Source of the DNA: Halorientalis sp. LT38
GTDB taxonomy: Archaea > Halobacteriota > Halobacteria > Halobacteriales > Haloarculaceae
DNA length: 64,000 nt
Direction: 5' to 3'
NCBI RefSeq assembly: GCF_037031225.1
Contig: NZ_JAYEZN010000001.1
Location: 1,426,001-1,490,000, forward strand
This document shows, one piece after another, positions 1 through 64,000 of the stretch (position 1 is its first letter; each line of letters begins with the position of its first letter). The notes below the pieces were generated by a model. That model was not told where the DNA came from. It did not search any database and saw only the letters and a program-made list of their open reading frames with translations. The translations under genes and the position numbers were made by a program.

Positions 1-1255
1 CCGTGGCGGGTACCGGTGGTTCGTGCGTCCCGAAATCGGGATGAGTCTCTTCCATCCAGACGTACACGATCGCCCCGGAGAGGAACATCAGGACGGCGGT
101 CATGTAGAACGCGGCTTCGGCGCCGATCAGCTCCATGGAGAGCCCGATCAGGATTGCACCGACCGCGTAGCCCGAGTCGCGCCACATCCGGTAGACGCCC
201 ATGCCGGCCGACCGCCACGTCGGGTGGGCGGCGTCGCTCGGCACGGTCATCAGGTTGGGATAGAGCAGCGCCATCCCGAGTCCGGAGACGGCGGCCAGCA
301 CGGCCCAGGGGAGGTACCCGTCGACGAGTGCCATCCCGAGCACGCCGCCGCCGGCCAGGAACATCCCCACGATCACGGGTGGCCGCCGACCGATCCGGTC
401 GGCGAGGCCCCCAGTACCGATCTGGAGGAAGTACATCGCGCTGTGGACGCCGACCACGACGCCGACCGCCTCGATGCCGAGTCCCCGACTCGTGAGGTAC
501 AGCGGGACGGCGATCCAGAACAGCGTGTCGACGAAGTTCTCGATGTGGCCGGCCTGTGCGGCGGCGAACAGCGTCCGATCGCCGTAGGTCGCGCGCTCGA
601 GGACGGCCACGAACGGCAGGTTCGCGTCGTGGTGGTCGTCGTCACCTTCCGCCTGTGCGAACTGGAGCGTCTCCGTGATGAGGAAGATCGAGATCAGGAA
701 GGCCAGCACGACGACCACGGCCAGGAAGTAGAACGGCTCCGGACGGAGGTTCCACTGGCCGGCGATGAGGCCCGTGACCCAGGCACCGACGGCGACGCCG
801 GAGTAGCCGAAGGCCTCGTCGATGCCGACGGCGAGCCCGCGCTGATCGGGCCCGGCGAGGTCGATCTTCGCGTTGATCGCCATGCTCCAGGTGAGCGCCT
901 GGTTGACGCCCAGCAGAACGTTCCCGACCGTGATCCAGGCCCAGCTCGGGGCGAAGATGAGGATCACGGGAAGGGGAAGCGCCGTCGCCCACCCGAGGAC
1001 GAGGACCGGTTTGCGGCCGTACTCCTCGCCCCACTTCCCGGCGTAGAGGTTGAGGATCGACTTGACGATCCCGAAGGAGACGACGAAGGAGCCGATGACG
1101 AACAGCGACTCGACGCCCAGCACGTCCCGTCCGAGGACGGGGACGACGGCACGCTCCGACCCGATGGTGAGCCCCGTCGCGAAGACCAGCAGGACGTGGA
1201 GCGAGAACTGGCCGAGGTGCTCGCGAATGCCCTGTTTCAGTTCGGTCTCACTCAT
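1..1255 (-). CDS. MFS transporter, C-terminus cut by window edge
   Basis: The reading frame starts at ATG 1255 and stays open to the window edge, about 418 codons, so the C-terminal end is missing. The translation is a run of hydrophobic helices typical of the major facilitator superfamily, with the intracellular loop motif ADRIGRRP between helices 8 and 9 and a central charged loop around E-G-D-D-D-H-H-D. It begins 3 bases after the stop of the persulfide dioxygenase gene upstream, so the two are almost certainly co-transcribed. That context suggests transport of a sulfur compound or another small anion, but this is inference and the substrate cannot be read from the sequence. Confidence 0.85.
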   Translation of the reverse strand, partial: MSETELKQGIREHLGQFSLHVLLVFATGLTIGSERAVVPVLGRDVLGVESLFVIGSFVVSFGIVKSILNLYAGKWGEEYGRKPVLVLGWATALPLPVILIFAPSWAWITVGNVLLGVNQALTWSMAINAKIDLAGPDQRGLAVGIDEAFGYSGVAVGAWVTGLIAGQWNLRPEPFYFLAVVVVLAFLISIFLITETLQFAQAEGDDDHHDANLPFVAVLERATYGDRTLFAAAQAGHIENFVDTLFWIAVPLYLTSRGLGIEAVGVVVGVHSAMYFLQIGTGGLADRIGRRPPVIVGMFLAGGGVLGMALVDGYLPWAVLAAVSGLGMALLYPNLMTVPSDAAHPTWRSAGMGVYRMWRDSGYAVGAILIGLSMELIGAEAAFYMTAVLMFLSGAIVYVWMEETHPDFGTHEPPVPAT

Positions 1256-1258
1256 CGG

Positions 1259-2371
1259 TCACTCGGCCGCACAGTTGTTCGGCCCCAGTTCCAGGTCGGC
1301 CAGTTCCGCGTCGGCCACGGACTCCTGTCCGACGTTCACCCGCTTGACCCGCTCGAAGTTCGGCGGGTGATCCGGAACGTCCGAGGCGAGCGTCTCGACG
1401 AACGCCTCGCGGTCCCGCTGGAGGTCGGCGTTTCGCGCTTTCACTTCGCCGAGCGTCGCCGTCACCGGCGGGTCGGGCGATCCCGGATCGTGTGCCGGGA
1501 GGACGAGCACGTCGTCCGGGTACGCAAGCAGGCGCTGTAGGCTCTCGTACAGCGTCGCGGCGTTTGCCTCGACGTCGGAGTCCTCGATCCCGGCTTCGAC
1601 GCCGAGTTCGACCCGGCCGACGCTCTCGTGAAAGAGCGTGTCGCCGGTGAGCAGCGCCTCGCCCTCGAGGTCGAACGAGACGCTCCCCTCGCTGTGGCCC
1701 GGCGTGTGGCGCACGTCGATCTCGACCCCGCCGAGAGTGATCGTCTGACCGTCTTCGAGCGGGACGGCGTCGATCTCCAGCGCGTCCGCGGGGTGCAGGT
1801 GGTACGGTACGTCCTCGCGGGCCGCGAGTTTCGCACCGCCGGAGACGTGATCGGCGTGGGCGTGCGTGTCGAGCGCGGCCACGAGTTCGGCGTCGTACTC
1901 GGCGACGATCGCCTCGTACGCGTCGAGATAGTGGGAGGCGTCGAAGACGGCGGCCTGCCCGTTCGAGACGAGGACGTGAGACAGACACCCCTTCCCGGGA
2001 CGGGCGACCTGGAGCAACTGCCCGTCGATACCGACCGGAACGGGGGCGTGTCGATGCACCCGACTCCACCCGCTCATCCCGTCGGTGAGGGTCGTGGCGT
2101 CGTAGCCCATATCCAGTAACACGTCCGTCGCGGTCTGTGAGACGACGCCCTCGGTACAGACCGTCACGATCTCGTCGTGGTCGGGGAGGTCGCCCAGGGA
2201 GTCCGTCGCACTCTCGGGGTCGTCCACGAGTCTGTCGTACACGTCGACGTTCGTACTGCCTGGAATGTGCCAGTCCTCGAACTCCGCCCCGTGGCGGATA
2301 TCCAGGACCAGCACGTCCTCGTCGTCACGCTGCAACCGCCTGCTCAACTCGTCCGGCGCGATCTCTGGCAT
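1259..2371 (-). CDS. Rhodanese / metallo-beta-lactamase fusion, persulfide-dioxygenase-like
   Basis: A 370-residue cytoplasmic protein with two domains. The N-terminal rhodanese domain (about residues 1-100) carries the active-site cysteine in VTVCTEGVVSQTA. The metallo-beta-lactamase domain follows, with the metal motif THAHADHVSGG, the later HTPGHSEGS and LLTGDTLF motifs, and the FERVKRVN tail seen in ETHE1-type persulfide dioxygenases. That family oxidises thiol persulfides to sulfite and the rhodanese moves sulfane sulfur. A GTG at 2410 extends the frame by 13 codons, but I prefer ATG 2371 because a TATA-like element lies 30-35 bases upstream of it, fitting a leaderless mRNA. It is the first gene of a two-gene unit with the MFS transporter. 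Confidence 0.9.
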   Translation of the reverse strand: MPEIAPDELSRRLQRDDEDVLVLDIRHGAEFEDWHIPGSTNVDVYDRLVDDPESATDSLGDLPDHDEIVTVCTEGVVSQTATDVLLDMGYDATTLTDGMSGWSRVHRHAPVPVGIDGQLLQVARPGKGCLSHVLVSNGQAAVFDASHYLDAYEAIVAEYDAELVAALDTHAHADHVSGGAKLAAREDVPYHLHPADALEIDAVPLEDGQTITLGGVEIDVRHTPGHSEGSVSFDLEGEALLTGDTLFHESVGRVELGVEAGIEDSDVEANAATLYESLQRLLAYPDDVLVLPAHDPGSPDPPVTATLGEVKARNADLQRDREAFVETLASDVPDHPPNFERVKRVNVGQESVADAELADLELGPNNCAAE

Positions 2372-2400
2372 CAGTACCAGTGCGTAGACGGACAGTTCGG

Positions 2401-2406
2401 TAATAG
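2401..2406 (-). promoter_or_regulatory. TATA-like box for the persulfide dioxygenase gene
   Basis: The minus strand reads CTATTA here, 30-35 bases upstream of ATG 2371. The spacing fits a haloarchaeal leaderless transcript and supports that start over GTG 2410. Confidence 0.5.
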
Positions 2407-2410
2407 GCAC

Positions 2411-2428
2411 TGCCGGACATGACCGGCA
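2411..2428. promoter_or_regulatory. Palindrome TGCCGG-N6-CCGGCA between divergent genes
   Basis: A perfect 6-bp inverted repeat with a 6-bp spacer lies directly upstream of the TATA-like box of the sulfur gene and about 30 bases upstream of the start of the divergent HTH_10 regulator. The position is right for an operator controlling one or both promoters. Binding is inference. Confidence 0.45.
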
Positions 2429-2459
2429 CCGTTAGGTTCGTCGCGGCCTACGTTCCGCT

Positions 2460-3194
2460 ATGGTGCTGTACGAGGCGTCGCTCCGGGTGAAACACGAGTG
2501 CCCCTACAGGGAGATCTCGGAGCGCCACCCGGACCTGACGATCCGCGAGTGGCCGTTGAGCGACTGCCAGGTCCTGGAAATCACCTCGGAGAAGACGCCG
2601 ACGGACCGGTTGCTCGAGGACATCGACCGGCTCGGGACCGTGCTCCACGAATCGCGCGACGACGCGGGGTACCACGTCGTGACCCAGTCCTGTCTCTGCT
2701 CGCTGGAGGCGTCGATAATCGATCGGTTCGAGGCGCACAACTGCCTCTACCAGTCGCCGACGATCTATCGGCAGGGCTGGGAACACTACACGGTCATCGC
2801 GTTCGACGAGGCAGACGTCCGGGCGTTGCTCGCCGACCTGCGTGCAGACCGGGACATCGAACTGCTCTCGAAGACCGCGATCGCGGAGAAACGTATCCCC
2901 CACAGTATGCTGACGCCCGTCGATCAGCTGTTCGACGATCTCACGGACCGGCAACTGGCGGCGCTCCAGTTGGCGCTCGAACAGGGGTACTACGAGCAGC
3001 CACGGAAGACGTCGCTTCGGGAGATCGCCGGCCGGACGTCCGTCGCCAAATCGACGTACGAGGAACACCTCCGCAAGGCGGAGAACAAGCTGCTCACGAA
3101 CGCGGGGCGCTTCCTGCGGCTGGTGACCGCGACGTCGTCGACGAACCCGCTGGGGGCGGGCCAGTCGGAACCGGCCGAGCAGGGCGCCGACTGA
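2460..3194 (+). CDS. HTH_10 family transcriptional regulator (BAT-like)
   Basis: A 244-residue protein with an N-terminal haloarchaeal sensor-like region and a C-terminal HTH_10 domain (about residues 155-220). The domain has the usual signature LTDRQLAALQLALEQGYYE, then an Ala/Gly turn and a recognition helix ending EEHLRKAENKLL. This family takes its name from the bacterio-opsin activator. It is transcribed divergently from the persulfide dioxygenase with 88 bases between the two starts, so it is a natural candidate regulator of that sulfur unit (inference). ATG 2460 has no Shine-Dalgarno, as expected for a leaderless start. Confidence 0.85.
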   Translation: MVLYEASLRVKHECPYREISERHPDLTIREWPLSDCQVLEITSEKTPTDRLLEDIDRLGTVLHESRDDAGYHVVTQSCLCSLEASIIDRFEAHNCLYQSPTIYRQGWEHYTVIAFDEADVRALLADLRADRDIELLSKTAIAEKRIPHSMLTPVDQLFDDLTDRQLAALQLALEQGYYEQPRKTSLREIAGRTSVAKSTYEEHLRKAENKLLTNAGRFLRLVTATSSTNPLGAGQSEPAEQGAD

Positions 3195-3227
3195 CCGGGG
3201 CGAGCCGACCGATCTGGACGGCCCGAG

Positions 3228-4250
3228 CTATTTCGCGTCGAGGAACGCGGCGGCGCGTTCGTGTCCCAGGTCGATCAACTCGTCGAGGAACTTCCTGTCG
3301 CGATCGACCTTCGTCGAGCAGTGGAAGCGCTCGCCCATCTCGATCCGGTGGATCTCCGTGTGGGAGAACTCCGATTCGGGGAGGTAGCCGTCGTCGATCC
3401 AGTCGTTGACCCGCTCGATGAACTTCAGTTCCTGGTTGAGCGAGATGTTCCCCGAGAGCTCGTTGCGCCGGTCCGCGATCACGTCGAGCGTGTCGGGTTC
3501 ACCCTCGAACTCCTGGGGGTTGATCTGGATTATCCAGAGTTCGTCGGGTTTGCGCTCCGGGGGGACCGACATGAGCGCGTTGATGGGCGGGTTCTGCGAG
3601 AACAGGCCGTCCCAGTGGTAGTGGCCGTGAATCTCGACGGCCTCGAAGAGGTTCGGGACGGCCGCCGACGCCAGCACCGCCTCGGGCGTCACGTCCTCGT
3701 TCGTGAACGTCTCGAACTCCCCGGCGTTGACGTCGACGGTCCCGACCACGAGTTCGGGCGAGTCCCGGCCACAGAAGTTCGGGATGGACTCGAAGTCGAT
3801 GTGTCGCTCCAGGGTCTCGGTGATCCGCTCCTTGCCGACCTCCGGCCCGGGGATCTGATAGGGGCTGATCGAGGGCATCGGCACCCCGGTGCTCTCCAGT
3901 CTCGACATTCCGGTCACCCACTGGTTCATCATCCGGTCGGTCCAGCCGTCGGTCGCGAGATCGTCCCAGATGGCGTCCAGCGTGTCGATCGCTTTCTCGT
4001 GATCGCCGGTGACGATGCCGTACCAGGCCGCCAGGGCGTTGTACGCGCCCCCGGAGGTGCCACTGATCCCGACGAGTTCGTACTCGTCCTCGTCCCAGAC
4101 CTCGAGGAGATGCTTGAGGACGCCTGCGGTGAAGGCCGTGTGACTGCCGCCGCCCTGGCAGGCGATGGCCACGTTGGTCGTCCCGTCGGTTCCGCCGTCG
4201 GGTTCGACTCGCTCGCCGGCTGCCTCGTCGCTCGCCGTTCGTTCACGCAT
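3228..4250 (-). CDS. Patatin-like phospholipase
   Basis: A 340-residue predicted lipid acyl hydrolase. The sequence shows the oxyanion glycine run ACQGGGSHTAF, the nucleophile elbow GISGTSGGAYN (GxSxG) and the Asp-Gly of the catalytic dyad in HWDGLFSQNPPI, so all patatin catalytic elements are present. No signal peptide is visible. Its ATG overlaps by 8 bases the stop of the degraded short-chain dehydrogenase upstream. The two were therefore probably translationally coupled before the dehydrogenase was lost. In bacteria related patatins sit next to 3-hydroxybutyrate dehydrogenase, which suggests a role in polyhydroxyalkanoate or lipid turnover (inference). Confidence 0.88.
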   Translation of the reverse strand: MRERTASDEAAGERVEPDGGTDGTTNVAIACQGGGSHTAFTAGVLKHLLEVWDEDEYELVGISGTSGGAYNALAAWYGIVTGDHEKAIDTLDAIWDDLATDGWTDRMMNQWVTGMSRLESTGVPMPSISPYQIPGPEVGKERITETLERHIDFESIPNFCGRDSPELVVGTVDVNAGEFETFTNEDVTPEAVLASAAVPNLFEAVEIHGHYHWDGLFSQNPPINALMSVPPERKPDELWIIQINPQEFEGEPDTLDVIADRRNELSGNISLNQELKFIERVNDWIDDGYLPESEFSHTEIHRIEMGERFHCSTKVDRDRKFLDELIDLGHERAAAFLDAK

Positions 4251-4488
4251 AGGTGTGGGTATAGCCGCCGTCGAACAACAGGTCTGCGCCGTCGAGGAGA
4301 TCGGCGTGCCGGGAGAATCCGAAGGTGAAGCGGGTCGCCACCTCGGCGGGAGTCATCGTCTCCTTCGTCCGGGCCTGGCCGAGCATCACGTCCTCGACGA
4401 CCGTCTCCGGACCGGAGTACGGGTCTTCCAGGACGAGGAGGTCCTCTCACGTCAGTTCGGGGGCACTTAGATCGAAATCACCGGTCAT
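4243..4488 (-). pseudogene. Remnant of a short-chain (3-hydroxybutyrate-type) dehydrogenase
   Basis: Read from ATG 4488, 82 codons run in one frame with a single internal TGA (4447-4449) after the N-terminal peptide MTGDFDLSAPELT. The part after the stop contains EDVMLGQARTKETMTPAEVA and then GADLLFDGGYTHTYA, which is the C-terminus of 3-hydroxybutyrate-dehydrogenase-like SDR enzymes. Those enzymes are about 260 residues long, so the Rossmann core and catalytic YxxxK are missing and roughly 180 codons appear to have been lost by internal deletion. The terminal TGA overlaps the patatin start. The exact enzyme class of the ancestor is inferred from the C-terminus only. Confidence 0.75.
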
Positions 4489-4686
4489 GGGCTCGCCTGT
4501 ATCCGGGCTCTCTCGACGCATAACTGCACTTCACGTCAGCGTAACGCCGCGTCGACGGACGGCGCCCGTCTGCTCGATGCCGGAGTTACGAACGGGTAAC
4601 CCGGTGAGTCCGGGGTTGCTGAAGGCCTTTGCGTGTCCGACCCCTGGATTCGCATGAGAGCTGGCCCGGCCAGCACGATAGCCACG

Positions 4687-4863
4687 ATGCCCACAGACAC
4701 TCGCGGCTCCGACGGTGCAACTCACCGGACCGGACCGACGCGCGCGTCGTTCGAACAGTATCGGTACGTCACGACCGAGCACGGCGGAATCGTCTACCAC
4801 GTCGACCGCCCCGCCGAGTGGATCGAGGCCACGCGGATCCTCGATCTGGACGACTGCCGATGA
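4687..4863 (+). CDS. Small haloarchaeal protein (DUF7331-like)
   Basis: A 58-residue protein whose core, YRYVTTEHGGIVYHVDRPAE followed by WIEATRILDL, resembles a family of very small haloarchaeal proteins with a conserved Tyr-x-Val-x-x-x-x-G and a Trp-Ile near the C-terminus. The function is unknown. ATG 4687 is my choice; in-frame starts also exist at GTG 4633 and ATG 4654, and the latter would fit a weak T-rich element about 30 bases upstream. The stop overlaps the next short ORF as ATGA, so this looks like the first gene of an operon ending with the YVTN lipoprotein. Confidence 0.6.
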   Translation: MPTDTRGSDGATHRTGPTRASFEQYRYVTTEHGGIVYHVDRPAEWIEATRILDLDDCR

Positions 4864-4910
4864 TCGACGACCCGACCTTCGAGACGGACACCGCCGGTGG
4901 GAACGCATGA
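4860..4910 (+). CDS. 16-codon ORF bridging two genes with ATGA overlaps
   Basis: ATG 4860 overlaps the stop of the small gene before it (ATGA, 4860-4863). Its own TGA (4908-4910) overlaps the ATG of the YVTN lipoprotein (ATGA, 4907-4910). The peptide is MIDDPTFETDTAGGNA. The arrangement would let ribosomes terminate and re-initiate twice without a gap. It may be a coupling peptide with no product function. Short ATGA-linked frames also arise by chance in G+C-rich DNA. Confidence 0.35.
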   Translation: MIDDPTFETDTAGGNA

Positions 4911-6199
4911 GTGACGACGCGTTCCTGTACCCGAACCAGGACGGGATCGAGGACGGCGCTCGAGTCTCTCGTCGCCTGCTGCTGGCCGGCTCGGCCGCCG
5001 CGGGCGTCGCGGCGACCGCCGGCTGCTCGTCGGACTCGGACGACGAGACGACGACCGAGCCCGGAACGGAATCGGAATCCGTGACGACTGCCGACACGGT
5101 GTTCGTCTTCAACACCGGCGACCGGACGGTGAGCGTGATCGACGTGGCGAGCGATTCGGTCGTCGCCACGCCCGACCTGGGGGTGACGGCCTCGTTCCCG
5201 GCGAACCAGTACGCGCCGGACCTCACTGACTCGGCGGCCGCGCCGCTGTGGCTCAACGTCGGCTCGGGCGTTCGAGCGGTCGCGGTCGGCTCGCTCTCGC
5301 AGGTCGCCGCCGTCGACACGGGCTCGGGAGCGAACTGGCAGGAGGTCACCCCCGACGGATCCCACCTCGTCGTCAGCGCCAGGGAGCCGGCGCACAAGCA
5401 GGTCCGGGTCGACGCCGACCCGGACTCGGACTCGTTCGGGACGGTCACGGCGGAACTCGACCGGACCGAGGAGGGTGGCCGCGGGTCCAACGACGGCCCG
5501 GGACCCTGCGACGTGACGATCCACCCCGACGGCGCGTACGCCTACGTCCCGGACCTCTACGGCGACACCCTCACGGTCCTCGACGTCGAGGCCTTCGAGA
5601 TCGCCAGGCAGATCGACGTGCCCGCGGCGGTCGGCGACGCGGGCAAGCCGTGGATGGGGACGGTCGCGCCCGACGGCGAGACGATGCTCGTCGAACACGA
5701 CGAGGGAGCGGCCGGCACGGAGAGCATCTGGGACCTGGCCGATCCCGCGGCCCCCGAAGAACGGGTCCGACTGACCGGCGACGACGGACTCGGGGAGCGC
5801 CCGCTCACCAGCGAGATCGGACCGGACTCGGCCGTCGGCTACGTCTTCACGCCGGGCACGAACGACGTGACGGTGATCGACCTCGACGACGGCTCGGTGA
5901 CCGACCGCATCGACGTCGGCGGGTCGGCGTTCGTCGGGACCTGGGATCCGGACCACGAGAAGCTCTACGTCCCCGTCCAGACCGCGGACGAGGTGAAGGT
6001 GATCGATCACGAGCGGCGCGCGGTCGTAACGACGATCCCGGTCGGGTCGCGACCCTACGGCGGGACGAGCGGGCGCGTCCGTCCGGGCGAGGCGGGGCTG
6101 ACGTCGAACCCCGAGTCGCGTGAGCGCCTCCGACAGCGGCTCTCGGGCGAGGGAACCACCTACTGCATCGGGAACTGCGCCTGCGGGCACGAGTTGTGA
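4907..6199 (+). CDS. Tat-exported lipoprotein with YVTN-type beta-propeller repeats
   Basis: A 430-residue protein. The N-terminus has a twin-arginine signal (SRRLLLAG) followed by an alanine-rich helix and a lipobox-type cysteine (ATAGC at about residue 38), then a Thr/Glu/Ser linker. The rest is built of propeller blades of the 40-residue YVTN type, such as TVFVFNTGDRTVSVIDV, YAYVPDLYGDTLTVLDV, VGYVFTPGTNDVTVIDL and LYVPVQTADEVKVIDH, so it is predicted to fold outside the cell, anchored to the membrane. The C-terminus ends in an unusual cysteine-rich tail, YCIGNCACGHEL, which could bind a metal or form disulfides. The ligand is unknown. Confidence 0.82.
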   Translation: MSDDAFLYPNQDGIEDGARVSRRLLLAGSAAAGVAATAGCSSDSDDETTTEPGTESESVTTADTVFVFNTGDRTVSVIDVASDSVVATPDLGVTASFPANQYAPDLTDSAAAPLWLNVGSGVRAVAVGSLSQVAAVDTGSGANWQEVTPDGSHLVVSAREPAHKQVRVDADPDSDSFGTVTAELDRTEEGGRGSNDGPGPCDVTIHPDGAYAYVPDLYGDTLTVLDVEAFEIARQIDVPAAVGDAGKPWMGTVAPDGETMLVEHDEGAAGTESIWDLADPAAPEERVRLTGDDGLGERPLTSEIGPDSAVGYVFTPGTNDVTVIDLDDGSVTDRIDVGGSAFVGTWDPDHEKLYVPVQTADEVKVIDHERRAVVTTIPVGSRPYGGTSGRVRPGEAGLTSNPESRERLRQRLSGEGTTYCIGNCACGHEL

Positions 6200-6238
6200 A
6201 CCGCAGGTCGCGGTCGGGTTCCAGGCGCCTTCTCGGGT

Positions 6239-6255
6239 CCGCTATCCAATAGCGG
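6239..6255. terminator. Hairpin between convergent genes
   Basis: CCGCTAT and ATAGCGG form a perfect 7-bp stem with a 3-base loop. It lies between the convergent YVTN lipoprotein gene and the small zinc protein gene, so it could end transcription from both sides. No strong T tract follows. Confidence 0.45.
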
Positions 6256-6297
6256 GCGGCGGGGAACCGTGGATTCACCGCTCGGGCTCGGGGCCCG

Positions 6298-6504
6298 TCA
6301 CTCGGGCGACCACTCGCAGGCGTCGCCCGTCGTCAGCTCGTTCTCGTCGACGTGGGCCGACAGACACGCGTAGTTGCAGAAGTAGCTGGGCGAGCCGCAG
6401 TCGTCCGTGCAGTCGCGGACGCAGACGGGGTCGTGGTCGAAGATGTCCGACCCGCAGTAGGCACACGACTCGTCGGCCCTGGGTGTCTCGATAGTCGTCG
6501 ACAT
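6298..6504 (-). CDS. Small cysteine-rich zinc-binding protein
   Basis: A 68-residue protein with many cysteines: CAYCG near the N-terminus, then CVRDC, DDCG, FCNYAC and a following histidine (LSAH). This pattern fits two zinc sites and the large group of tiny haloarchaeal zinc-finger proteins, whose roles are mostly unknown. I chose ATG 6504 because the longer frame adds a non-acidic, unlike-looking N-terminus. It is convergent with the YVTN lipoprotein gene. Confidence 0.7.
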   Translation of the reverse strand: MSTTIETPRADESCAYCGSDIFDHDPVCVRDCTDDCGSPSYFCNYACLSAHVDENELTTGDACEWSPE

Positions 6505-6695
6505 GTCCGGAGAGACGGCTCGGCTCGGGAAAAGGATTCCGTCGCAGGAGGCCACTGAGGGCGGGTCAACGGGGTTACGCGGGAGTGAGCTGCGGATTTA
6601 CGGGAGGCGGTCGACGAGATCGGTGCCATCACGTCGATGCTCGCGTTCTGGCGGCTGTGGCCGGTCCTGACGACGTCCCAGCGGTGGATCGCGCT

Positions 6696-7187
6696 TCAGT
6701 CGCCCGCGATCATCTGTTCGTCGAACTGCTCGCTGGCCTCGGTGATCGTCTCGAGGGCCGCCTCCTCCTCGCGAAGCGTCTCGGTCAGGTGGTCGGCCGC
6801 CTCGTCGTGGCCGATCTTCTCGGCCTGCGAGGCGAGGCTGCCGTAGGCCGCGATCTCGTAGTGCTCGACCTTCTGTCCGAGCTCCATGTTGTACCTGTCG
6901 AGCACGTCGCCCTCGTTCTCCCCCGCGAACTGCTCGTGTTCGTCGATCATCGCCTTCACCGCCGCGTCCTCCATGGGCTGGGGGTCTTCGCCCATCGCCT
7001 CGAACACCTGCTCGAGCCGGCGTAGCTGTTCCTCCGTCTCCTCGCGGTGGTCCGAGAACGCCTGGCTGGCGGCGTCGTCGGTCGTCTGGTCGGCGAGCGT
7101 GTCCAGCGCGTCGGCGAACTGTCCTTCCGCGTAGTACAGCTCCTGGAGCCCCTGTCGCATGAGTGCCTCGATCGAGTCGGTGGTCAT
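6696..7187 (-). CDS. YciF-like ferritin-family protein (DUF892)
   Basis: A 163-residue all-helical acidic protein. It shows the DUF892 pattern: an N-terminal ELYYAEGQF helix, a mid helix with DHREETEEQLRRLEQVFEAMG, and later KVEHYEIAAYGSL, with glutamate and histidine positions that form a diiron or dimetal site in the ferritin-like four-helix bundle. The family is associated with stress responses; the substrate is not established. It is a single gene with an A/T-rich element about 30 bases upstream of ATG 7187. Confidence 0.88.
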   Translation of the reverse strand: MTTDSIEALMRQGLQELYYAEGQFADALDTLADQTTDDAASQAFSDHREETEEQLRRLEQVFEAMGEDPQPMEDAAVKAMIDEHEQFAGENEGDVLDRYNMELGQKVEHYEIAAYGSLASQAEKIGHDEAADHLTETLREEEAALETITEASEQFDEQMIAGD

Positions 7188-7318
7188 GGTGCGGTCTCGC
7201 TCGGCTAGGGGAATTCAGGCAATAGGTGGACGGGCTGAATGTGAAAGCCGGATTTCCGCCCAACAGCGCGGCGACCGGCCGCCGTGGTTCCCGTTGCGCA
7301 GATGTACGGGTCGAGCGG

Positions 7319-8425
7319 TCACCCCTGCACCGGAACCGGCGTGAAACAGGCCACACCGAGCAGGAAGGTGGCCACGCCGAGCAGCATCCGGCGTCGATCC
7401 AGCGGTTCGTCGCTGATCGGCGTCGTCGGCCCGGCGTAGGCCAGTCCGAGCGCGAGCGCGCCCCAGAGGAACCAGACGAGCGTCACGTCGCTGCTCCGGG
7501 AGAGCCACTGGAAGGCCCCGAGGCCGAAGAGGCCGGCGGGGACGGCGGCGCCGATGGTCTCGGTGCGCTCGCCGAACATCGCGCGAACGACGTGGCCCCC
7601 GTCCAGCTGGCCGACGGGCAGCAGGTTCAGGAAGGTCAGGAAGGCCCCGAGCCACCCGCCGAAGACGACGGGGTTGAAGATCAGGCCGGGGTCGGCGTAG
7701 GTCAGTTGTCGACCGGTGACCCCGGCGATGGCCGCGAGCAGCGGCGGGTGGTTGAACTGGATGAGGAAGGGGTTCTCCACGGGGGGCAGGTGGAGACCGA
7801 TCACGGTGACGACGAGGGTGGCGACGAGGCCGACGAGGGGGCCGGCGACGCCGATGTCGAAGAGGGCCTTCCGGTCGGGGATGCGGCCCTCCATCTTGAT
7901 GACCGCGCCCATCGTCCCGAACGGGGGAATGGGGACAGGGATGAAGTAGGGGAGACTGGCCTGGACGCGGTGGTAGCGGCTCATGGCGTAGTGGCCGAGT
8001 TCGTGAGTCCCGATCACGCCGAGGACGGCGGCGGTGAACGGCCACGCCCGGAGCGCGGAGGCGGGGTCGGCGAAGGCGTTTCCCCGGTACCAGAGCGAGC
8101 CGACGAACAGCGTCGTGACGACGGTCGCGAGCGCGAGCGCGAGGTTCGTCCAGGGGACGCCGTCGAGGCCGACGGACTGGGGGCGGGCGACGAGAGCGTA
8201 GCTCTCGTGGGCGGTCGGACCGGCGGGGCCGTGGCGCTGGAGGGAGACGTCGTACCCGTGCTCGCGGAAGAGTGGGTAGACCTCGCGCTCCAGGGCGTCG
8301 GCGGGCACGGTGGGACGGCCCACGTACAGCAGGCGGTCGCCGTCGGTCCGGACTTCGCGGACCTGGAACACCGACGCGAACGCCTCCAGCGGCGGACCGT
8401 CCCCCGGCGTCCGGGCGGCCGGCAT
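7319..8425 (-). CDS. Site-2 protease family (M50) membrane metalloprotease
   Basis: A 368-residue polytopic membrane protein. The zinc motif HELGHYAMSRYH (HExxH) lies in a transmembrane segment and the third ligand is in LNLLPVGQLDGGHV, the LDG motif typical of M50. An N-terminal soluble region of about 120 residues precedes the membrane part. The family cleaves transmembrane substrates during regulated intramembrane proteolysis. Nothing nearby identifies a substrate. The minus strand has a T-rich TATA-like element about 25-30 bases upstream of ATG 8425. Confidence 0.88.
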   Translation of the reverse strand: MPAARTPGDGPPLEAFASVFQVREVRTDGDRLLYVGRPTVPADALEREVYPLFREHGYDVSLQRHGPAGPTAHESYALVARPQSVGLDGVPWTNLALALATVVTTLFVGSLWYRGNAFADPASALRAWPFTAAVLGVIGTHELGHYAMSRYHRVQASLPYFIPVPIPPFGTMGAVIKMEGRIPDRKALFDIGVAGPLVGLVATLVVTVIGLHLPPVENPFLIQFNHPPLLAAIAGVTGRQLTYADPGLIFNPVVFGGWLGAFLTFLNLLPVGQLDGGHVVRAMFGERTETIGAAVPAGLFGLGAFQWLSRSSDVTLVWFLWGALALGLAYAGPTTPISDEPLDRRRMLLGVATFLLGVACFTPVPVQG

Positions 8426-8541
8426 TGGATACTACTGTGGTCGGGGACCGCTAAAAAGCTCGTGTCGATCCGGCGAGCCGTTCGCGGGGCGGCGAACGGT
8501 CGTCCGATCGGGGCAGCGGGGACAGGGGGCGTGGTGTCGGG

Positions 8542-8808
8542 TCAGGCGGACTCGATGCGCCAGGTGGTCGCGCTCGTGTAGGACCACTTCTCGATCTCCA
8601 GTTCGCTCGCGGACTCTTTGAGTTTCACCATCAGCGCACCGATCTCCTTGGGGGAGAGGCCGACTTCCTCGGCGATGAACTTGCTCTTGAAGTACAGCTC
8701 GCCGTCCTCGGCCTTCTGCGCGAGATAGGCCTTCAGTCGCTCTTCCTTCGTCGCCGTCTCGTCGTCCTCGGTCGGGGAGGGCTGTGTAGTTGCGCTCATC
8801 TGTGACAC
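8542..8808 (-). CDS. Conserved haloarchaeal small protein (DUF7123-like)
   Basis: An 88-residue protein with a disordered Ser/Thr/Glu N-terminus and a compact C-terminal part containing YFKSKFIAEEVGLSPKEIGA and then WSYTSATTWRIES. This looks like a winged-helix fold and matches a family conserved across haloarchaea without an assigned role. A strong TATA box at 8837-8844 supports ATG 8808; ATG 8799 is also possible. Confidence 0.8.
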   Translation of the reverse strand: MSQMSATTQPSPTEDDETATKEERLKAYLAQKAEDGELYFKSKFIAEEVGLSPKEIGALMVKLKESASELEIEKWSYTSATTWRIESA

Positions 8809-8836
8809 CTCATTCCCCCCTTCCGACTACACCCCC

Positions 8837-8844
8837 ATATAAAA
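8837..8844 (-). promoter_or_regulatory. TATA box of the DUF7123-like gene
   Basis: The minus strand reads TTTTATAT, 29-36 bases upstream of ATG 8808. The surrounding sequence is the most A+T-rich stretch of this part of the window. Confidence 0.6.
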
Positions 8845-8953
8845 CGAGGAACCTTCGACTCGCTTCGTCGGTTTTAGCGCCGCTTCGCGTCTGTTCGACC
8901 GTAAATCGGGGTGAAATACTTCTTTCAGGACGTTTCGAGAGGCACTCAGACGT

Positions 8954-8960
8954 TTTATAA
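8954..8960 (+). promoter_or_regulatory. Orphan TATA box on the plus strand
   Basis: TTTATAA on the plus strand lies 31 bases before ATG 8991, but the frame from that ATG simply runs antisense through the MobB-MoaE gene and does not look coding. The box could drive a small or antisense RNA starting near 8983. Confidence 0.4.
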
Positions 8961-9003
8961 CCCGTTCTGAGCCCGTCGTTTGCGTCTGGTATGAGAGCAC
9001 ACA

Positions 9004-9022
9004 ACGTCCGTCTGACGGACGT
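9004..9022. repeat. Perfect 19-bp palindrome ACGTCCGTC-T-GACGGACGT
   Basis: Two 9-base arms are exact reverse complements around one central base. The palindrome starts about 20 bases downstream of the expected transcription start of the orphan TATA box at 8954, so it may be an operator or the first hairpin of an RNA. Confidence 0.6.
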
Positions 9023-9122
9023 CGAACGGTCGGGAGAGCCGGCATACTTTGCTGCTTCAGCGACGTCCTCCGCCGGACGCGACGGCGCGGGCGCGCCGGT
9101 CGGTGGGGCTACTCACGTCCGA

Positions 9123-9953
9123 TCACTCGCGCTCGTGGACCCAGAACTCTTCGTCGACCGTGACCTCCTTCTTGAAGAGGGGCACCTCGTCCTTGAGGCG
9201 GTCGATACCGTCCTCGACGGTCCGAAAGGCCTCCCGTCGGTGGCCGGCGAGGACGACGACGAAGACGATGTCCTCGCCGTACTCGACGACCCCCGTGCGA
9301 TGGTGGAGGACGACGTCGAGGACGCCCTCCCGCTCCTCGAGTTCGGCCTCGATCGTCTCCATGCGGTCGTCGGCGACGCCCTCGTACTTCTCGAAGGCGA
9401 GGTACTCCGTCGGCGCGTCGTCGGGGTCGTCCTTCGCGCGGACGCGACCGGTGAACGTGGCGATGGCGCCGGCCCGGTCGGCCCGCGGCGAGGCCTTGAC
9501 CCGGGCGACCAGCGATCCGAGCGTCTCGTGCGGTTCGGTCCCGGCGAGCGCGTCGAGGACCGCGTCTTCGTCCACGTCGTCCGCCGTCTCCCCCGCGGCC
9601 AGTTCCGTCCCCGCGTGGTCGCGGCCGCCGAGGACGACCTGCGGAATCGACGCGTCGCTGAACCCCTCGACGAGCACGTAGTCGTAGTCGGGCGCGAGCG
9701 CGTCCAGCGCGTCGTCCAGCGTCCGCGTCTCGCCCGTCGCGAACCAGCCGTCGTCGTCGGTGAGCCCGTAGGTCGTCGACGCGCCGGCCGCCCGGTGCCG
9801 GGCGGTGTCTTTCCCCTCGGTGTCGACGTCGGGGGCGTGGGTCATGTGTTTGACAGTCGCGACGCGGCCCCGGGCCGCGAGCCGCTCGGTCAGGCGTTCG
9901 ACCAGCGTCGTCTTCCCCGAGTCGGAGGGCCCGACGACTCCGAGTAGCTTCAT
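9123..9953 (-). CDS. MobB-MoaE fusion, molybdenum cofactor synthesis
   Basis: A 276-residue fusion. The N-terminal MobB-like P-loop domain has GPSDSGKTTLVERL and the later YVLVEGF strand, which in MobB binds GTP and supports molybdopterin guanine dinucleotide formation. The C-terminal part is MoaE, the large subunit of molybdopterin synthase, with FTGRVR, EYLAFEKYEG, HRTGVVEYGED and PLFKKEV, the last carrying the conserved lysine. MoaE inserts dithiolene sulfur into precursor Z together with MoaD. ATG 9953 was chosen at the start of the MobB strand MKLLGVVG. The gene is divergent from the histidine kinase at 10086. Confidence 0.92.
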   Translation of the reverse strand: MKLLGVVGPSDSGKTTLVERLTERLAARGRVATVKHMTHAPDVDTEGKDTARHRAAGASTTYGLTDDDGWFATGETRTLDDALDALAPDYDYVLVEGFSDASIPQVVLGGRDHAGTELAAGETADDVDEDAVLDALAGTEPHETLGSLVARVKASPRADRAGAIATFTGRVRAKDDPDDAPTEYLAFEKYEGVADDRMETIEAELEEREGVLDVVLHHRTGVVEYGEDIVFVVVLAGHRREAFRTVEDGIDRLKDEVPLFKKEVTVDEEFWVHERE

Positions 9954-10085
9954 GACCCGTCCTCGGGCACCGCGGGGCATAGGCCTTCGGTTGCCGGCGC
10001 TCGGTCGAACTCGCGACCGCCACTGGGCCCCACCGTCGCTGTGTCGGGCACAAGAGTAATCCCGTCGCCGGACGCGGATAGGACA

Positions 10086-12068
10086 ATGACCGAGGGCGGC
10101 GACGACGTGCCGAGCGAGCGTCGGCGACAGCAAGCGGCCCTGTACGACCTCACGACGGACGACGACGTCGCCGACGGGAACTTCGAGCGCGCCGTTCGCA
10201 CGATCACGGAGCGAGCCGCCGACCTGCTGTCGGTCAGCCGGGTCGGCGTCTGGCTCGTCGACGACGATGGCGACCGACTCACCCGCGTGGACCACTACGA
10301 CAGCGACGCGGACACGCACACCAGCGGCGGGGAACTGGCCGCCGCGGCCTATCCCCGCTACTTCGACGCGCTGCGCTCGAACCGTACCATCGCGGCCGCC
10401 GACGCCCGGACGGACGAGCGGACGGCCGAACTGACCGACGACTACCTCGAACCAGAGGGGGTCCGATCGCTGCTCGACGCCACGCTCCGGGCCGAGGGCG
10501 ACGTCGTCGGCGTCGTCTGTCACGAACAGGTCGGGTCGGTCCGGGACTGGTCGGACACCGACGTGCAGTTCGCCGCCGACGTGGCCGACGTGGTCCACCG
10601 CGCGCTGCGCAACCGGCGGAGCGCACGCCAGCGGCGACGGCTCGAATACCGGCAGTCGGTCCTGAAAGCCCAGCAGGAGGCGATCCCCCACGGCGTCCTC
10701 GTCGTCGCGCCGGACGGCGAGATCGTCTCCTTCAACGACCGGTTTCGGGACCTGTGGGACCTGCCCGAGGAGGTCCTCGCGACGGGCACCGGGGCGGACG
10801 TCTTCGAACACGTCCGCGAGCAGGTTCGCGATCCCGAGGCGTTCACCGATCAGGTGGTCGAGATCCGGGAATCGAACGCCGAGTCGGATCACTCTGAGAT
10901 CCCGCTGGCCGACGGCCGGGTGATCGAGCAGTACTCGACGCCGGTGGAGGGCGAAAGCGGGACGGCGTTCGGACGGCTGTGGCTCGCCCGCGACGTCACC
11001 GAACGGGAACGCCGACAGGCGGAACTGGAGCTGAAAGACCGGGCGATGGACGAGGCCCCGGTCGGCATCACCATCAGCGATCCGGACCGGCCGGACAACC
11101 CGACTATCTACGAGAACGAGCGGTTCACGGAGCTGACCGGCTACGACGCCGCGGAGATCCGGGGACGCAACCTCCGCCTCCTGCAGGGCGAGAACACCGA
11201 TCCCGAGAGGGTGGCGGAGCTCCGGGAGGCCATCGCGGCCGAGCGGCCGGTGTCGGTCGAACTCCGGAACTACCGGAAAGACGGCAGCGAGTTCTGGAAC
11301 CGGGTCTCCGTCGCCCCCGTCGAGGAGGACGGCTCGGTCGTCAACTACGTCGGCTTCCAGCAGGACGTCACCCAGCGCAAGGAGACCACCCGCCAGTTGC
11401 GGGTCCTCCACCGGGTGTTGCGCCACAACCTCGCCAACCAGATGTCGGTCATCCGGGGGTGGGCCGAGTACCTGACCGACGTCACCGACGGCGAGACGGC
11501 CGACCGGGCCGCACAGATCGTCGACCAGTCCGACCGGCTGATCGCGATCACGGACAAACACCGCCGCATCGTCCGCCTGCTGAGCGAACGGCCCGCGCCG
11601 ACCGCGATGGATCTCGCACCGATCGTCGAACGCGTCGTGGAATCGGCCCGTGCCGACCCGACCGTCGACGTCGCGCTGGAGCGACCCGAAGCGGCCGAGG
11701 CGCTCGCGATCACCGCCATCGAGACGGCGCTGGCCGAACTCCTCCGGAACGCCGTCGACTCCTGCGGTGACGACGACGCCGTGTCTGTCGCGGTGACCGC
11801 CGACGCGGAACGCGTCACCGTCCGCGTCGCGGACACCGGGGAGGGCATGCCCGAGGCCGAGCGCCAGATCGTCACCGGCACGCAGTCGGTCGAGCCGCTG
11901 TATCACGGCCTCGGCATGGGGCTGTGGCTCGCCTACTGGATCGTCGCGCTCTCGAAGGGGTCGATCGACGTCGTGGACAACGAACCCCGGGGGACGGTCG
12001 TGACGGTGCGGCTGCCGCGACCCGACGGCGGAACCGATGGAATCGGCTCGCGGCTTGACAACCCTTAA
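10086..12068 (+). CDS. GAF/PAS sensor histidine kinase with LOV-like domain lacking the cysteine
   Basis: A 660-residue soluble sensor kinase. In order: a GAF domain (about residues 20-175), a PAS_7-type domain (about 190-310), a PAS domain closely resembling LOV (about 320-435), a haloarchaeal H-box (VLHRVLRHNLANQMSV) and a HATPase with DTGEGMP and GLGMGLWL. The LOV-like motif reads GRNLRLLQ where photoactive LOV domains have GRNCRFLQ, so the photoreactive cysteine is Leu363. There is no transmembrane segment and no adjacent response regulator, as is common for haloarchaeal kinases. ATG 10086 is preferred over the upstream GTG 10041 because the added residues are not conserved-looking. Confidence 0.88.
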   Translation: MTEGGDDVPSERRRQQAALYDLTTDDDVADGNFERAVRTITERAADLLSVSRVGVWLVDDDGDRLTRVDHYDSDADTHTSGGELAAAAYPRYFDALRSNRTIAAADARTDERTAELTDDYLEPEGVRSLLDATLRAEGDVVGVVCHEQVGSVRDWSDTDVQFAADVADVVHRALRNRRSARQRRRLEYRQSVLKAQQEAIPHGVLVVAPDGEIVSFNDRFRDLWDLPEEVLATGTGADVFEHVREQVRDPEAFTDQVVEIRESNAESDHSEIPLADGRVIEQYSTPVEGESGTAFGRLWLARDVTERERRQAELELKDRAMDEAPVGITISDPDRPDNPTIYENERFTELTGYDAAEIRGRNLRLLQGENTDPERVAELREAIAAERPVSVELRNYRKDGSEFWNRVSVAPVEEDGSVVNYVGFQQDVTQRKETTRQLRVLHRVLRHNLANQMSVIRGWAEYLTDVTDGETADRAAQIVDQSDRLIAITDKHRRIVRLLSERPAPTAMDLAPIVERVVESARADPTVDVALERPEAAEALAITAIETALAELLRNAVDSCGDDDAVSVAVTADAERVTVRVADTGEGMPEAERQIVTGTQSVEPLYHGLGMGLWLAYWIVALSKGSIDVVDNEPRGTVVTVRLPRPDGGTDGIGSRLDNP

Positions 12069-12069
12069 G
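12064..12069 (+). promoter_or_regulatory. TATA-like box for the pyrH-lysS unit
   Basis: CTTAAG lies 26-31 bases upstream of ATG 12095, overlapping the end of the kinase gene. It supports a leaderless start at 12095 rather than GTG 12089. Confidence 0.45.
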
Positions 12070-12094
12070 CCGGCAACCGGGCAATCCGGTGGTA

Positions 12095-12787
12095 ATGAGA
12101 GTCGTCGTCTCCATCGGCGGGAGCGTCCTCGCGCCGGATCTGGACCCCGAACGAGTGCGCGCCTACGCGGACGTCGTCGAGTCGCTGCTCGCGGCCGGCC
12201 ATCGCGTGGGTGTCGTCGTCGGCGGGGGCACCGTCGCCCGCGACTACATCGAGACCGCCCGCGAACTCGGCGCCAACGAGATGCAACTCGACCAGCTCGG
12301 CATCGGCGTCACCCGGCTGAACGCCAGGCTGCTGATCGCCGCGCTGGGCGACGCCGCCGCCCCCACGCCCCAGGAAACGTACGAGGACGCCGGCGCGGCC
12401 TTCCACCGCGGCGACGTGCCCGTCATGGGCGGAGTCGCCCCCGCCCAGACGACCGACGCCGTCAGCGCCGCCCTCGCCGAATACGTCGGCGCGGACCTGC
12501 TCGTGTACGCAACGAGCGTCCCCGGCGTCTACAGCGCCGACCCGAACGAACACGACGACGCCGAGAAGTACGCCACCCTCTCGGCCGACGATCTGGTGGA
12601 CGTCATCGCCGACATCGAAATGGCCGCGGGGAGCAACGCCCCCGTCGACCTGCTGGCGGCGAAAGTCATCCAGCGCGCGGGCCTGCACGCGGTCGTCCTC
12701 GACGGCACCGACCCGACGGCCGTCGAACGAGCGGTCCTCGACGACGAGCACGAGGGCACGGAGATCCGCCCGGGTGAGGAGTCGTGA
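12095..12787 (+). CDS. pyrH: UMP kinase, archaeal type
   Basis: A 230-residue amino-acid-kinase-fold enzyme that phosphorylates UMP to UDP with ATP. The N-terminal MRVVVSIGGSVLAP carries the nucleotide-binding glycines, VGVVVGGGTVARDYI forms the second binding loop, and YATSVPGVYSADP is the signature region near the active site. The length and lack of extra domains match archaeal UMP kinases. Its stop overlaps the GTG start of lysS as GTGA, so the two genes are translationally coupled. Confidence 0.93.
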   Translation: MRVVVSIGGSVLAPDLDPERVRAYADVVESLLAAGHRVGVVVGGGTVARDYIETARELGANEMQLDQLGIGVTRLNARLLIAALGDAAAPTPQETYEDAGAAFHRGDVPVMGGVAPAQTTDAVSAALAEYVGADLLVYATSVPGVYSADPNEHDDAEKYATLSADDLVDVIADIEMAAGSNAPVDLLAAKVIQRAGLHAVVLDGTDPTAVERAVLDDEHEGTEIRPGEES

Positions 12788-14484
12788 CCGGCGAGCGCGC
12801 GCCCCCGGAGATCGACGTCGATCTCGACGAGGCGGCCATCTACGACCCCTACGCCGTCGGCACGGGCGACCGGCGGGCCTTCTGGGCCGATGCGGTGGCG
12901 GACGCGATTCTCGCGACCGAGCCGGAGGATCCCATCGTCATCAAGGGCGGCGTCTCCCCCTCAGGCGTACCCCACATCGGCCACTTCAACGAGATCCTGC
13001 GGAACTACTTCGTCGCCGAGGCTCTCAGGGATCGGGGCCGCGAGGTCCGGCAGGTGTTCACCACCGACGACCGCGACCCGCTCCGGAAGATCCCCCGGAC
13101 GCTCGCCGATCTGGACTGGAACGTGGTCGACTTCGGCGACGACGCGGTCGATTCGGCCGCCGTCGGTCAGAACCTCGGGAAGCCCTACACGTCGATTCCT
13201 GATCCGTTCGGCTGCTGTGACTCCTACGGCGCCCACTTCACGAACCTGCTCCAGCAGAGCGCCGACCTCGTCGGCGTCCCCATCGAGTTCGTCTCGAACA
13301 CGGAACTCTACGAGACGGGTGCGTTCGAGCCGGTGACGAGGGATCTGCTCGCACGCGCCGACGAGGCCCGCGACCTCCTGTGCGAGTACCAGGCCGGCGT
13401 CGACGAGGAGTACACCCCCTTCACGCCACTGTGTGAGGCCTGTGGGAAGCTGACCGGCTCGGTGACCAGCGTCGATCTCGACGCCGGCGACGTCGAGTAC
13501 GTCTGCACCGACCTGGAGGCCGGCGACCGGACCATCCAGGGCTGCGGGCACGAGGGCACGGCCACGCTCCGTGAGGGAAAGCTCCCGTGGCGGTTCGAGT
13601 GGCCCGCCCAGTGGGAGATTCTGGGCGTGGACTTCGAGCCCTTCGGGAAGGACCACGCCGAGGGCTCCTGGCCCAGCGGCGAGGACGTCGCCCGGAATCT
13701 GCTCGACGTCGAGCCACCGGTTCCGATGGTCTACGAGTGGTTCACGCTGGACGGCGAGGCGCTCTCGTCCTCGTCGGGCAACGTCGTGACGGTGGCGGAG
13801 GTGCTCGACCTGCTCGAACCCGAGGCGTTCCGCTACTTCTTCGTGAAGAACCCGCGCAAGCAGCGCGATTTCAGCGTGGCGACGCTCGACCAGCTGGTCG
13901 ACGAGTTCGACCGCTTCGAGGCCGTCTTCTTCGGGGCAGAGGAGCCCCGCGACGAGAACGAGCGGGAACTGGTCGAGCGGGCCTACCCGATGGCCGTCGG
14001 GGGCGACGTCCCCGAAAGCCAGCCGATCAGGATTCCATACACCTTCGCGGCGGTGCTGGGGATGACCGACGACGCCGAACTCCGGGAGACGATGGCCCGC
14101 CGCGAGGGCCACGTTCCCGAGGACGCGACGCCGGAACAGGTCGGGGCGGCCCTCTCCCGGGTCGAGGGCGCCCGCGCCTGGGCCGAGCGCACGGACAACG
14201 AGTACAACTACCGGCTGGCCGAAGCCCTGCCCGAGACCGACTTCGACGAGGACGTGGCCGCCGCACTCTCGGATCTCGCCGACTTCGTCGAGTCACACGA
14301 CGACGGCGAGGAGATCCAGGGCGAGATCTACGAGACCGCAAAGCGCCACGGCATCGAGGTGAGCGACTTCTTCGCCGCGGGGTATCGCCTCTTCCTCGAC
14401 ACCGACCAGGGGCCCCGGCTGGGCCCGTTCCTGGCGGCGCTTGACGAGACGTTCGTCACAGACCGGCTCCGGCGGGAGGGGTAG
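12784..14484 (+). CDS. lysS: Class I lysyl-tRNA synthetase
   Basis: A 566-residue class I enzyme that charges tRNA-Lys. The HIGH-type motif is GVPHIGHFNEIL and the KMSKS counterpart is ALSSSSGNVV, as in archaeal class I LysRS. A zinc-binding insert has CEACGKLTG and later VCTDL and GCGHEG. The start is GTG 12784, set by the GTGA overlap with the pyrH stop. A bacterial-type class II LysRS would have a different fold and none of these motifs. Confidence 0.95.
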   Translation: MTGERAPPEIDVDLDEAAIYDPYAVGTGDRRAFWADAVADAILATEPEDPIVIKGGVSPSGVPHIGHFNEILRNYFVAEALRDRGREVRQVFTTDDRDPLRKIPRTLADLDWNVVDFGDDAVDSAAVGQNLGKPYTSIPDPFGCCDSYGAHFTNLLQQSADLVGVPIEFVSNTELYETGAFEPVTRDLLARADEARDLLCEYQAGVDEEYTPFTPLCEACGKLTGSVTSVDLDAGDVEYVCTDLEAGDRTIQGCGHEGTATLREGKLPWRFEWPAQWEILGVDFEPFGKDHAEGSWPSGEDVARNLLDVEPPVPMVYEWFTLDGEALSSSSGNVVTVAEVLDLLEPEAFRYFFVKNPRKQRDFSVATLDQLVDEFDRFEAVFFGAEEPRDENERELVERAYPMAVGGDVPESQPIRIPYTFAAVLGMTDDAELRETMARREGHVPEDATPEQVGAALSRVEGARAWAERTDNEYNYRLAEALPETDFDEDVAAALSDLADFVESHDDGEEIQGEIYETAKRHGIEVSDFFAAGYRLFLDTDQGPRLGPFLAALDETFVTDRLRREG

Positions 14485-14500
14485 GTCGGCGACCGGCGAC

Positions 14501-14533
14501 GGGGACCGGCGGTCCCGGCCGCGGGCGGTCCCC
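14501..14533 (+). terminator. Competing hairpins after lysS
   Basis: GGGACC (14502-14507) can pair with GGTCCC (14511-14516) in a tight hairpin. The same arm, extended as GGGGACC (14501-14507), can pair with GGTCCCC (14527-14533) in a larger one. The two structures exclude each other. The simplest role is the 3' end of the pyrH-lysS transcript. Confidence 0.35.
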
Positions 14534-14574
14534 GAACCAAACCCTCTTGACCGACAGGCCCGTCACTCGGAGCG

Positions 14575-16401
14575 ATGGCAGACCTGTTGGTGTGGGTGCT
14601 CGCCGGAATCCTCCTGTACACACTGGTGATGATGGCGTTGCGGACCCGGGGGATGCTCCCCGAGTCCGTCCGCGTCTCGGGCCCGATCACCACCGTCCAC
14701 ACCCAACGCGGCCGGGCCTTCCTGAACTGGCTGGCGCGCCCGAAGCGATTCTGGCGCGCGTACGGCAACTTCGGCGTCGGCATCGCACTGGTCGTGATGG
14801 CCGCCATGCTTGTGGTCGTGCTCACGGCCGCGCTCGGCAGCGTCCTCTCGCCGGGGGCGACGCCCTCCGAGGTGCGCAACCCCCAGAACGTCCTGGTCAT
14901 CCCGGGCGTCAACGAGTTCCTCCCGCTCGCGGCCGCACCCGGGATCATCTTCGGGTTGCTCGTCGGCCTGGTCGTCCACGAGGGCGGCCACGGCCTGCTC
15001 TGCCGCGTCGAGGACATCGACATCGACTCGATGGGGCTCGCCTTCCTGGCCTTCATCCCCGTCGGTGCGTTCGTCGAACCCGACGAGGAGAGCCGCAACG
15101 AGGCCGACCGCGGCGCCCAGACGCGGATGTTCTCCGCGGGCGTCATGAACAACTTCGCGATCACCGTGCTCGCCTTCGCCCTCCTCTTCGGCCCGATCGT
15201 CGGCTCCATCGCCGTGGCCGACGGCGCGCCGGTCGGGCAGGCCATGCCCGGTTCGACCGCCGAGGACGCCGGCATCGAGCGGGGCGACCTCATCACGGCC
15301 GTCAACGGCACGGCCGTCGAGGATCCCGACGAGCTGGAGACGGTCCTCAGAGACACCTCCGGGCAGCGGGTCACGGTCGAACGCAACGACGGCGAGCGCG
15401 TCGAGGTGACCCGCTCGCCGACGATCACGGCCGCGATCCCGCAGGTGATCGCCGGCCGCGAGGGCGACGGCGGGATCAACTGGAGCGAGCGCAACCCGAC
15501 CGACGTCGAGGCGGTCAACGGCACCGCCGTCGGCACGGAACGGGAGTTCGAGAACGCCGTCGCGAACAACACGATGGCCCAGGTGGAGACCGACAACGGG
15601 ACCGCGACCTTCCCGACCGGGGTCTTCGTGATCCAGGTCATGGAAGACGGCCCGCTCGCGAACGCCAGCGCGCCGACCGATCGGTACCTGATCGTCACCG
15701 CCGTCGACGGCGAGCGCGTGATCGATCCCGAGACACTCGATCGAGCGCTCCGGAACGACGAGCCGAACACGACCGTCCCCATCGAGGCCTACGTCCTGCG
15801 GGACGGCGACTTCCACCCCGAGACCTACAACGTCACGCTCGACGCACACCCCAACCAGGAGGGCGGCTTCATCGGGGTCTCGCCCGCCCGCGGCGTGAGC
15901 GGCGTGGTGGTCAACGACTTCGGCATCCGGACCTACCCCGCCGAGGACTTCCTCGGCCTCCTCGAGGGCGACGCGAACGCCTTCGGCGGGCTGACCGGCG
16001 GCTCGCTGCTCGACAGGGTGTACATCGCGCTCATTCTGCCCTTCATCGGCGTCATCGTCCCCCAGATCGGCGACAACTTCGCCGGGTTCGTCCCCGAGAT
16101 CGCGAACTTCTACGAGGCGACCGGCCTGCTCTCCGGCCTGGGCGACGGCGTCCTGATCCTGGCGAACATGGCCTTCTGGACCGCGTGGGTCAACCTCCAG
16201 CTCGGCATGTTCAACCTCGTCCCCTCCTTCCCGCTCGATGGAGGTCACATCCTCCGCACGAGCTCAGAGGCGGTCATCTCCAGACTCCCGATCGAAGGGG
16301 GCCGCCGGCTGACGACGACGGTCACCGTCTCGATCAGCCTCCTGATGATCGCCGGCCTGTTCCTGATGATCTTCGGGCCCGGGCTGGTCGGCGGACTGTA
16401 G
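14575..16401 (+). CDS. Site-2 protease (M50) with PDZ domains
   Basis: A 608-residue membrane metalloprotease. An N-terminal helix is followed by a membrane segment with the zinc motif VHEGGHGLLCRVEDI (HExxH). Two PDZ-like regions lie outside: one begins PGSTAEDAGIERGDLITAVN (about residues 220-270), and a second, around residues 355-400, contains LIVTAVDGERVID. C-terminal membrane helices include FNLVPSFPLDGGHIL with the LDG zinc ligand. PDZ-containing site-2 proteases trim membrane-bound regulators after a first cleavage. It is the second M50 protease of this window and is much longer than the one at 7319-8425, which lacks a PDZ domain. Confidence 0.92.
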   Translation: MADLLVWVLAGILLYTLVMMALRTRGMLPESVRVSGPITTVHTQRGRAFLNWLARPKRFWRAYGNFGVGIALVVMAAMLVVVLTAALGSVLSPGATPSEVRNPQNVLVIPGVNEFLPLAAAPGIIFGLLVGLVVHEGGHGLLCRVEDIDIDSMGLAFLAFIPVGAFVEPDEESRNEADRGAQTRMFSAGVMNNFAITVLAFALLFGPIVGSIAVADGAPVGQAMPGSTAEDAGIERGDLITAVNGTAVEDPDELETVLRDTSGQRVTVERNDGERVEVTRSPTITAAIPQVIAGREGDGGINWSERNPTDVEAVNGTAVGTEREFENAVANNTMAQVETDNGTATFPTGVFVIQVMEDGPLANASAPTDRYLIVTAVDGERVIDPETLDRALRNDEPNTTVPIEAYVLRDGDFHPETYNVTLDAHPNQEGGFIGVSPARGVSGVVVNDFGIRTYPAEDFLGLLEGDANAFGGLTGGSLLDRVYIALILPFIGVIVPQIGDNFAGFVPEIANFYEATGLLSGLGDGVLILANMAFWTAWVNLQLGMFNLVPSFPLDGGHILRTSSEAVISRLPIEGGRRLTTTVTVSISLLMIAGLFLMIFGPGLVGGL

Positions 16402-16449
16402 CGGGGCGAGAACGGAAACCTCCTTAGGAACCCGTCCGAAGGGCCGGGT

Positions 16450-18369
16450 ATGGATTCACGCGACCCGCCGCCGACGGAGGAAGGGTGGTACGCGCTGCAC
16501 GACTTCCGGACCATCGACTGGGACGCCTGGCGGGCGGCCCCCGAGCGCCGTCGCCGGCAGGCGATCGCGGAGGGCATCGACTACCTCCGCTCGCACGCCG
16601 CGCTGGAGGACGTCGAAGACCCCGGCAAGTTCGGCGGCGGCGCGACGGCCGTCTTCACCGTCGTCGGCCACAAGGCCGACCTCATGATCGTCCACCTGCG
16701 ACCCACCGTCGGCCACGTCGAGGCCGCCGAGCGCCGGTTCGAGCGGACCGCGCTGGCCGAGTTCACCGAGCAGCCGACCTCCTACCTCTCGGTGACGGAG
16801 GCTTCGGGTTACACCGAACGCGCCCGCGAGTACTTCGAGGGCGAGGTCGACGACGACTCCGGGCTGGCCCAGTACATCCAGCAGCGGCTGCACCCCGAGA
16901 TCCCCGACGACGACCACGTCTGTTTCTACCCGATGAGCAAGCGACGGGACCCCGAGCAGAACTGGTACGACCTGCCGTTCGACGAGCGGGCCGAACACAT
17001 GGCCCGCCACGGCGACATCGGGCGCGGGTACGGCGGCAAGGTGAACCAGATGATCGCCAGCAGCGTCGGCTTCGACGACTACGAGTGGGGGATCACGCTG
17101 TGGGCCGACGACCCGACCGACATCAAGGACCTCCTCAACGAGATGCGCTTCGACCCCTCCTCCTCGAAGTTCGCCGAGTTCGGTCCCTTCTACTTCGGGA
17201 AGCGCTTCCCGCCCGCGGACCTCGACGCGCTGCTGGCCGGCGAACCGGTCCCCAGTGAGGGTGAAGCCGGCGAACCGGCCGCTGCGGGAGGCCACGGCGA
17301 AGCCCCCGCCCACGGCCAGACCGACGGCGACGGACACCCGCCGGCGTCGGCCCGCGGTGACGACGAGAGCGAGGCAGACGACGGCGGTTCCTCCGGCGGC
17401 CGCCCCGACGTGGGCGACGTCGACCTCCCGGAGGACGACGAACTCGAGGGGAAACTGGCCAACCTCGGCCTGTTCCCCGGGCAGGACTACGACGAGGGGA
17501 CCTTCGGGCTGGTCTTCTACTCCGAGGCCGACGCCGCCGACCTCGCCGACGAGGTCGACGGCCTCCGGGGCAACTTCGACCACTACGACACGCACGTCCT
17601 GACCACGGTGCGGGCCAACGAGGGCCGGGCGGCCATCGCCAGCGTCTGGAAGACCGAGAGCGCCGCCGACACCGCCGCGGGCTTCCTGAACGACCTGGGA
17701 GGGATCGTCGAGGGCTATCGCGGCCCCCTCGGTGAACAGGACGAGAGCGACTCCGAGGACGCCGAAACCGAGAGCGCGAGCGACGACATCCGGGGCGAAC
17801 TCGAGGCCCAGAACATCTACGCCGGGCAGCCCCGCGGTGAGGACGTGTTCGCGCTGGTCCTCTACTCCGAGGCCGACCCCGAGACGCTGTTCGAGGAAGT
17901 CGACGGTCTCCGGGAGAGCTTCGACCACTACGACAGCCACGTGAAGACGGCCGTCTACGAAACTCGCAGCGAGGACGACGACCGCTCCGCTATCGTCAGC
18001 ATCTGGGAGACCGACGACGCCGCGGAGAAGGCCGCCGGCTTCCTCTCGGATCTCCCCGAGATCGTCGGCCGCGCCGGCGAGGGCGGCGGGTTCGGGACGA
18101 TGGGCATGTTCTACACCGTCGTGCCCGAGCACCGCGAGGACTTCACCGCGAAGTTCGACGAGGTCGGCGAGTTGCTCGCCGAGATGGAGGGCCACGACGA
18201 GACGAGCCTGCTGGTCAACCGCGAGGACGAGAACGACATGTTCATCGCCAGCCAGTGGCGCTCCCAGGACGACGCCCTCGACTTCTTCCGCTCCGAGGCG
18301 TTCTCCGAGACCGTCGCCTTCGGCCGCGAAGTGCTCGCCGACCGGCCGCGGCACGTCTTCCTGGCCTAG
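16450..18369 (+). CDS. HemQ (coproheme decarboxylase/Cld family) fused to repeats and an Abm domain
   Basis: A 639-residue fusion. Residues 1-260 are a chlorite-dismutase-family domain with PMSKRRDPEQNWY (161-173) and HGDIGRGYGGKVNQ (187-200), hallmarks of HemQ, the enzyme that decarboxylates coproheme to heme b. After an acidic Gly-rich linker come two similar blocks of about 95 residues, at 330-425 and 447-540, each with FYSEAD or LYSEAD, EVDGLR, FDHYD and AAGFL. Residues 545-639 form an antibiotic-monooxygenase-like (Abm) domain. Haloarchaeal Cld-Abm fusions (PitA) are known; the duplicated middle block is extra. A promoter-like spacing is not obvious, and the gene follows the protease by 48 bases. 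Confidence 0.9.
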   Translation: MDSRDPPPTEEGWYALHDFRTIDWDAWRAAPERRRRQAIAEGIDYLRSHAALEDVEDPGKFGGGATAVFTVVGHKADLMIVHLRPTVGHVEAAERRFERTALAEFTEQPTSYLSVTEASGYTERAREYFEGEVDDDSGLAQYIQQRLHPEIPDDDHVCFYPMSKRRDPEQNWYDLPFDERAEHMARHGDIGRGYGGKVNQMIASSVGFDDYEWGITLWADDPTDIKDLLNEMRFDPSSSKFAEFGPFYFGKRFPPADLDALLAGEPVPSEGEAGEPAAAGGHGEAPAHGQTDGDGHPPASARGDDESEADDGGSSGGRPDVGDVDLPEDDELEGKLANLGLFPGQDYDEGTFGLVFYSEADAADLADEVDGLRGNFDHYDTHVLTTVRANEGRAAIASVWKTESAADTAAGFLNDLGGIVEGYRGPLGEQDESDSEDAETESASDDIRGELEAQNIYAGQPRGEDVFALVLYSEADPETLFEEVDGLRESFDHYDSHVKTAVYETRSEDDDRSAIVSIWETDDAAEKAAGFLSDLPEIVGRAGEGGGFGTMGMFYTVVPEHREDFTAKFDEVGELLAEMEGHDETSLLVNREDENDMFIASQWRSQDDALDFFRSEAFSETVAFGREVLADRPRHVFLA

Positions 18370-18466
18370 CACCTCCTCCCGTCGGGGGTCGCCTGCAGCA
18401 ATCCCCGTTCGCATTGTATGCGGGAGCGAAGGTCCCACAGTCTCGAAAATCGGCCGTAAAAAACGT

Positions 18467-18495
18467 CCCGGACGCGAACGAAGTGAGCGTCCGGG
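18467..18495 (-). terminator. Hairpin with conserved 11-base loop and T tract on the minus strand
   Basis: CCCGGACGC and GCGTCCGGG form a perfect 9-bp stem around the 11-base loop GAACGAAGTGA. On the minus strand it is followed by TTTTTT (18458-18463), so it looks like an intrinsic terminator for the small gene at 18572-18823. It belongs to the hairpin family described in the findings. Confidence 0.6.
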
Positions 18496-18498
18496 GAA

Positions 18499-18521
18499 CC
18501 GCGCTCGCTCCGCTCGCGCGG
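18499..18521 (-). terminator. Second hairpin with 11-base loop
   Basis: CCGCGC and GCGCGG form a 6-bp stem around the loop TCGCTCCGCTC, three bases from the previous hairpin. The two stand in tandem at the 3' end of the minus-strand small gene. Confidence 0.5.
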
Positions 18522-18571
18522 ATACTGGTTTCGAGGAGAATGCCGTGTAACGGCTGGTACAGGGGACGTGC

Positions 18572-18823
18572 TTACTTATCGAGTGAGGATAGAGGTCGAA
18601 GGACGGTCAGCTCTTCAACGTCGAAGTCGTTTCTACTGCTTAGATTGGTCAACTTTGGGATCCCAGAGGTATAGAATCGATACCGTCCTCCCTGTCTTCC
18701 TTCCACGATAAACGTGTCATCATTGACGCCTGTAACAGGTTGGGGGCTCGTCCTTCCATTCCATAACAAGTAGTCTCCTTCTTGTACCTCCTGTAGCCTC
18801 TCTTGGATCCTGTTCCCATTCAT
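18572..18823 (-). CDS. Small hypothetical protein
   Basis: An 83-residue protein that I cannot name. It has a hydrophobic core pattern typical of a small beta-rich domain, EGDYLLWNGRTSP, then FIVEGRQGGRYRFYTSG and an acidic C-terminal strand. Similar small haloarchaeal proteins with a GDYLLW and VEGxxGGRYxxY pattern exist, as far as I recall. It is richer in A+T than its neighbours, which suggests recent acquisition. Two tandem hairpins and a T tract directly downstream on the same strand support it being transcribed. Confidence 0.6.
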   Translation of the reverse strand: MNGNRIQERLQEVQEGDYLLWNGRTSPQPVTGVNDDTFIVEGRQGGRYRFYTSGIPKLTNLSSRNDFDVEELTVLRPLSSLDK

Positions 18824-19154
18824 TCCCTCGGTAAATCAAAACCCAAGATGATATTTCTACCTCCTGTACTGAGCACCAATATCCGCGCCGAGCAACGCGT
18901 GCCGGTTCGGCGAACGCACGCTCCACTCGAGTCCCTCGGATCGTGATGGGTCCCCCACCGGTCTGAATTGCCTCGACTTCGGAGGTTCTCCGACGAATCG
19001 ACTGCAGTGCCGTTGCGCGTACAGCCAGCCGCCCGAAACCGATGTTTCAGCGATCCGAACTGCCCCCAGTACTCATATAATAATACTGAGATTGGCTTGA
19101 TAGTGTCTCTCGGTCGACGATGGGCCGTCCGAGAAACCGAATCCGAGGACAATT
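18824..19154. other. No recognisable gene; possible degraded segment with a TATA box
   Basis: This stretch has open frames on both strands, but none shows a recognisable motif or the acidic composition of haloarchaeal proteins. A strong TATA-like element, ATATAATA (19075-19082), is present on the plus strand and may serve the surface-protein gene that follows, with a leader before the 51-codon ORF at 19155. The rest may be decayed DNA. Confidence 0.4.
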
Positions 19155-19310
19155 ATGACGACTGAATCCGGTACGACCGATGGCGGTGAACGGGACAGCG
19201 CTGGTGCCCGCGCGGCGCCCGGAGTCGGCGGGCGCCGCGATACGGGTGCCACACCGCGTGAGAGAGTGGCTGACGATTCAACGTGTCGGTGGCCCGGAGG
19301 GGTCACATGA
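19155..19310 (+). CDS. 51-codon ORF overlapping the PKD surface-protein gene
   Basis: ATG 19155 opens 51 codons that end in TGA at 19308-19310, overlapping the ATG of the surface protein as ATGA. The peptide is rich in Gly, Arg and Ala, with an acidic start (MTTESGTTDGGERDS), and has no recognisable domain. It follows the TATA element at 19075-19082. It may be translated and coupled to the next gene or may be fortuitous. Confidence 0.35.
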   Translation: MTTESGTTDGGERDSAGARAAPGVGGRRDTGATPRERVADDSTCRWPGGVT

Positions 19311-22153
19311 CGGCTTCGACACGCAAACTGCGGGCACTCACTCTCGCAGTCGTGATCGTCTGTTCCGTGGTCACGTCAGGCGTCGCGCTGACCGGAACCG
19401 CCGGGGCTGCGGCCGGAAACACGGCGGGCAGCGTTGCGGTATCGGCCGCCACCGCGGGCAACCAGGCGACGGTCACCGTCGACGACGGCGACCTGAACAC
19501 GAACGCGGGCGTGACGGAGACACACGTCGTCAATATCGAATCGACCAGAGAGAGCCCGACCAGGCGACAGCAGACGAGTTCTGACACCCCGGACGGGGGC
19601 ACGCAGACGATTACGATCACCGACAGCGTCTACGACGCGAACAACGACGGCACGATCACCGCGAGCGACTTCAGCCTCAGTGGTGGCTTTCCCGACGAGT
19701 CGATCACGAACGTCGCCCGAAACGGCGGCGACTACGACGTGACGATCAGCGACGCCGGTAGCACCTATACCGATTCCAGCACGGAGTACGTCGGTTACGA
19801 CGCACTCACCTCTTTGGAGACGGGGAGTGACACCGAGCAGGGGAGCCCGACCACGCTGCGGACGACCGGCCCGGTCGGCGACCGAAACGGTGACGGTGAG
19901 ATCACGGCCGCAGACGTCGACCTGGTCACGAAATCGGACGACGAGTCGATCACGAACGTCGTTCGGAACCCCGACGGCACGGCAGACGTGGAGATCACCG
20001 ACAGCAACAGCGACGGTGATAAAGGCACGGAGAAGATCGAATATCTCACTACCGAGACGGTAAAGCTGACAGAGACCGGCCCCGACACCGGTACGTTCGA
20101 CGGGACGATCACGATCAAAACCGGCGGTCTGGTCGGCAACGACGAACTCTACGTCACACACCAGGACGACATCACCGTACACTACTGGGACAGTAGCGTA
20201 TCGACCATGCGGAGTGCCGCCCAGACGTACAAGCTGGTGGCTGCTGCCGCGAGTGCCACGCCCACGGCGCCCGCTACCGGTGAGAGCGTCTCCCTGAGCG
20301 GGAGCGCCTCCGAAGGCAGTATCTCCTCGTACGCCTGGGACACAGACGACGACAACACCTACGACGACGCATCCGGGTCGAGTCCGTCGGTATCGTTCTC
20401 GAGTGAGGGTGTTCACCCGGTCGGGTTGCGGGTGTCCGACGGCACTCACACCGACACCAGCACGGTGAACGTGCTGGTCGGCGAGAGCGGCCCGCCGACC
20501 GCGAAACTCGACGTCTTCCCGCGGTACGTGACCAGAGGCGAGGCCGCCTACCTCGTCGCTCAAGAGTCCAGCGACGACATCCCGAGCGGCATCGAGAGAT
20601 ACGAGTGGGACGTCGGAGCTGATGGCAGTTACGAGTACAGTTCGACGAGCCAGAGCATCACCCAGCACACGTTCTCCTCGACGGGCGATCACGACGTGCG
20701 GGCCCGGGTGACCGACTACGCCGGAAACACGGACACGGTTACGAAGACCGTCACGGTCCAGGAACCGGCGTCGATCAGCAGAACCAGCGTCGAACACACC
20801 GGGAACGGGACGGCACCGGGCGGAACGGTCGAGCTCGCGACCCGGAACGAAGGCGGGATGCTCAAAATCCACCTCTACCACGGGGCGAGCAAGGGCAACC
20901 GTGACCTCAGTTCCATCGGCGTCGACGAGTCCACCGAGCTGTGGGTCAACGTCACGATGAGCAACTACGAGCCCAACGCGATGATGGCCAGCGCCAAAGT
21001 CGACGAGTGGGTGACAGAGGACGCAGGCGGCGGCAAGACGAAGCTCGCCATCAAGATGCACGCCATCAACATGCAGCGGCTCTCGAGTATCAGCGCGAGG
21101 TCGCCGGGTCGGTGGCCCAGCACGAACAAGCAGGCCGATATGGCGATCGCGCCCGGGGCGCACCTCGCAACCTTCGACATGCCCGACGGCTCCCAGTTCG
21201 AGTCCGACTTCGACGGGGCGACGCTGAGCTCCGACGCGCAGCTGTTCAGCCCGCCACGGTACGACGCCGCGACGAACAAGCTGACGTACTCGGTCGCTGC
21301 CCCACACTGGAACGCGAGCGGTAGCAAGGTGGCCTCGAACACGAACTCCGGGTTCTACGAGGCGACGATTCCGTCCGGCCTGGTTTCCCGGATGGGCATC
21401 CAGAACCCGGGCGAGCTCGCGGCGAAGTACACCAGCGGCGGCTCGACGAGTAGCCTCTCCGACATGGTCGTCCGAACGACGGACGGCGGCGGACTGTACA
21501 TCAAGACCACCGGGATCCACTACTCCAGCGGGACGGTCGAACTCGAACCCGATTCGACGGCACCGACCGCCGACGCCGGGGCCGACAAGAGCGTCACGGC
21601 AGGGTCGTCGTTCAGCTTCGACGGGACCGCCTCGAGCGACAACCGCGTCGTCGATAGCTACGAGTGGGACACCGACGGCGACGGCACGTACGAATTGACC
21701 GGCTCGAAACCGTCCCACTCCTACTCCGGCAGCGGCAGTAAAACGGTGACGTTGCGAGTCACTGACGGGAACGGGAACACCGACACCGATACCCTCTCGG
21801 TCGACGTGAGTGGGAGTACGACCGGCGGAGGAGGGGCGGGCTACGACGCTCCGGTCGACGTGACGACCACCGATACCGCGACGGCGACGCCGGACTCGAC
21901 GACGAGCACCCCGGACCAGACGACTGACACGCCGGACCAGACGACCGAGCCCGCGACGGCGACGCCGCGGCCAGCGGAAACGGAGGATCCGAAATCGACG
22001 GACACACCGACCACGACACCGACCGATAGCGACGGACCCGCATCCGCTACTGCACCCGGAACTGCCGCAGACGGGTCGGGCTTTGGCGCGGGCATCGCCG
22101 TCCTCGCCCTGCTGGCGGTTCTACTGCTCGCTCGCCGCCGCGACGAGCGCTAA
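19307..22153 (+). CDS. Secreted PKD-domain surface protein with C-terminal anchor
   Basis: A 948-residue cell-surface protein. A signal peptide (about residues 1-33) ends near GTAGAAA. The N-terminal third holds two dockerin-like calcium loops, DANNDGTITASD and DRNGDGEITAAD. PKD-type immunoglobulin-like domains follow: YAWDTDDDNTYDD with VGLRVSDG, YEWDVGADGSYEY with VRARVTDY, and near the end YEWDTDGDGTYEL with VTLRVTDGNGNTDTD. A less familiar middle region separates the last two. The C-terminus has a Thr/Pro stalk suited to O-glycosylation, then GSGFGAG, a hydrophobic helix and RRRDER. This resembles the PGF-CTERM archaeosortase signal, with GSGFG in place of PGF. Possible roles are adhesion or S-layer association. 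Confidence 0.85.
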   Translation: MTASTRKLRALTLAVVIVCSVVTSGVALTGTAGAAAGNTAGSVAVSAATAGNQATVTVDDGDLNTNAGVTETHVVNIESTRESPTRRQQTSSDTPDGGTQTITITDSVYDANNDGTITASDFSLSGGFPDESITNVARNGGDYDVTISDAGSTYTDSSTEYVGYDALTSLETGSDTEQGSPTTLRTTGPVGDRNGDGEITAADVDLVTKSDDESITNVVRNPDGTADVEITDSNSDGDKGTEKIEYLTTETVKLTETGPDTGTFDGTITIKTGGLVGNDELYVTHQDDITVHYWDSSVSTMRSAAQTYKLVAAAASATPTAPATGESVSLSGSASEGSISSYAWDTDDDNTYDDASGSSPSVSFSSEGVHPVGLRVSDGTHTDTSTVNVLVGESGPPTAKLDVFPRYVTRGEAAYLVAQESSDDIPSGIERYEWDVGADGSYEYSSTSQSITQHTFSSTGDHDVRARVTDYAGNTDTVTKTVTVQEPASISRTSVEHTGNGTAPGGTVELATRNEGGMLKIHLYHGASKGNRDLSSIGVDESTELWVNVTMSNYEPNAMMASAKVDEWVTEDAGGGKTKLAIKMHAINMQRLSSISARSPGRWPSTNKQADMAIAPGAHLATFDMPDGSQFESDFDGATLSSDAQLFSPPRYDAATNKLTYSVAAPHWNASGSKVASNTNSGFYEATIPSGLVSRMGIQNPGELAAKYTSGGSTSSLSDMVVRTTDGGGLYIKTTGIHYSSGTVELEPDSTAPTADAGADKSVTAGSSFSFDGTASSDNRVVDSYEWDTDGDGTYELTGSKPSHSYSGSGSKTVTLRVTDGNGNTDTDTLSVDVSGSTTGGGGAGYDAPVDVTTTDTATATPDSTTSTPDQTTDTPDQTTEPATATPRPAETEDPKSTDTPTTTPTDSDGPASATAPGTAADGSGFGAGIAVLALLAVLLLARRRDER

Positions 22154-22230
22154 CCCGGCACGAACGTTCCCTTTCTGTCGTTCCGGTACCGCCCGCTGTC
22201 TCCGTGGCATCCGATCAACTCGACGAGCAG

Positions 22231-22253
22231 CCGCGCGAGCGAAGCGAGCGCGG
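22231..22253 (+). terminator. Hairpin with 11-base loop after the surface-protein gene
   Basis: CCGCGC and GCGCGG enclose the loop GAGCGAAGCGA. A T5 tract follows about 13 bases later on the plus strand (22267-22271), so it may terminate the surface-protein transcript. Confidence 0.5.
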
Positions 22254-22280
22254 TTCTCTGGAGACGTTTTTGTCGTGAGT

Positions 22281-22299
22281 GGTGCGCCGGAGGCGCACC
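22281..22299. repeat. Perfect 8-bp stem hairpin GGTGCGCC-GGA-GGCGCACC
   Basis: An exact inverted repeat with a 3-base loop in the gap before pdaD. It is a second terminator candidate or an upstream element of pdaD. Confidence 0.5.
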
Positions 22300-22357
22300 C
22301 GAGCGGGAAAAAGGTGGGTTCGAAACGTTCTACCCGCTCGTTCGTCTTGACTGGTGT

Positions 22358-22834
22358 ATGAGCGTCATTCGGCTCGTCTGGGGCGTGGCGACGGGGCCGA
22401 CGCGGACGGCCTCCTACGACGCAGCCCTGGCCGAGGCCAATGTCCACAACTTCAACCTGATCCGGGTCTCCTCGGTCATCCCGGCCGAGGCGCACCTGGA
22501 GGCGGTCGGGACGGCCCCGGATCTGGGGGCGGTCGGCGACGGCCTCACCGTCGTCGAGGGGCGACACACCGCGGCCCCGGGCGAGGCCGGCGCGGCGGGG
22601 ATCGGCTGGGCGCGCAGCGAGTCCGGCCGCGGCATCTTCTACGAGGCCGACGGGGAGTCCGAGACGGTCGTCCGCGAGCGGATCGAGAAGGGGCTGGCGG
22701 CGGGCAAAGACTTGCGCGACTGGTCGTTCGTCGAGGAGGATTCCATCGTCGTCGCGGCGGAGCCGGATCCCGAGGAGTACGCGACGGCGCTGGTGCTCGC
22801 GGCCTACGGGGAGAGCCGGTCACTCCTGCGGTAG
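22358..22834 (+). CDS. pdaD: Pyruvoyl-dependent arginine decarboxylase
   Basis: A 158-residue proenzyme. It self-cleaves at the Ser-Ser pair in LIRVSSVIP, generating a beta chain and an alpha chain with an N-terminal pyruvoyl group. The mature enzyme converts arginine to agmatine, which archaea need for agmatidine in the anticodon of tRNA-Ile2 and for polyamines. The length and the C-terminal pattern with DWSFVEEDSIVV fit the PdaD family. It stands alone, with DUF5811 following on the same strand. Confidence 0.92.
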   Translation: MSVIRLVWGVATGPTRTASYDAALAEANVHNFNLIRVSSVIPAEAHLEAVGTAPDLGAVGDGLTVVEGRHTAAPGEAGAAGIGWARSESGRGIFYEADGESETVVRERIEKGLAAGKDLRDWSFVEEDSIVVAAEPDPEEYATALVLAAYGESRSLLR

Positions 22835-22874
22835 CCGGCGGATTTTTACGTGGGAGTCACTTATCAGCAGCTCA

Positions 22875-23234
22875 ATGTACGGCAACACTCCCTTCGCGGG
22901 TGCAGAGGGCGACGCCCCGCCGCAGCTGTCCACGGACCAGCGCCGCCGCCTGCGCCGCGATCTCGCTACCGTCGCCGCCCGGACCCGCGAGCTCCTCCCC
23001 GACGAGTTCGCCGTCGGCCTCGAACTCGCCCAGGGCGCCGAGGGCCCCCGCGCCACCGTCGCCGTCCAGCCCCCCGTCGGCTCCGCGGTCAGCGCGGGCT
23101 ACACGCCCGAGGACGACGCCGACCTCCGGATCGGCGAGGACGAACAGACCGACCTGGCCCAGGGACTGGCCGCGAGCGCGGCTCTCCAGATGAAACAGGC
23201 GATGGGCTCGGAGCACTCGCCGACCGCGCAGTAA
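22875..23234 (+). CDS. DUF5811 family protein
   Basis: A 119-residue haloarchaeal protein that starts MYGNTPFAG and carries the conserved middle AVGLELAQGAEGPRATVAVQPPVGS, split here by length into FAVGLELAQG and GPRATVAVQPP. No catalytic residues can be assigned. A T-rich TATA-like element about 30 bases upstream supports ATG 22875. Its stop abuts that of the convergent membrane protein gene with no gap. Confidence 0.82.
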   Translation: MYGNTPFAGAEGDAPPQLSTDQRRRLRRDLATVAARTRELLPDEFAVGLELAQGAEGPRATVAVQPPVGSAVSAGYTPEDDADLRIGEDEQTDLAQGLAASAALQMKQAMGSEHSPTAQ

Positions 23235-23438
23235 CTACGCCCGATCGCGCGGCTCTCGGTTCTCGCGGTTCTCGTCCGAACTCCGCAGTCCCCCGACCGG
23301 CGGTTCCCAGAACAGGGCGTACCCCATCACGACGCCGGCCGGCAGGCTGCCGAGGGCCAGCGCGATAGGCAGTGGCACCCCTAGCGCGACGCCGAGCACC
23401 GCCGCCAGCACGACGGGGCCCGGAATCGCCGACAGCAC
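23235..23438 (-). CDS. Small membrane protein
   Basis: A 67-residue protein with two hydrophobic helices (VVLAAVLGVALGVPLPIALAL and LPAGVVMGYALFW regions) and a charged Arg/Glu/Asn C-terminal tail, predicted to sit in the membrane. GTG 23438 is the first usable start; the frame stays open upstream without an ATG. An A/T-rich block at 23517-23530 may contain its promoter, which would leave a leader of about 50 bases. The function is unknown. Confidence 0.62.
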   Translation of the reverse strand: MLSAIPGPVVLAAVLGVALGVPLPIALALGSLPAGVVMGYALFWEPPVGGLRSSDENRENREPRDRA

Positions 23439-23555
23439 GAGATCGGGACGAGAGACCGATCCCAGTGGGTGATCCGAGATAGTTGCCTCCGGCCGACACT
23501 GTCCACGTCCGGCTAATTAAATATTATTACTCCCGGAGACGGGGTGTCGCCTGGC

Positions 23556-25370
23556 CTACTTGCCCCAGAAGGGGTCGCGGTTGCGCTGTTTCTCGAGGTA
23601 CTGGTTGAGCGCCTCGCGTTCGTCGCCGGGGATCTCCTCTATCAGTTCCTGTTCGAGGATCTTGGCGTGTTTCTCGGGCAGGTAGATCCAGAGTTCGTCG
23701 CCCTCCTCGATGTCGCGGCCCACCGTGGGGCCGTCGATGGAGACGGCGACCTGATCGCCCATGCGGGCCTCGTCGATGTCCTCGCCAGCGTCCTGGATGG
23801 ACTTCAGGCGGCCGACCCGCTCGAACTGGCCGTTCTCGAACGTCGCGACGTTGGAGTTGCGGGCGACGGTGCCGGTCAGCACCTCGACGCCGACGACGGC
23901 GGGGTCGTTCTGGCGGAAGGTGTGGTCCTGCAGGATCTGGAAGCGGGCGGGTCGCGTGATGTTCTCGAGGACCTGGGTCTGCTGGGCCCGCTCCATCTCC
24001 TCGACGTACTCCTCGTACTCCTCGACGAGCCGGTAGATGACGTCGTGTTCGAAGAGGCGGACGTCCTCCTGCTCTGCGAGTTTGCGGGCGTCGTCGAGCA
24101 CGTCGACGGAGAAGGCGAGGATGACCTCGTGTTTCTCCTCGTCGGCGGTCTCGGCGACCCGGACGTCCCGGGGGGCCACGTCGCCGACCTCGGCGCGCAC
24201 GATGGGGATCTCGACCTCGTCGAGGGTGCTGGCGATCGCTTCCAGGCTCCCGAGGGTGTCGGCCTTGACGACGACGCCCTGTTCCTGGGTCGTGACCTCG
24301 ATCTCGGCCAGTTCCTGCTCGACCTCGGCGATGACGCCGCTCCGGTCGCGGTCGCGGATCACCCGGATGGGGGCGCCGGCCATCGCGTCGTCGAGGTCCG
24401 GCGCGGCGATCTTGACCCCCGCGGCGGCCGAGACGGAGGGGACCTTCTCGAAGGCCTTCTCGGTGCGGATCTCCGAGAGGGGTTTGGGCTGGAGCAGCGC
24501 GCGCACGTCGGTCGTGATCGGCGCCTCGAGGCCGCCGACGACGATCTCGTCGTCCTCGCTGATCGTCCCGTCGTAGAGCACGGCGTCGACGGTCGTCCCG
24601 AACCCCTGGGCCTCCTTGACCTCCAGCACTGTGCCGGCGCCGGGCCCGTCCACGTCGATCTGCATCTCGTCTTTCATGTACCGCTGGGACAGGCCCATCA
24701 GGACGGTGAGGAGGTCGGGGACGCCCTCGCCGGTCATCGCCGAGACGGGGACGACGCCGACGTTGTTCTGGAAGTTCTGGACGCGCCAGTACATGTCGGC
24801 GGCGAAGTCGTGATCGGCGAGTTCGCCGATGATGCCGTAGAGGCGCTCGTTCAGGTCGCCCTGGACCCGCTCGGACTGTTGCTCCATGCTCTCCTGGATC
24901 GGGACGCCCTCGTTGGGGTTCCAGCCGGGGACGGTGTCCACCTTGTTAGCGGCGACGATGAAGGGCGTCTGGGTCCGCTTGAGGATGTCGACGGCCTCCT
25001 CGGTCTGGGGCTGGAAGCCGTCGTTGACGTCGACGACGAGGACGGCGATGTCGGCGAGCGCGCCGCCACGCGAGCGCAGCGTCGAGAAGGAGTGGTGGCC
25101 GGGCGTGTCGATGTACAGCAGGCCGGGCAGGTCGAAGTCGGTGGGGTCGACGAGTTCGCCGGCCATCTCGGAGATGGTCGAGAGCGGCACGGCCGTCGCG
25201 CCGATGTGCTGGGTGATCGCCCCCGCCTCACCCTCGCTCACCGCGGAGCCGCGAATCTTGTCCAAAAGCGTGGTCTTTCCGTGATCGACGTGGCCGAGCA
25301 CCGCGACGATGGGCGTCCTGAGGGTCGCGTCGCCCGTCGCGTCGGCGTCGGCTTCTGTAGAGTCAGACAT
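23556..25370 (-). CDS. infB: Translation initiation factor aIF5B (IF2-like GTPase)
   Basis: A 604-residue GTPase that promotes subunit joining during translation initiation. The G domain shows [16 protein letters not shown] (G1), DTPGHHSF (G3) and NKVD (G4). Domain II begins around VDGPGAGTVLEV, and the C-terminal domains III and IV end in a helical tail (HAKILEQELIEEIPGDEREA) of the type that contacts aIF1A. No intein is present. It is transcribed alone on the minus strand. Confidence 0.96.
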   Translation of the reverse strand: MSDSTEADADATGDATLRTPIVAVLGHVDHGKTTLLDKIRGSAVSEGEAGAITQHIGATAVPLSTISEMAGELVDPTDFDLPGLLYIDTPGHHSFSTLRSRGGALADIAVLVVDVNDGFQPQTEEAVDILKRTQTPFIVAANKVDTVPGWNPNEGVPIQESMEQQSERVQGDLNERLYGIIGELADHDFAADMYWRVQNFQNNVGVVPVSAMTGEGVPDLLTVLMGLSQRYMKDEMQIDVDGPGAGTVLEVKEAQGFGTTVDAVLYDGTISEDDEIVVGGLEAPITTDVRALLQPKPLSEIRTEKAFEKVPSVSAAAGVKIAAPDLDDAMAGAPIRVIRDRDRSGVIAEVEQELAEIEVTTQEQGVVVKADTLGSLEAIASTLDEVEIPIVRAEVGDVAPRDVRVAETADEEKHEVILAFSVDVLDDARKLAEQEDVRLFEHDVIYRLVEEYEEYVEEMERAQQTQVLENITRPARFQILQDHTFRQNDPAVVGVEVLTGTVARNSNVATFENGQFERVGRLKSIQDAGEDIDEARMGDQVAVSIDGPTVGRDIEEGDELWIYLPEKHAKILEQELIEEIPGDEREALNQYLEKQRNRDPFWGK

Positions 25371-25547
25371 TGGCGCATCACCCTCGAGAATTCGTACCCG
25401 ATATCAACCCTGCGCGCCATTTAATGCTTCTATTTCCGTCCCCCGGTCGCGGACGGGACAGCCGCTGGCCGTCCCGCGTCGCGCCAGCGTCAGACCCGCG
25501 TCACACGCCCCGTGGCGTTTATGTGAGTGGAATACACTACCCCGTGT

Positions 25548-25787
25548 ATGGCAGAGATACTGGCGGAGAACCTCTCGGGGAAGGCCGTCATGGGCTCCGA
25601 CGGCAAGGACCTGGGAATGCTGTACAACATCACGATGGACGCCAAATCCGGGCGACTCGAGAACCTCGTGGTCGAACCCGACGAGATGCTTCGCGAGTCG
25701 TCGTTCCCCACCGACGAACGCGGCCGCCTGCTGGTCCCCGTCACCCGCGTCCAGGCCGTCAAGGACCACATGATCGTTCAGCACTAG
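25548..25787 (+). CDS. PRC-barrel domain protein
   Basis: A 79-residue protein consisting of one PRC-barrel: AEILAENLSGKAVMGSDG, then LGMLYNITMDAKSGRLENLVV and VPVTRVQAVKDHMIV in the typical beta order. Small archaeal PRC-barrel proteins include CdpB-type adaptors that bind CdvB or SepF and act in cell division in some lineages; a role here is inference. A TATA-like element near 25518-25524 fits a leaderless ATG 25548. Nob1 follows after 13 bases, suggesting co-transcription. Confidence 0.85.
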   Translation: MAEILAENLSGKAVMGSDGKDLGMLYNITMDAKSGRLENLVVEPDEMLRESSFPTDERGRLLVPVTRVQAVKDHMIVQH

Positions 25788-25800
25788 ACGACTCTTCTCG

Positions 25801-26259
25801 ATGTACGTTCTCGATTCGTCGGCGTTTATCAACGAGTACCACACCGAAGAGCCCATCGCGTCGATCCCGCTCGTCCGCGAAGAACTCGAAGACGAGAGCG
25901 CCTACCGCTTCGACGCGCTCGAGGGCTCCGGCATGCACCTCCACATCCCCGAAGAGGAGACGGTGGAACGGATCGAACGCGCCGCCCGCGAGACCGGCGA
26001 CCTCGCCGAACTCTCCCGGACGGACGTGCGGCTGATCGCCGCGGCCTTCGAACTCGATTCGCGACTGGTGACCGACGACTACGCCATGCAGAACGTGGCG
26101 GAGAAACTCGACGTGGCCGTCGAGGTCATCGCCCGCGAGGGCATCTCCGAACAGCGCGACTGGCTGTTCCAGTGCAGCGGCTGCGGGCGCGAGTTCGACG
26201 ACAACCACGACCGCTGTCCGATCTGCGGGAGCGACCTCTCGCGGAAGAACCCGGCCTAG
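25801..26259 (+). CDS. nob1: rRNA maturation endonuclease Nob1
   Basis: A 152-residue PIN-domain nuclease with a C-terminal zinc ribbon. The PIN part has YVLDSSAFI at the start and acidic residues in RTDVRLIAAA and LVTDDYAMQNVA that build the metal site. The ribbon has CSGCGREF and CPICGSDL. Nob1 cleaves the 3' end of pre-16S rRNA. Its TAG stop lies inside the 12-bp repeat that bounds the A+T-rich island, so the insertion left the coding sequence intact. Confidence 0.95.
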   Translation: MYVLDSSAFINEYHTEEPIASIPLVREELEDESAYRFDALEGSGMHLHIPEEETVERIERAARETGDLAELSRTDVRLIAAAFELDSRLVTDDYAMQNVAEKLDVAVEVIAREGISEQRDWLFQCSGCGREFDDNHDRCPICGSDLSRKNPA

Positions 26260-26261
26260 GC
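26250..26261. repeat. Left copy of the 12-bp direct repeat CCCGGCCTAGGC
   Basis: This repeat contains the nob1 stop codon and the palindromic core GCCTAGGC. An identical 12-mer lies at 28941-28952. It marks the left end of the island and is a candidate attachment site or target duplication. Confidence 0.65.
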
Positions 26262-26672
26262 TTCTGGAATAAGAGTTCAGAACCATTCTTAGCCCGTTTA
26301 GTGTCGTACCGTGTCGAAGTACAATATAGTTCGATGCCGAAATATATAGCCGACCGTGTCTTTCCTACGATTAACTCCCTGACGACACCCGCTGCTGTGG
26401 TGTCGGGGGAAGCGGTCAATGGTGGGGAACACCGGCGGAAATGTACGACGGACCACTACAAAGCCTTCAAAGCCGCTGAGAAGTGGTACGAACTGGCTCG
26501 CCGACGTGGGCGAGCCCACTCGTACTCCCGAACACCGCGAACTTGATATGGAGGCGACAGTCGCTCACGAACAGACGGAAACCGAGGAATATCTCCCCAT
26601 CACCGACGAAGGTAATGATCTCCCAGACAGCGATTAGTATGCGAAAATTTGGCGTATGAGCTACCGAACAAT
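26262..26672. other. Left end of the island, no confident gene
   Basis: Two overlapping plus-strand frames exist. One runs from ATG 26334 to 26546 and the other from 26419 to 26637, the latter ending in an acidic tail with YLPITDEGNDLPDSD. Neither has a domain I recognise. The region may be the decayed end of a transposon or virus gene. A TATA-like run (AAATATATA around 26340) precedes the second frame. Confidence 0.35.
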
Positions 26673-27089
26673 CTAAAAGTCGTACATAGCATTTTCATAT
26701 GCCTCAATTCGGTCAAGCGCTACATGGGTTATGAGCATAGCTGCCCAGGCTAGTGAACCAAAGAATAACACGTTCGGCCCAAGGCTTCCTATAAACCCAT
26801 AGAGCTGAAGGATGCTGTACCCCCACAAAACGACCCAAAAACCGAGGGCCAAGAAATAAATTCCAACTGCTATTCCCGGTAGATCATCGGAACTTGACTC
26901 ATCGTTTTCTTCTGGATACCCTCTCGTGAAATTGAGAACAAATGCAGAAATGGCACAGGAAACTGCTGCTAGAACTAAAATCAGCTTTGATGATGCCAGC
27001 GTGGACAAATAGACGTAATTAATGACTGGCACAAAAACTAACAGATAATTGGCCTCCCGAATCAGAGCGTTTAGCTCCCGAACAATCAT
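26673..27089 (-). CDS. Island cassette gene 3: four-helix membrane protein
   Basis: A 138-residue integral membrane protein with about four hydrophobic helices (NYLLVFVPVINYVYL, KLILVLAAVSCAISAFVL, IAVGIYFLALGFWVVLW, NVLFFGSLAWAAMLITHVAL) and an acidic Ser/Asp/Glu loop between helices 2 and 3. No family is recognised. Its start overlaps the stop of cassette gene 2 as ATGA, so the two products are made together. A membrane effector paired with soluble partners is a frequent layout in defence modules, but nothing here proves that role. Confidence 0.7.
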   Translation of the reverse strand: MIVRELNALIREANYLLVFVPVINYVYLSTLASSKLILVLAAVSCAISAFVLNFTRGYPEENDESSSDDLPGIAVGIYFLALGFWVVLWGYSILQLYGFIGSLGPNVLFFGSLAWAAMLITHVALDRIEAYENAMYDF

Positions 27090-27976
27090 GGGTCGAGAGT
27101 CAGTCCGCTCAGACTCCCGGGGAATAGCCTGTAGATGGTTTCGCCAGGTTTCACAGTACAGTCATAGTTCAGAGTGTCAGCATCACGCTGAATTACGAGA
27201 ACAGCTTCTTCCAGCGTTTCACGGTTCCAGCCCGCCTGAGCGCGTCCATCAATAAATTCTACATCAAATCTATAGGTGTCAGCGTCTTCTATTCTCTCTA
27301 CGAAATCAGATACCGTATCTTGTACCTCATCATCGTCGCCAACAGTAACGAGGAAGGGACTCTCGTCTAATATGGTAGCATATATTCTCGAATAATCTAC
27401 AGATTCGTCGGAATATTCATCATCAAGATTCAGGAAGACAGCCCTCAAGTAACCGTCTTCATTGTAGTATCCAGAGCTTGCCATATGGATGGAAGTGTAA
27501 GCGTCGTTGTGGTCCCCACCTACAGCATTCTCAACATAATCTTCGGCAATATCTTTTTTATAATCCTTCATCTCATCCCGAGAGAACTTCCGAATATGCC
27601 ATGCTCGGTCGATAGATAGACTTCTTTCAAGGAGTTTGATGTATGTGCTACTAAGATACTGGCTAAAGAATTCTACTGTCTCTTCTATCTCATCCTCAGA
27701 AAGTACTAAACTGGTGGCTTCTCGAATCTTGTTTGGGTCTCCACTAAAGAGGCGATGTTGGGTTTCGAAGGTTTCAACGATTTCTCCAACGAACTCCTGA
27801 CGTTCCTCGCCCCCTAGCGCATCCAGATTCAGCTCAAGTCGGCTTTCAGAATCATCAATATCTATGAGTGAATGTTCGCGACCTCGTTCAACTAGCCTTA
27901 ACTCTTCTATCTCAGATAAGTCAACTTCAGAAGAGGGTACATTGTCCCGGACGATACGTTTGGCTTTATTCCACAT
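27086..27976 (-). CDS. Island cassette gene 2: 296-residue soluble protein of unknown family
   Basis: An acidic soluble protein. The N-terminal part is helical (SEVDLSEIEELRLVERG, EFVGEIVETFETQHRLF). A middle segment has SIDRAWHIRKFSRDEMKDYK. The C-terminal half has alternating strands such as YLRAVFLNLDD, YSRIYATILDESPF and TYRFDVEFIDGRAQ. I see no nuclease, ATPase or protease motif and cannot assign a fold. It starts 14 bases after cassette gene 1 and shares an ATGA overlap with cassette gene 3. Codon and base use are clearly richer in A+T than the chromosome around it. Confidence 0.75.
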   Translation of the reverse strand: MWNKAKRIVRDNVPSSEVDLSEIEELRLVERGREHSLIDIDDSESRLELNLDALGGEERQEFVGEIVETFETQHRLFSGDPNKIREATSLVLSEDEIEETVEFFSQYLSSTYIKLLERSLSIDRAWHIRKFSRDEMKDYKKDIAEDYVENAVGGDHNDAYTSIHMASSGYYNEDGYLRAVFLNLDDEYSDESVDYSRIYATILDESPFLVTVGDDDEVQDTVSDFVERIEDADTYRFDVEFIDGRAQAGWNRETLEEAVLVIQRDADTLNYDCTVKPGETIYRLFPGSLSGLTLDP

Positions 27977-27990
27977 TAATTCTCAAGAGG

Positions 27991-28452
27991 TTACTGTTCT
28001 TCTTTCTGCGACTTCACGTACTCATGAATCTCAGCATAGTCGTCTTTAATAAACTCTGTAGAACCTTCTACTACGCCACCAAACTCATCGATGTGTATTT
28101 CTTCCTCCTTGTAAAGTGACGTGACACGTTCCTCAGATTCTTGGTCGATAATGTAATTATCTTCGTCTAACGTCTTACCGAACTGCTCTAGCACTGTCTC
28201 GGCCGCGCTGGGACCGAACGTAATTTCAGGTGACATAGTCTGTCGAGACAGCCTCGTGGGTTCTAACTCATAGACCCGGCCAAATATATCTTTATGGCTC
28301 AGTAGATTTTGTGCTGGTAGCCGAGATCCGGTCGGATAGACATGGAAACGAGGCGTATCTCGCCATCTGGATGTTTTGACCAGGGTTCCTGAGGTTCGAT
28401 TGAACCACTGTGATTCGTACGTGCTGGACTGTATCTTTCCTTCCTTACTCAT
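27991..28452 (-). CDS. Island cassette gene 1: 153-residue protein of unknown family
   Basis: A soluble protein that begins MSKEGKIQSSTYESQWFNRT. It has a basic N-terminal third with several Arg and Trp residues and an acidic C-terminal half (DEDNYIIDQESEERVTSLYK, then IHIDEFGGVVEGS). No motif is recognised. Its ATG overlaps as ATGA the stop of the integrase remnant upstream, so the order in the transcript would be integrase remnant, gene 1, gene 2, gene 3. Confidence 0.72.
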   Translation of the reverse strand: MSKEGKIQSSTYESQWFNRTSGTLVKTSRWRDTPRFHVYPTGSRLPAQNLLSHKDIFGRVYELEPTRLSRQTMSPEITFGPSAAETVLEQFGKTLDEDNYIIDQESEERVTSLYKEEEIHIDEFGGVVEGSTEFIKDDYAEIHEYVKSQKEEQ

Positions 28453-28889
28453 CCACTTTCTTCAATACCCATCCGTTCGAGGAGTGCGTGGATTGTATCG
28501 ATTTTTGCCCTGCGTGTCGGCTTGTTCAGTTTCACCCACTCCACCGTCTCGGGATACTCGTCGCCGCCGTCCATCCACGTCCAGAACGATTTAACGACGC
28601 TCTTGTAGGTGTAGAGGGTGTTCTAGTTGTCGTATTACGAGTGAAGCCACTCCACGAGGTCTTTCACATCCGATTTCACCATTTCGTCAAACGGGCGGTC
28701 GCCGACACGCTCAGCGAGGATCTTTCAATCGTCTGAGATTTTCGATAGCGTGGAGTTTTTTAGTACGTCGAGAATCTTGTCGCACTTGTAGTCGGCAATG
28801 AGTTGCTTGTTACGTGGGTAGATAGAATCCGGCCCCTGTATGCTGCTGAGGATTTCGGCGACCCGTTTCTTAAAGTCGTCGTTAGGCAT
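28449..28889 (-). pseudogene. Tyrosine-recombinase (integrase) N-terminal remnant with three stops
   Basis: One frame of 147 codons from ATG 28889 encodes the SAM-like core-binding domain of a haloarchaeal phage-type integrase. Recognisable stretches are NKQLIADYKCDKILDVLKN, FDEMVKSDVKDLVEWLHS, TYKSVVKSFWTWMDGGDEYP and VEWVKLN. Three in-frame stops of different types occur at codons 55 (TGA), 85 (TAA) and 89 (TAG) with no frameshift. The catalytic domain with the R-H-R-Y residues is absent; the frame ends right after the core-binding domain, with an ATGA overlap to the next gene. It is therefore a dead integrase or a recombinase-derived fragment. Confidence 0.8.
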
Positions 28890-28940
28890 GAGAGAGATGC
28901 GCGCTCAGAGGAGAGAAGTTGTGAACGCTTTGTCTGGAAG

Positions 28941-28952
28941 CCCGGCCTAGGC
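28941..28952. repeat. Right copy of the 12-bp direct repeat CCCGGCCTAGGC
   Basis: Identical to 26250-26261. It contains the minus-strand stop codon (CTA on the plus strand, 28947-28949) of the ribbon-helix-helix gene and marks the right end of the island. Confidence 0.65.
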
Positions 28953-29096
28953 CCGGTGTGTTCGCTCGGTCTGGTCCAGCCCCAGATCGATCAACTGCCG
29001 GACGACCTCCTCTTCGGTGAGGTCGTACTCCCGGGCCAGGGACTCGACCTCGCGTGCGAGGTCGTCGTCGCACACGACCGTGTATTGGGCTGGCAT
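28947..29096 (-). CDS. Short ribbon-helix-helix (CopG-like) protein
   Basis: A 49-residue protein with the ribbon-helix-helix layout: a beta strand (MPAQYTVVCDDDL), helix A (AREVESLAREY) and helix B beginning after a short turn (TEEEVVRQLIDLGL). Such proteins bind DNA as dimers and often act as autoregulators or antitoxins. No toxin gene is adjacent. It is host DNA, outside the island, and its stop lies within the right 12-bp repeat. The CPBP protease follows upstream in the same orientation. Confidence 0.75.
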   Translation of the reverse strand: MPAQYTVVCDDDLAREVESLAREYDLTEEEVVRQLIDLGLDQTERTHRA

Positions 29097-29202
29097 ACCT
29101 CGCAGTTCGCGGCCGGTTCGCATAAAAACCCGTCAGACAAACGTCTCACGCCCGCTCGGCCTGGTTCCGCCCAGTTGGCGGTGGAACGTGGCGCGGGACG
29201 GG

Positions 29203-30333
29203 TCAGGCCGCCGGAATCTGCCCCGTCGCCTGGAGGTAGACCGCGAGGAACTGGACGGCGTTGAACGCCCCGTGGACGAGGATGGGGACCACCAGGTTCT
29301 CGGTCCGGTAGTAGACGTACCCCAGCAGCAGGGAGAGGACGAAGATGACCACGAGGGTCGTCAGCGTCCCCAGCGGGTTCGCGCTGGCGTACTGGCTGAA
29401 GTGGACCGCAGCGAAGACGACGGCCCCGAGGACGATGGCCGCGTGACCCGAGAACGACTCGTAGAGGTACTTCTGGAGCACGTTCCGGTAGGCCAGTTCC
29501 TCGACGGGGGCGATGACCAGGATCGAGAGCGCGACGAAGTACAGGGCCAGCGTCGGATTCTCCATGGCTCGCTGCTGGATCTGGGACTCCGAGGAGGGGA
29601 GGCCGAGCTGTTCGACGAGCGCGCTGACGGCCCCGAGCAGGAAGAGCAGCGCCAGCAGGCCGCCGACCGTCACGAGGACATCGCGACCCGACGGAATCTC
29701 GAGGTCGAGGTAGTCGAGTCCCAGATCGCGGACGGAGAGATAGAGGGCGACGAACGCGACGGAACCGAGATAGCCGAGCGTCGTCACGATGCTGAACTCG
29801 AAGGCCGTCTCCGGCGGGTAGAGCGGGAGCGCGAGCAACTGTCCGGCGAACAGCCCGACGAAGGCGCCCGCACCGATCGCGAGCGCGACGACGAGTGCCT
29901 TCGACTTCTCCCAGAAGGCGTCGTCGGGCACGGCCCGGTAGTCGGCGTACGCGACGGCGATACTGCCCAGCCCAGCGATCGCCGTGATCGGCAGGCCGAT
30001 GCCCACCTCGGGGACCACGTCCGTGCCGATGGCAGGTTCCATCAGCCGGAACAACGCGAAAGCCACGAGCGCGGCCGACGAGAAGGCGGCCAGCGGCGCC
30101 CCGACCTCCCGATCCAGCGCGCCGTGTCGACGCAGGAAGAAGGCGAATGCGGTGGCCACCCCGAAGACCGCACCGACGACGCTGCCCTCGACGCCCGGGA
30201 CCGCGACGAGCGGTGGGTCGCCGGTCCAGGGGAGCAGACAGCCCGCGAGGGCGAACCCAGCCAGTACCAGCCCGGTCGCCGGTGTCGCGGTCGTCTGCGG
30301 CGTCGGTTCGCCGACCGACTCAGCTGTTGCCAT
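29203..30333 (-). CDS. CPBP family intramembrane metalloprotease
   Basis: A 376-residue membrane protein with about ten helices. The CAAX-protease/bacteriocin-processing signature is complete: EELAYRNVLQKYL (EExxxR), VVFAAVHFSQYA (FxxxH) and VPILVHGAFNAVQF (HxxxN). These residues form the intramembrane zinc or glutamate catalytic site of Rce1-like proteases. The substrate is unknown; roles range from prenyl-protein processing to immunity against peptides. Confidence 0.9.
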   Translation of the reverse strand: MATAESVGEPTPQTTATPATGLVLAGFALAGCLLPWTGDPPLVAVPGVEGSVVGAVFGVATAFAFFLRRHGALDREVGAPLAAFSSAALVAFALFRLMEPAIGTDVVPEVGIGLPITAIAGLGSIAVAYADYRAVPDDAFWEKSKALVVALAIGAGAFVGLFAGQLLALPLYPPETAFEFSIVTTLGYLGSVAFVALYLSVRDLGLDYLDLEIPSGRDVLVTVGGLLALLFLLGAVSALVEQLGLPSSESQIQQRAMENPTLALYFVALSILVIAPVEELAYRNVLQKYLYESFSGHAAIVLGAVVFAAVHFSQYASANPLGTLTTLVVIFVLSLLLGYVYYRTENLVVPILVHGAFNAVQFLAVYLQATGQIPAA

Positions 30334-30396
30334 TGCCTGACGTGACGACGGCTGGCGGTTTAGGGACTGCGTTTCGCGGTCCCAGCGGACGAGCGT

Positions 30397-31716
30397 TCAG
30401 TCGATCACGAGTTCGGTCTTCTCGGCGACCGCGTCGGCCTCCGCGAACTCGCCGCCGCCCAGCAGGCCGCGAGCCGCCTTCTTTCCCCACTCGACGGCGG
30501 GCTGGGTGAACGTCTCGACGTTCGCGAGTTCGCCGTAGAGGATACAGGCCGCCTCCATCGCGTACAGCAACTCGCCGACCCCGCGGGCGTCGAGGCGGTC
30601 GATCTCGATCCGCACCGACGGCCGTCCCGCCGCCGCGAGGCTGGCCTCCGTGGCTTCGAACTCCGCGTCGAGCAACTCGCCCAGCGTCGAGCCGCCGAGG
30701 TAGGACAGTCCCTCGACGTCGGTCTCGGGGATCTCTCGGTCCGCGCGCTCGCGCGGGCGTACCATCGTCACCAGTTTGTCCCGCGGACCGGCACGATAGA
30801 GCTGGAGCTGGGAGTGCTGGTCGGTCGCCCCGAGCGCCCGCGCCGGGGTCTGGCCCACCCCCTCCTTGCCGAGGCTCTCGGCCCACAGTTGCGCGAACCA
30901 CTCGGCGAAGTACTCCAGGCGCTCGGCGTAGGGGAGGACGGCGTTGATCGACGCCCCGCGCTGGGCGAGCGCGTAACTCACCGCGCCGTAGGCGTAGGCC
31001 GGACAGGAAAAGAGGGAATCAGACAGGGAGTCGGCGGCCACCTGTCCGCCGGCGAGCAGCCCCTCGATATCGTGGCCCTGGATCGCCGCCGGGACCAGAC
31101 CCACGGGCGACAGGGCGGAGAAGCGGCCGGGGACCCCCTCGGGCACGTCCAGCGCGGGCATGTCGTGGCGGTCGGCCAGATCCCGGAGCGGTCCCTCCTC
31201 GCCCGTGGTGACGACGGTCCGCTCGGTCCAGTCGACGCCGGCCGACTCCATCGCGTCGCGGACGACGAGGAAGTTCGAGAGCGTCTCGGCGGTGGTCCCC
31301 GACCGCGAGACGACGTTGACGGCCGTGTTGTCGAGCGGGAGGTCGGCCAGCGTCTCCCGGACGGCGGCGGGGTCGACGTTGTCGAGAACGTACAGCGGCG
31401 GGGCGTCGGCCCGGTTCCCGTCGGCGTTCAATCCCCCCAGCGCCTGGGAGACGGTCGCCGCGCCGAGCGCGCTGCCGCCGATGCCCACCGTCAGGATCGC
31501 CTCGGCGTCGGCGACGGGTTCGACGGCGCTCTCGATGGCGGCGGCGTCGGTCCGCTCGGGCAGGTTCAGCGAGGCGTAGCCGAACTCGCTGTCCGCTCGA
31601 CCGGCGGCGATGCGTTCGTGTGCCCGTGCCACGTCCTCGTCGAGGCGCTCCAGCGCGTCGCGGCCGATCCCCGGGTCGGCCTCGGAGGCGAGCGCGTTGC
31701 CGATGTCCACGTGCAT
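30397..31716 (-). CDS. pgi: Glucose-6-phosphate isomerase
   Basis: A 439-residue SIS-fold enzyme that interconverts glucose-6-phosphate and fructose-6-phosphate. It shows TVGIGGSALGAATVSQAL, the phosphate-binding SRSGTTAETLSNF, and late in the protein GKEGVGQTPARALGATDQH with the catalytic glutamate and histidine region. The length fits the shorter PGI form rather than the 550-residue one. ATG 31716 was chosen; nine extra codons upstream lack support. Fructose-6-phosphate is also the substrate of GlmS further along the window. Confidence 0.94.
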   Translation of the reverse strand: MHVDIGNALASEADPGIGRDALERLDEDVARAHERIAAGRADSEFGYASLNLPERTDAAAIESAVEPVADAEAILTVGIGGSALGAATVSQALGGLNADGNRADAPPLYVLDNVDPAAVRETLADLPLDNTAVNVVSRSGTTAETLSNFLVVRDAMESAGVDWTERTVVTTGEEGPLRDLADRHDMPALDVPEGVPGRFSALSPVGLVPAAIQGHDIEGLLAGGQVAADSLSDSLFSCPAYAYGAVSYALAQRGASINAVLPYAERLEYFAEWFAQLWAESLGKEGVGQTPARALGATDQHSQLQLYRAGPRDKLVTMVRPRERADREIPETDVEGLSYLGGSTLGELLDAEFEATEASLAAAGRPSVRIEIDRLDARGVGELLYAMEAACILYGELANVETFTQPAVEWGKKAARGLLGGGEFAEADAVAEKTELVID

Positions 31717-31806
31717 ACGCGTCTGTGCTCGCCGGGCGCGCAAAACGCTGCTGTTCTCGCGGTGGAATCGCGTGGCTTTTCGGGGCCGGTCGCCTACCGG
31801 CTGCCA

Positions 31807-32370
31807 ATGGCCGGCGAGCAGGACGCGAGCGACGACGAGCGGGCATATCGGGGACTGTTCGGCGCGTTCCCCTACGCCTTCCGGGTGAGCGACTCGCGGT
31901 TGTACCGCTCGTACGTCGTGATCGGGGGACTGCTGGCGACTCTGACCGCGCTCGCCTTTGCGGTGTCGGTGATGGTCCAGCTGGGCAACTCCGTCGGAAC
32001 ACCCGGTGGCGTGTTCACCTTCTCCAGGGCGTTCATCATCTTCGTGGGCGCCCTCGTGTTCGCACCGCTAGTCGCCCCCGTACTGTATTTCGCCCGTCGC
32101 CGCCGGATACAGGGTGCCGGCCTCGACGGCCGGTACGACCTGGCGATGGGCATCGCGGGCTACGCGTTCATTTTCGCGCTGTACGTCGGGCTCGTCATCT
32201 CCATCCCCGAGTGTTACAACTTCGGCGATGAGGTTACCTGTCGCGACCCGGCGAGTGGCCTCTTTGCCCCAGTTATTCGGGTGCTCTATGCACTACCCTC
32301 GATCACGGGACTGGTACCCCCGACGCTGGCGGGTCTCGCCATCGTCGCCGTCGACCGACTGTTCCGCTAA
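31807..32370 (+). CDS. Haloarchaeal membrane protein of unknown function
   Basis: A 187-residue protein with four predicted membrane helices (YVVIGGLLATLTALAFAVSV, FIIFVGALVFAPLVAPVLYF, LAMGIAGYAFIFALYVGLVI, and a last one near TGLVPPTLAGLAIVAV). The soluble N-terminus is acidic. Two cysteines, in PECYN and VTCRD, face the outside between helices 3 and 4 and could form a disulfide. I do not recognise the family. It is divergent from pgi. Confidence 0.75.
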   Translation: MAGEQDASDDERAYRGLFGAFPYAFRVSDSRLYRSYVVIGGLLATLTALAFAVSVMVQLGNSVGTPGGVFTFSRAFIIFVGALVFAPLVAPVLYFARRRRIQGAGLDGRYDLAMGIAGYAFIFALYVGLVISIPECYNFGDEVTCRDPASGLFAPVIRVLYALPSITGLVPPTLAGLAIVAVDRLFR

Positions 32371-32414
32371 TCGCACTCGAAACGCGGAAACCGCGCGAGC
32401 CCCCAGCTGGACGC

Positions 32415-32873
32415 ATGAAAGACGCCACGTTCCTCGTCACGGCCGCAGACGACGGGTCGGCGGTCCTGCGAGACGTCGCGGACGGGCAGGTCCACACCCT
32501 GGCGACGAACCCGGGGGTCGAGGCCGGCGAGATCCTCGACGCCAGCATCGAGCCGGAACCGCCGCTGGAGGTCGCCTGGCAGGTGGTGGAACTCACCGAT
32601 CAGCGGACCGTCCCGGTCGAACGGAGTCCGGAGCCGCCGACCCGCCAGGAGCGCGAGATCGCCGCCGACCAGTCCGTGGGCGAGGTCACGCGACAGGAGC
32701 GCGCCGGGATCGGCGAACTGCACGTGATCACGGTGCCCGACGGGGAGGCCGAGGACGCGGCCGCCGACGTGCTCGAGGACGAGGAGACCCTCGCCCGGGC
32801 AGCGCGGCTCGGCGTCGACCGCGTCGAGGTCCGCGCGGCCGACGAGACGGTCAGCGTCCGCTACCTCCCCTGA
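32415..32873 (+). CDS. DUF5812 family protein
   Basis: A 152-residue haloarchaeal protein. It starts MKDATFLVTAADDGSAVLRD, contains the central PPLEVAWQVVELTDQRTVPV and RQEREIAADQ, and ends with a V-R-Y-L-P strand. The pattern matches DUF5812, conserved in haloarchaea with unknown role. The leader is short and no Shine-Dalgarno is visible. Confidence 0.82.
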   Translation: MKDATFLVTAADDGSAVLRDVADGQVHTLATNPGVEAGEILDASIEPEPPLEVAWQVVELTDQRTVPVERSPEPPTRQEREIAADQSVGEVTRQERAGIGELHVITVPDGEAEDAAADVLEDEETLARAARLGVDRVEVRAADETVSVRYLP

Positions 32874-32942
32874 GGGGCGCGCCGAACCGACGCCCGGCGA
32901 GGGCGCAGACGGGAAGCGGCCGTAGGCGCTTCCTACCGCCCC

Positions 32943-32950
32943 TTAAATAT
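32943..32950 (+). promoter_or_regulatory. TATA box upstream of the 7TM kinase
   Basis: TTAAATAT is centred about 30 bases upstream of ATG 32977, the start of a 15-codon ORF. The spacing is that of a leaderless transcript beginning at that short ORF, not at the kinase itself. Confidence 0.55.
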
Positions 32951-32976
32951 TGCCGGATTCTGACGGCTGTACTCTT

Positions 32977-33024
32977 ATGCAGTATGATACGCCAGTGTAC
33001 GATGAGCCCGAGGAGGGGGCGTAG
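32977..33024 (+). CDS. 15-codon leaderless upstream ORF
   Basis: ATG 32977 to TAG 33022-33024 encodes MQYDTPVYDEPEEGA, an acidic, haloarchaeal-looking peptide. A TATA box sits at leaderless distance. The frame differs from that of the kinase, whose GTG lies 14 bases after the stop, with a G-rich run just before it. It could be a leader peptide that delivers ribosomes to the kinase start. Confidence 0.4.
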   Translation: MQYDTPVYDEPEEGA

Positions 33025-33038
33025 GGGGTCGACGAAAC

Positions 33039-34778
33039 GTGTCTCTCTCACCGTACGTGGTAGCGCTCGGCGTGCCAGTGGCGCTCGCTTCGGCGTTCGT
33101 CGCGGAGACGTGGCGACGCTGTAGCGAGCCGGGGACGAGAGCCCTGCGGCTGCTTCTCGTCTCGATCGTCCTGTGGGCCGGCGGCGTCGCGCTCGCCTTT
33201 ACCGCCGGCGACGAAGCGACGTGGTCGTTCTTCGAGCGGGTCGCCTGGACGGGGATGATCGGCGTCCCGCTGACCTGGGTCGTGTTCGCGCTCCAGTACA
33301 CGGGATACGGCGACAGCGTGACCCGGCGGTCGGTCGCACTGCTGTCGCTGCCAGCGGTCCTGATGCTCGCGCTGGTCTGGACGAACCCGCTCCACGAACT
33401 CGTCTGGTCGGGGACCGAACTCGTCCGGACCCAGGGGATCACGGTGGCCCGCCAGGCCAACGGGCCCGTCTTCTGGGCGTTCCTGGCCTACGCCTACACC
33501 CTGGTCCTGGCCGGCGTCGTCCTCCTGTTGCGACTCGTGTTCACGGCCGACCACCTGTTCGTAGATCAGGGGTTCGCGCTCCTGCTCGGAGTCTGTGTCC
33601 CCCTGGTCGCCAACATGGCCACCGTGAGCGGCCTGTCGCCCGTCCAGGGGCTGGTGGACCTGACGCCGTACGCCTTCACCGTCAGCGGCATCACGTACGG
33701 CTACGCCTTCTACCGCTCCGACCTGCTCGAACTCGTGCCGGCGACCAGACAGATCGGTCGCACCGCGGTCGTCCGGAACATGCGCGACGGCGTCATCGTC
33801 GTCGACGGGAGCGACGTGGTCGTGGACGTCAACCCGCTCGCCGAGAAGCAGTTCGGCCTGACGAACGAGGAATCGGTCGGGCGGCCCGTCCGCGAGGTGT
33901 TCGACGACCCGAGCTTCGACCTCCCCGCCGAGGAGGGCACCGTGGTCTGGTCGGCGCCCGGCCCCTTCGAGTACGAGGTGAAGGTCTCCGAGCTCTCCGA
34001 CCAGCACGGCCACCAGCTCGGGCGCGTGCTCGTCCTGCGTGACATCACCGACCGGACGAACCGCCGCCAGCAACTGCAGGTCCTCAACCGCGTCCTCCGG
34101 CACAACTTCCGCAACGACATGAACGTCATCGACGTCTGCGCGACCCAACTCGTCGAGCGTCTCGAGGGGGAGGAAGCGGAACTGGCCAGCCGCGTCCGGA
34201 CGGTCGCCCGCGACCTGACCGAGACGGGGACCAAGGCCCGCGAGATCGAGCAGATCATGTCCCGGCGGCACAACGACCCCCAGCCCATCGACCTGCCCTC
34301 GCTGATGACCCGCCAGCTCGACACGCTGCGCCACGAGTACCCCGAGGCCGAGATCGAGGCCGACCTGCCCGAGTCGCTGGAGATTCGCTCGACTGGCATC
34401 CTCGAATCCGTGCTGGAGAACGTCCTCGAAAACGCGATCGTCCACAACGACAGCGAGCGCCCGCACGTCTGGGTCACCGTCGACGCCGACGACGACACCG
34501 TCGACGTCGCCGTGGCCGACGACGGGCCCGGCATCCCGCGTCAGGAACGGGACGTCCTCGTGAAGGGGACCGAGACGCCGCTCGAACACGGGAGCGGACT
34601 CGGCCTCTGGCTCGTCAACTGGGGCGTGTCGATGCTCGGCGGCGAGATCGAGTTCCGCGACCGCGTCCGGTTCGGCGAAGACGAGGACGTACGCGGCAGC
34701 GTCGTCACCATCTCGATCCCCCGATCCGGGCCGACGATGCACTCCTCGCCCGATCGATCGCCGATCGACGCGGACTGA
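33039..34778 (+). CDS. 7TM sensor histidine kinase
   Basis: A 579-residue membrane kinase. Residues 1-220 form a histidine-kinase 7TM domain with seven hydrophobic helices. A PAS domain follows (about 235-345, beginning VVRNMRDGVIVVDGS). Then come the haloarchaeal H-box (VLNRVLRHNFRNDMNVI) and a HATPase with VLENAIVHND (N box), DDGPGIP (G1) and GSGLGLWLVNWG (G2). All kinase motifs are intact. GTG 33039 is the first start that includes the complete first helix. No cognate regulator is adjacent. Confidence 0.88.
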   Translation: MSLSPYVVALGVPVALASAFVAETWRRCSEPGTRALRLLLVSIVLWAGGVALAFTAGDEATWSFFERVAWTGMIGVPLTWVVFALQYTGYGDSVTRRSVALLSLPAVLMLALVWTNPLHELVWSGTELVRTQGITVARQANGPVFWAFLAYAYTLVLAGVVLLLRLVFTADHLFVDQGFALLLGVCVPLVANMATVSGLSPVQGLVDLTPYAFTVSGITYGYAFYRSDLLELVPATRQIGRTAVVRNMRDGVIVVDGSDVVVDVNPLAEKQFGLTNEESVGRPVREVFDDPSFDLPAEEGTVVWSAPGPFEYEVKVSELSDQHGHQLGRVLVLRDITDRTNRRQQLQVLNRVLRHNFRNDMNVIDVCATQLVERLEGEEAELASRVRTVARDLTETGTKAREIEQIMSRRHNDPQPIDLPSLMTRQLDTLRHEYPEAEIEADLPESLEIRSTGILESVLENVLENAIVHNDSERPHVWVTVDADDDTVDVAVADDGPGIPRQERDVLVKGTETPLEHGSGLGLWLVNWGVSMLGGEIEFRDRVRFGEDEDVRGSVVTISIPRSGPTMHSSPDRSPIDAD

Positions 34779-34827
34779 TCGGCGAGTCGCGTTCGGTCCC
34801 GCCCGTGTGAGCGACGAGATAAGAAGG

Positions 34828-34833
34828 CTTATT
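34828..34833 (+). promoter_or_regulatory. TATA box of the secF-secD operon
   Basis: CTTATT is centred 27-28 bases upstream of ATG 34858, which opens a 16-codon ORF ahead of secF. This places the transcription start at that ATG. Confidence 0.5.
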
Positions 34834-34857
34834 CAGGGCTGTTGCACACGGTGGCGT

Positions 34858-34908
34858 ATGGTGGAGTTCGAGGTACCGGGAGTCGGAGACGGGGGCGGAT
34901 CCGGATGA
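34858..34908 (+). CDS. 16-codon leaderless ORF coupled to secF
   Basis: ATG 34858 to TGA 34906-34908 encodes MVEFEVPGVGDGGGSG. Its stop overlaps the secF start as ATGA, and a TATA box is positioned for a leaderless transcript starting at it. No Shine-Dalgarno precedes secF, so secF would depend on ribosomes that first translate this peptide. This is the best supported of the short upstream ORFs in the window. Confidence 0.5.
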   Translation: MVEFEVPGVGDGGGSG

Positions 34909-35771
34909 GCGCTATTACCGACCTCCCGGACCGGTTCCCCGACGTCGACTACACGCGGTACACGAACCGACAACTCGCGGCGATTCCGCTCGCCGTCCTC
35001 GCCGTCGCGCTGGCGATCCTCGCGGTCTGGTACGTCACGACTGGCGTCCCGGTGGCGCTGGGGATCGAGTTTACCGGCGGGACCGAGGTACAGATCCAGA
35101 CGAGCGACTCGCAGGCCCAGGTCGAGAGCAACCTCCAGGGGCTGGACCCGACGATCCAGCCCGTCGCCGGGACCAACGAGTACATCGTGACGACCCAGCA
35201 GACCGACGGGGTCAGGGGCGCGATGACGAACAACGGGTACGAGATCGCATCCTTCAGCGAGACATCGCCGAGCTTCGGCGGCGACTCGGTCCGGCTGACG
35301 CTGATCGGTCTCGGGATCGCCTTCGTCGGGATGAGCCTGCTGATCTTCCTGCTCTTTCGCACGTTCGTCCCGTCGATCGCCATCGTCATCTCGGCGTTTT
35401 CCGACATCGTGATCCCGCTCGCGCTGATGAACGTCCTCGGGATCAAGCTCTCGCTGGGGACCGTCGCCGCCCTGTTGATGCTGATCGGTTACAGCGTCGA
35501 CTCCGACGTGCTGTTGAACAACCACATCCTGCGGCGGCGCGGGGACTTCTACGAGTCGGCCTACCGGGCGATGCGGACCGGTGTGACGATGACGCTGACC
35601 TCGATCGCGGCGATGACCGTAATGACGATCACCGCGTCACTACTGGCGATTCCGCTGCTCCCCCAGATCGGGTTCATCCTGGTGCTGGGGCTGTCGGCCG
35701 ACCTGATGAACACGTATCTGCTCAACCTGAGCCTCCTGCGCTGGTACAAGTACGAGGGGGTCACACGATGA
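34905..35771 (+). CDS. secF: Protein translocase subunit SecF
   Basis: A 288-residue membrane protein with six helices that works with SecD to help release and pull translocated proteins on the outer face of the membrane. It shows GIEFTGGTEVQIQT after the first helix, the SecF-type run SIAIVISAFSDIVIPLALMN and LLMLIGYSVDSDVLLNNHI, and the late DLMNTYLLNLSLL. ATG 34905 is set by the ATGA overlap with the short leader ORF. In haloarchaea secF precedes secD, as here. Confidence 0.94.
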   Translation: MSAITDLPDRFPDVDYTRYTNRQLAAIPLAVLAVALAILAVWYVTTGVPVALGIEFTGGTEVQIQTSDSQAQVESNLQGLDPTIQPVAGTNEYIVTTQQTDGVRGAMTNNGYEIASFSETSPSFGGDSVRLTLIGLGIAFVGMSLLIFLLFRTFVPSIAIVISAFSDIVIPLALMNVLGIKLSLGTVAALLMLIGYSVDSDVLLNNHILRRRGDFYESAYRAMRTGVTMTLTSIAAMTVMTITASLLAIPLLPQIGFILVLGLSADLMNTYLLNLSLLRWYKYEGVTR

Positions 35772-35772
35772 C

Positions 35773-35780
35773 GGAGGTGA
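35773..35780 (+). promoter_or_regulatory. Strong Shine-Dalgarno of secD
   Basis: GGAGGTGA lies four bases before ATG 35785, in the 13-base gap after secF. A six-codon ORF (ATG 35768) also spans the gap with ATGA overlaps on both sides, but the ribosome binding site is sufficient explanation for secD translation. Confidence 0.65.
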
Positions 35781-35784
35781 ACCG

Positions 35785-37401
35785 ATGAACGTTCGCGAGA
35801 ACTGGCGGATCGCCCTGCTCGTGATCTTCACGATCGCGAGCGCCGCTGTACTGTTTGGCCCGTTCGTCGCCGCGACGGCGACCGGGGGCGACGAGGTGAA
35901 GCCGGTCAACCTGAACTACGGCCTGGACCTCTCCGGAGGGACCCAGATCCGCGCACCGCTGATCGGGATGACCGCGGAGGAAGTCGAGTACACCCAGGAG
36001 ACGGACCTCACCGAGGCCCAGCAGGGCATCGCCGAGGACCTCGGCGTCCCACAGAGCGACGTGCAGTTGCGACTCCCACAGCAACAGGGCCAGCAACAGC
36101 AGACCCAGGCCCTGGGGACCGCCGAGGTGTTCTCGAAGAACGTCACGCGGGCCGAGTTCGCCAGCGCCCTGCAGAACAACGGGTTCGACGTCTCCGAAGA
36201 CCAGATCAGGGACGGCGTCACCGCCCAGACCAGAGAGACGGTCGTGAACGTCCTCAACGACAAGATCAACGAGGGCGGCATCACGGGCGGGACCGTCAAG
36301 ACCGCCGCCGCCGGCAACAACTACTTCGTCATCGTCGAAGTGCCCAACGCTGATCGGAGCGAGGTCGTGAACCTGATCTCCGGGTCCGGCCAGGTGAGCA
36401 TCGACGCCCACTACCCGGTCCGTGAGAACGGCACGACCACCTACCAGCGCGAGACGCTGCTCACCAACGAGGACTTCACGAACGTCGGCGCGGCCGAGCA
36501 GGCCGATCAGGGCACCAACCAGCCCCACGTCTCGGTGTCGCTGACCGAGGAGGCGGCGCCGCGGTACTCCCAGGCGCTCCAGGAGTTCGGCTTCACCGCC
36601 GAAGGCGTCGGGAGCTGTCCGCCCAACGCCGATCAGGACCCCGACAACGCCACCGGGCACTGTCTGTACACGGTCCAGAACGGCGAGGTCGTCTACGCGG
36701 CCTCGATGAGCCAGGACCTCGCCACCACGATGAACAACGGCGAGTTCGCTTCCAACCCATCGTTCGTCATGACGACGGGGAACTACAGTGAAGCACAGCA
36801 GCTCTCGGTCAACCTGCGCGCCGGCACGGTGCCGGCCGAACTGGACCTGGACAACGGGACCACCTACACCCTGTTGCCCTCGGTCGCAGACCGGTTCAAG
36901 CTGTTCTCGCTGTTGGCGGGGCTGATGGCCTGGCTGGCGGTCAGCGGGGTCGTCTTCGTCCGGTACGGGAGCCCCCGGGTCGCGGTGCCGATGCTCGGAA
37001 CGGCCGCCGCCGAGGTGTTCCTGCTGCTTGGCTTTGCCTCGACCATCGGCCTGGCGCTCGACCTCTCGCACATCGCCGGGTTCATCGCCGTGATCGGGAC
37101 GGGGGTGGACGACCTGATCATCATCGCCGACGAGATCCTCCAGGAGGGGAAAGTCGCCACCGGCAAGGTGTTCCAGAGCCGCTTCCGCAAGGCGTTCTGG
37201 GTCATCGGCGCCGCGGCGGCGACGACCATCATCGCCATGAGTCCGCTGACGCTGTTGAGCCTGGGCGACCTCACCGGGTTCGCCATCGTCACCATCGTCG
37301 GCGTCCTCCTGGGCGTGCTCGTCACCCGCCCGGCCTACGGTGACATCCTCCGCAACCTGATGCTCAGCGCCGAAGAGCGCGAACGGTTCCGCGAGGAGTG
37401 A
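35785..37401 (+). CDS. secD: Protein translocase subunit SecD
   Basis: A 538-residue membrane protein. After the first helix comes NYGLDLSGGTQIRAPL, the SecD signature, then a large extracellular domain rich in Asn, Gln and Asp (about residues 45-360), and five C-terminal helices with IGLALDLSHIAGFIAVIGTG and DDLIIIADEIL. SecD and SecF use the membrane potential to complete protein export. It is the second gene of the operon and has its own Shine-Dalgarno. Confidence 0.94.
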   Translation: MNVRENWRIALLVIFTIASAAVLFGPFVAATATGGDEVKPVNLNYGLDLSGGTQIRAPLIGMTAEEVEYTQETDLTEAQQGIAEDLGVPQSDVQLRLPQQQGQQQQTQALGTAEVFSKNVTRAEFASALQNNGFDVSEDQIRDGVTAQTRETVVNVLNDKINEGGITGGTVKTAAAGNNYFVIVEVPNADRSEVVNLISGSGQVSIDAHYPVRENGTTTYQRETLLTNEDFTNVGAAEQADQGTNQPHVSVSLTEEAAPRYSQALQEFGFTAEGVGSCPPNADQDPDNATGHCLYTVQNGEVVYAASMSQDLATTMNNGEFASNPSFVMTTGNYSEAQQLSVNLRAGTVPAELDLDNGTTYTLLPSVADRFKLFSLLAGLMAWLAVSGVVFVRYGSPRVAVPMLGTAAAEVFLLLGFASTIGLALDLSHIAGFIAVIGTGVDDLIIIADEILQEGKVATGKVFQSRFRKAFWVIGAAAATTIIAMSPLTLLSLGDLTGFAIVTIVGVLLGVLVTRPAYGDILRNLMLSAEERERFREE

Positions 37402-37525
37402 CCACCGGCCGCCACCGCGGCCCCGCCGGTATTCTCAGTCGTTGAAAACGCTCCCGACCTTTTGTAGTGAGACGGGTCCTACGTTCAGCTGCAGCCACCC
37501 CACACTGCCACGGTGCCGGAACACT

Positions 37526-37576
37526 CCCCCACACTCCGTCCCGACACCACCCCCACCCTCGTTCCCAACACCACCC
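37526..37576 (-). other. G-rich tract on the minus strand after rnhB
   Basis: Plus-strand C runs at 37526-37530, 37540-37542, 37550-37554, 37556-37558, 37564-37566 and 37574-37576 give G runs on the strand of the rnhB message, directly after its stop. The last four have loops of 1, 5 and 7 bases, compatible with a G-quadruplex. No gene lies in 37402-37621. Confidence 0.4.
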
Positions 37577-37621
37577 ACCTTTCGTTTTCACGACCGATAG
37601 CGACGGGTCGAGACGGGCCAC

Positions 37622-38269
37622 TCAGAACTCCGAGAGAGCGGCCTGTTCGGCGGCCGCGAGGACGTCGTCGCAGGTCGACCAGGAGCGCCGGGCACAGGGC
37701 GGGAGGTCGCCGTGGTCGGCGACGTACGCCCGGAGGAACTCGCGAGTCGCCGGATCGCTCGGGTAGCCGCTGCCGAGGTCGTCGTACGCGGGGTAGTCGG
37801 CCGCGAGCGCGTCGACGTGGGCGTCCCGTGCGACCTTCGCGAGGACGCTCGCGGCCCCGACGAGGGCGTGGGCGCCGTCGGCCCCGTGTTCGGCGGTGAT
37901 CGCGACGTCGGCCCCGATCCGGTCGCCCACGCGGCGGCCGAAGCGCGCGGCGTCGGTGTCCCCCGCGTCGACCACGCCCGCGTCGCCGTCGCGTGCGACC
38001 GCGTCGAGCGCCTCGGCCTGCGCGGCGACGGTCAGCGCGTTCATGTCCGTCTCCGGGTCGTCGATCCGCGCCGTCGTGATCTCGGCGACCGCGCTCTCGA
38101 CGCGCTCGTCGGCTCGTAGTTGCGCCGCCAGGTCCTCGCGACGAGTCGGCGTGAGATTCTTCGAGTCGTCGATCCCGTCCGGGAGCGCGGCGGGGTCGGC
38201 CCTGACCGCGGCGGCGAACATCGACCCCAGCACGGGTCCCTTGCCTGCCTCGTCGACGCCGAACTGCAT
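37622..38269 (-). CDS. rnhB: Ribonuclease HII
   Basis: A 215-residue enzyme that cuts the RNA strand of RNA-DNA hybrids and removes misincorporated ribonucleotides. The first catalytic acids are in FGVDEAGKGPVLG. DDSKNLTPTRREDL follows, then the second acid near VVDAGDTDAARFGRRV, ITAEHGADG, and GAASVLAKVARD before the last catalytic Asp region. The size and motif order fit archaeal RNase HII. A T-rich TATA-like element about 27 bases upstream supports ATG 38269. Confidence 0.94.
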   Translation of the reverse strand: MQFGVDEAGKGPVLGSMFAAAVRADPAALPDGIDDSKNLTPTRREDLAAQLRADERVESAVAEITTARIDDPETDMNALTVAAQAEALDAVARDGDAGVVDAGDTDAARFGRRVGDRIGADVAITAEHGADGAHALVGAASVLAKVARDAHVDALAADYPAYDDLGSGYPSDPATREFLRAYVADHGDLPPCARRSWSTCDDVLAAAEQAALSEF

Positions 38270-38341
38270 GGCTCACGAGTGGACCGGTCGGCTCAAAAAA
38301 GACGCGGGTCGCGCGGGGCGTCCGCCTCGATCGAGCGCGGC

Positions 38342-38518
38342 TCAGTCCAGCTCGACCTGTTCGATCTCGTACTCACCGAGTTCGGGAACTTCGAGGTCGG
38401 GCTCCTCGATCTCGTGGTCCCCGATCTCAGGCTCGGGTTCCTCGTCAGAAGCCGCCTCGCGTTCGATCTCGCGAACCGCCTCGCGCCAGTCCGCGTAGTC
38501 GTGTAGATGATGACACAT
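38342..38518 (-). CDS. Small acidic haloarchaeal protein
   Basis: A 58-residue, extremely acidic protein that starts MCHHLHDYADWREAVREIE. The N-terminal Cys-His-His and DWR are typical of a very common haloarchaeal small-protein family of unknown function. The C-terminal half is a Glu-rich low-complexity tail. ATG 38518 is chosen because the CHH motif sits at the N-terminus in that family, and the longer frame adds an Arg/Pro-rich stretch. Confidence 0.7.
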   Translation of the reverse strand: MCHHLHDYADWREAVREIEREAASDEEPEPEIGDHEIEEPDLEVPELGEYEIEQVELD

Positions 38519-38576
38519 TGTGACACACCTCGTCGGACGGAGGATCCGGACCGGCGTAAGGGTTGTTGCGGGTCGC

Positions 38577-39881
38577 TCAGCTCCCGTCGCCGTCGGCCGA
38601 CCGGAAGTACTCCGGGCGGGCGAACGGTTCGTCCTCACCTTCGACGTCGGTCACGTCCAGCGCAGTGACGACCGCGCCCGTGCCGAGCAGGCCGGCGAGA
38701 CTCGGCTCGGTCCGGCCCTCGTCGCCGCTGACGAGTTCCTTCACGTAGAGGCCTCCCTCGCCGCGAATCTCGAGTTCGGCTTCGGTCTCGCCCGTGAGTT
38801 CGCCCTCGATCTCGTACACCTGGCGAGTCCGGGTGACGTCCGCGCGGCGGTGCGTGACGCGCTGGGGCGTGTCCTGGTGGATCGTCGCGCCGTCGAGTTC
38901 GTCGAGTGCCGCCGCGAAGGCGTCCTCGCTCACGGGTTCGTCGAGGGCCACGTCCATCCGGTAGGTCTTGTTCGCGTCGAGTTCCTTGACGCGCTCGACC
39001 ATGTCGTGGGCCGCCAGGCGCAGGTCGTCGACCGCGACCTTCCCGTCGGCGAAGTCGTCGATCTCGGCTTCCAGTTCGGCGGGCTCGACGTCGCGGGTCC
39101 GGGGCTCTTTGACCTCGATCACGAACGGGCGGCCGGAGCCGACCATCTTCGCGTCGACGTCCTCCCGACCGGCGCCGTGGAAGACGGCTTCCTCGCCGTC
39201 CATCGCTTCCAGCACGACCGGGGCGGTGAGTTGCTCGACGCTCTCGTCGTACCGGAAGCCCGAGCCGCCGCAGCCGTCGCAGGTGTCGCCGCGTTTCCGC
39301 CCGGTCCCGCCGCAGTCGTTGCAGGGCCACTTCGTCTGGGGAATGTCTCGCTCGAGCTTGCGGTAGCGCCCGTAGACGAACGCGGAGTTGACCTGCACCT
39401 CGAGTTCGTCGGTCGCCAGGTCGAGCAGGACCAGCACGTCAGGGCGCTCGAAGTCGACCTCGGCGTCGGCCTTCGCGCCCAGGCGCTTGCCCACTTCCCT
39501 GTTGAGTTCGGTCTTGAGCGCTTCGCCGGCCTCGGGGTCGAGGCCGATCTCCTCGCGGAGCAGTCGGTCGTTCTCCTCGAGCAGCGGCGGCACCTTCGTC
39601 CCGGTCTGGTAGGTGGCGAACTCGTAGGGGGCGACGGCGTGGGCGGCGCGTTCGGCCCACTCCTCGTAGCGGTCGCTCTCGCCCTCGCAGACCCAGCAGG
39701 GGCCGTCGGGTTCGAGGTCGCTCACGTCGGCGTCGTCCTCGAGGGCGACGGCGACCCGGAGCGAGCGGCCGCGCTCGTCGTTGGTCAGCCCGAAGCTCCG
39801 GTCGGCGACGAGCCGCCCGAGACAGGCGTCACAGAGCGGGCCGGTGTCGAGGGCCCGGCGGGCGGTCTCCAGCACAGTCAT
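38577..39881 (-). CDS. pus10: tRNA pseudouridine synthase Pus10
   Basis: A 434-residue enzyme that makes pseudouridine at positions 54 and 55 of archaeal tRNAs. The N-terminus has the zinc residues LCDACLGRL and, further on, CWVCEGE. The catalytic region contains FHGAGREDVDAKMVGSGRPF with the active-site aspartate. An additional CNDCGGTGRKRGDTCDGCGG zinc-ribbon-like insert precedes it. ATG 39881 places the CDAC motif close to the N-terminus as in relatives. It is divergent from the GNAT gene. Confidence 0.93.
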   Translation of the reverse strand: MTVLETARRALDTGPLCDACLGRLVADRSFGLTNDERGRSLRVAVALEDDADVSDLEPDGPCWVCEGESDRYEEWAERAAHAVAPYEFATYQTGTKVPPLLEENDRLLREEIGLDPEAGEALKTELNREVGKRLGAKADAEVDFERPDVLVLLDLATDELEVQVNSAFVYGRYRKLERDIPQTKWPCNDCGGTGRKRGDTCDGCGGSGFRYDESVEQLTAPVVLEAMDGEEAVFHGAGREDVDAKMVGSGRPFVIEVKEPRTRDVEPAELEAEIDDFADGKVAVDDLRLAAHDMVERVKELDANKTYRMDVALDEPVSEDAFAAALDELDGATIHQDTPQRVTHRRADVTRTRQVYEIEGELTGETEAELEIRGEGGLYVKELVSGDEGRTEPSLAGLLGTGAVVTALDVTDVEGEDEPFARPEYFRSADGDGS

Positions 39882-39994
39882 TGTCGTCTCCTGGGGTGGG
39901 GCGCCTAACTCCCTTTCCTTTGCCACCGGGCGAGCGATTCCGGAGCGACAGGCGGCGACAGGGTTATTGCCGTAGCGGTAGCCTCTTCTTGGGG

Positions 39995-40468
39995 ATGCCG
40001 GGGGAGCTCTCGATCCGCGCGTACGAGCCGCGGGACTACGAGAGCGCCAGGGCCGTCCACGTCGCCGCGCTCCAGGCCAGCCCGGCACCATACACCCCCG
40101 GCGGTCCGGCCGACAGCGAGTTCGACACGGCGGTCGAGGCGGCCATGCGCGGCGACGGGCAACTGCTCGTCGGGGCCGTCGGCGGGGCCATCGTGGCGCT
40201 CGGCGGGCTCGTCCGCCGCGACAGAGAGAGCGGAGTCGTCACCGCGCTCCGCGTCCACCCCGACCACCAGGGCCGGGGCTACGGCGCGGCGATCCTGGGC
40301 GCGCTCGAAGCGGGGGCGCAAGGACGGGGGTATCGACTGCTCTTTCACTACGCGGACGCGCGCCAGACGGGCGGCCGGCGGCTCTTCGAGCGCCGGGGCT
40401 GGACGATGGTGGATCGAGCGTCCTACGGCCCGGACGCAGAGGTCGTCAGGTATCGCAAGCGAGTGTGA
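39995..40468 (+). CDS. GNAT family N-acetyltransferase
   Basis: A 157-residue single-domain acetyltransferase. The acetyl-CoA loop is VHPDHQGRGYGAAILGALE (Q/R-x-x-G-x-G/A), followed by YRLLFHYADARQTGGRRLFE and the end strand pattern RRGW. The substrate cannot be told. A TATA-like TTATT about 30 bases upstream of ATG 39995 fits a leaderless start. Confidence 0.88.
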   Translation: MPGELSIRAYEPRDYESARAVHVAALQASPAPYTPGGPADSEFDTAVEAAMRGDGQLLVGAVGGAIVALGGLVRRDRESGVVTALRVHPDHQGRGYGAAILGALEAGAQGRGYRLLFHYADARQTGGRRLFERRGWTMVDRASYGPDAEVVRYRKRV

Positions 40469-40493
40469 CCGCCCAGCGAGTCACCGGTGTCGG

Positions 40494-41366
40494 TCAGGAC
40501 CGATCGGCGAGCGTCGTCCTGAGGTTGTAGGGCTTCTGGCCGGTGAGCCACTCGTAGGTGTTCTCGATGCTCGTGAGGTTCGCGCGGACGCCGTCGTGGT
40601 CGGTCCGCAAGAGGACGTTCGTCGCGCCCTCGAGCGTCGGGCTCTCCTCGCAGTTCCAGAACAGCGGGTCGTCGGTCCCTCGCAGCGTGTAGTAGTCGAC
40701 GTCACCCGGCGTCTCGTCTTGGTTCAGGACGGCGAGCGGGTGGTCGTCGAGCTGGGCGTGATCCCGGCGGAGGAACTCGCTCATCTTGTAGGTCCCGCCG
40801 GTGAGGCCGGCGGAGGCGGCGTAGGAACTGAGGACCGTCCCGTGGTTCGCGCCGGCCATGAACACGCAGGCGTCGACCCAGTCGTAGCGGTCCTCGCGGT
40901 GGAGCCAGTAGCGCGTGCCGGTCACGCCGAGACTGTGCGCGACGACGGCCACGCGGTCGCTGCCGGTGTACTCGCGTACGCGGCCGACGAAGTCGTCGAG
41001 CTGGTCGGCCATCGCCTCGTGGCTCGGGCTCCCGTCGCCGAAGGTGATCGCCCAGAGGTCGTCGCCCTCGTGGGCGCGGTTCAGGAAGAACTCGGCGTAG
41101 GGCTCCCAGTCGCAGGCGTCGCGCTGGTTGCCGTGGACGAACACGACGGGGGTCTCGCTCGACCCGGCCTCGGTGTCGTGGTGCTCGTGGCCGCCCCAGC
41201 CGCCGTACGCCGGGGCGTCCCACGGTAATCGGTCGGTCGCCGTGCGGTCGTGCTGACAGTCGAGTCGACAGCCGCCGTTGCGGCGGCAGCGTCGCAGGCC
41301 GACGAGGTTCGACGTCAACTGCTGGAAGAGGGGCCGACTCCGTCCCGGGCCCCGATCGACTGACAT
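40494..41366 (-). CDS. Alpha/beta hydrolase, lipase-like
   Basis: A 290-residue hydrolase. PVVFVHGNQRDACDWE supplies the oxyanion HG motif, VAVVAHSLGVTGTRYW the nucleophile serine (AHSLG), and later acidic and histidine residues (around NVLLRTDHDGVR) complete a likely triad. The first 45 residues are Arg/Cys-rich (CRRNGGCRLDCQHD) and show no classical signal peptide. The fold and the GANHGTVLSSY segment resemble lipase class 2 enzymes. A TATA box at 41391-41398 supports ATG 41366. Confidence 0.82.
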   Translation of the reverse strand: MSVDRGPGRSRPLFQQLTSNLVGLRRCRRNGGCRLDCQHDRTATDRLPWDAPAYGGWGGHEHHDTEAGSSETPVVFVHGNQRDACDWEPYAEFFLNRAHEGDDLWAITFGDGSPSHEAMADQLDDFVGRVREYTGSDRVAVVAHSLGVTGTRYWLHREDRYDWVDACVFMAGANHGTVLSSYAASAGLTGGTYKMSEFLRRDHAQLDDHPLAVLNQDETPGDVDYYTLRGTDDPLFWNCEESPTLEGATNVLLRTDHDGVRANLTSIENTYEWLTGQKPYNLRTTLADRS

Positions 41367-41390
41367 ACTCGAGTAGTGTGAACGTGTACC

Positions 41391-41398
41391 ATATATAT
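41391..41398 (-). promoter_or_regulatory. TATA box of the lipase-like gene
   Basis: ATATATAT is centred about 28 bases upstream of ATG 41366 on the minus strand, the spacing of a leaderless haloarchaeal promoter. Confidence 0.65.
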
Positions 41399-41563
41399 CT
41401 ATCTCCTTACAACGGTGCGGTCCAGATGAAACGAACGTCTGACTGGTAACTGTGCATTCGTTGGGTTGAACGCCCCTTGCGGAACTCCGATATTAACTTA
41501 ACGGGGGCGGTAAGCGTCGGCGCCCGACCCGGGGTCGCGGTCCCGACGACGGTTCGAGGCCGA

Positions 41564-42679
41564 TCAGTCGGCGGTGCCGTCGGAGATTCCGTCGGCATCG
41601 GGTTCGAATCCGGCCGCGGCGTCGGCGGCGTCGCTGCCGGCGATGGTGAGTTCGCGCTGGGGGAACGGGATCTCCACGCCGTCGGCCCGAAAGGCCGCGT
41701 GGACGGCCTTGACCAGCCGGTGGGTGGCGCGGCCCCGCAGGATCGGGTCGTCGATCCAGCCGAGCAGTTCGACTTCGACGGCCGAGTCGCCGAACGAGCG
41801 GAACCTGACTCGCGGAGTCGGTCGCGCTTCGATCAACTCCTCGGCCGCGGCCACGTCCTGCAGGACGGTCTCGACGTGATCGAGGTCCGAGTCGTAGGCG
41901 ACGCCGACCGGGACCCGGACCCGGCGCTCGGTGTGCGGCGTGGACTCGTTGACGATCAGCGCGGAGTTGAGGACGCTGTTCGGCACTGTGACGAGCATGT
42001 CGTCGCGGGTCCGGATCACGGTCGAGCGGATCGAGATGTCCTCTACCTGCCCCCGCTCGCCGCTATCCAGGACGACGAAGTCCCCGACGGCGTAGGTGCC
42101 GTCGGCGTACAGCGCGATGGAGCCGAAGAAGTTCGCGATGGTGTCCTTGGCGGCAAAGCCCACCACGATCCCGATGATCCCCGCCGAGGCCAGCAGGGGG
42201 GTGACGTCGACCTGCCACAGCGAGAGCAGGAAGAAGGTCGAGGCGCCGAGCACCAGCGCCGTCCAGACGTTCTGGAAGATCGGGAGGATCTTCCGGTCGA
42301 AGGAGACCTCGTCGGTCGCCGCCCTGGCCACGCGCCGGCCCAGCCGGGTCAGCGTCCACGCCCAGACCAGCACGAGCAGCGATAGCGTCCCCGCACGCAC
42401 CGGGTAGCCGAGGGCGGCCACGTCCCAGACGACCGTCGCGGCGAGGTAGGTGCCCCCGATCAGGACCGAGACGTACAGCGGCGGGTGGATCGTCGCGAAC
42501 ACGACGTCGTCGACGTCGCCGTCGATGCGGACCGTCACCCGGCGGATGAGCGCGTCGCCGCCGACCCGGACGAGCCAGGCGACGGCCACCGAGCCACCCA
42601 GAATCAGGAACACGACCGCCCAGGGCGGGAGCCCCACCACCATCGCCTCGACCGCCGGCCGGAACGCCGTCGATTGCAT
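41564..42679 (-). CDS. MscS-family mechanosensitive channel
   Basis: A 371-residue membrane protein. Several N-terminal helices lead to the pore region LLASAGIIGIVVGFAAKDTIANFFGSIALY, which matches the MscS TM3 and its start into the beta domain (YAVGDFVVLDSGERGQVEDISIRSTVIRT). The cytosolic vestibule follows, ending with an acidic tail. Such channels open on membrane tension and protect cells from osmotic downshock, relevant for a halophile. A TATA box ends 22 bases upstream of ATG 42679. Confidence 0.92.
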   Translation of the reverse strand: MQSTAFRPAVEAMVVGLPPWAVVFLILGGSVAVAWLVRVGGDALIRRVTVRIDGDVDDVVFATIHPPLYVSVLIGGTYLAATVVWDVAALGYPVRAGTLSLLVLVWAWTLTRLGRRVARAATDEVSFDRKILPIFQNVWTALVLGASTFFLLSLWQVDVTPLLASAGIIGIVVGFAAKDTIANFFGSIALYADGTYAVGDFVVLDSGERGQVEDISIRSTVIRTRDDMLVTVPNSVLNSALIVNESTPHTERRVRVPVGVAYDSDLDHVETVLQDVAAAEELIEARPTPRVRFRSFGDSAVEVELLGWIDDPILRGRATHRLVKAVHAAFRADGVEIPFPQRELTIAGSDAADAAAGFEPDADGISDGTAD

Positions 42680-42698
42680 GCGGTCCGTACGCCGCGTG

Positions 42699-42706
42699 AA
42701 TATATA
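42699..42706 (-). promoter_or_regulatory. TATA box of the MscS gene
   Basis: The plus strand reads AATATATA; on the minus strand this is TATATATT about 20-27 bases upstream of ATG 42679. Confidence 0.55.
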
Positions 42707-42821
42707 GCCGTGCTGTCGTGACAGATCGCCTCGTGACGTGTGCTGGCACGCGTCGATGGGATAAAGCGACGGATATCCGAGGCAGTACTCCCTTTTGCCG
42801 AACCGGTGAACTCGGACGGGA

Positions 42822-44369
42822 ATGCAGCGCGAGTACTTCGATTCCGAACGGGTGAACGTGGGGGAGGCCGTGCGAGAGAAACACGAACAGGTCGCCGACG
42901 AAGCGGTCGGCCAGGCGGAGTACGGCCACCTGATCGGCGGCGAGTGGGTCGAATCGGACGGCGGTGACACGGCCGACGCGGTCGACGCCACGACCGGGCA
43001 GCGACTGGCACGGTTCCAGACCGGGACGCCGGCGGACGTCGATCGGGCCGTCGAGGCCGCCCAGGAAGGCTTCGAGAAGTGGTCCGTGATGTCGCCACAG
43101 CAGCGCTCGAACAAGTTGCTGGACGTCGCCGACCGACTCGAGGACCGCCGGTCGGCGATCGCGCGGCTGGACAGCCTCGAGATCGGGAAGGCCAACCAGC
43201 ACTCGATGTTCGTCGACCTCGAGGTCGCCATCGAGCAGTTCCGGTACTTCGCCAGCCTCGCCCGCACCGCGGACGAGGGGCGGCGCCCGCCGGCCAGCCC
43301 CGACCGGCTGACCTACACCCAGAAGGAGCCCTACGGCGTCGTCGGCCTCATCAGCGCGTGGAACTTCCCGGCGATGTTCGTCGCCTGGAAGATGGCCCCC
43401 GCACTGGCGGCGGGCAACGCCGTCGTCTTCAAACCCTCTTCGCGGGCCTCCCTCTCGACGCTGGAGATGGCCCGCACCATCCAGGACGTCCTCCCGAAGG
43501 GGACCGTCAACGTCGTGACGGGCGCGGGCAGCGAGGTGGGCGACGCCCTCACCGGCCATTCGGGCGTGGGGAAGGTCGCACTGACTGGCTCGACCGCAGC
43601 CGGCCAGTACACCATGCAGAACGCGGCGGAGAACATCACCCCTGTATCGCTGGAACTGGGCGGGAAGAGCCCGAACATCGTCTTCCCCGACGCGGACCTC
43701 GAGAAGGCCGTCCAGGGCTCCATCATCGCCTCCTGGTTCAACGTCGGCCAGCAGTGCACCATGGGCTCGCGCATGTTCCTCCACGAGGACGTCTACGACG
43801 AGTTCCTCGATGCCTTCGTGGAGGCCACGGCCGATCTGCAGGTCGGCGACCCCCTCGATCCGCGGACCGACGTGGGCCCGCTCGTCGACCACGACCACCT
43901 CGAAGACGTGCAGTCCTACGTCGAGACCGCGCTCGCGGAGGGCGCGACCCTGGAGTACGGCGGCCAGCAACCCGCCGACGCCGACCTCGACGGCGCACCG
44001 TTCTACGAGCCGACGATCCTCACCGACGTGGACAACGGAGACACCATCGCCTGCGAGGAGGTGTTCGGGCCCGTCCTCTCAGTACTGGAGTGGTCCGACT
44101 ACGACGAGATGATGGCCGAGGCCAACGACACCATCTACGGCCTGGCCTCTGGCGTCTGGACGACCGACCTGGAGAACGCTAAACGGGCCGCCGACGACCT
44201 CGAAGCCGGCACCGTCTGGGTCAACACCTACAACGACATGTTCGAGCCCAGCCCCTACGGCGGCTACAAGCAGTCGGGCATCGGGCGGGAACTCGACGAG
44301 TCGACGCTTTCGGACTACACGCAGACCAAGTCGGTGACGATGAACTTCGGCGGCTTGCCGGACATGTGA
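42822..44369 (+). CDS. Aldehyde dehydrogenase
   Basis: A 515-residue NAD(P)-dependent aldehyde dehydrogenase. SAWNFPAMFVAWKMAPALAAGN, FKPSS and GSTAAG form the cofactor site. The catalytic glutamate is in SLELGGKSPNIVF and the nucleophilic cysteine in NVGQQCTMGSRMF. The C-terminal EVFGPVLSV and PYGGYKQSGIGRELDE are typical. Family resemblance is to betaine/gamma-aminobutyraldehyde-type enzymes, but the substrate is not settled. Its stop abuts that of the convergent HTH_10 gene with no gap. Confidence 0.92.
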   Translation: MQREYFDSERVNVGEAVREKHEQVADEAVGQAEYGHLIGGEWVESDGGDTADAVDATTGQRLARFQTGTPADVDRAVEAAQEGFEKWSVMSPQQRSNKLLDVADRLEDRRSAIARLDSLEIGKANQHSMFVDLEVAIEQFRYFASLARTADEGRRPPASPDRLTYTQKEPYGVVGLISAWNFPAMFVAWKMAPALAAGNAVVFKPSSRASLSTLEMARTIQDVLPKGTVNVVTGAGSEVGDALTGHSGVGKVALTGSTAAGQYTMQNAAENITPVSLELGGKSPNIVFPDADLEKAVQGSIIASWFNVGQQCTMGSRMFLHEDVYDEFLDAFVEATADLQVGDPLDPRTDVGPLVDHDHLEDVQSYVETALAEGATLEYGGQQPADADLDGAPFYEPTILTDVDNGDTIACEEVFGPVLSVLEWSDYDEMMAEANDTIYGLASGVWTTDLENAKRAADDLEAGTVWVNTYNDMFEPSPYGGYKQSGIGRELDESTLSDYTQTKSVTMNFGGLPDM

Positions 44370-45023
44370 TTACCCCGGCAGAATTTCCGTGAGCACGCTG
44401 GACTCGATCTTCCGCAGATGTTCGCCCACGGTAACGGGAGCGAGATCCAGTTCGGCGGCGATGTCCTCGTACGTCGCGTCGCGGGGCACGTCGTAGTACC
44501 CCAGTTCGGCCGCCGTGAGGAGGATCTCCTGCTGGCGGTCGGTGAGCAGCGAGAACAGCTGGCGGTCGTCGGGGTGGTACTCCCGCATCGCCTCCAGTTC
44601 CACGTCGATGCTGTCGGGGACGACGGCGAGCGCCTCGGTGATCGTCTCCTGATCGCCCATGCCGGTGATCCGGAGGCCGCCGTCGGGGAGGCACTCCACA
44701 GGGGTATCGACCACGATGCTGTACTCCTGCATGGTCCGGAAGAGGGCGTCGACCAGCTCGTTCGGCTCGAAGTGGATGTAGGCGTGGAGGTTCGCCTCGT
44801 CGCGGGAGACGCTGAAGTCGATCACGTCGTCGTGCTCGGCGAGCAGCGCCTGCGCCCGCTCGGGGTCCCCGCGGGCCTCGTAGAGGAAGACGATGGTCCC
44901 GTCGTCGAGCTGGTTGAGGTGGTGGATCGCGACCCGCTGGAGCGCCGGGTCGTCCACGATCGCCTGCTCGGCGGGGTGGAACCCCTCCCGGTCGGGCCGC
45001 AACACCATCTCCACGTACCGCAT
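44370..45023 (-). CDS. HTH_10 family transcriptional regulator
   Basis: A 217-residue regulator of the bacterio-opsin-activator type. The N-terminal part, starting MRYVEMVLRPDREGFHPAE, resembles the sensor region of related regulators. The C-terminal HTH_10 domain has LTDRQQEILLTAAELGYYDVPRD, then the helix-turn-helix ending VGEHLRKIESSVL. A TATA-like element at 45046-45050 supports ATG 45023 over an upstream start. It is divergent from the R2-like oxidase and convergent with the aldehyde dehydrogenase, so either may be its target (inference). Confidence 0.87.
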   Translation of the reverse strand: MRYVEMVLRPDREGFHPAEQAIVDDPALQRVAIHHLNQLDDGTIVFLYEARGDPERAQALLAEHDDVIDFSVSRDEANLHAYIHFEPNELVDALFRTMQEYSIVVDTPVECLPDGGLRITGMGDQETITEALAVVPDSIDVELEAMREYHPDDRQLFSLLTDRQQEILLTAAELGYYDVPRDATYEDIAAELDLAPVTVGEHLRKIESSVLTEILPG

Positions 45024-45131
45024 GCCCCTCGATACCGGCCGATCCCATATGTGTGCGGCGGTTGGCTCGACTGCCGACCGCCCGCTGGTTTCGCCGTCCG
45101 GCGTCCGAATCCGGACCCGTGCTACTGGGGG

Positions 45132-45139
45132 CATATAAA
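45132..45139 (+). promoter_or_regulatory. TATA box of the R2-like oxidase gene
   Basis: CATATAAA lies 60-67 bases upstream of ATG 45199 on the plus strand. It would leave a leader of about 35 bases in which no clear Shine-Dalgarno is seen. Confidence 0.5.
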
Positions 45140-45198
45140 CGACCCGTCGATGATTTGCACCACGGATAGGGGGATCGTCCCGAACAGTCGTGTGTACG

Positions 45199-46131
45199 AT
45201 GACACAGGTAGAGGACGACAGCCGCGAGATGCGGCTCGATCCGGACTCGTTCGCCCAGGGCTATTTCAAAAACGCCGTCTACCGCCACTGGGATCCCTAC
45301 GAGATCGAGGGGCTGGAGGCCGACAAGCGGAAGATGATCGACTACGAGCCGACCGAGGCCGAGTTCGACGAACTCCGGACCGCCATCGCCCGCTTCGGCG
45401 CGGGCGAGGAGGCCGTCACGGAGGATCTGATGCCGCTGGCGATGGTGCTCGAGGACATCAACGACCAGATGTTCCTCTCCAGCCAGATCTACGAGGAGGC
45501 CAAACACACGCAGTTCTTCGACCGCCACTGGCGGGAGGTCATCAACCCGGTCGCCGAGGAACTGGGCTACGAGGTCACGAACCCGACCGACCAGCGCTAC
45601 TTCAACGACGACTACGTCGCGCTGTTCGACAAGACCGAGGCGGCCATGGAACGACTGCTGACCGACGACACGCCCGAGAACCGCGTCCGGGCGTACTGTC
45701 ACTACCACCTCGTCGTCGAGTCGGTGCTGGCCCAGACCGGGTACTACGGCTTCCAGTCGGCCTTCTCCGAGCAGGGTTCGGACGAGGTCACCGACGAGGA
45801 CTTCCCCAACTCCGAGGGGCTCGTCGAGGGCATCGCCAAGGTCCGCTCCGACGAGGGTCGCCACGTCGGCTTCGGGATGAACAAGGTCCGTGGCTACGTG
45901 CAGTCCGGCGAGGTCAGCGAGGACGTGGTGCAGGAGACGCTCCAGAGCCTGATGCCCCACGTCGCGGGCACCTTCAGCGATCTGACCGAGAGCCTGAACC
46001 CCGGGCCGCTCGTGGCTTACTCCCGCGACAAACTGACTCGGCGGATCGAGATCATCACCGACGCCGACGCCGAAGTGCCGGGCGTCCACGAACTCGTCGA
46101 CATGGACGAGAGCGCGACCGCCGCCGACTGA
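45199..46131 (+). CDS. R2-like ligand-binding oxidase (R2lox)
   Basis: A 310-residue ferritin-like protein related to ribonucleotide reductase R2. The metal ligands can be placed at E70 (FGAGEEAV), E100 and H103 (YEEAKH), E174 (YHLVVE), E219 and H222 (SDEGRH). Val73, three residues after the first ligand, and Tyr169, five before the fourth, match the valine and tyrosine that form the ether cross-link in R2lox proteins. This separates it from true R2 subunits, whose first ligand is usually Asp. The family carries a Mn/Fe cofactor and an unknown long-chain ligand; its physiological role is unsettled. No ribonucleotide reductase large subunit is nearby. Confidence 0.85.
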   Translation: MTQVEDDSREMRLDPDSFAQGYFKNAVYRHWDPYEIEGLEADKRKMIDYEPTEAEFDELRTAIARFGAGEEAVTEDLMPLAMVLEDINDQMFLSSQIYEEAKHTQFFDRHWREVINPVAEELGYEVTNPTDQRYFNDDYVALFDKTEAAMERLLTDDTPENRVRAYCHYHLVVESVLAQTGYYGFQSAFSEQGSDEVTDEDFPNSEGLVEGIAKVRSDEGRHVGFGMNKVRGYVQSGEVSEDVVQETLQSLMPHVAGTFSDLTESLNPGPLVAYSRDKLTRRIEIITDADAEVPGVHELVDMDESATAAD

Positions 46132-46151
46132 CTCACTTCGTTCCTCAGTCG
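46125..46151 (+). terminator. Hairpin at the R2lox stop codon
   Basis: CGACTGA and TCAGTCG pair around a C-C mismatch and the loop TCACTTCGTTC. The stem includes the TGA stop codon of the oxidase gene. First of three hairpins in a row. Confidence 0.45.
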
Positions 46152-46153
46152 AG

Positions 46154-46178
46154 CCCTGTCTCGCTTCGCTCGACAGGG
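46154..46178 (+). terminator. Second hairpin after R2lox
   Basis: CCCTGTC and GACAGGG form a perfect 7-bp stem around the loop TCGCTTCGCTC. Confidence 0.55.
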
Positions 46179-46212
46179 ACACCGGCTGACGCGATGAACG
46201 CGTCACCCGAGC

Positions 46213-46235
46213 CTGCACTCGCTTCGCTCGTGCAG
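46213..46235 (+). terminator. Third hairpin after R2lox
   Basis: CTGCAC and GTGCAG form a perfect 6-bp stem around the same loop, TCGCTTCGCTC. The stem differs from the previous one while the loop is identical. Confidence 0.55.
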
Positions 46236-46303
46236 ACGCCGACTGACCGCCGGACTCGCTCCCGCTGCTCCCCCGACACCACGGACGTCCCCACACGCTA
46301 TTT

Positions 46304-46335
46304 CCCCGTCCCCCCACGCCCTTCCCCCGTTCCCC
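46304..46335 (-). other. Strong G-quadruplex candidate (minus strand)
   Basis: On the plus strand five C runs of 4, 6, 3, 5 and 4 bases are separated by only 2, 3, 2 and 3 bases. The minus strand therefore fits the G3+N1-7 rule well, and the plus strand could form an i-motif. It lies in the 284-base gap between R2lox and uppP. Confidence 0.55.
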
Positions 46336-46415
46336 ACACGTTCTTTTCTCGCTGGCCACGACGGGCGATTTCCGTACCCGAACGCTCATTAGCCCGGGCC
46401 GGGCCCTCTCGGAGT

Positions 46416-47231
46416 ATGGACGAGCAGGTCGTCGCCGTGATCGTCGGGCTGGTACAGGGCGTGCTGGAGTGGTTGCCAGTCTCCAGCGAGGGGACCGTCG
46501 CGCTCGTGTTGACGCTCCTGGGCAGCGCCGACCCCGAGGCCGCGGTCGGGTACGCCCTGTTCCTCCACGCCGGGACGGCCATGGCGGCGACGGTCTACTA
46601 CCGCGGCGAGATCGACGGCGTCCTCCGGACGCTCCCCGACCTCTCGCTGCGCGATCCGTTCGCCACCGAGACCGCGGACCTCGCCTTCCTGATCGTGGCG
46701 ACGCTGTCCTCGATGCTCGTCGGCGGGATCGCCTACCTGGCACTGGAGACGCTCGTCTCGGAACTGGCCGGCGGCGCGTTCGTGGCGCTGATCGGCGGGT
46801 TGCTGATCGTCACGGGCGTCGTCCAGCGGGTCGCGGAGAACCGCGGCGGCGACGGCGAAGGAGAGCCCAGGTCGCCGGACCTGTTCGACGGGGTGGCGGT
46901 GGGCGTCCTCCAGGGGCTGGCGATCCTCCCCGGCGTCTCGCGGTCGGGGACGACCGTCAGCGCGCTCCTGCTACGGGGTCACGAGGGCGTGGACTCGCTC
47001 CGACTCTCCTTCCTGCTCGCCATTCCGGCGTCGCTCGGGGCGGGCCTGCTGAGCTTCGACGGACTCGGGATCTCGGCGACGGCCGCGGTGACGGCGCTCG
47101 CGGTCAGCGCCGTCGTCGGCTACCTCACCGTCGGCGCGCTGGTGGCGCTGGTCCGCCGCGTGGCCTTCTGGGCGGTCTGCGTCGGCTTCGGCGGCCTGGC
47201 GGTCGTCGGCGGCGTCGCACTGCTGGTCTGA
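46416..47231 (+). CDS. UppP/BacA family polyprenyl-diphosphate phosphatase
   Basis: A 271-residue membrane protein with about eight helices. The two family motifs are present: GLVQGVLEWLPVSSEGTVAL near the N-terminus and LAILPGVSRSGTTVSALLL in the second half. In bacteria UppP dephosphorylates undecaprenyl diphosphate. In archaea the likely substrate is dolichyl diphosphate, which would recycle the lipid carrier for N-glycosylation and fits the sugar-nucleotide genes a few kilobases away (inference). A TATA-like element is about 30 bases upstream. Confidence 0.9.
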   Translation: MDEQVVAVIVGLVQGVLEWLPVSSEGTVALVLTLLGSADPEAAVGYALFLHAGTAMAATVYYRGEIDGVLRTLPDLSLRDPFATETADLAFLIVATLSSMLVGGIAYLALETLVSELAGGAFVALIGGLLIVTGVVQRVAENRGGDGEGEPRSPDLFDGVAVGVLQGLAILPGVSRSGTTVSALLLRGHEGVDSLRLSFLLAIPASLGAGLLSFDGLGISATAAVTALAVSAVVGYLTVGALVALVRRVAFWAVCVGFGGLAVVGGVALLV

Positions 47232-47397
47232 GCCGTCCGGGAATCGACGGTGCTCGCGTACAAGTTCTGAGAACGGTCCGACAACGTTTATCTTTCCGAC
47301 CCGGTTAGCTAGCGGCGAGTTCGACCGGCGGACCGTGGAAACGGTCGCCCGCCCCGGCCGTGGAGCGGTTCGCCGGGCGCCGTCGGCACACGCACGC

Positions 47398-47442
47398 ATG
47401 TCCCGCACACCGAACGCCACGCATTGCAGCAGTCACCCATGA
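47398..47442 (+). CDS. 14-codon ORF with ATGA overlap to cheF
   Basis: ATG 47398 to TGA 47440-47442 encodes MSRTPNATHCSSHP and overlaps the cheF start as ATGA. A TATA-like GTTTATC lies at 47285-47291, about 110 bases upstream, so this ORF would be inside the leader. It may be fortuitous. Confidence 0.25.
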   Translation: MSRTPNATHCSSHP

Positions 47443-48296
47443 GCGACGGCGAACGGAAGCTGCTGGACGCGCAGGGCGACTTCCTCTACGCCGTCCGGGG
47501 CGGCGAGGTCCAGGCGGGGGCGGACTGGCAGAGCTGTCGGCTCGTGGTGACGACGAAGCGGCTCGTGCTGGCGACGAGCGGGAACAAGCAGACCGTCCCG
47601 CTGTCGAAGGTGTCGCTGGTCGCGGACCCGCCCGAGATCGAGGCGACCGAACACGTGCCGTCCGTTACCGCGATCAGGGTCGGCAGCGCCGTGATCTTCC
47701 TCACGCTGGCCGACGGCGACCTGTCGGAGACGCTCACGCAGGCGCTGCTCCACGACGAGGTCGTCCTCGTCAAACACCCCGCGGTCGAGGGCGGCGTCGT
47801 CTCGGACGCCGAGTGGGAGAAGGCGAAGTTCCGGTACGTCGACGAGCGCATCGAGATGGCGCTCTCGGAGGGGCGAGTCGCGATCGACGTCGACGACGTG
47901 GGGACGATCGACACGACGGAGTCGACGGTCCGGGACAGCGAGCGCACGGTGGTCGCCGTCGAACACACAGAAGACGACATCAGCGTCGAGACCCACCTCA
48001 CGGGGACAGAACGGCACACGCAGGCGCTCTCGACGCTGTTCGCGAGCGCCGTCGCGCGCAACGAGGGGGACGCGGGCGAACTCGACGACACGGAGAGCCA
48101 GGTCCTGATGGCCCTCTATTCGGGCGTCTCGCCGTTCGAGATGTCCGACTTCGTCGGCATCCCGCCGGACGAGGTCGAGGAGATCTACCAGCGCCTGCTG
48201 GAGATGGGGGCCGTCGACGAGGTGCGCACCCGGACGGAAGTGGCGCTGAACGCGCGTGGCAGAAATCTGGCGAGCGACGCCATGAGTGAAGAGTAG
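47439..48296 (+). CDS. cheF: Archaeal chemotaxis adaptor CheF
   Basis: A 285-residue protein of the CheF-arch family, which connects phosphorylated CheY to the archaellum motor. The N-terminal region has DFLYAVRGGEVQ and LVVTTKRLVLATSGNKQTVPLSKV, a PH-like beta fold. The C-terminus has a winged-helix-like segment, TESQVLMALYSGVSPFEMSDFVG and VEEIYQRLLEMGAV. No other che or arl gene is in the window, so it is an orphan copy here. ATG 47439 follows an ATGA overlap with a short ORF. Confidence 0.85.
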   Translation: MSDGERKLLDAQGDFLYAVRGGEVQAGADWQSCRLVVTTKRLVLATSGNKQTVPLSKVSLVADPPEIEATEHVPSVTAIRVGSAVIFLTLADGDLSETLTQALLHDEVVLVKHPAVEGGVVSDAEWEKAKFRYVDERIEMALSEGRVAIDVDDVGTIDTTESTVRDSERTVVAVEHTEDDISVETHLTGTERHTQALSTLFASAVARNEGDAGELDDTESQVLMALYSGVSPFEMSDFVGIPPDEVEEIYQRLLEMGAVDEVRTRTEVALNARGRNLASDAMSEE

Positions 48297-48409
48297 TCGG
48301 CCGCTACCGCGACGGTTCGTCCGGTAATACGGCGACTAATAGGGTGAAGCGTCCGAAATATCGGTACGGCAGCCGGAAGGTTGAAACGGGCCGCCGGCAA
48401 CCATCTGAT

Positions 48410-49603
48410 ATGAGCGTCAGCACGGCGGTCGTTCTCGCTGCGGGGGAGGGGACTCGGTTGCGTCCGCTGACGCGCAACCGCCCGAAGCCGATGCTCCCCG
48501 CCGCCGACCGCCCGATCCTCGAACACGTATTCGACGCCCTGGTCGACGCCGGCATGGACCAGCTGGTCTGCGTCGTCGGCTACAAGCACGACCGGGTGCA
48601 GGACCACTTCGGCCCGAGTTACCGGGACGTTCCGGTGCAGTACGTCCGCCAGCACAAGCAACTGGGCAGCGGGCACGCCCTCCTGCAGGCCCGTGCGGCC
48701 GTCGACGGCCCGCCGCTGGTCGTCAACGGCGACCGGCTCATCGAGGCCTCGATGGTCGAGGCCGTCGCCGAGGGCTTTTCCCGCAACGACCCCGCCGCCG
48801 CCCTCGCCGTCATGGAACACCCCGACGCGAACCAGTACGGGGCGGTCGTCCTCCGCAACGACGAACTCACGGAGATCGTCGAGAAGCCCACGACGGACGA
48901 CTACCGGCTGATCAACGCCGGGATCTACGCCTTCGACGCGACGATCTTCGACGAGATCGCGGACACGCCCCGCTCGGCCGGCGAACTCGGGCTGACCGAC
49001 ACCATCGCCCGCCTCGCCGAGAACGACCGCGTCCACGGCGTCCGCTGTGAGGGGATGTGGGTCGACGCCACCTATCCCTGGGACCTGCTGACGGTCGCCC
49101 GCGAGGTACTCGCCCGCGGCCGGGTCGACGTCGCCGAGCGCTCGGAGGGCGTCTGGGTCCACGACGACGCTCGCGTCCACGAGGACGCGACGCTACGCGC
49201 GCCGGTCGTCGTCGGCGCGGACTCTGAGATCGCACCAGGCGCCGTCGTCGGGCCCGACGCCGCGCTGGGATACAACGTCACCGTCGGCGCGAACGCGACC
49301 GTCGAGCGCACAGTGTTAGACGCCGACGCCCGGGTCGACGCCGGGAGCGTCCTCGTCGACACCGTGACCGGTCAGGACGTCGACCTCGGCGCCGGGAGCA
49401 TCGTCCCCGGCGGCCGCGCGGACGTGCGGGTCGGCAACGAGGTCTTCGAGGACCAGCGCCTGGGCGCGGTGCTCGCCGACCGCGTCACCGCAGAGGGGGA
49501 CGTGAGCGTCGCCCCCGGGACGCTGGTGGGCCCCTCCGCGCACATTCACACGGGCGCCCACGTCCAGGGCCGCGTCCCCGACGGCGCGGAGGTGGTGCGC
49601 TGA
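48410..49603 (+). CDS. Bifunctional sugar-1-phosphate nucleotidyltransferase/acetyltransferase
   Basis: A 397-residue enzyme. The nucleotidyltransferase domain has AVVLAAGEGTRLRPLTRNRPKPMLP and the later VEKPTTDDYRLINAGIYAF. The C-terminal third is a left-handed beta helix with hexapeptide repeats (VVVGADSEIAPGAVVGPDAAL and similar). This matches archaeal GlmU-type proteins that act on glucosamine-1-phosphate or glucose-1-phosphate. Its stop overlaps the ATG of glmS (TGATG), which strongly suggests the UDP-N-acetylglucosamine pathway. Confidence 0.9.
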   Translation: MSVSTAVVLAAGEGTRLRPLTRNRPKPMLPAADRPILEHVFDALVDAGMDQLVCVVGYKHDRVQDHFGPSYRDVPVQYVRQHKQLGSGHALLQARAAVDGPPLVVNGDRLIEASMVEAVAEGFSRNDPAAALAVMEHPDANQYGAVVLRNDELTEIVEKPTTDDYRLINAGIYAFDATIFDEIADTPRSAGELGLTDTIARLAENDRVHGVRCEGMWVDATYPWDLLTVAREVLARGRVDVAERSEGVWVHDDARVHEDATLRAPVVVGADSEIAPGAVVGPDAALGYNVTVGANATVERTVLDADARVDAGSVLVDTVTGQDVDLGAGSIVPGGRADVRVGNEVFEDQRLGAVLADRVTAEGDVSVAPGTLVGPSAHIHTGAHVQGRVPDGAEVVR

Positions 49604-51393
49604 TGTGCGGGATCATCGGCTGCGCCGGCCGCGACGGCGAGACGCTGGACGTGCTGGTCCACGGCCTCTCGAAGCTGGAGTACCGCGGCTACGACTCCGC
49701 GGGCGTCGCACTGGCCGGCAGCGACCTCGGCGTCTGCAAGACCGCCGGCGAGATCGACGAACTCCGGGCGGCGCTCGAGGACCAGTCCCTCTCCGGATCA
49801 GTGGGGATCGGCCACACCCGCTGGAGCACGCACGGGCCGCCGACCGACGAAAACGCCCACCCGCATCTCGACTGCAATCGCGAGATCGCGGTCGTCCACA
49901 ACGGCATCATCGAGAACTACCAGGAGCTCAGAGACGAGCTCTCGACGGCCGGCCACGAGTTCCGCAGCGACACCGACACCGAGGTCGTCCCGCACCTGAT
50001 CGAGGACGAACTCGCCGACGGCGCCGACCCCGAGGACGCCGTCCGGTCGGCCATCGCCCGCCTGGAAGGGAGCTACGCCGTCGCCGTCGTCCTCGACGGC
50101 GTCGACCGGATCTTCGTCGCGCGCAACGACTCGCCGCTGGTCCTCGGCGTGGACGACGACGCCTACTACATCGCCAGCGACGTGCCGGCCTTCCGCGACC
50201 ACACAGACAGAGTGGTCTACCTCGCGGACGGCGAGTTCGCGGTCGTCGACGCCGACGGCTACCGGGTGACCACGCTCTCCGGCGACCCCGTCGAGAAGAC
50301 GGAGGACACCGTCGACTGGGACCCCGAGGAGACGGGCAAGAGCGGCTACGACCACTACATGCTCAAGGAGATCCACGAGCAGCCCCGGGCGCTCCGGCAG
50401 TGTCTCCGGGGCCGGGTGGACGAACTCGCCGGCGAGGTCGACCTCGCGGACCTGGGCGACCTCTCGCCGCGGGGCATCCAGCTGGTCGCCTGCGGGACGA
50501 GCTACCACGCCGCGGTCTACGCCGCCCAGTTGTTCCAGCAGGCCGGCGTCCCCGCGCAGGCGTTCCTGGCCAGCGAGTACGCCTCCGCCACGCCGCCGAT
50601 CGGCGACGCCCTCGTCGTCGGCGTCACCCAGAGCGGGGAGACCGCCGACACGCTGAGCGCGCTGCGGGAGGCCCGCAAGCGCGGCGCACGCACCCTCGCG
50701 GTGACGAACACGGTCGGCTCGACGGCCGCCCGCGAGTGCGACCACGCGCTGTACATCCGGGCCGGCCCGGAGATCGGCGTCGCCGCGACCAAGACCTTCT
50801 CCAGCCAGATCGCGGCCCTCAATCTGCTCGCGCTGGCGATCACGAGCGTCGACGACGACCGCGAGGTCATCAGCGGGATGCGCGACCTGCCCGGGGCCGT
50901 CCAGGAGATCCTCGACACCTCCACCGCCGCCGAGATCGCCGAGGCCTACCGCGACGCCGAGTCCTATTTCTTCATCGGCCGCGGCCTCCACTACCCCGTC
51001 GCGCTCGAGGGCGCGCTGAAGATGAAGGAGATCACCTACAAACACGCCGAGGGGTTCGCCGCCGGGGAGCTCAAACACGGGCCGCTCGCGCTCGTGACCA
51101 GCGAGACGCCCGTCTTCGCCGTCGTCACCGGCGACGACGAGCAGGCGACCAAGACCGTCGGCAACGTCAAGGAAGTCGAGGCCCGCGACGCGCCGGTGGT
51201 GGCGGTCACCGACGGCGCGAGCGACGTCGAGCGCTACGCCGACCACGTCCTCGAGGTGCCCGACACCCACCGCCGGGTGGCGGCCGTCGTCGCCAACGTA
51301 CAGCTCCAGCTGGTGGCCTACCACACGGCGAACCGGCTCGGCCGCTCCATCGACAAGCCCCGCAACCTCGCGAAGAGCGTCACCGTCGAGTAA
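49603..51393 (+). CDS. glmS: Glutamine-fructose-6-phosphate aminotransferase (isomerizing)
   Basis: A 596-residue enzyme that makes glucosamine-6-phosphate from fructose-6-phosphate and glutamine. The class II glutaminase domain starts with the nucleophile Cys2 (MCGIIGCAG) and has GHTRWSTHG and ENYQELRDEL. Two SIS domains follow, with LVACGTSYHAAVYAAQ, TQSGETADTLSALRE and the C-terminal DKPRNLAKSVTVE. It is coupled to the nucleotidyltransferase by a one-base overlap. Its stop abuts that of the convergent gene at 51394. Confidence 0.96.
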   Translation: MCGIIGCAGRDGETLDVLVHGLSKLEYRGYDSAGVALAGSDLGVCKTAGEIDELRAALEDQSLSGSVGIGHTRWSTHGPPTDENAHPHLDCNREIAVVHNGIIENYQELRDELSTAGHEFRSDTDTEVVPHLIEDELADGADPEDAVRSAIARLEGSYAVAVVLDGVDRIFVARNDSPLVLGVDDDAYYIASDVPAFRDHTDRVVYLADGEFAVVDADGYRVTTLSGDPVEKTEDTVDWDPEETGKSGYDHYMLKEIHEQPRALRQCLRGRVDELAGEVDLADLGDLSPRGIQLVACGTSYHAAVYAAQLFQQAGVPAQAFLASEYASATPPIGDALVVGVTQSGETADTLSALREARKRGARTLAVTNTVGSTAARECDHALYIRAGPEIGVAATKTFSSQIAALNLLALAITSVDDDREVISGMRDLPGAVQEILDTSTAAEIAEAYRDAESYFFIGRGLHYPVALEGALKMKEITYKHAEGFAAGELKHGPLALVTSETPVFAVVTGDDEQATKTVGNVKEVEARDAPVVAVTDGASDVERYADHVLEVPDTHRRVAAVVANVQLQLVAYHTANRLGRSIDKPRNLAKSVTVE

Positions 51394-52035
51394 TCAGTCG
51401 CCGTCTTCCGTCGCCGACTTGTCAATCGCCGTCTCCTCTTGCGAATCCCGCTGTTCGGACGGCTCCGGCGGTTCGAGTACAGCCCAAAGGAGCCGGCCGC
51501 CGCGCGTCGCCGCGAGTTCGCTCGCCGAGAGCGGGATCTGTACCGCCAGGGCGGCCAGGCCGAGCAGGATCAGTCGCCAGCCAACGCCCGCCTGCGAGAT
51601 TCCGCCCAGGGCGAGCGAGAGCGCGACCTCGACGAGCACGGCGACGCCGACGACGATCCCGAGCGCCCGGACGGGGGCGTCGCCGATCGCCCGCCCCGTC
51701 GCCTCGGTGCTGGACCGATCCCAGGCCGTCGCGAGCGGTTCGGTGACGCGCTCGAGCAGCCGGATCATCGGGCCGACGGTGTAGGTCTCCCGCAGGTCGA
51801 TCACGATCACGTCCGGCTCCGGTTCGGCGGTGAGCCACCGGTAGCAGAACGAGCCGCGAGTCCACCGGCCGGCGGTGTCGGCTAGTCGCCCGACGACAGA
51901 CGCGTCGGCGGCGGTCGCGAGCCGAGCCGAGAGCCTGCCCCAGGCGCGACCGACGCGTGACCCGGCGAGCCAGTCACCGACGACGTCACGGAGGCGGCCC
52001 CGCTCGTCGGCGTCGGCGGGCGGGTGGTCAGGCAT
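51394..52035 (-). CDS. Membrane protein of unknown function
   Basis: A 213-residue protein. The N-terminal half is soluble and Arg/Asp-rich with the conserved-looking DVIVIDLRETYTVGPMIRLLE. Two hydrophobic segments follow (ALGIVVGVAVLVEVALSLAL and LILLGLAALAVQIPLSAS), and then an acidic tail. No family is recognised. Its start overlaps the end of the DUF4330 gene by 8 bases, so the two form an operon and probably act together. Confidence 0.75.
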   Translation of the reverse strand: MPDHPPADADERGRLRDVVGDWLAGSRVGRAWGRLSARLATAADASVVGRLADTAGRWTRGSFCYRWLTAEPEPDVIVIDLRETYTVGPMIRLLERVTEPLATAWDRSSTEATGRAIGDAPVRALGIVVGVAVLVEVALSLALGGISQAGVGWRLILLGLAALAVQIPLSASELAATRGGRLLWAVLEPPEPSEQRDSQEETAIDKSATEDGD

Positions 52036-53131
52036 CGGTCTCGACGTCGAGGACGGTCCCGCGAAGCGTAATGCTGTCGAACTCCAGTGCGACGGTCTCG
52101 CCGTCGGTGAGTGGCCGGCCGTGGAAGCGGAGTTCGGAGCCGTGACGTCTGGCGGTCGCCCGGACCGTCAGCGTCACGTCGAGGTTGCGCGGGTGTTCCC
52201 GGACGAAGAGCTCGCCCGCCTCGTTCGACCGGACGAACGTCGCGGGTTCGGTGGAGACGTCGGTGACCCGGGCCGTGGCGCCGCGGTGCGTCTCGACCTG
52301 TCCGGCCGCGATCGCGTCCGCGACTTCCGGGCGGACGTTCTCCCAGGAGAGGGTCATCGTGACGGGCGCAGGCTCGCCGGCGGGGTCGAGCGAGCCCACC
52401 TGTTCTACCGTCCCGTTCAGGTCGGCCACGTCGCTCGTGTGGAACGGGATCCGAGACCCGACGCGGAGCCCCCGGTCGGCGAAGTGTGGCTCCCCGTCGA
52501 CCGTCAGCGTCCGAAGCGTGAGGGACATGCGGAGCCGACGCTCGCCGTTCCGACGGGCGGGCCGCGACGTGACGGACTCGACCGTCGCCAGCGTGTGGTT
52601 GCCAACGGTGTACCGGTCGCCGGCTTCGACCGCGGCGGCCGCTGTCGGATCGAGCGTCGTTGTGACCACGACCGCCGTCGATTCGGTCCGGAGCGTCGAC
52701 CGGTTGGCCTCGACGGCTCGGACCTGGCCCTCGGCACGGTAGCCGTCGCCGGCCATCGGGACCGTCGCACCGGTCCGGAGGGCTGGCGTCCCCGCCACGT
52801 ACTCGACGCGGGCGAAGACACCGACCTGCCCGTCGGGTGCGCCCGTGAGGTGGACGTCGGTCACCGTCGCCGTCCCGTCGGCCCCGCCGAGGGAGACGTT
52901 CTCCCCGGTCTGAACTGCCGACGCGAGCCAGGTCGGCTGTGGGCCGAGCGCGACCGTCGCGTAGCGGGTCTCGGGTTCGGCGTCGGTGTCCGTTCCGGAG
53001 CTCGGGGGTTCGCTGCCCCCGGTCACCAGCGCGATTCCGGCCGCGACCACCGCCAGCACGACCAGCACGACGAGCGCGTCGACGACGTTGACGCGTCCGA
53101 ACAACCGCCCCTCCTCGTCGATCAACGTCAT
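52028..53131 (-). CDS. DUF4330 family membrane-anchored protein
   Basis: A 367-residue protein. After MTLIDEEGRLFGRVNVVDALVV comes a single membrane helix of about 25 residues, then a large extracytoplasmic beta-rich part with repeated strands such as VTDVHLTGAPDGQVGVFARVEYV. The FGRVNVVDA start is typical of DUF4330, known from bacteria and haloarchaea. It is the first gene of a two-gene unit with the membrane protein downstream and is divergent from the sulfosugar-synthase-like gene. A TATA-like CTATA lies 30-34 bases upstream of ATG 53131. Confidence 0.82.
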   Translation of the reverse strand: MTLIDEEGRLFGRVNVVDALVVLVVLAVVAAGIALVTGGSEPPSSGTDTDAEPETRYATVALGPQPTWLASAVQTGENVSLGGADGTATVTDVHLTGAPDGQVGVFARVEYVAGTPALRTGATVPMAGDGYRAEGQVRAVEANRSTLRTESTAVVVTTTLDPTAAAAVEAGDRYTVGNHTLATVESVTSRPARRNGERRLRMSLTLRTLTVDGEPHFADRGLRVGSRIPFHTSDVADLNGTVEQVGSLDPAGEPAPVTMTLSWENVRPEVADAIAAGQVETHRGATARVTDVSTEPATFVRSNEAGELFVREHPRNLDVTLTVRATARRHGSELRFHGRPLTDGETVALEFDSITLRGTVLDVETDA

Positions 53132-53250
53132 TCTCTGTCCGCCGCGTCGAATGCTGCGGGTATAGTGGTTTCGACGAGGTGGCCCGCCGACGGGGCCGTT
53201 CGCGGGCCGGCGAGGCGTCGGGCGGAGCGCAAGCTATTTATTCGCCGGCA

Positions 53251-53271
53251 GTTACTCACGAACCGAGTAAC
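53251..53271. promoter_or_regulatory. Inverted repeat GTTACTC-N7-GAGTAAC at a start site
   Basis: A perfect 7-bp inverted repeat ends two bases before ATG 53274. A TATA-like CTATTTATT (53234-53242) precedes it, so the repeat would cover the expected transcription start and could be an operator or a short leader hairpin. Confidence 0.5.
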
Positions 53272-53273
53272 TA

Positions 53274-54443
53274 ATGACGATCCTCGTGACCGGCGGTGAC
53301 GGCTACGTCGGGTGGCCGACCGCTCTGCGAATCGCGACGCGCACGGACGAACGGGTGCTGGCAGTGGACAGTTTCGAGCGCCGGGACTGGGTCGAGGAGG
53401 TCGGCTCCACGAGCGCCGTGCCGGTGGCCTGGATGGACGAGCGCCTCGCCGCGGCCCGGGAGGTCCACGACGTCGACAACCTCTCTTTCGTCCAGGGCGA
53501 CCTCGTCGAGAAGGAGTTCGTCGACGAACTGCTGACCGTCCACGAACCGAACGTCGTGGTCCACGCCGCGGCCCAGCCCTCCGCGCCGTACTCCCAGATC
53601 AACGGCGAGCGGGCCAACTACACCCAGCACAACAACATGCAGGCCACGCGGAACCTGCTGTGGGGGCTCGAGGAACACGACCTCACCGACACCCACTTCG
53701 TCGAGACGACGACGACGGGCGTCTACGGCGCACCTGAGTTCCCCATCCCCGAGGGCGGCGCGGTCATGGAGAACCAGGGCGAGCGCGACGAGGTTCCCTT
53801 CCCGGCGATGGCGGGTTCCTGGTACCACCTCACCAAGAGCCACGACGCGGCGAACCTGCGGCTGGCGAACAAGCAGTTCGGGATTCCGGTCTCCGACGTC
53901 CGGACGGCCATCGTCTACGGCACCGAGACCGACGAGACCCGGTCCGACGACCGGCTGAAGACCCGCTTCGACTTCGACTACTACTTCGGCACCGTCGGCC
54001 ACCGCTTCTGCGCGCAGGCCGTCGCGGGCTACCCCGTCACGGTCTACGGCAAGGGCGAACAGCGCAAGCCCTTCATCAGTCTGGAGGACACGGTCGAGGG
54101 GCTGGCGCAGCTGGCGCTGGCCGACCCCGACGACCGGCCCGAGGACCTGACCGTCTACAACCAGGTCACCCGCGCAATCAGCATCGTCGAGATCGCCGAG
54201 ACCATCGCCGACGTGGGCAGCGAGTTCGACCTCGACGTGGCCGTCGAGCACTTCGAGAACCCCCGCGACGAGGACGAGACCCACAAGATGGAGATCGAGA
54301 ACGGAAACTACGAGGCGCTCATCGGCGAGCAGGCCCAGGACTTCGAGGGCGGCGTCCGCGACATCTTCGAGACGCTGACCCGCTACACCGACACGATCGA
54401 GGCCCACGAGGACCGCTTCCTCCCGGGCGTCCTGGAGGAGTAG
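53274..54443 (+). CDS. UDP-sulfoquinovose-synthase-like NAD-dependent epimerase
   Basis: A 389-residue extended SDR. The NAD site is LVTGGDGYVGWPTALRIA and the catalytic tyrosine-lysine pair is in WYHLTKSHD. Features of the SQD1/Agl3 group are AAQPSAPYSQI, the ANYTQHNNMQATRNLLWG segment and YFGTVGHRFCAQAVAGYPVTV. SQD1 enzymes combine UDP-glucose and sulfite to give UDP-sulfoquinovose, a donor for sulfolipids and for sulfated archaeal N-glycans. The next epimerase gene begins two bases downstream, implying a shared transcript. Confidence 0.87.
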   Translation: MTILVTGGDGYVGWPTALRIATRTDERVLAVDSFERRDWVEEVGSTSAVPVAWMDERLAAAREVHDVDNLSFVQGDLVEKEFVDELLTVHEPNVVVHAAAQPSAPYSQINGERANYTQHNNMQATRNLLWGLEEHDLTDTHFVETTTTGVYGAPEFPIPEGGAVMENQGERDEVPFPAMAGSWYHLTKSHDAANLRLANKQFGIPVSDVRTAIVYGTETDETRSDDRLKTRFDFDYYFGTVGHRFCAQAVAGYPVTVYGKGEQRKPFISLEDTVEGLAQLALADPDDRPEDLTVYNQVTRAISIVEIAETIADVGSEFDLDVAVEHFENPRDEDETHKMEIENGNYEALIGEQAQDFEGGVRDIFETLTRYTDTIEAHEDRFLPGVLEE

Positions 54444-54444
54444 G

Positions 54445-55389
54445 ATGGACGTCCTGGTCACCGGCGGCTGCGGGTACATCGGCAGCGCCCTCCTCCCGCA
54501 GTTGCGGGCCGACGACGCCGTCGACCGGGTCGTCGTCCTCGACTCGCTGTCGAACGGTTCCCCGCGCGCGCTGCTGGGGACCCTCGGGAACGGCGACCGC
54601 GCCGACGTCGACTTCAAACGCGGCGACGTCCGCGAGTACGGCGACGTGGAGAACGCCGCCCGCGGCGTCGATACGGTGATCCACCTCGCAGCCATCACCG
54701 GCGCGGCCAGCACGCACGACCGGCGCGAGGAGACCCTGGCGGTCAACTACGACGGCACCGAGAACGTCCTGAAGGCCGCGGGGAAACTGGGCGTCGAGAA
54801 CGTGGTTTCGGCCTCCTCCTGTAACATCTACGGCCGGGCGATGAGCCGGGACATCGACGAGTCGGTCGAACCCGACCCGATCAACCCCTACGCCGAGGCC
54901 AAGTACGAGGCCGAGTCCCTCCTCGCGGAGTACTGCGAGAACCACGACATGCGCGGGACCGCCCTCCGGATGAGCACGAACTACGGCTACTCGCCGGGGA
55001 TCCGGTTCAACCTCGTCGTGAACCACTTCGTCTTCCGCGCGCTCACCGGCCGGTCGCTGACCGTCTACGGCGACGGATCGAACTGGCGCCCGTTCATCCA
55101 CGTCGAGGACGCCGCCGCGGCGTACAAACACGCCGCCTGCAACCCCGACGACTGGGAGAAGGAGGTGTACAACGTCGGCACCAACGAGAGCAACTTCCGC
55201 ATCTCGGAGATCGCCGACCTCGTCCGTGACGAAGTGGGCCCCGTCGACGTGACCTACCTGGAGGACGAACACCCCGGCCCCTCCTACCACGTCAACTTCG
55301 ATAGACTGGGCGAGACCGGGTTCGAGCCCGAGTGGTCGATCCGTGAGGGCGTGCGGGATCTGGCCGATCGGTTCACCGGCGAGGAGTGA
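54445..55389 (+). CDS. NAD-dependent sugar-nucleotide epimerase/dehydratase
   Basis: A 314-residue extended SDR. It has [19 protein letters not shown] for [12 protein letters not shown] before the active site, and the catalytic [22 protein letters not shown] is the usual motif near the C-terminal domain. It resembles UDP-glucose 4-epimerases and relatives; the sugar is not defined. The ATG follows the upstream stop by one base. The two enzymes likely make donors for surface glycans. Confidence 0.87.
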
Positions 55390-55438
55390 CCAGCCCCCAG
55401 AACGATTCGCTTTTGCCGACGCCCGCGATAGCCGGGCC

Positions 55439-55984
55439 ATGGACCGACTTCTCGCGTCGCTGCACGAGGCCCCCATCGTCGACAAGGACGGCTACGAGTA
55501 CCTCGTCCACCCGATCAGCAACGGGGTGCCGATGCTCGATCCGGCGCTCCTCCGGGAGGTGGTCGTCGAGGTCATGCAGCGGGCCGACCTGGACGTGGAC
55601 AAGATCGTCGCCCCCGAGGCCATGGGCATCCACCTGGCGACCGCCCTCTCCCTGCAGACGGACATCCCGCTGGTCGTCATCCGCAAGCGGGCCTACGGCC
55701 TGCCAGACGAGGTGGCGCTGCACAAGTCGACGGGCTACTCCGAGTCGGAGATGTACATCAACGACATCGAACCCGACGACCGCGTGCTGATCGTCGACGA
55801 CCTGCTGTCGACCGGGGGGACGCTCGCGGCCATCTGCAACGCCCTCGACGGCATCGGCGCTGAGATCACGGACATCGTCGTCGTCATGCGCAAGGTCGGC
55901 GACTCCGCGATGGACGACGTCGACCACGAGGTCGAGAGCCTCGTCGACATCACCGTCGCCGATGGCGAGGTCACGATTCACTGA
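55439..55984 (+). CDS. hpt: Hypoxanthine/guanine (or adenine) phosphoribosyltransferase, archaeal type
   Basis: A 181-residue purine salvage enzyme. The PRPP loop is [20 protein letters not shown], and earlier segments are [17 protein letters not shown] and [14 protein letters not shown]. The sequence matches the haloarchaeal HGPRTase-like family, which transfers ribose-5-phosphate from PRPP to a purine base. The base specificity cannot be told. The purine permease and the GMP-reductase-like gene follow, so this is a purine salvage neighbourhood. Confidence 0.88.
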
Positions 55985-56011
55985 GGCGCAGAGCCCGCCG
56001 TCCCGTTACGA

Positions 56012-56084
56012 TTTCGTCATGTTCGTACCGGCGAGCGAGCCGTCCCTTCCGGGACGAAACCCGCCTGCGCGCCCGATGACGAAA
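56012..56084 (+). other. Long stacked hairpin between hpt and the permease
   Basis: TTTCGTCAT (56012-56020) pairs with ATGACGAAA (56076-56084). Inside, GGCG-A-GCG (56030-56037) pairs with TGCGCGCC (56066-56073) with one mismatch and one wobble. At the tip GTCCC-TTCC-GGGAC (56042-56055) closes. The three helices are nested in one 73-base element that starts 28 bases after hpt and ends 37 bases before the permease ATG. Confidence 0.5.
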
Positions 56085-56120
56085 GTACTATGACATGATG
56101 TCTGCTGGATAGGGCTATAG

Positions 56121-57500
56121 ATGCCATCAGCAACAGACGGGGAGATCGACCTGGACTACGAGCGCGACGACCGGCCGCCGTGGCCGAAGTCGCTGCTGCT
56201 GGGGCTGCAGCACGTCGCGGTGATGATCGTGCCGGCGACGGCGGTCGCGTTCATCGTCGCGGACGCGACGGGGATCGGCGCCGCCGACACGGCCTATCTC
56301 GTGCAGATGGTGCTTTTGTTCTCGGGGCTGGCGACGATCGTCCAGGCCTACGCGCTCGGGCCGGTCGGGTCGCGCCTGCCCATCGTGATGGGGACGAGTT
56401 TCACCTTCGTCGGGGCGGCGACGACCATCGGCGCCGAGTTCGGGCTGGCGGCGGTCTTCGGCGCGATCCTCGTGACCGGCTTCTGGGTCGAGGGGCTGGT
56501 CGGCTGGCAGTTCAAGCGGATCAAGCCCTACTTCCCGCCGCTGGTGACGGGACTGGTCGTCGTCATCATCGGTCTCTACCTGATCCCGGTCGGGATGGAC
56601 TACGCGGCCGGGGGCGTCGGCGCCGCGGACTACGGATCGATGACCAACCTGGGGCTCGCCGCGCTCGTCCTCGGTATCGCCGTGTTGCTCAACATGTTCA
56701 CGAGCGGGGTGATGCGCCTGCTGAGCGTGCTCGTCGGCATCGTCGTCGGCTACGCCGTCGCCGTGGCGCTGGGCGTCGTCGACTTCAGTGCGATCGGGCA
56801 GGCGAGCTGGGTCGCGATCCCGCGCCCCGGCGCCTTCGGCTTCGAGTTCGAACCCATCGCCATCGTCACCTTCGCCTTCCTCTTTCTGGTCTCGGCGATG
56901 GAGACCGTCGGCGACATGTCGGGCATCACGGCCGCGGAGGGCCGCACGCCGTCCCACGAGGAGTTCCGGGGCGGGCTCCTGACCGACGGCCTGCTGAGTT
57001 CGATCGGCTCGGTCTTCGCGGCCTTCCCCGTCACCTCCTTCTCGCAGAACGTCGGCATCGTCAACTTCACCGGCGTGATGAGCCGCCACGTCGTCGGCGT
57101 CGGCGGCGTCATCCTCGCGGTGCTCGGGTTCAGCCCGAAGGTCGGCGCGGTCGTGACGACCATCCCCCAGCCGGTGTTCGGCGGCGCGGTCCTCCTGATG
57201 GTGGGCATGGTCGCCGCCTCCGGGGCGCGCTTGATCTTCCTCCACACCGACCTCGACCGCCGGAACATGGTCATCATGGCCGTCTCGCTCGGCCTCGGTC
57301 TCGGCGTGGCGACCCGCCCGGAGGCGCTGCAGGGCCTGCCCGCGGCCGCCGAGACGTTCTTCGGCGAACCGGTCATCCTGACGGCGCTGTCGGCGCTGGT
57401 GCTCAACACGTTCGTGCCCGGCGAGCAGAGCCCGCTGTTCGATTCCGCACCCGACGAGACGCCCGCGGAGTCGATCGGCCTCGTCTCGAAGGACGATTAG
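56121..57500 (+). CDS. NCS2 family nucleobase:cation symporter
   Basis: A 459-residue transporter with about 12-14 helices. The N-terminal KSLLLGLQHVAVMIVPATA and the central DMSGITAAEGRTPSHEEFRGG, with the conserved Gln/Glu/Asn positions in FSQNVGIVNFTGVMSRHV, are typical of the xanthine/uracil permease family. The neighbours hpt and the GMP-reductase-like gene point to a purine base as substrate. A structured element precedes the gene. Confidence 0.92.
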   Translation: MPSATDGEIDLDYERDDRPPWPKSLLLGLQHVAVMIVPATAVAFIVADATGIGAADTAYLVQMVLLFSGLATIVQAYALGPVGSRLPIVMGTSFTFVGAATTIGAEFGLAAVFGAILVTGFWVEGLVGWQFKRIKPYFPPLVTGLVVVIIGLYLIPVGMDYAAGGVGAADYGSMTNLGLAALVLGIAVLLNMFTSGVMRLLSVLVGIVVGYAVAVALGVVDFSAIGQASWVAIPRPGAFGFEFEPIAIVTFAFLFLVSAMETVGDMSGITAAEGRTPSHEEFRGGLLTDGLLSSIGSVFAAFPVTSFSQNVGIVNFTGVMSRHVVGVGGVILAVLGFSPKVGAVVTTIPQPVFGGAVLLMVGMVAASGARLIFLHTDLDRRNMVIMAVSLGLGLGVATRPEALQGLPAAAETFFGEPVILTALSALVLNTFVPGEQSPLFDSAPDETPAESIGLVSKDD

Positions 57501-57514
57501 GAGTCAGTCAGCAG

Positions 57515-58600
57515 TCAGTCGTCGCCATCGACTTTCGCGTGTTTCGTGCTGTCGACGCTGATGGTCTCCCACTCCTGATCGGTGTGGGCGCCCTCGCGTT
57601 CGCGAGCGCTCGCCGCGACCTGGATGAACTCGGCTTTCTCCCGCGCGTCGGGGATCGTGTGGCCGCCGCAGTAGGAGAGGCCGGACTTGATACCGGCGCA
57701 GAACTCCCCGGCCACGTCGGCGACGGGGCCCTTGAACGGGGTCAGGCCCTCGACGCCCTCGTCGGCGGTCACGTCCTCTTCCTTGTCAGAGCGGTCCTCG
57801 GCGGCGGCCGTGGTTGCCATCCCGCGCGAGCGCTTGTAGCGCGTCCCGTCGATCTCGACGGTGTCGCCGGGTGACTCGGCCGTCCCGGCGAAGAGACTCC
57901 CGAGCATGACCGTGTCCGCGCCCGCCATGAGAGCCTTCACGGCGTCGCCGGAAGTCCGGATCCCGCCGTCGGCGCAGATCGTCACGTCGAGGTCGGCTGC
58001 GGCCTCGGCGCAGTCGTCGACGGCCGTTAGCTGGGGGACGCCCGCGCCCGCGACCTTCCGGGTGGTGCAGTGCGAGCCGGGGCCGATGCCGACCTTCACG
58101 CAGTCGGCGCCGGCCGCGGCGAGGTCCTCGACGCCAGCGGGCGTGGCGACGTTGCCCGCCACGAGTTCGAGGTCGGGGTAGGCCTCGCGGATCTCCGCCA
58201 CGGCGTCCAGGGTGCGCTCCATGTGCCCGTGCGCGACGTCGACGACGACGGCGTCGACGCCGGCGGTGGCGAGCGCCGCTGTGCGGGCGACGTGGTCCTC
58301 GTCGATGCCCACCGCGGCGGCGACGGGCAGGCCAGCGTCAGCGACGGTCGCGACCTCGCTGGCCTGCTCGTCGACGGTGAGAAAGCGATGGATCGTCCCG
58401 ATACCGCCCGCTTCGCCCAGTGCGATGGCCAGGTCGGCCTCGGTGACGGTGTCCATCGCCGCCGAGACCAGCGGGTTATCGAGTTCCAGGTCGGGGGTGA
58501 GCCGGGCGGTGAGGTCCACGTCGCTCCGGCTATCGACCGGCGAACGCTTCGGCACCAGTAACACGTCTCCGTAGCTCAGTCCCGTTCGCGGTTCGTCCAT
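57515..58600 (-). CDS. GMP-reductase-like / IMPDH-family enzyme without CBS domains
   Basis: A 361-residue TIM-barrel enzyme. It has [16 protein letters not shown] at the start, [19 protein letters not shown], and the catalytic cysteine in [15 protein letters not shown]. Then come [21 protein letters not shown] and [13 protein letters not shown] dehydrogenases normally have a CBS insert and an Arg-Tyr pair in the flap; here the flap reads [14 protein letters not shown], without Arg-Tyr, and no CBS domain is present. That favours guanosine monophosphate reductase, which returns GMP to IMP. ATG 58600 places YGDVLL at the usual distance. Confidence 0.82.
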
Positions 58601-58720
58601 GACCGCACAGGTAAAGCGGTTGCGGACGGATAAATCCGCCGTTCCCGACAGAAGGTGTCGGCTCTTGTCAGCGAGGGCCAACCACGAAACTTTGTAACCC
58701 CTCGCGTGGACGGAGGGATT

Positions 58721-59695
58721 ATGAGCGAGTCCTCCGATCCGGTCCACGTCGCCGTCACCGGCGCTGCGGGCTACATCGGCAGCCGCGTCGTCGCACAGCT
58801 ACAGCGCGATCACCCGGAGTGGGAACTCACGGCACTCGACAACTTCTACCTGGGCGACCTCCGCGAGATCGACGACGTCGCGGTCGAGCACGTCGACATC
58901 CGCAACCGGGACCGGCTCGAGGACGCCCTGGACGGCGCGGACGTCGTCCTCCACCTCGCGGCGATCTCCGGCGTCGACGACTGCGACGACAAGCCCGACC
59001 TGGCCTACGAGGGCAACGTGGTCGGCACCAACAACGTCGCCTGGTTCTGTCGCAAGACCGGCGCGGCGCTGTGTTTCCCCTTCTCGATGGCCGTCATCGG
59101 CGATCCCGAGGCGTTCCCGATCACCGTCGACCAGGAGCGGGACCCGCTGAACTGGTACGGCCGGACGAAGGTGCTCGGCGAGCAGGCCATCGACTCGCTG
59201 GCCGACGGCGCCTTCCCGGCCCACCAGTTCATGATCTCGAACCTCTACGGCCGCCACGAGATCGGGGACCAGGAGGTCTCGAAGGGCACGGTGATCAACT
59301 TCTTCGTCAACCGGGCGCTGGCGGGCGAATCGCTGACGGTCTACGAGCCCGGGACGCAGTCGCGGAACTTCGTCCACGTCACGGACGTGGCGAACGCCTT
59401 CGTCAAGAGCGCCGAGCGGCTGGTCGAGCAACGCGAGGCCGACGCGACGGGCGTCGAGAAGTACGAGATCGCGAGCGACGAGGACCCGGGCGTGATGGAC
59501 GTGGCGGAACTGGTCCAGTCGATCGCCCGCGAGGAGCGGGGCATCGAGGTGGACGTGGAACTGGTCGAGAACCCCCGGAGCGGGGAGACGATGGTGGAGG
59601 ACTTCGCCGTGGACACGACCGCTGCGGCCGACCGACTCGGCTGGGAGCCGGCCGCGTCGGTCGAGGACTCGATCCGATCGCTGCTCGCGGAGTAG
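58721..59695 (+). CDS. NAD-dependent epimerase/dehydratase
   Basis: A 324-residue extended [22 protein letters not shown] binds NAD and the catalytic pair is in [32 protein letters not shown] and [19 protein letters not shown] fit UDP-glucose 4-epimerase-like enzymes. The start was set at ATG 58721, just before the conserved strand. It is the third SDR of the window and lies apart from the other two, beside the purine genes. The substrate is unknown. Confidence 0.85.
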
Positions 59696-59789
59696 CGAGA
59701 GCGCATCCCGGAGGCGGGACGGCGTCGCGGGCGAGAACAGCAACTTTATCACGCGCACGGGGCGAAGATATCGTAAGATTACTTCCGAA

Positions 59790-61019
59790 ATGACAGACGA
59801 ACACCGACAACCGGAGGTGAACATCGGGCTCGTCGGCCACGTGGACCACGGGAAGACCACGCTGGTCCAGGCGCTGAGCGGGGAGTGGACCGATCAACAC
59901 TCCGAGGAGATGAAACGCGGGATCTCCATCCGCCTGGGGTACGCCGACGCGACGTTCCGGCAGTGTCCGGACGAAGACGAACCCGAGAAGTACACCGTCG
60001 AGGAGGAGTGTCCCGACGGCTCGCCCAGCGAGCCGCTCCGGACCGTCTCGTTCGTCGACGCGCCCGGCCACGAGACGCTGATGGCGACGATGCTCTCAGG
60101 GGCCTCGATCATGGACGGCGCGGTGCTGGTGATCAGCGCCAGCGAGCCCGTCCCGCAGGCCCAGACCGAAGAGCACCTGATGGCCCTGGACATCATCGGC
60201 ATCGACAACATCGTCATCGCCCAGAACAAGGTCGACCTCGTCGACCGCGAGCAGGCCGCCGAGAACTACGAACAGATCCAGGAGTTCGTGTCCGGCACCG
60301 TGGCCGAGGGCGCACCCATCGTCCCCGTCTCCGCCCAGCAGGGCGTCAACGTGGACGTGCTGATCCAGGCCATCGAAGAGGAGATTCCGACGCCCGACCG
60401 GGACCCGACCGAGGACGCCCAGATGCTCGTCGCGCGCAGCTTCGACATCAACCGTCCGGGGACGACCTGGGACTCCCTACTCGGCGGCGTCCTCGGCGGC
60501 AGTCTCGTCCAGGGGCAGCTCCACGCCGACGAGGACATCGAGCTCCGACCCGGTCGCGAGATCGAGGAGGGCGGCCAGACCGAGTGGCGGCCCGTCGAGA
60601 CGACGATCAGGTCGCTGCAGGCCGGCGGCGAGGACGTCGAGGAGGCCACCCCAGGTGGATTGCTCGGCGTCGGGACCGGACTGGACCCGTCGCTGACGAA
60701 AGGTGACGCGCTGGCGGGACAGGTCGCCGGGCCGCCGGGGACGCTCCCGCCGACCTTCGAGCAGTTCGAGATGGACGTCGAACTCCTCGAGCGGATCGTC
60801 GGCGAGAACGAGGAGGTCGAGGAGATCTCGACCGGCGAGCCGCTGATGCTCACCCTCGGGACGGCCACGACCGTCGGGTCGGTCACGAGCGCCCGGGGCG
60901 GCGAGTGCGAGGTCGCGCTGAAGCGACCGGTCTGCGCCGAGCCGGGCTCGAAGATCGCGATCAACCGTCGCGTGGGCGCGCGCTGGCGGCTGATCGGCGT
61001 CGGGACGTTGCGGGAATGA
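59790..61019 (+). CDS. eif2g: Translation initiation factor aIF2 subunit gamma
   Basis: A 409-residue GTPase that carries initiator Met-tRNA to the small ribosomal subunit. [21 protein letters not shown] is the G1 loop, [14 protein letters not shown] the G3 motif, and NKVDLV the G4 motif. The insert with FRQCPDEDE and EECPDGS is the zinc-knuckle region, with fewer cysteines than in many archaea. It is the first gene of the information-processing cluster and overlaps the PIN gene as ATGA. Confidence 0.96.
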
Positions 61020-61393
61020 CGGTCTGTCTGGACACGAGCGCGCTGATGATGCCGGTCGAATGCGACGTGCGGCTGTTCGAGGAACTCGACCGCGTCGTCG
61101 GCGACCCGGATCTGGCGGTGCCGGAGGCGGTCGTCACGGAACTCGACTCGCTGTCGCAGGGCAACGGCGAGGAGGGGACGGCCGCCAGCGTCGGACGGGA
61201 CCTCGCCGACCGCGCTCGCGTCCTCGATCACGGAGAATCGTACGCCGACGACGCCATCGTCGAACTCGCCGACGCGGGCGAGTGCGACTGCGTCGTCACG
61301 AACGACCGGCCCCTGCGGGACCGCGTACTGGACCGTGGCGTTCCAGTAATTGGTTTAAGGGGCCAGCACAAACTCGCCATCACTCAACCATAA
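61016..61393 (+). CDS. PIN domain protein (Fcf1/VapC9-like)
   Basis: A 125-residue PIN-domain nuclease candidate. The four acidic positions can be followed through [37 protein letters not shown] and [11 protein letters not shown]. The context between aIF2-gamma and Rpo7 is conserved in archaea and points to an RNA-processing housekeeping role rather than a toxin. The ATG overlaps the upstream stop as ATGA, and rpo7 starts two bases downstream. Confidence 0.88.
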
Positions 61394-61394
61394 C

Positions 61395-61970
61395 ATGTAC
61401 AAACGGGTTCGACTTCGCGACACGGTAGAGGTGCCCCCGGAGCACCTCGCTGACGTAACTCCGGGACGCATCAAGCGGCTGTTGCAGGACAAACTGGAAG
61501 GACGCATGGACGAGGACGTCGGCAGCGTCGTCTCCGTCGTCGAGGTTCACGACATCGGGGAGGGGGCGGTCCTCCCGAACGAACCGGGCGTCTACTACGA
61601 GGCCGAATTCGACGCCCTGACCTTCGATCCCCAGATGCAGGAGGTCGTCGACGGGGAGATCGTCGAGGTCGTCAACTTCGGTGCCTTCGTCGGCATCGGT
61701 CCGGTCGACGGGCTGCTCCACGTCTCGCAGATCTCCGACGAGTACCTGGCCTACGACGAGGACAACCAGCAGCTCGCCTCCAGGGACTCGAACGACACGC
61801 TGACGGTCGGCGACGCGGTGCGGGCCCGCATCGTCACCAAGAGCATCGACGAGCGCAACCCCCGGGACTCGAAGATCGGCCTGACGGCCAAGCAGGTCGG
61901 CCTCGGAAAGCACGGCTGGCTCGAAGCCAAGCGCCAGGAGCGCAAGAGCGAGGCGACGACGGGTGAATAG
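61395..61970 (+). CDS. rpoE1: DNA-directed RNA polymerase subunit Rpo7 (E')
   Basis: A 191-residue subunit of the RNA polymerase stalk. The N-terminal RNP-like domain begins MYKRVRLRDTVEVPPEHLAD. The C-terminal S1 domain has GEIVEVVNFGAFVGIGPVDGLLHVSQI. With Rpo4 it forms the stalk that helps open-complex formation and binds the emerging transcript. It is followed after two bases by spt4, as in most archaea. Confidence 0.96.
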   Translation: MYKRVRLRDTVEVPPEHLADVTPGRIKRLLQDKLEGRMDEDVGSVVSVVEVHDIGEGAVLPNEPGVYYEAEFDALTFDPQMQEVVDGEIVEVVNFGAFVGIGPVDGLLHVSQISDEYLAYDEDNQQLASRDSNDTLTVGDAVRARIVTKSIDERNPRDSKIGLTAKQVGLGKHGWLEAKRQERKSEATTGE

Positions 61971-61972
61971 CC

Positions 61973-62170
61973 ATGGCCGATAGACTCGTCTGCCGCGAGT
62001 GTCACCGCGTCCAGCAATCGGGCGAGGAGGAGGCCTGCGTCGCCTGCGGCTCCAGTTCCCTGACCGAGGACTGGGCGGGCTACGTGATCATATCTCACCC
62101 GGAGGACAGCGAGATCGCGGCGGAGATGCAGGTCGAAGAGCCTGGCAAATACGCGCTGAAGGTCCGCTGA
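61973..62170 (+). CDS. spt4: Transcription elongation factor Spt4
   Basis: A 65-residue zinc protein with CRECHRVQ and CVACGSS as the metal site, then TEDWAGYVIISHPEDSEIA. It partners Spt5 and clamps RNA polymerase on the template. It was long annotated as polymerase subunit E''. The position after rpo7 is standard. Confidence 0.95.
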   Translation: MADRLVCRECHRVQQSGEEEACVACGSSSLTEDWAGYVIISHPEDSEIAAEMQVEEPGKYALKVR

Positions 62171-62171
62171 C

Positions 62172-62744
62172 GTGCCAGACGACACAGACTCCACCGACGT
62201 GGTCGTCAGCCTGCAGCAGGAACTGCGCGGCGAACTCAAAGAGCCGATGGGCGCGGTCTACACCGAGACCGACGCCCTGCTGTCGGCCGCCGAGCCGCCG
62301 ATCGTGGCGGTCGGCGACATGGTCACCTACCACCTGATCGAGGCCGGGCGTACCCCCGACGTGGCGCTGATCGACGGCCTGACGAAGCGATCCGCCATCG
62401 ACGACCACGTCCGAGAGGCCATCGAATCGGGCGTGTTCGACCGCGAAGTCACGGTCTCGAACCCCGCGGCGGGGCTGAGCGCGGCGCTGCTCTCGGCGCT
62501 CGCAGACGCCCTCGACGCCGCGGCGGAGGGCGAGACGACGGTGCTCGTCGTCGACGGCGAGGAGGACCTGGCGACGCTGCCGGCCGTCGCGGCCGCACCG
62601 ACGGGCGCGAGCGTCGTCTACGGCCAGCCAGACGAGGGGATGGTGCTGGTCGACTGCGACGAGGAGATCAAAGCGCGAGTTTCGGACCTGTTCGACCGGA
62701 TGGACGGCGACGCGGACCGGCTGCGGGCGTTGCTCGAGCGCTGA
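62172..62744 (+). CDS. GTP-dependent dephospho-CoA kinase (DUF359)
   Basis: A 190-residue enzyme that performs the last step of archaeal CoA synthesis using [16 protein letters not shown] and [14 protein letters not shown] open the fold, [10 protein letters not shown] carries a conserved acidic/basic patch, and [38 protein letters not shown], seen here as consecutive motifs VVDGEEDL and YGQPDEG, is typical of DUF359. The start is GTG 62172, one base after the spt4 stop. Confidence 0.9.
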
Positions 62745-62849
62745 GGGCGACGGCCACCGGCGGATCGGGCGCGGCGGGCGCGTGCCGGGACGCGGTACGC
62801 CCTTCGAAATCCTTTTACTCGCTTCGCGGGGACGTACGACCAACGAACC

Positions 62850-63170
62850 ATGGAGATCGACATCATCGAGGAGACCGAGAACCCGATGTTACACCGGACC
62901 GACGTCCGGTTTCAGGTCGTCCACGAGGACGCGACACCGTCGCGACTGTCCGTGCGAGACAGTCTCGCCGCCAAACTGAACAAGGACGCCGAAGAGGTCG
63001 TCGTCCACGAACTCGACACCAAGTACGGGATGCGCAAGACCGTCGGCTACGCGAAGGTCTACGAGAGCCCCGAGTTCGCCGCGGACGTCGAGCAGGACCA
63101 CATGCTCTCCCGGAACAAGATCGCCGCCGACGGCGAGGCCGAGGCCGAAGAGGAGGCCGAGGAGGCATAA
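62850..63170 (+). CDS. rps24e: 30S ribosomal protein eS24
   Basis: A 106-residue ribosomal protein with [42 protein letters not shown] and [12 protein letters not shown], the usual eS24 pattern, and an acidic haloarchaeal tail. A T-rich element about 30-35 bases upstream may be its own promoter. Its stop overlaps the eS31 start as TAATG. Confidence 0.96.
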
Positions 63171-63304
63171 TGGCCCGCAACGAGCTCTACAACGACGACG
63201 GCACGACCGACAAGGAGACGTGCCCGCGCTGTGGCGACTCCTTCCTCGCGGACCACGGCGACCGGCTCCACTGCGGTCGGTGTAGCTACACCGAGTGGCA
63301 GTAG
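63170..63304 (+). CDS. rps27ae: 30S ribosomal protein eS31 (S27ae)
   Basis: A 44-residue zinc ribosomal protein: [21 protein letters not shown] with the first Cys pair and [12 protein letters not shown] with the second. Its ATG shares one base with the eS24 stop. The context between eS24 and Kae1 is the conserved archaeal order. Confidence 0.95.
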
Positions 63305-63308
63305 GGCG

Positions 63309-63419
63309 ATGGGCCGGACACCGGGCGAACGGCACGGTGCCGTGAGCGCAGTCCGGCAGTGGATCCAGCCCACGCGTTCGGAGACCGCGAGTGCCAACGC
63401 GGCTCGCAGGGAGCCGTGA
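63309..63419 (+). CDS. 36-codon ORF with GTGA overlap to kae1
   Basis: ATG 63309 to TGA 63417-63419 gives an Arg/Ala-rich peptide that starts MGRTPGERHGAVSAV. It lies entirely in the gap between rps27ae and kae1 and overlaps the kae1 GTG as GTGA. The composition is not haloarchaeal-like, so it may be fortuitous. Confidence 0.2.
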   Translation: MGRTPGERHGAVSAVRQWIQPTRSETASANAARREP

Positions 63420-64000
63420 GCGATCGAACCCGCGTTCTCGGCATCGAGGGCACCGCCTGGGCGGCCAGTGCGGCCGTCTACGACGTCGCGTCCGACGCGG
63501 TCGCCATCGAGACCGAGGCCTACCAGCCCGACAGCGGCGGCATTCACCCGCGCGAGGCCGCCGAGCACATGGGCGAGCACGTCCCCCAGGTCGTCGAGTC
63601 GGCACTCTCGACGGCCCGCGAGTGGGCGCGTGAGGACCCAGACACGGACCTCGACGGTGGGGACCCGCCGGTCGACTGCGTCGCGTTCTCCCGCGGCCCG
63701 GGACTGGGGCCGTGCCTGCGCATCGTCGCGACGGCGGCCCGCGCGGTCGCCCAGCGACTCGACGTGCCCCTGGTGGGCGTCAACCACATGGTGGCTCACC
63801 TGGAGATCGGCCGCCACCGCTCGGGCCTGGACTCGCCGATCTGTCTCAACGCCAGCGGCGCGAACGCGCACGTCCTGGCCTACCGGAACGGTCGCTACCG
63901 CGTGCTCGGCGAGACGATGGATACGGGCGTGGGCAACGCCATCGACAAGTTCACGCGCCACCTGGACTGGTCCCACCCGGGTGGCCCGAAGGTCGAGGAG
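63416..64000 (+). CDS. kae1: Kae1 (tRNA threonylcarbamoyltransferase), truncated by window end
   Basis: The first 195 codons of the ASKHA-fold KEOPS subunit that completes t6A37 in tRNAs reading ANN codons. VLGIEGTAWAASAAVYD is the N-terminal strand, FSRGPGLGPCLRIVAT a conserved loop, and GVNHMVAHLEIG carries the metal-binding HMxxH. In haloarchaea the gene is usually fused to the kinase Bud32; that part would lie beyond the window. GTG 63416 places the conserved strand at the N-terminus. Confidence 0.93.
   Translation, partial: MSDRTRVLGIEGTAWAASAAVYDVASDAVAIETEAYQPDSGGIHPREAAEHMGEHVPQVVESALSTAREWAREDPDTDLDGGDPPVDCVAFSRGPGLGPCLRIVATAARAVAQRLDVPLVGVNHMVAHLEIGRHRSGLDSPICLNASGANAHVLAYRNGRYRVLGETMDTGVGNAIDKFTRHLDWSHPGGPKVEE

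Follow-up and report, generated by a model that had tools for sequence, protein, structure and literature searches.

A repeated unit in the tail of long-form PitA from Halorientalis sp. LT38 and a probable two-unit reading of its protoheme-holding part

Haloferax volcanii PitA as the closest described system

The closest described system is PitA of Haloferax volcanii (HVO_1871). In the available part of the study (PMC5746218), this protein of 501 aa is reported to form an assembly of 774 kDa, modelled as two back-to-back pentamers of coproheme decarboxylase (ChdC) that make up a double ring. The gene is required for normal aerobic growth, and the mutant is rescued by protoheme. Whole PitA contained 0.83 protoheme per subunit; after proteinase K treatment, the ChdC part stayed multimeric and colourless, and Kosugi et al. 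recovered a monomeric fragment of 22 kDa, AGKPH(322)-501, that carries protoheme. In the published reading, the tail is a single ABM-like domain interrupted by an insert of 41 residues at positions 386-426, and Thr333, Val434 and His444 were taken as the counterparts of the Asn, Trp and His of IsdG. The authors speculated that the tail takes the heme at once, preventing peroxide damage (PMC5746218).

Here, we describe the PitA of Halorientalis sp. LT38, encoded in a stretch of 64,000 nucleotides, the whole of which is referred to as the window. The pitA gene corresponds to the open reading frame at 16450-18369 on the + strand (ATG at 16450, stop at 18367-18369) and encodes 639 aa. The layout of the protein, with unit borders taken from HMMs built on family members L001-L030, is a ChdC/HemQ domain (residues 1-262), a linker, block A (328-425), block B (444-544) and a terminal ABM unit (546-639).

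Identity, distribution and neighbourhood of long-form PitA

The ChdC/HemQ domain (16450..17235, +) was recognized by PF06778 (1.2e-62) and by phmmer comparison to solved ChdCs (7e-62). In the latter, the YPM-x-K and HG-x-x-GR motifs align with those of the solved proteins; we take the first to hold the catalytic Tyr and Lys and the second the proximal His of ChdC. The residues Y160, K164 and H187 have the same letters in the solved ChdCs 1t0t and 6fxj and do not vary among 19 family members. By orthology with H. volcanii, where the growth of the mutant and its rescue with protoheme support this activity, the domain would convert coproheme to protoheme. It is followed by the linker (residues 263-327; 17236..17430, +), whose sequence contains 3 His. 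The median number of linker His was 10 in 95 entries without block A and 3 in 59 entries with one A, counts that are uncorrected for kinship and double entries.

The window protein is an ordinary PitA, i.e., a haloarchaeal ChdC with a fused tail, in its long form, and the gene family is already known and named. The protein was 81% similar to that of H. regularis. Only ChdC (61-252) and ABM (553-622) exceeded the Pfam cut-offs, leaving blocks A and B without annotation; a TraF_2 match below the cut-off (E 0.005, whole protein) was put down to chance. As far as the literature was searched, three points are new here: the additional unit, where it occurs, and the interpretation of the heme-holding part as two units. 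No description of the two blocks was found in the available parts of the papers covered, among them PMC5746218, PMC5992828, PMC8305020 and PMC4835899, the founding PitA paper (Bab-Dinitz 2006) lying outside this coverage. The initial annotation had held that known Cld-Abm fusions are shorter, which is correct for H. volcanii PitA with its 501 aa (PMC5746218) and incorrect for the family, since the NCBIfam model NF007124 has 637 positions and spans residues 1-639 of the window protein (1021.7 bits, compared to a curated cut-off of 446).

We found pitA in 113 of 116 genomes of the window's family, including 81 of 81 good ones. Across the class, sampled at a completeness of 90% or more, NF007124 exceeded its cut-off in 291 of 292 genomes; G128 was the only one without a PitA match, and searching it with just the ChdC domain gave no hit. 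The named loci are the best 80 of 580 confirmed matches, and this sample is therefore tilted to the window's relatives. It comprises 38 loci with ChdC-A-B-ABM, 39 with ChdC-B-ABM, two with ChdC-A-A'-B-ABM (L081 and L090) and one in which a contig end cuts within A; the long form, which has A, is present in 40 of these best 80 of 580. A less biased sample consisted of one genome per genus of the window's order (78 genomes, 77 with a match, 79 open reading frames), sorted into eleven family groups (f1 to f11) of an order that has further families. B and ABM occurred together in 77 of the 79 reading frames (56 B-ABM and 21 A-B-ABM) and are the near-universal core of the PitA tail. The A-B-ABM tail was seen in f1 (13/14), f7 (3/3), f9 (2/2), f10 (2/3) and f8 (1/2), and the tail without A in f2 (6/6), f3 (23/23), f4 (22/22), f5 (1/1), f6 (2/2), f8 (1/2) and f11 (1/1). 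The odd f1 reading frame reflects a broken frame on a MAG contig, the other frame of which carries A, B and ABM, and seven f1 genera outside the genus sample (L006, L007, L010, L018, L019, L020 and L028) all have A, B and ABM (7/7). An artefact or one-off oddity was ruled out, since numerous genomes from several families have the long form, some of them titled complete genome. The initial annotation had regarded the long form as unusual and proposed a survey of its phylogenetic spread; A proved to be present in 5 of 11 family groups and 21 of 79 genus-sample reading frames, which, together with the full-length NCBIfam model, makes the long form a regular one. One f10 genome carries, in addition, a divergent second PitA that is 451 aa long (L195, G220:C1:2323240-2325700), with ChdC and one partial B-like unit; an ABM unit was not found in it.

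Upstream of pitA, separated by 48 bp, lies a Peptidase_M50 gene with a PDZ domain (14575-16401, +). In 55 of the 80 named loci (L039-L118, best 80 of 580), from several families, a relative lies no more than 3 kb from pitA, and it was upstream on the same strand in 53 of these 55. In some genomes, such as G005, the genome search located the M50 gene far from pitA. A functional link between a membrane protease and heme synthesis is possible. Among 16 loci examined, a PadR-type regulator gene (Pfam) was observed between M50 and pitA, divergent from pitA, in two (L077:2331-2915, -; L087:2345-2869, -), and minus-strand reading frames similar to it were seen in L080, L082 and L088.

Origin, fold and signature residues of the tail units

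Two look-alike blocks between HemQ and Abm had been noted in the initial annotation, and our comparisons bear this out. Block A (17431..17724, +) and block B (17779..18081, +) were 52% identical by BLASTP (44/84 columns, E 8e-28), and all four motifs that had been quoted (Y-S-E-A-D, E-V-D-G-L-R, F-D-H-Y-D and A-A-G-F-L) are present in both. The A-B score of 228 was reached by 0 of 2000 shuffles of B, the maximum among which was 66, and profile comparison of A with B gave a probability of 100%. Over 62 long-form entries, in which some species are counted in both samples, A-B identity had a median of 45%, the window ranking 11th. The origin of A was investigated in three unit trees, all of 101 columns. 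In the 90-unit tree, which leaves out eight loci whose units mostly had long branches as well as alternate B units from forms without A, the A units minus that of L074 formed one side of a branch with a support of 98.7. A and long-form B as a single clade were not rejected (p-AU 0.854), and the tree constrained in this way had a higher likelihood than the unconstrained one. Judged by these sequence comparisons, block A is the product of a duplication of B, an extra copy (BLASTP, HMMs, AlphaFold2) of what is a near-universal PitA unit (BLASTP, HMMs, census, AlphaFold2).

The A of L074, from a Natrialbaceae MAG, was 67% identical to its own B, at the top of the 62 long-form entries. It was placed next to this B in the 90-unit tree with a support of 87, which is not decisive, and beside it again in the 123-unit tree; the 132-unit tree placed it with the other A units. 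As the trees disagree, it is perhaps an independent second duplication. A search for a free-standing B-type unit in 148 genomes of the phylum was negative: 24 matched at E <= 0.1, 23 of them within the window's order, and the sole match outside the order had an E of 0.02 over 53 positions. By sequence, the best hit of the B-type unit among solved structures was unrelated (E 0.59).

It had further been suggested that the protein might hold three tandem ferredoxin-like units. The AlphaFold2 model of residues 322-639 (318 residues, 63 sequences, mean pLDDT 87, pTM 0.63) agrees with this, predicting b-a-b-b-a-b three times, in A, B and ABM, and the model of the L081 tail, with its four units, predicts it four times (32 sequences, pLDDT 83, pTM 0.51). 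Three ferredoxin-like units in the tail are therefore well supported as a modelled fold. The terminal unit (18085..18366, +) was recognized by PF03992 (E 1.5e-11 for the whole protein; 44.7 bits, compared to a gathering threshold of 23.1), with residues 553-622 as the best stretch. PF03992 did not exceed its threshold in A or B of the window, and it matched only 1 of 14 B units (E 0.13). On the models, VIA-align superposed ABM on LsrG 3qmq_A with a Z of 15.6 and an rmsd of 1.4 over 93 residues, other ABM proteins reaching a Z of about 15. The alignments to HmoB 3tvz_A (103 aligned) and TRAP 4ae5_B (117 and 123 aligned) each covered ABM and only part of B, and the terminal unit generally took up the VIA-align results, A and B being hardly covered. 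By E-value, the top Foldseek matches of both models were ABM-type chains of about 200-360 residues, with room for at least two units; two-unit-length chains were matched over about 170-365 columns, but with an rmsd of 10-20 Å. A packing of B and ABM as one barrel was sought on the models by Foldseek and VIA-align and was not demonstrated by them. Siroheme decarboxylase was not among the 50 structure matches listed per list, an absence that is no evidence against likeness.

The sequence likeness of A and B to ABM was weak, with hhalign probabilities of 20% and 12%, respectively, and with 2/2000 and 23/2000 shuffles reaching the observed score. Compared with this likeness, a shared His/Trp signature is the better link between the two blocks and ABM. 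The first residue of strand b2 is His382 in A (17593..17595, +; model position 61; 100% of 61 A units), His497 in B (17938..17940, +; model position 176; 100% of 152 B units) and His582 in ABM (18193..18195, +; 100% of 149 ABM units). The last residue of strand b3 is likewise a Trp in the model and in 100% of the same units, namely Trp400 in A (17647..17649, +), Trp519 in B (18004..18006, +) and Trp603 in ABM (18256..18258, +). Both assignments held in 7/7 units of the window and L081 AlphaFold2 models.

The presence of His382 and Trp400 in 61/61 A units speaks in favour of A as a full extra heme site, with long forms binding two or more protohemes per subunit, and the related barrel of siroheme decarboxylase has its axial His on strand b2, according to the available text (PMC4835899). 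We nevertheless regard such a site as unlikely. The loop YAGxPxGED of B (residues 457-465; 17818..17844, +), conserved at 93-99% per named position and modelled with a pLDDT below 50 at residues 458-462, is absent from A, as is Tyr503, found in 100% of B units; moreover, the H. volcanii tail, with two His-bearing units, holds about one heme (0.83 per subunit, PMC5746218). Conservation also bears on whether A is just a functionless spacer, left behind neutrally when a unit was duplicated. A is absent in 6 of 11 family groups and has 16 positions conserved at 95% or more, compared to 28 in B, as such a leftover might; however, these 16 residues hold over 61 A units, F376, H382, S398, W400, A406 and L413 at 100%, and a spacer would have no need of them, which makes this reading very unlikely.

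The protoheme-holding part and the role of block A

The landmarks published for H. volcanii PitA were mapped onto the window protein through L110, the Haloferax massiliensis orthologue, rather than H. volcanii PitA itself; at an offset of 5, L110 has T, V and H at the positions of Thr333, Val434 and His444. By this mapping, fragment 322-501 starts in the B loop, YAGxPxGED thus being the place of the published proteinase K site, and runs to the C-terminus, so that it comprises B and ABM. Thr333 sits close to where B begins, and the 386-426 insert straddles the border between B and ABM. The counterpart of Val434 is V572 of the window protein, which the model places in helix 1 of ABM; that of His444 is H582, on strand 2 of the same unit. 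Profile alignment of ABM with the heme-degrading 8avh, in which strand 1 is outside the aligned region, put the 8avh Trp on W603 and its His on Val622. We take the latter to be the proximal His, as in IsdG. The IsdG-type Trp at the end of strand 3 is present in 149/149 ABM units, and the IsdG-type proximal His on helix 2 is absent from the ABM unit, where Val occupies the position in 97% of 149 units. Because of the landmark mapping and the alignment of W603 and V622, we infer that the published alignment fuses halves of two units. The protoheme-holding "ABM-like domain" is thus probably B plus ABM rather than one ABM domain with an insert. The initial annotation had proposed that the blocks may handle heme; for B, this gains indirect support from the correspondence of the protoheme fragment to B and ABM. 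Its alternative, that the blocks bind a partner, drew no finding in either direction.

We consider it fairly probable that PitA is a ChdC with a protoheme-holding row of ABM-type units, in which A is a duplicate of B with a supporting role. The ChdC domain would make protoheme from coproheme under air, and the tail would be a row of ABM-type ferredoxin-like units, of which the B and ABM core would take over protoheme from ChdC and store it, as the authors themselves proposed for that part. B and ABM are the likely heme store, since they correspond to the H. volcanii fragment that is monomeric and keeps protoheme after proteolysis, and by orthology the tail of the window protein would hold protoheme as well. 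A would be an added unit, serving either in weak heme buffering or in pairing with another A. These two roles are the most likely ones on the sequence comparisons, and a full second heme site is not, since neither the YAGxPxGED loop nor Tyr503 is present in A, which kept the fold, His and Trp of B.

A purely structural version, in which A is a pairing unit, for example, A with A across two back-to-back ChdC pentamers, is possible but tentative. ABM-type units usually work in pairs, and with two units in the core tail and three in the long tail, A is the odd one; it kept its core while being without B's loop and Tyr503, and two records (L081 and L090) have an even tail, A-A'-B-ABM. The 774-kDa size and double-ring model of H. 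volcanii PitA (PMC5746218) and the way barrels of the superfamily arise, from two units that dimerize or are fused (available text of PMC4835899), would fit such pairing. However, H. volcanii builds its large assembly without any A, and 38 loci have three units versus 2 with four (best 80 of 580), so that even numbers are not clearly favoured. A broader proposal appears distinctly unlikely, namely that haloarchaea adjust the number of units in a heme-storage tail, in which ABM and between one and three B-type units, all sharing the strand-2 His and the strand-3 Trp, would make up a string of heme-holding units. If true, protoheme would pass directly from the ChdC ring and be shielded from the enzyme's peroxide, and long-form subunits would hold more heme, liganded from strand 2 in the manner of siroheme decarboxylase and not from helix 2, as in IsdG.

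Under the preferred reading, a row of ABM-type units with B and ABM as the heme store, the probable domain layout of this heme-synthesis enzyme, present in 291 of 292 class genomes sampled, is corrected, its product-heme part probably being two units. A third unit is present in half of the named loci (best 80 of 580) and in about a quarter of the genus sample. The two-unit plan makes fragment and mutant tests simple to design and reveals no new system.

To our knowledge, HmoB of Bacillus subtilis is not fused to ChdC, and its PDB chains of 147-155 residues are in line with this. Like the PitA tail, HmoB has tandem ferredoxin-like units in one chain, and it gave a partial structural match to B-ABM. 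Its C-terminal unit binds heme through an axial His on a helix (available text of PMC4835899), the PitA ABM unit having Val622 instead, and the packing of the HmoB pair is not reproduced in the PitA model. NF007124 (PRK09565.1, "heme-binding protein") matches the window protein over its full length, but its name and table row are silent on repeated blocks, unlike the unit layout found here. H. volcanii PitA, judged from its close relative L110, resembles the window protein in having ChdC followed by C-terminal B and ABM and differs in having no block A and a His-rich linker. Our reading keeps the heme-acceptance proposal made for H. volcanii PitA and alters only the anatomy.
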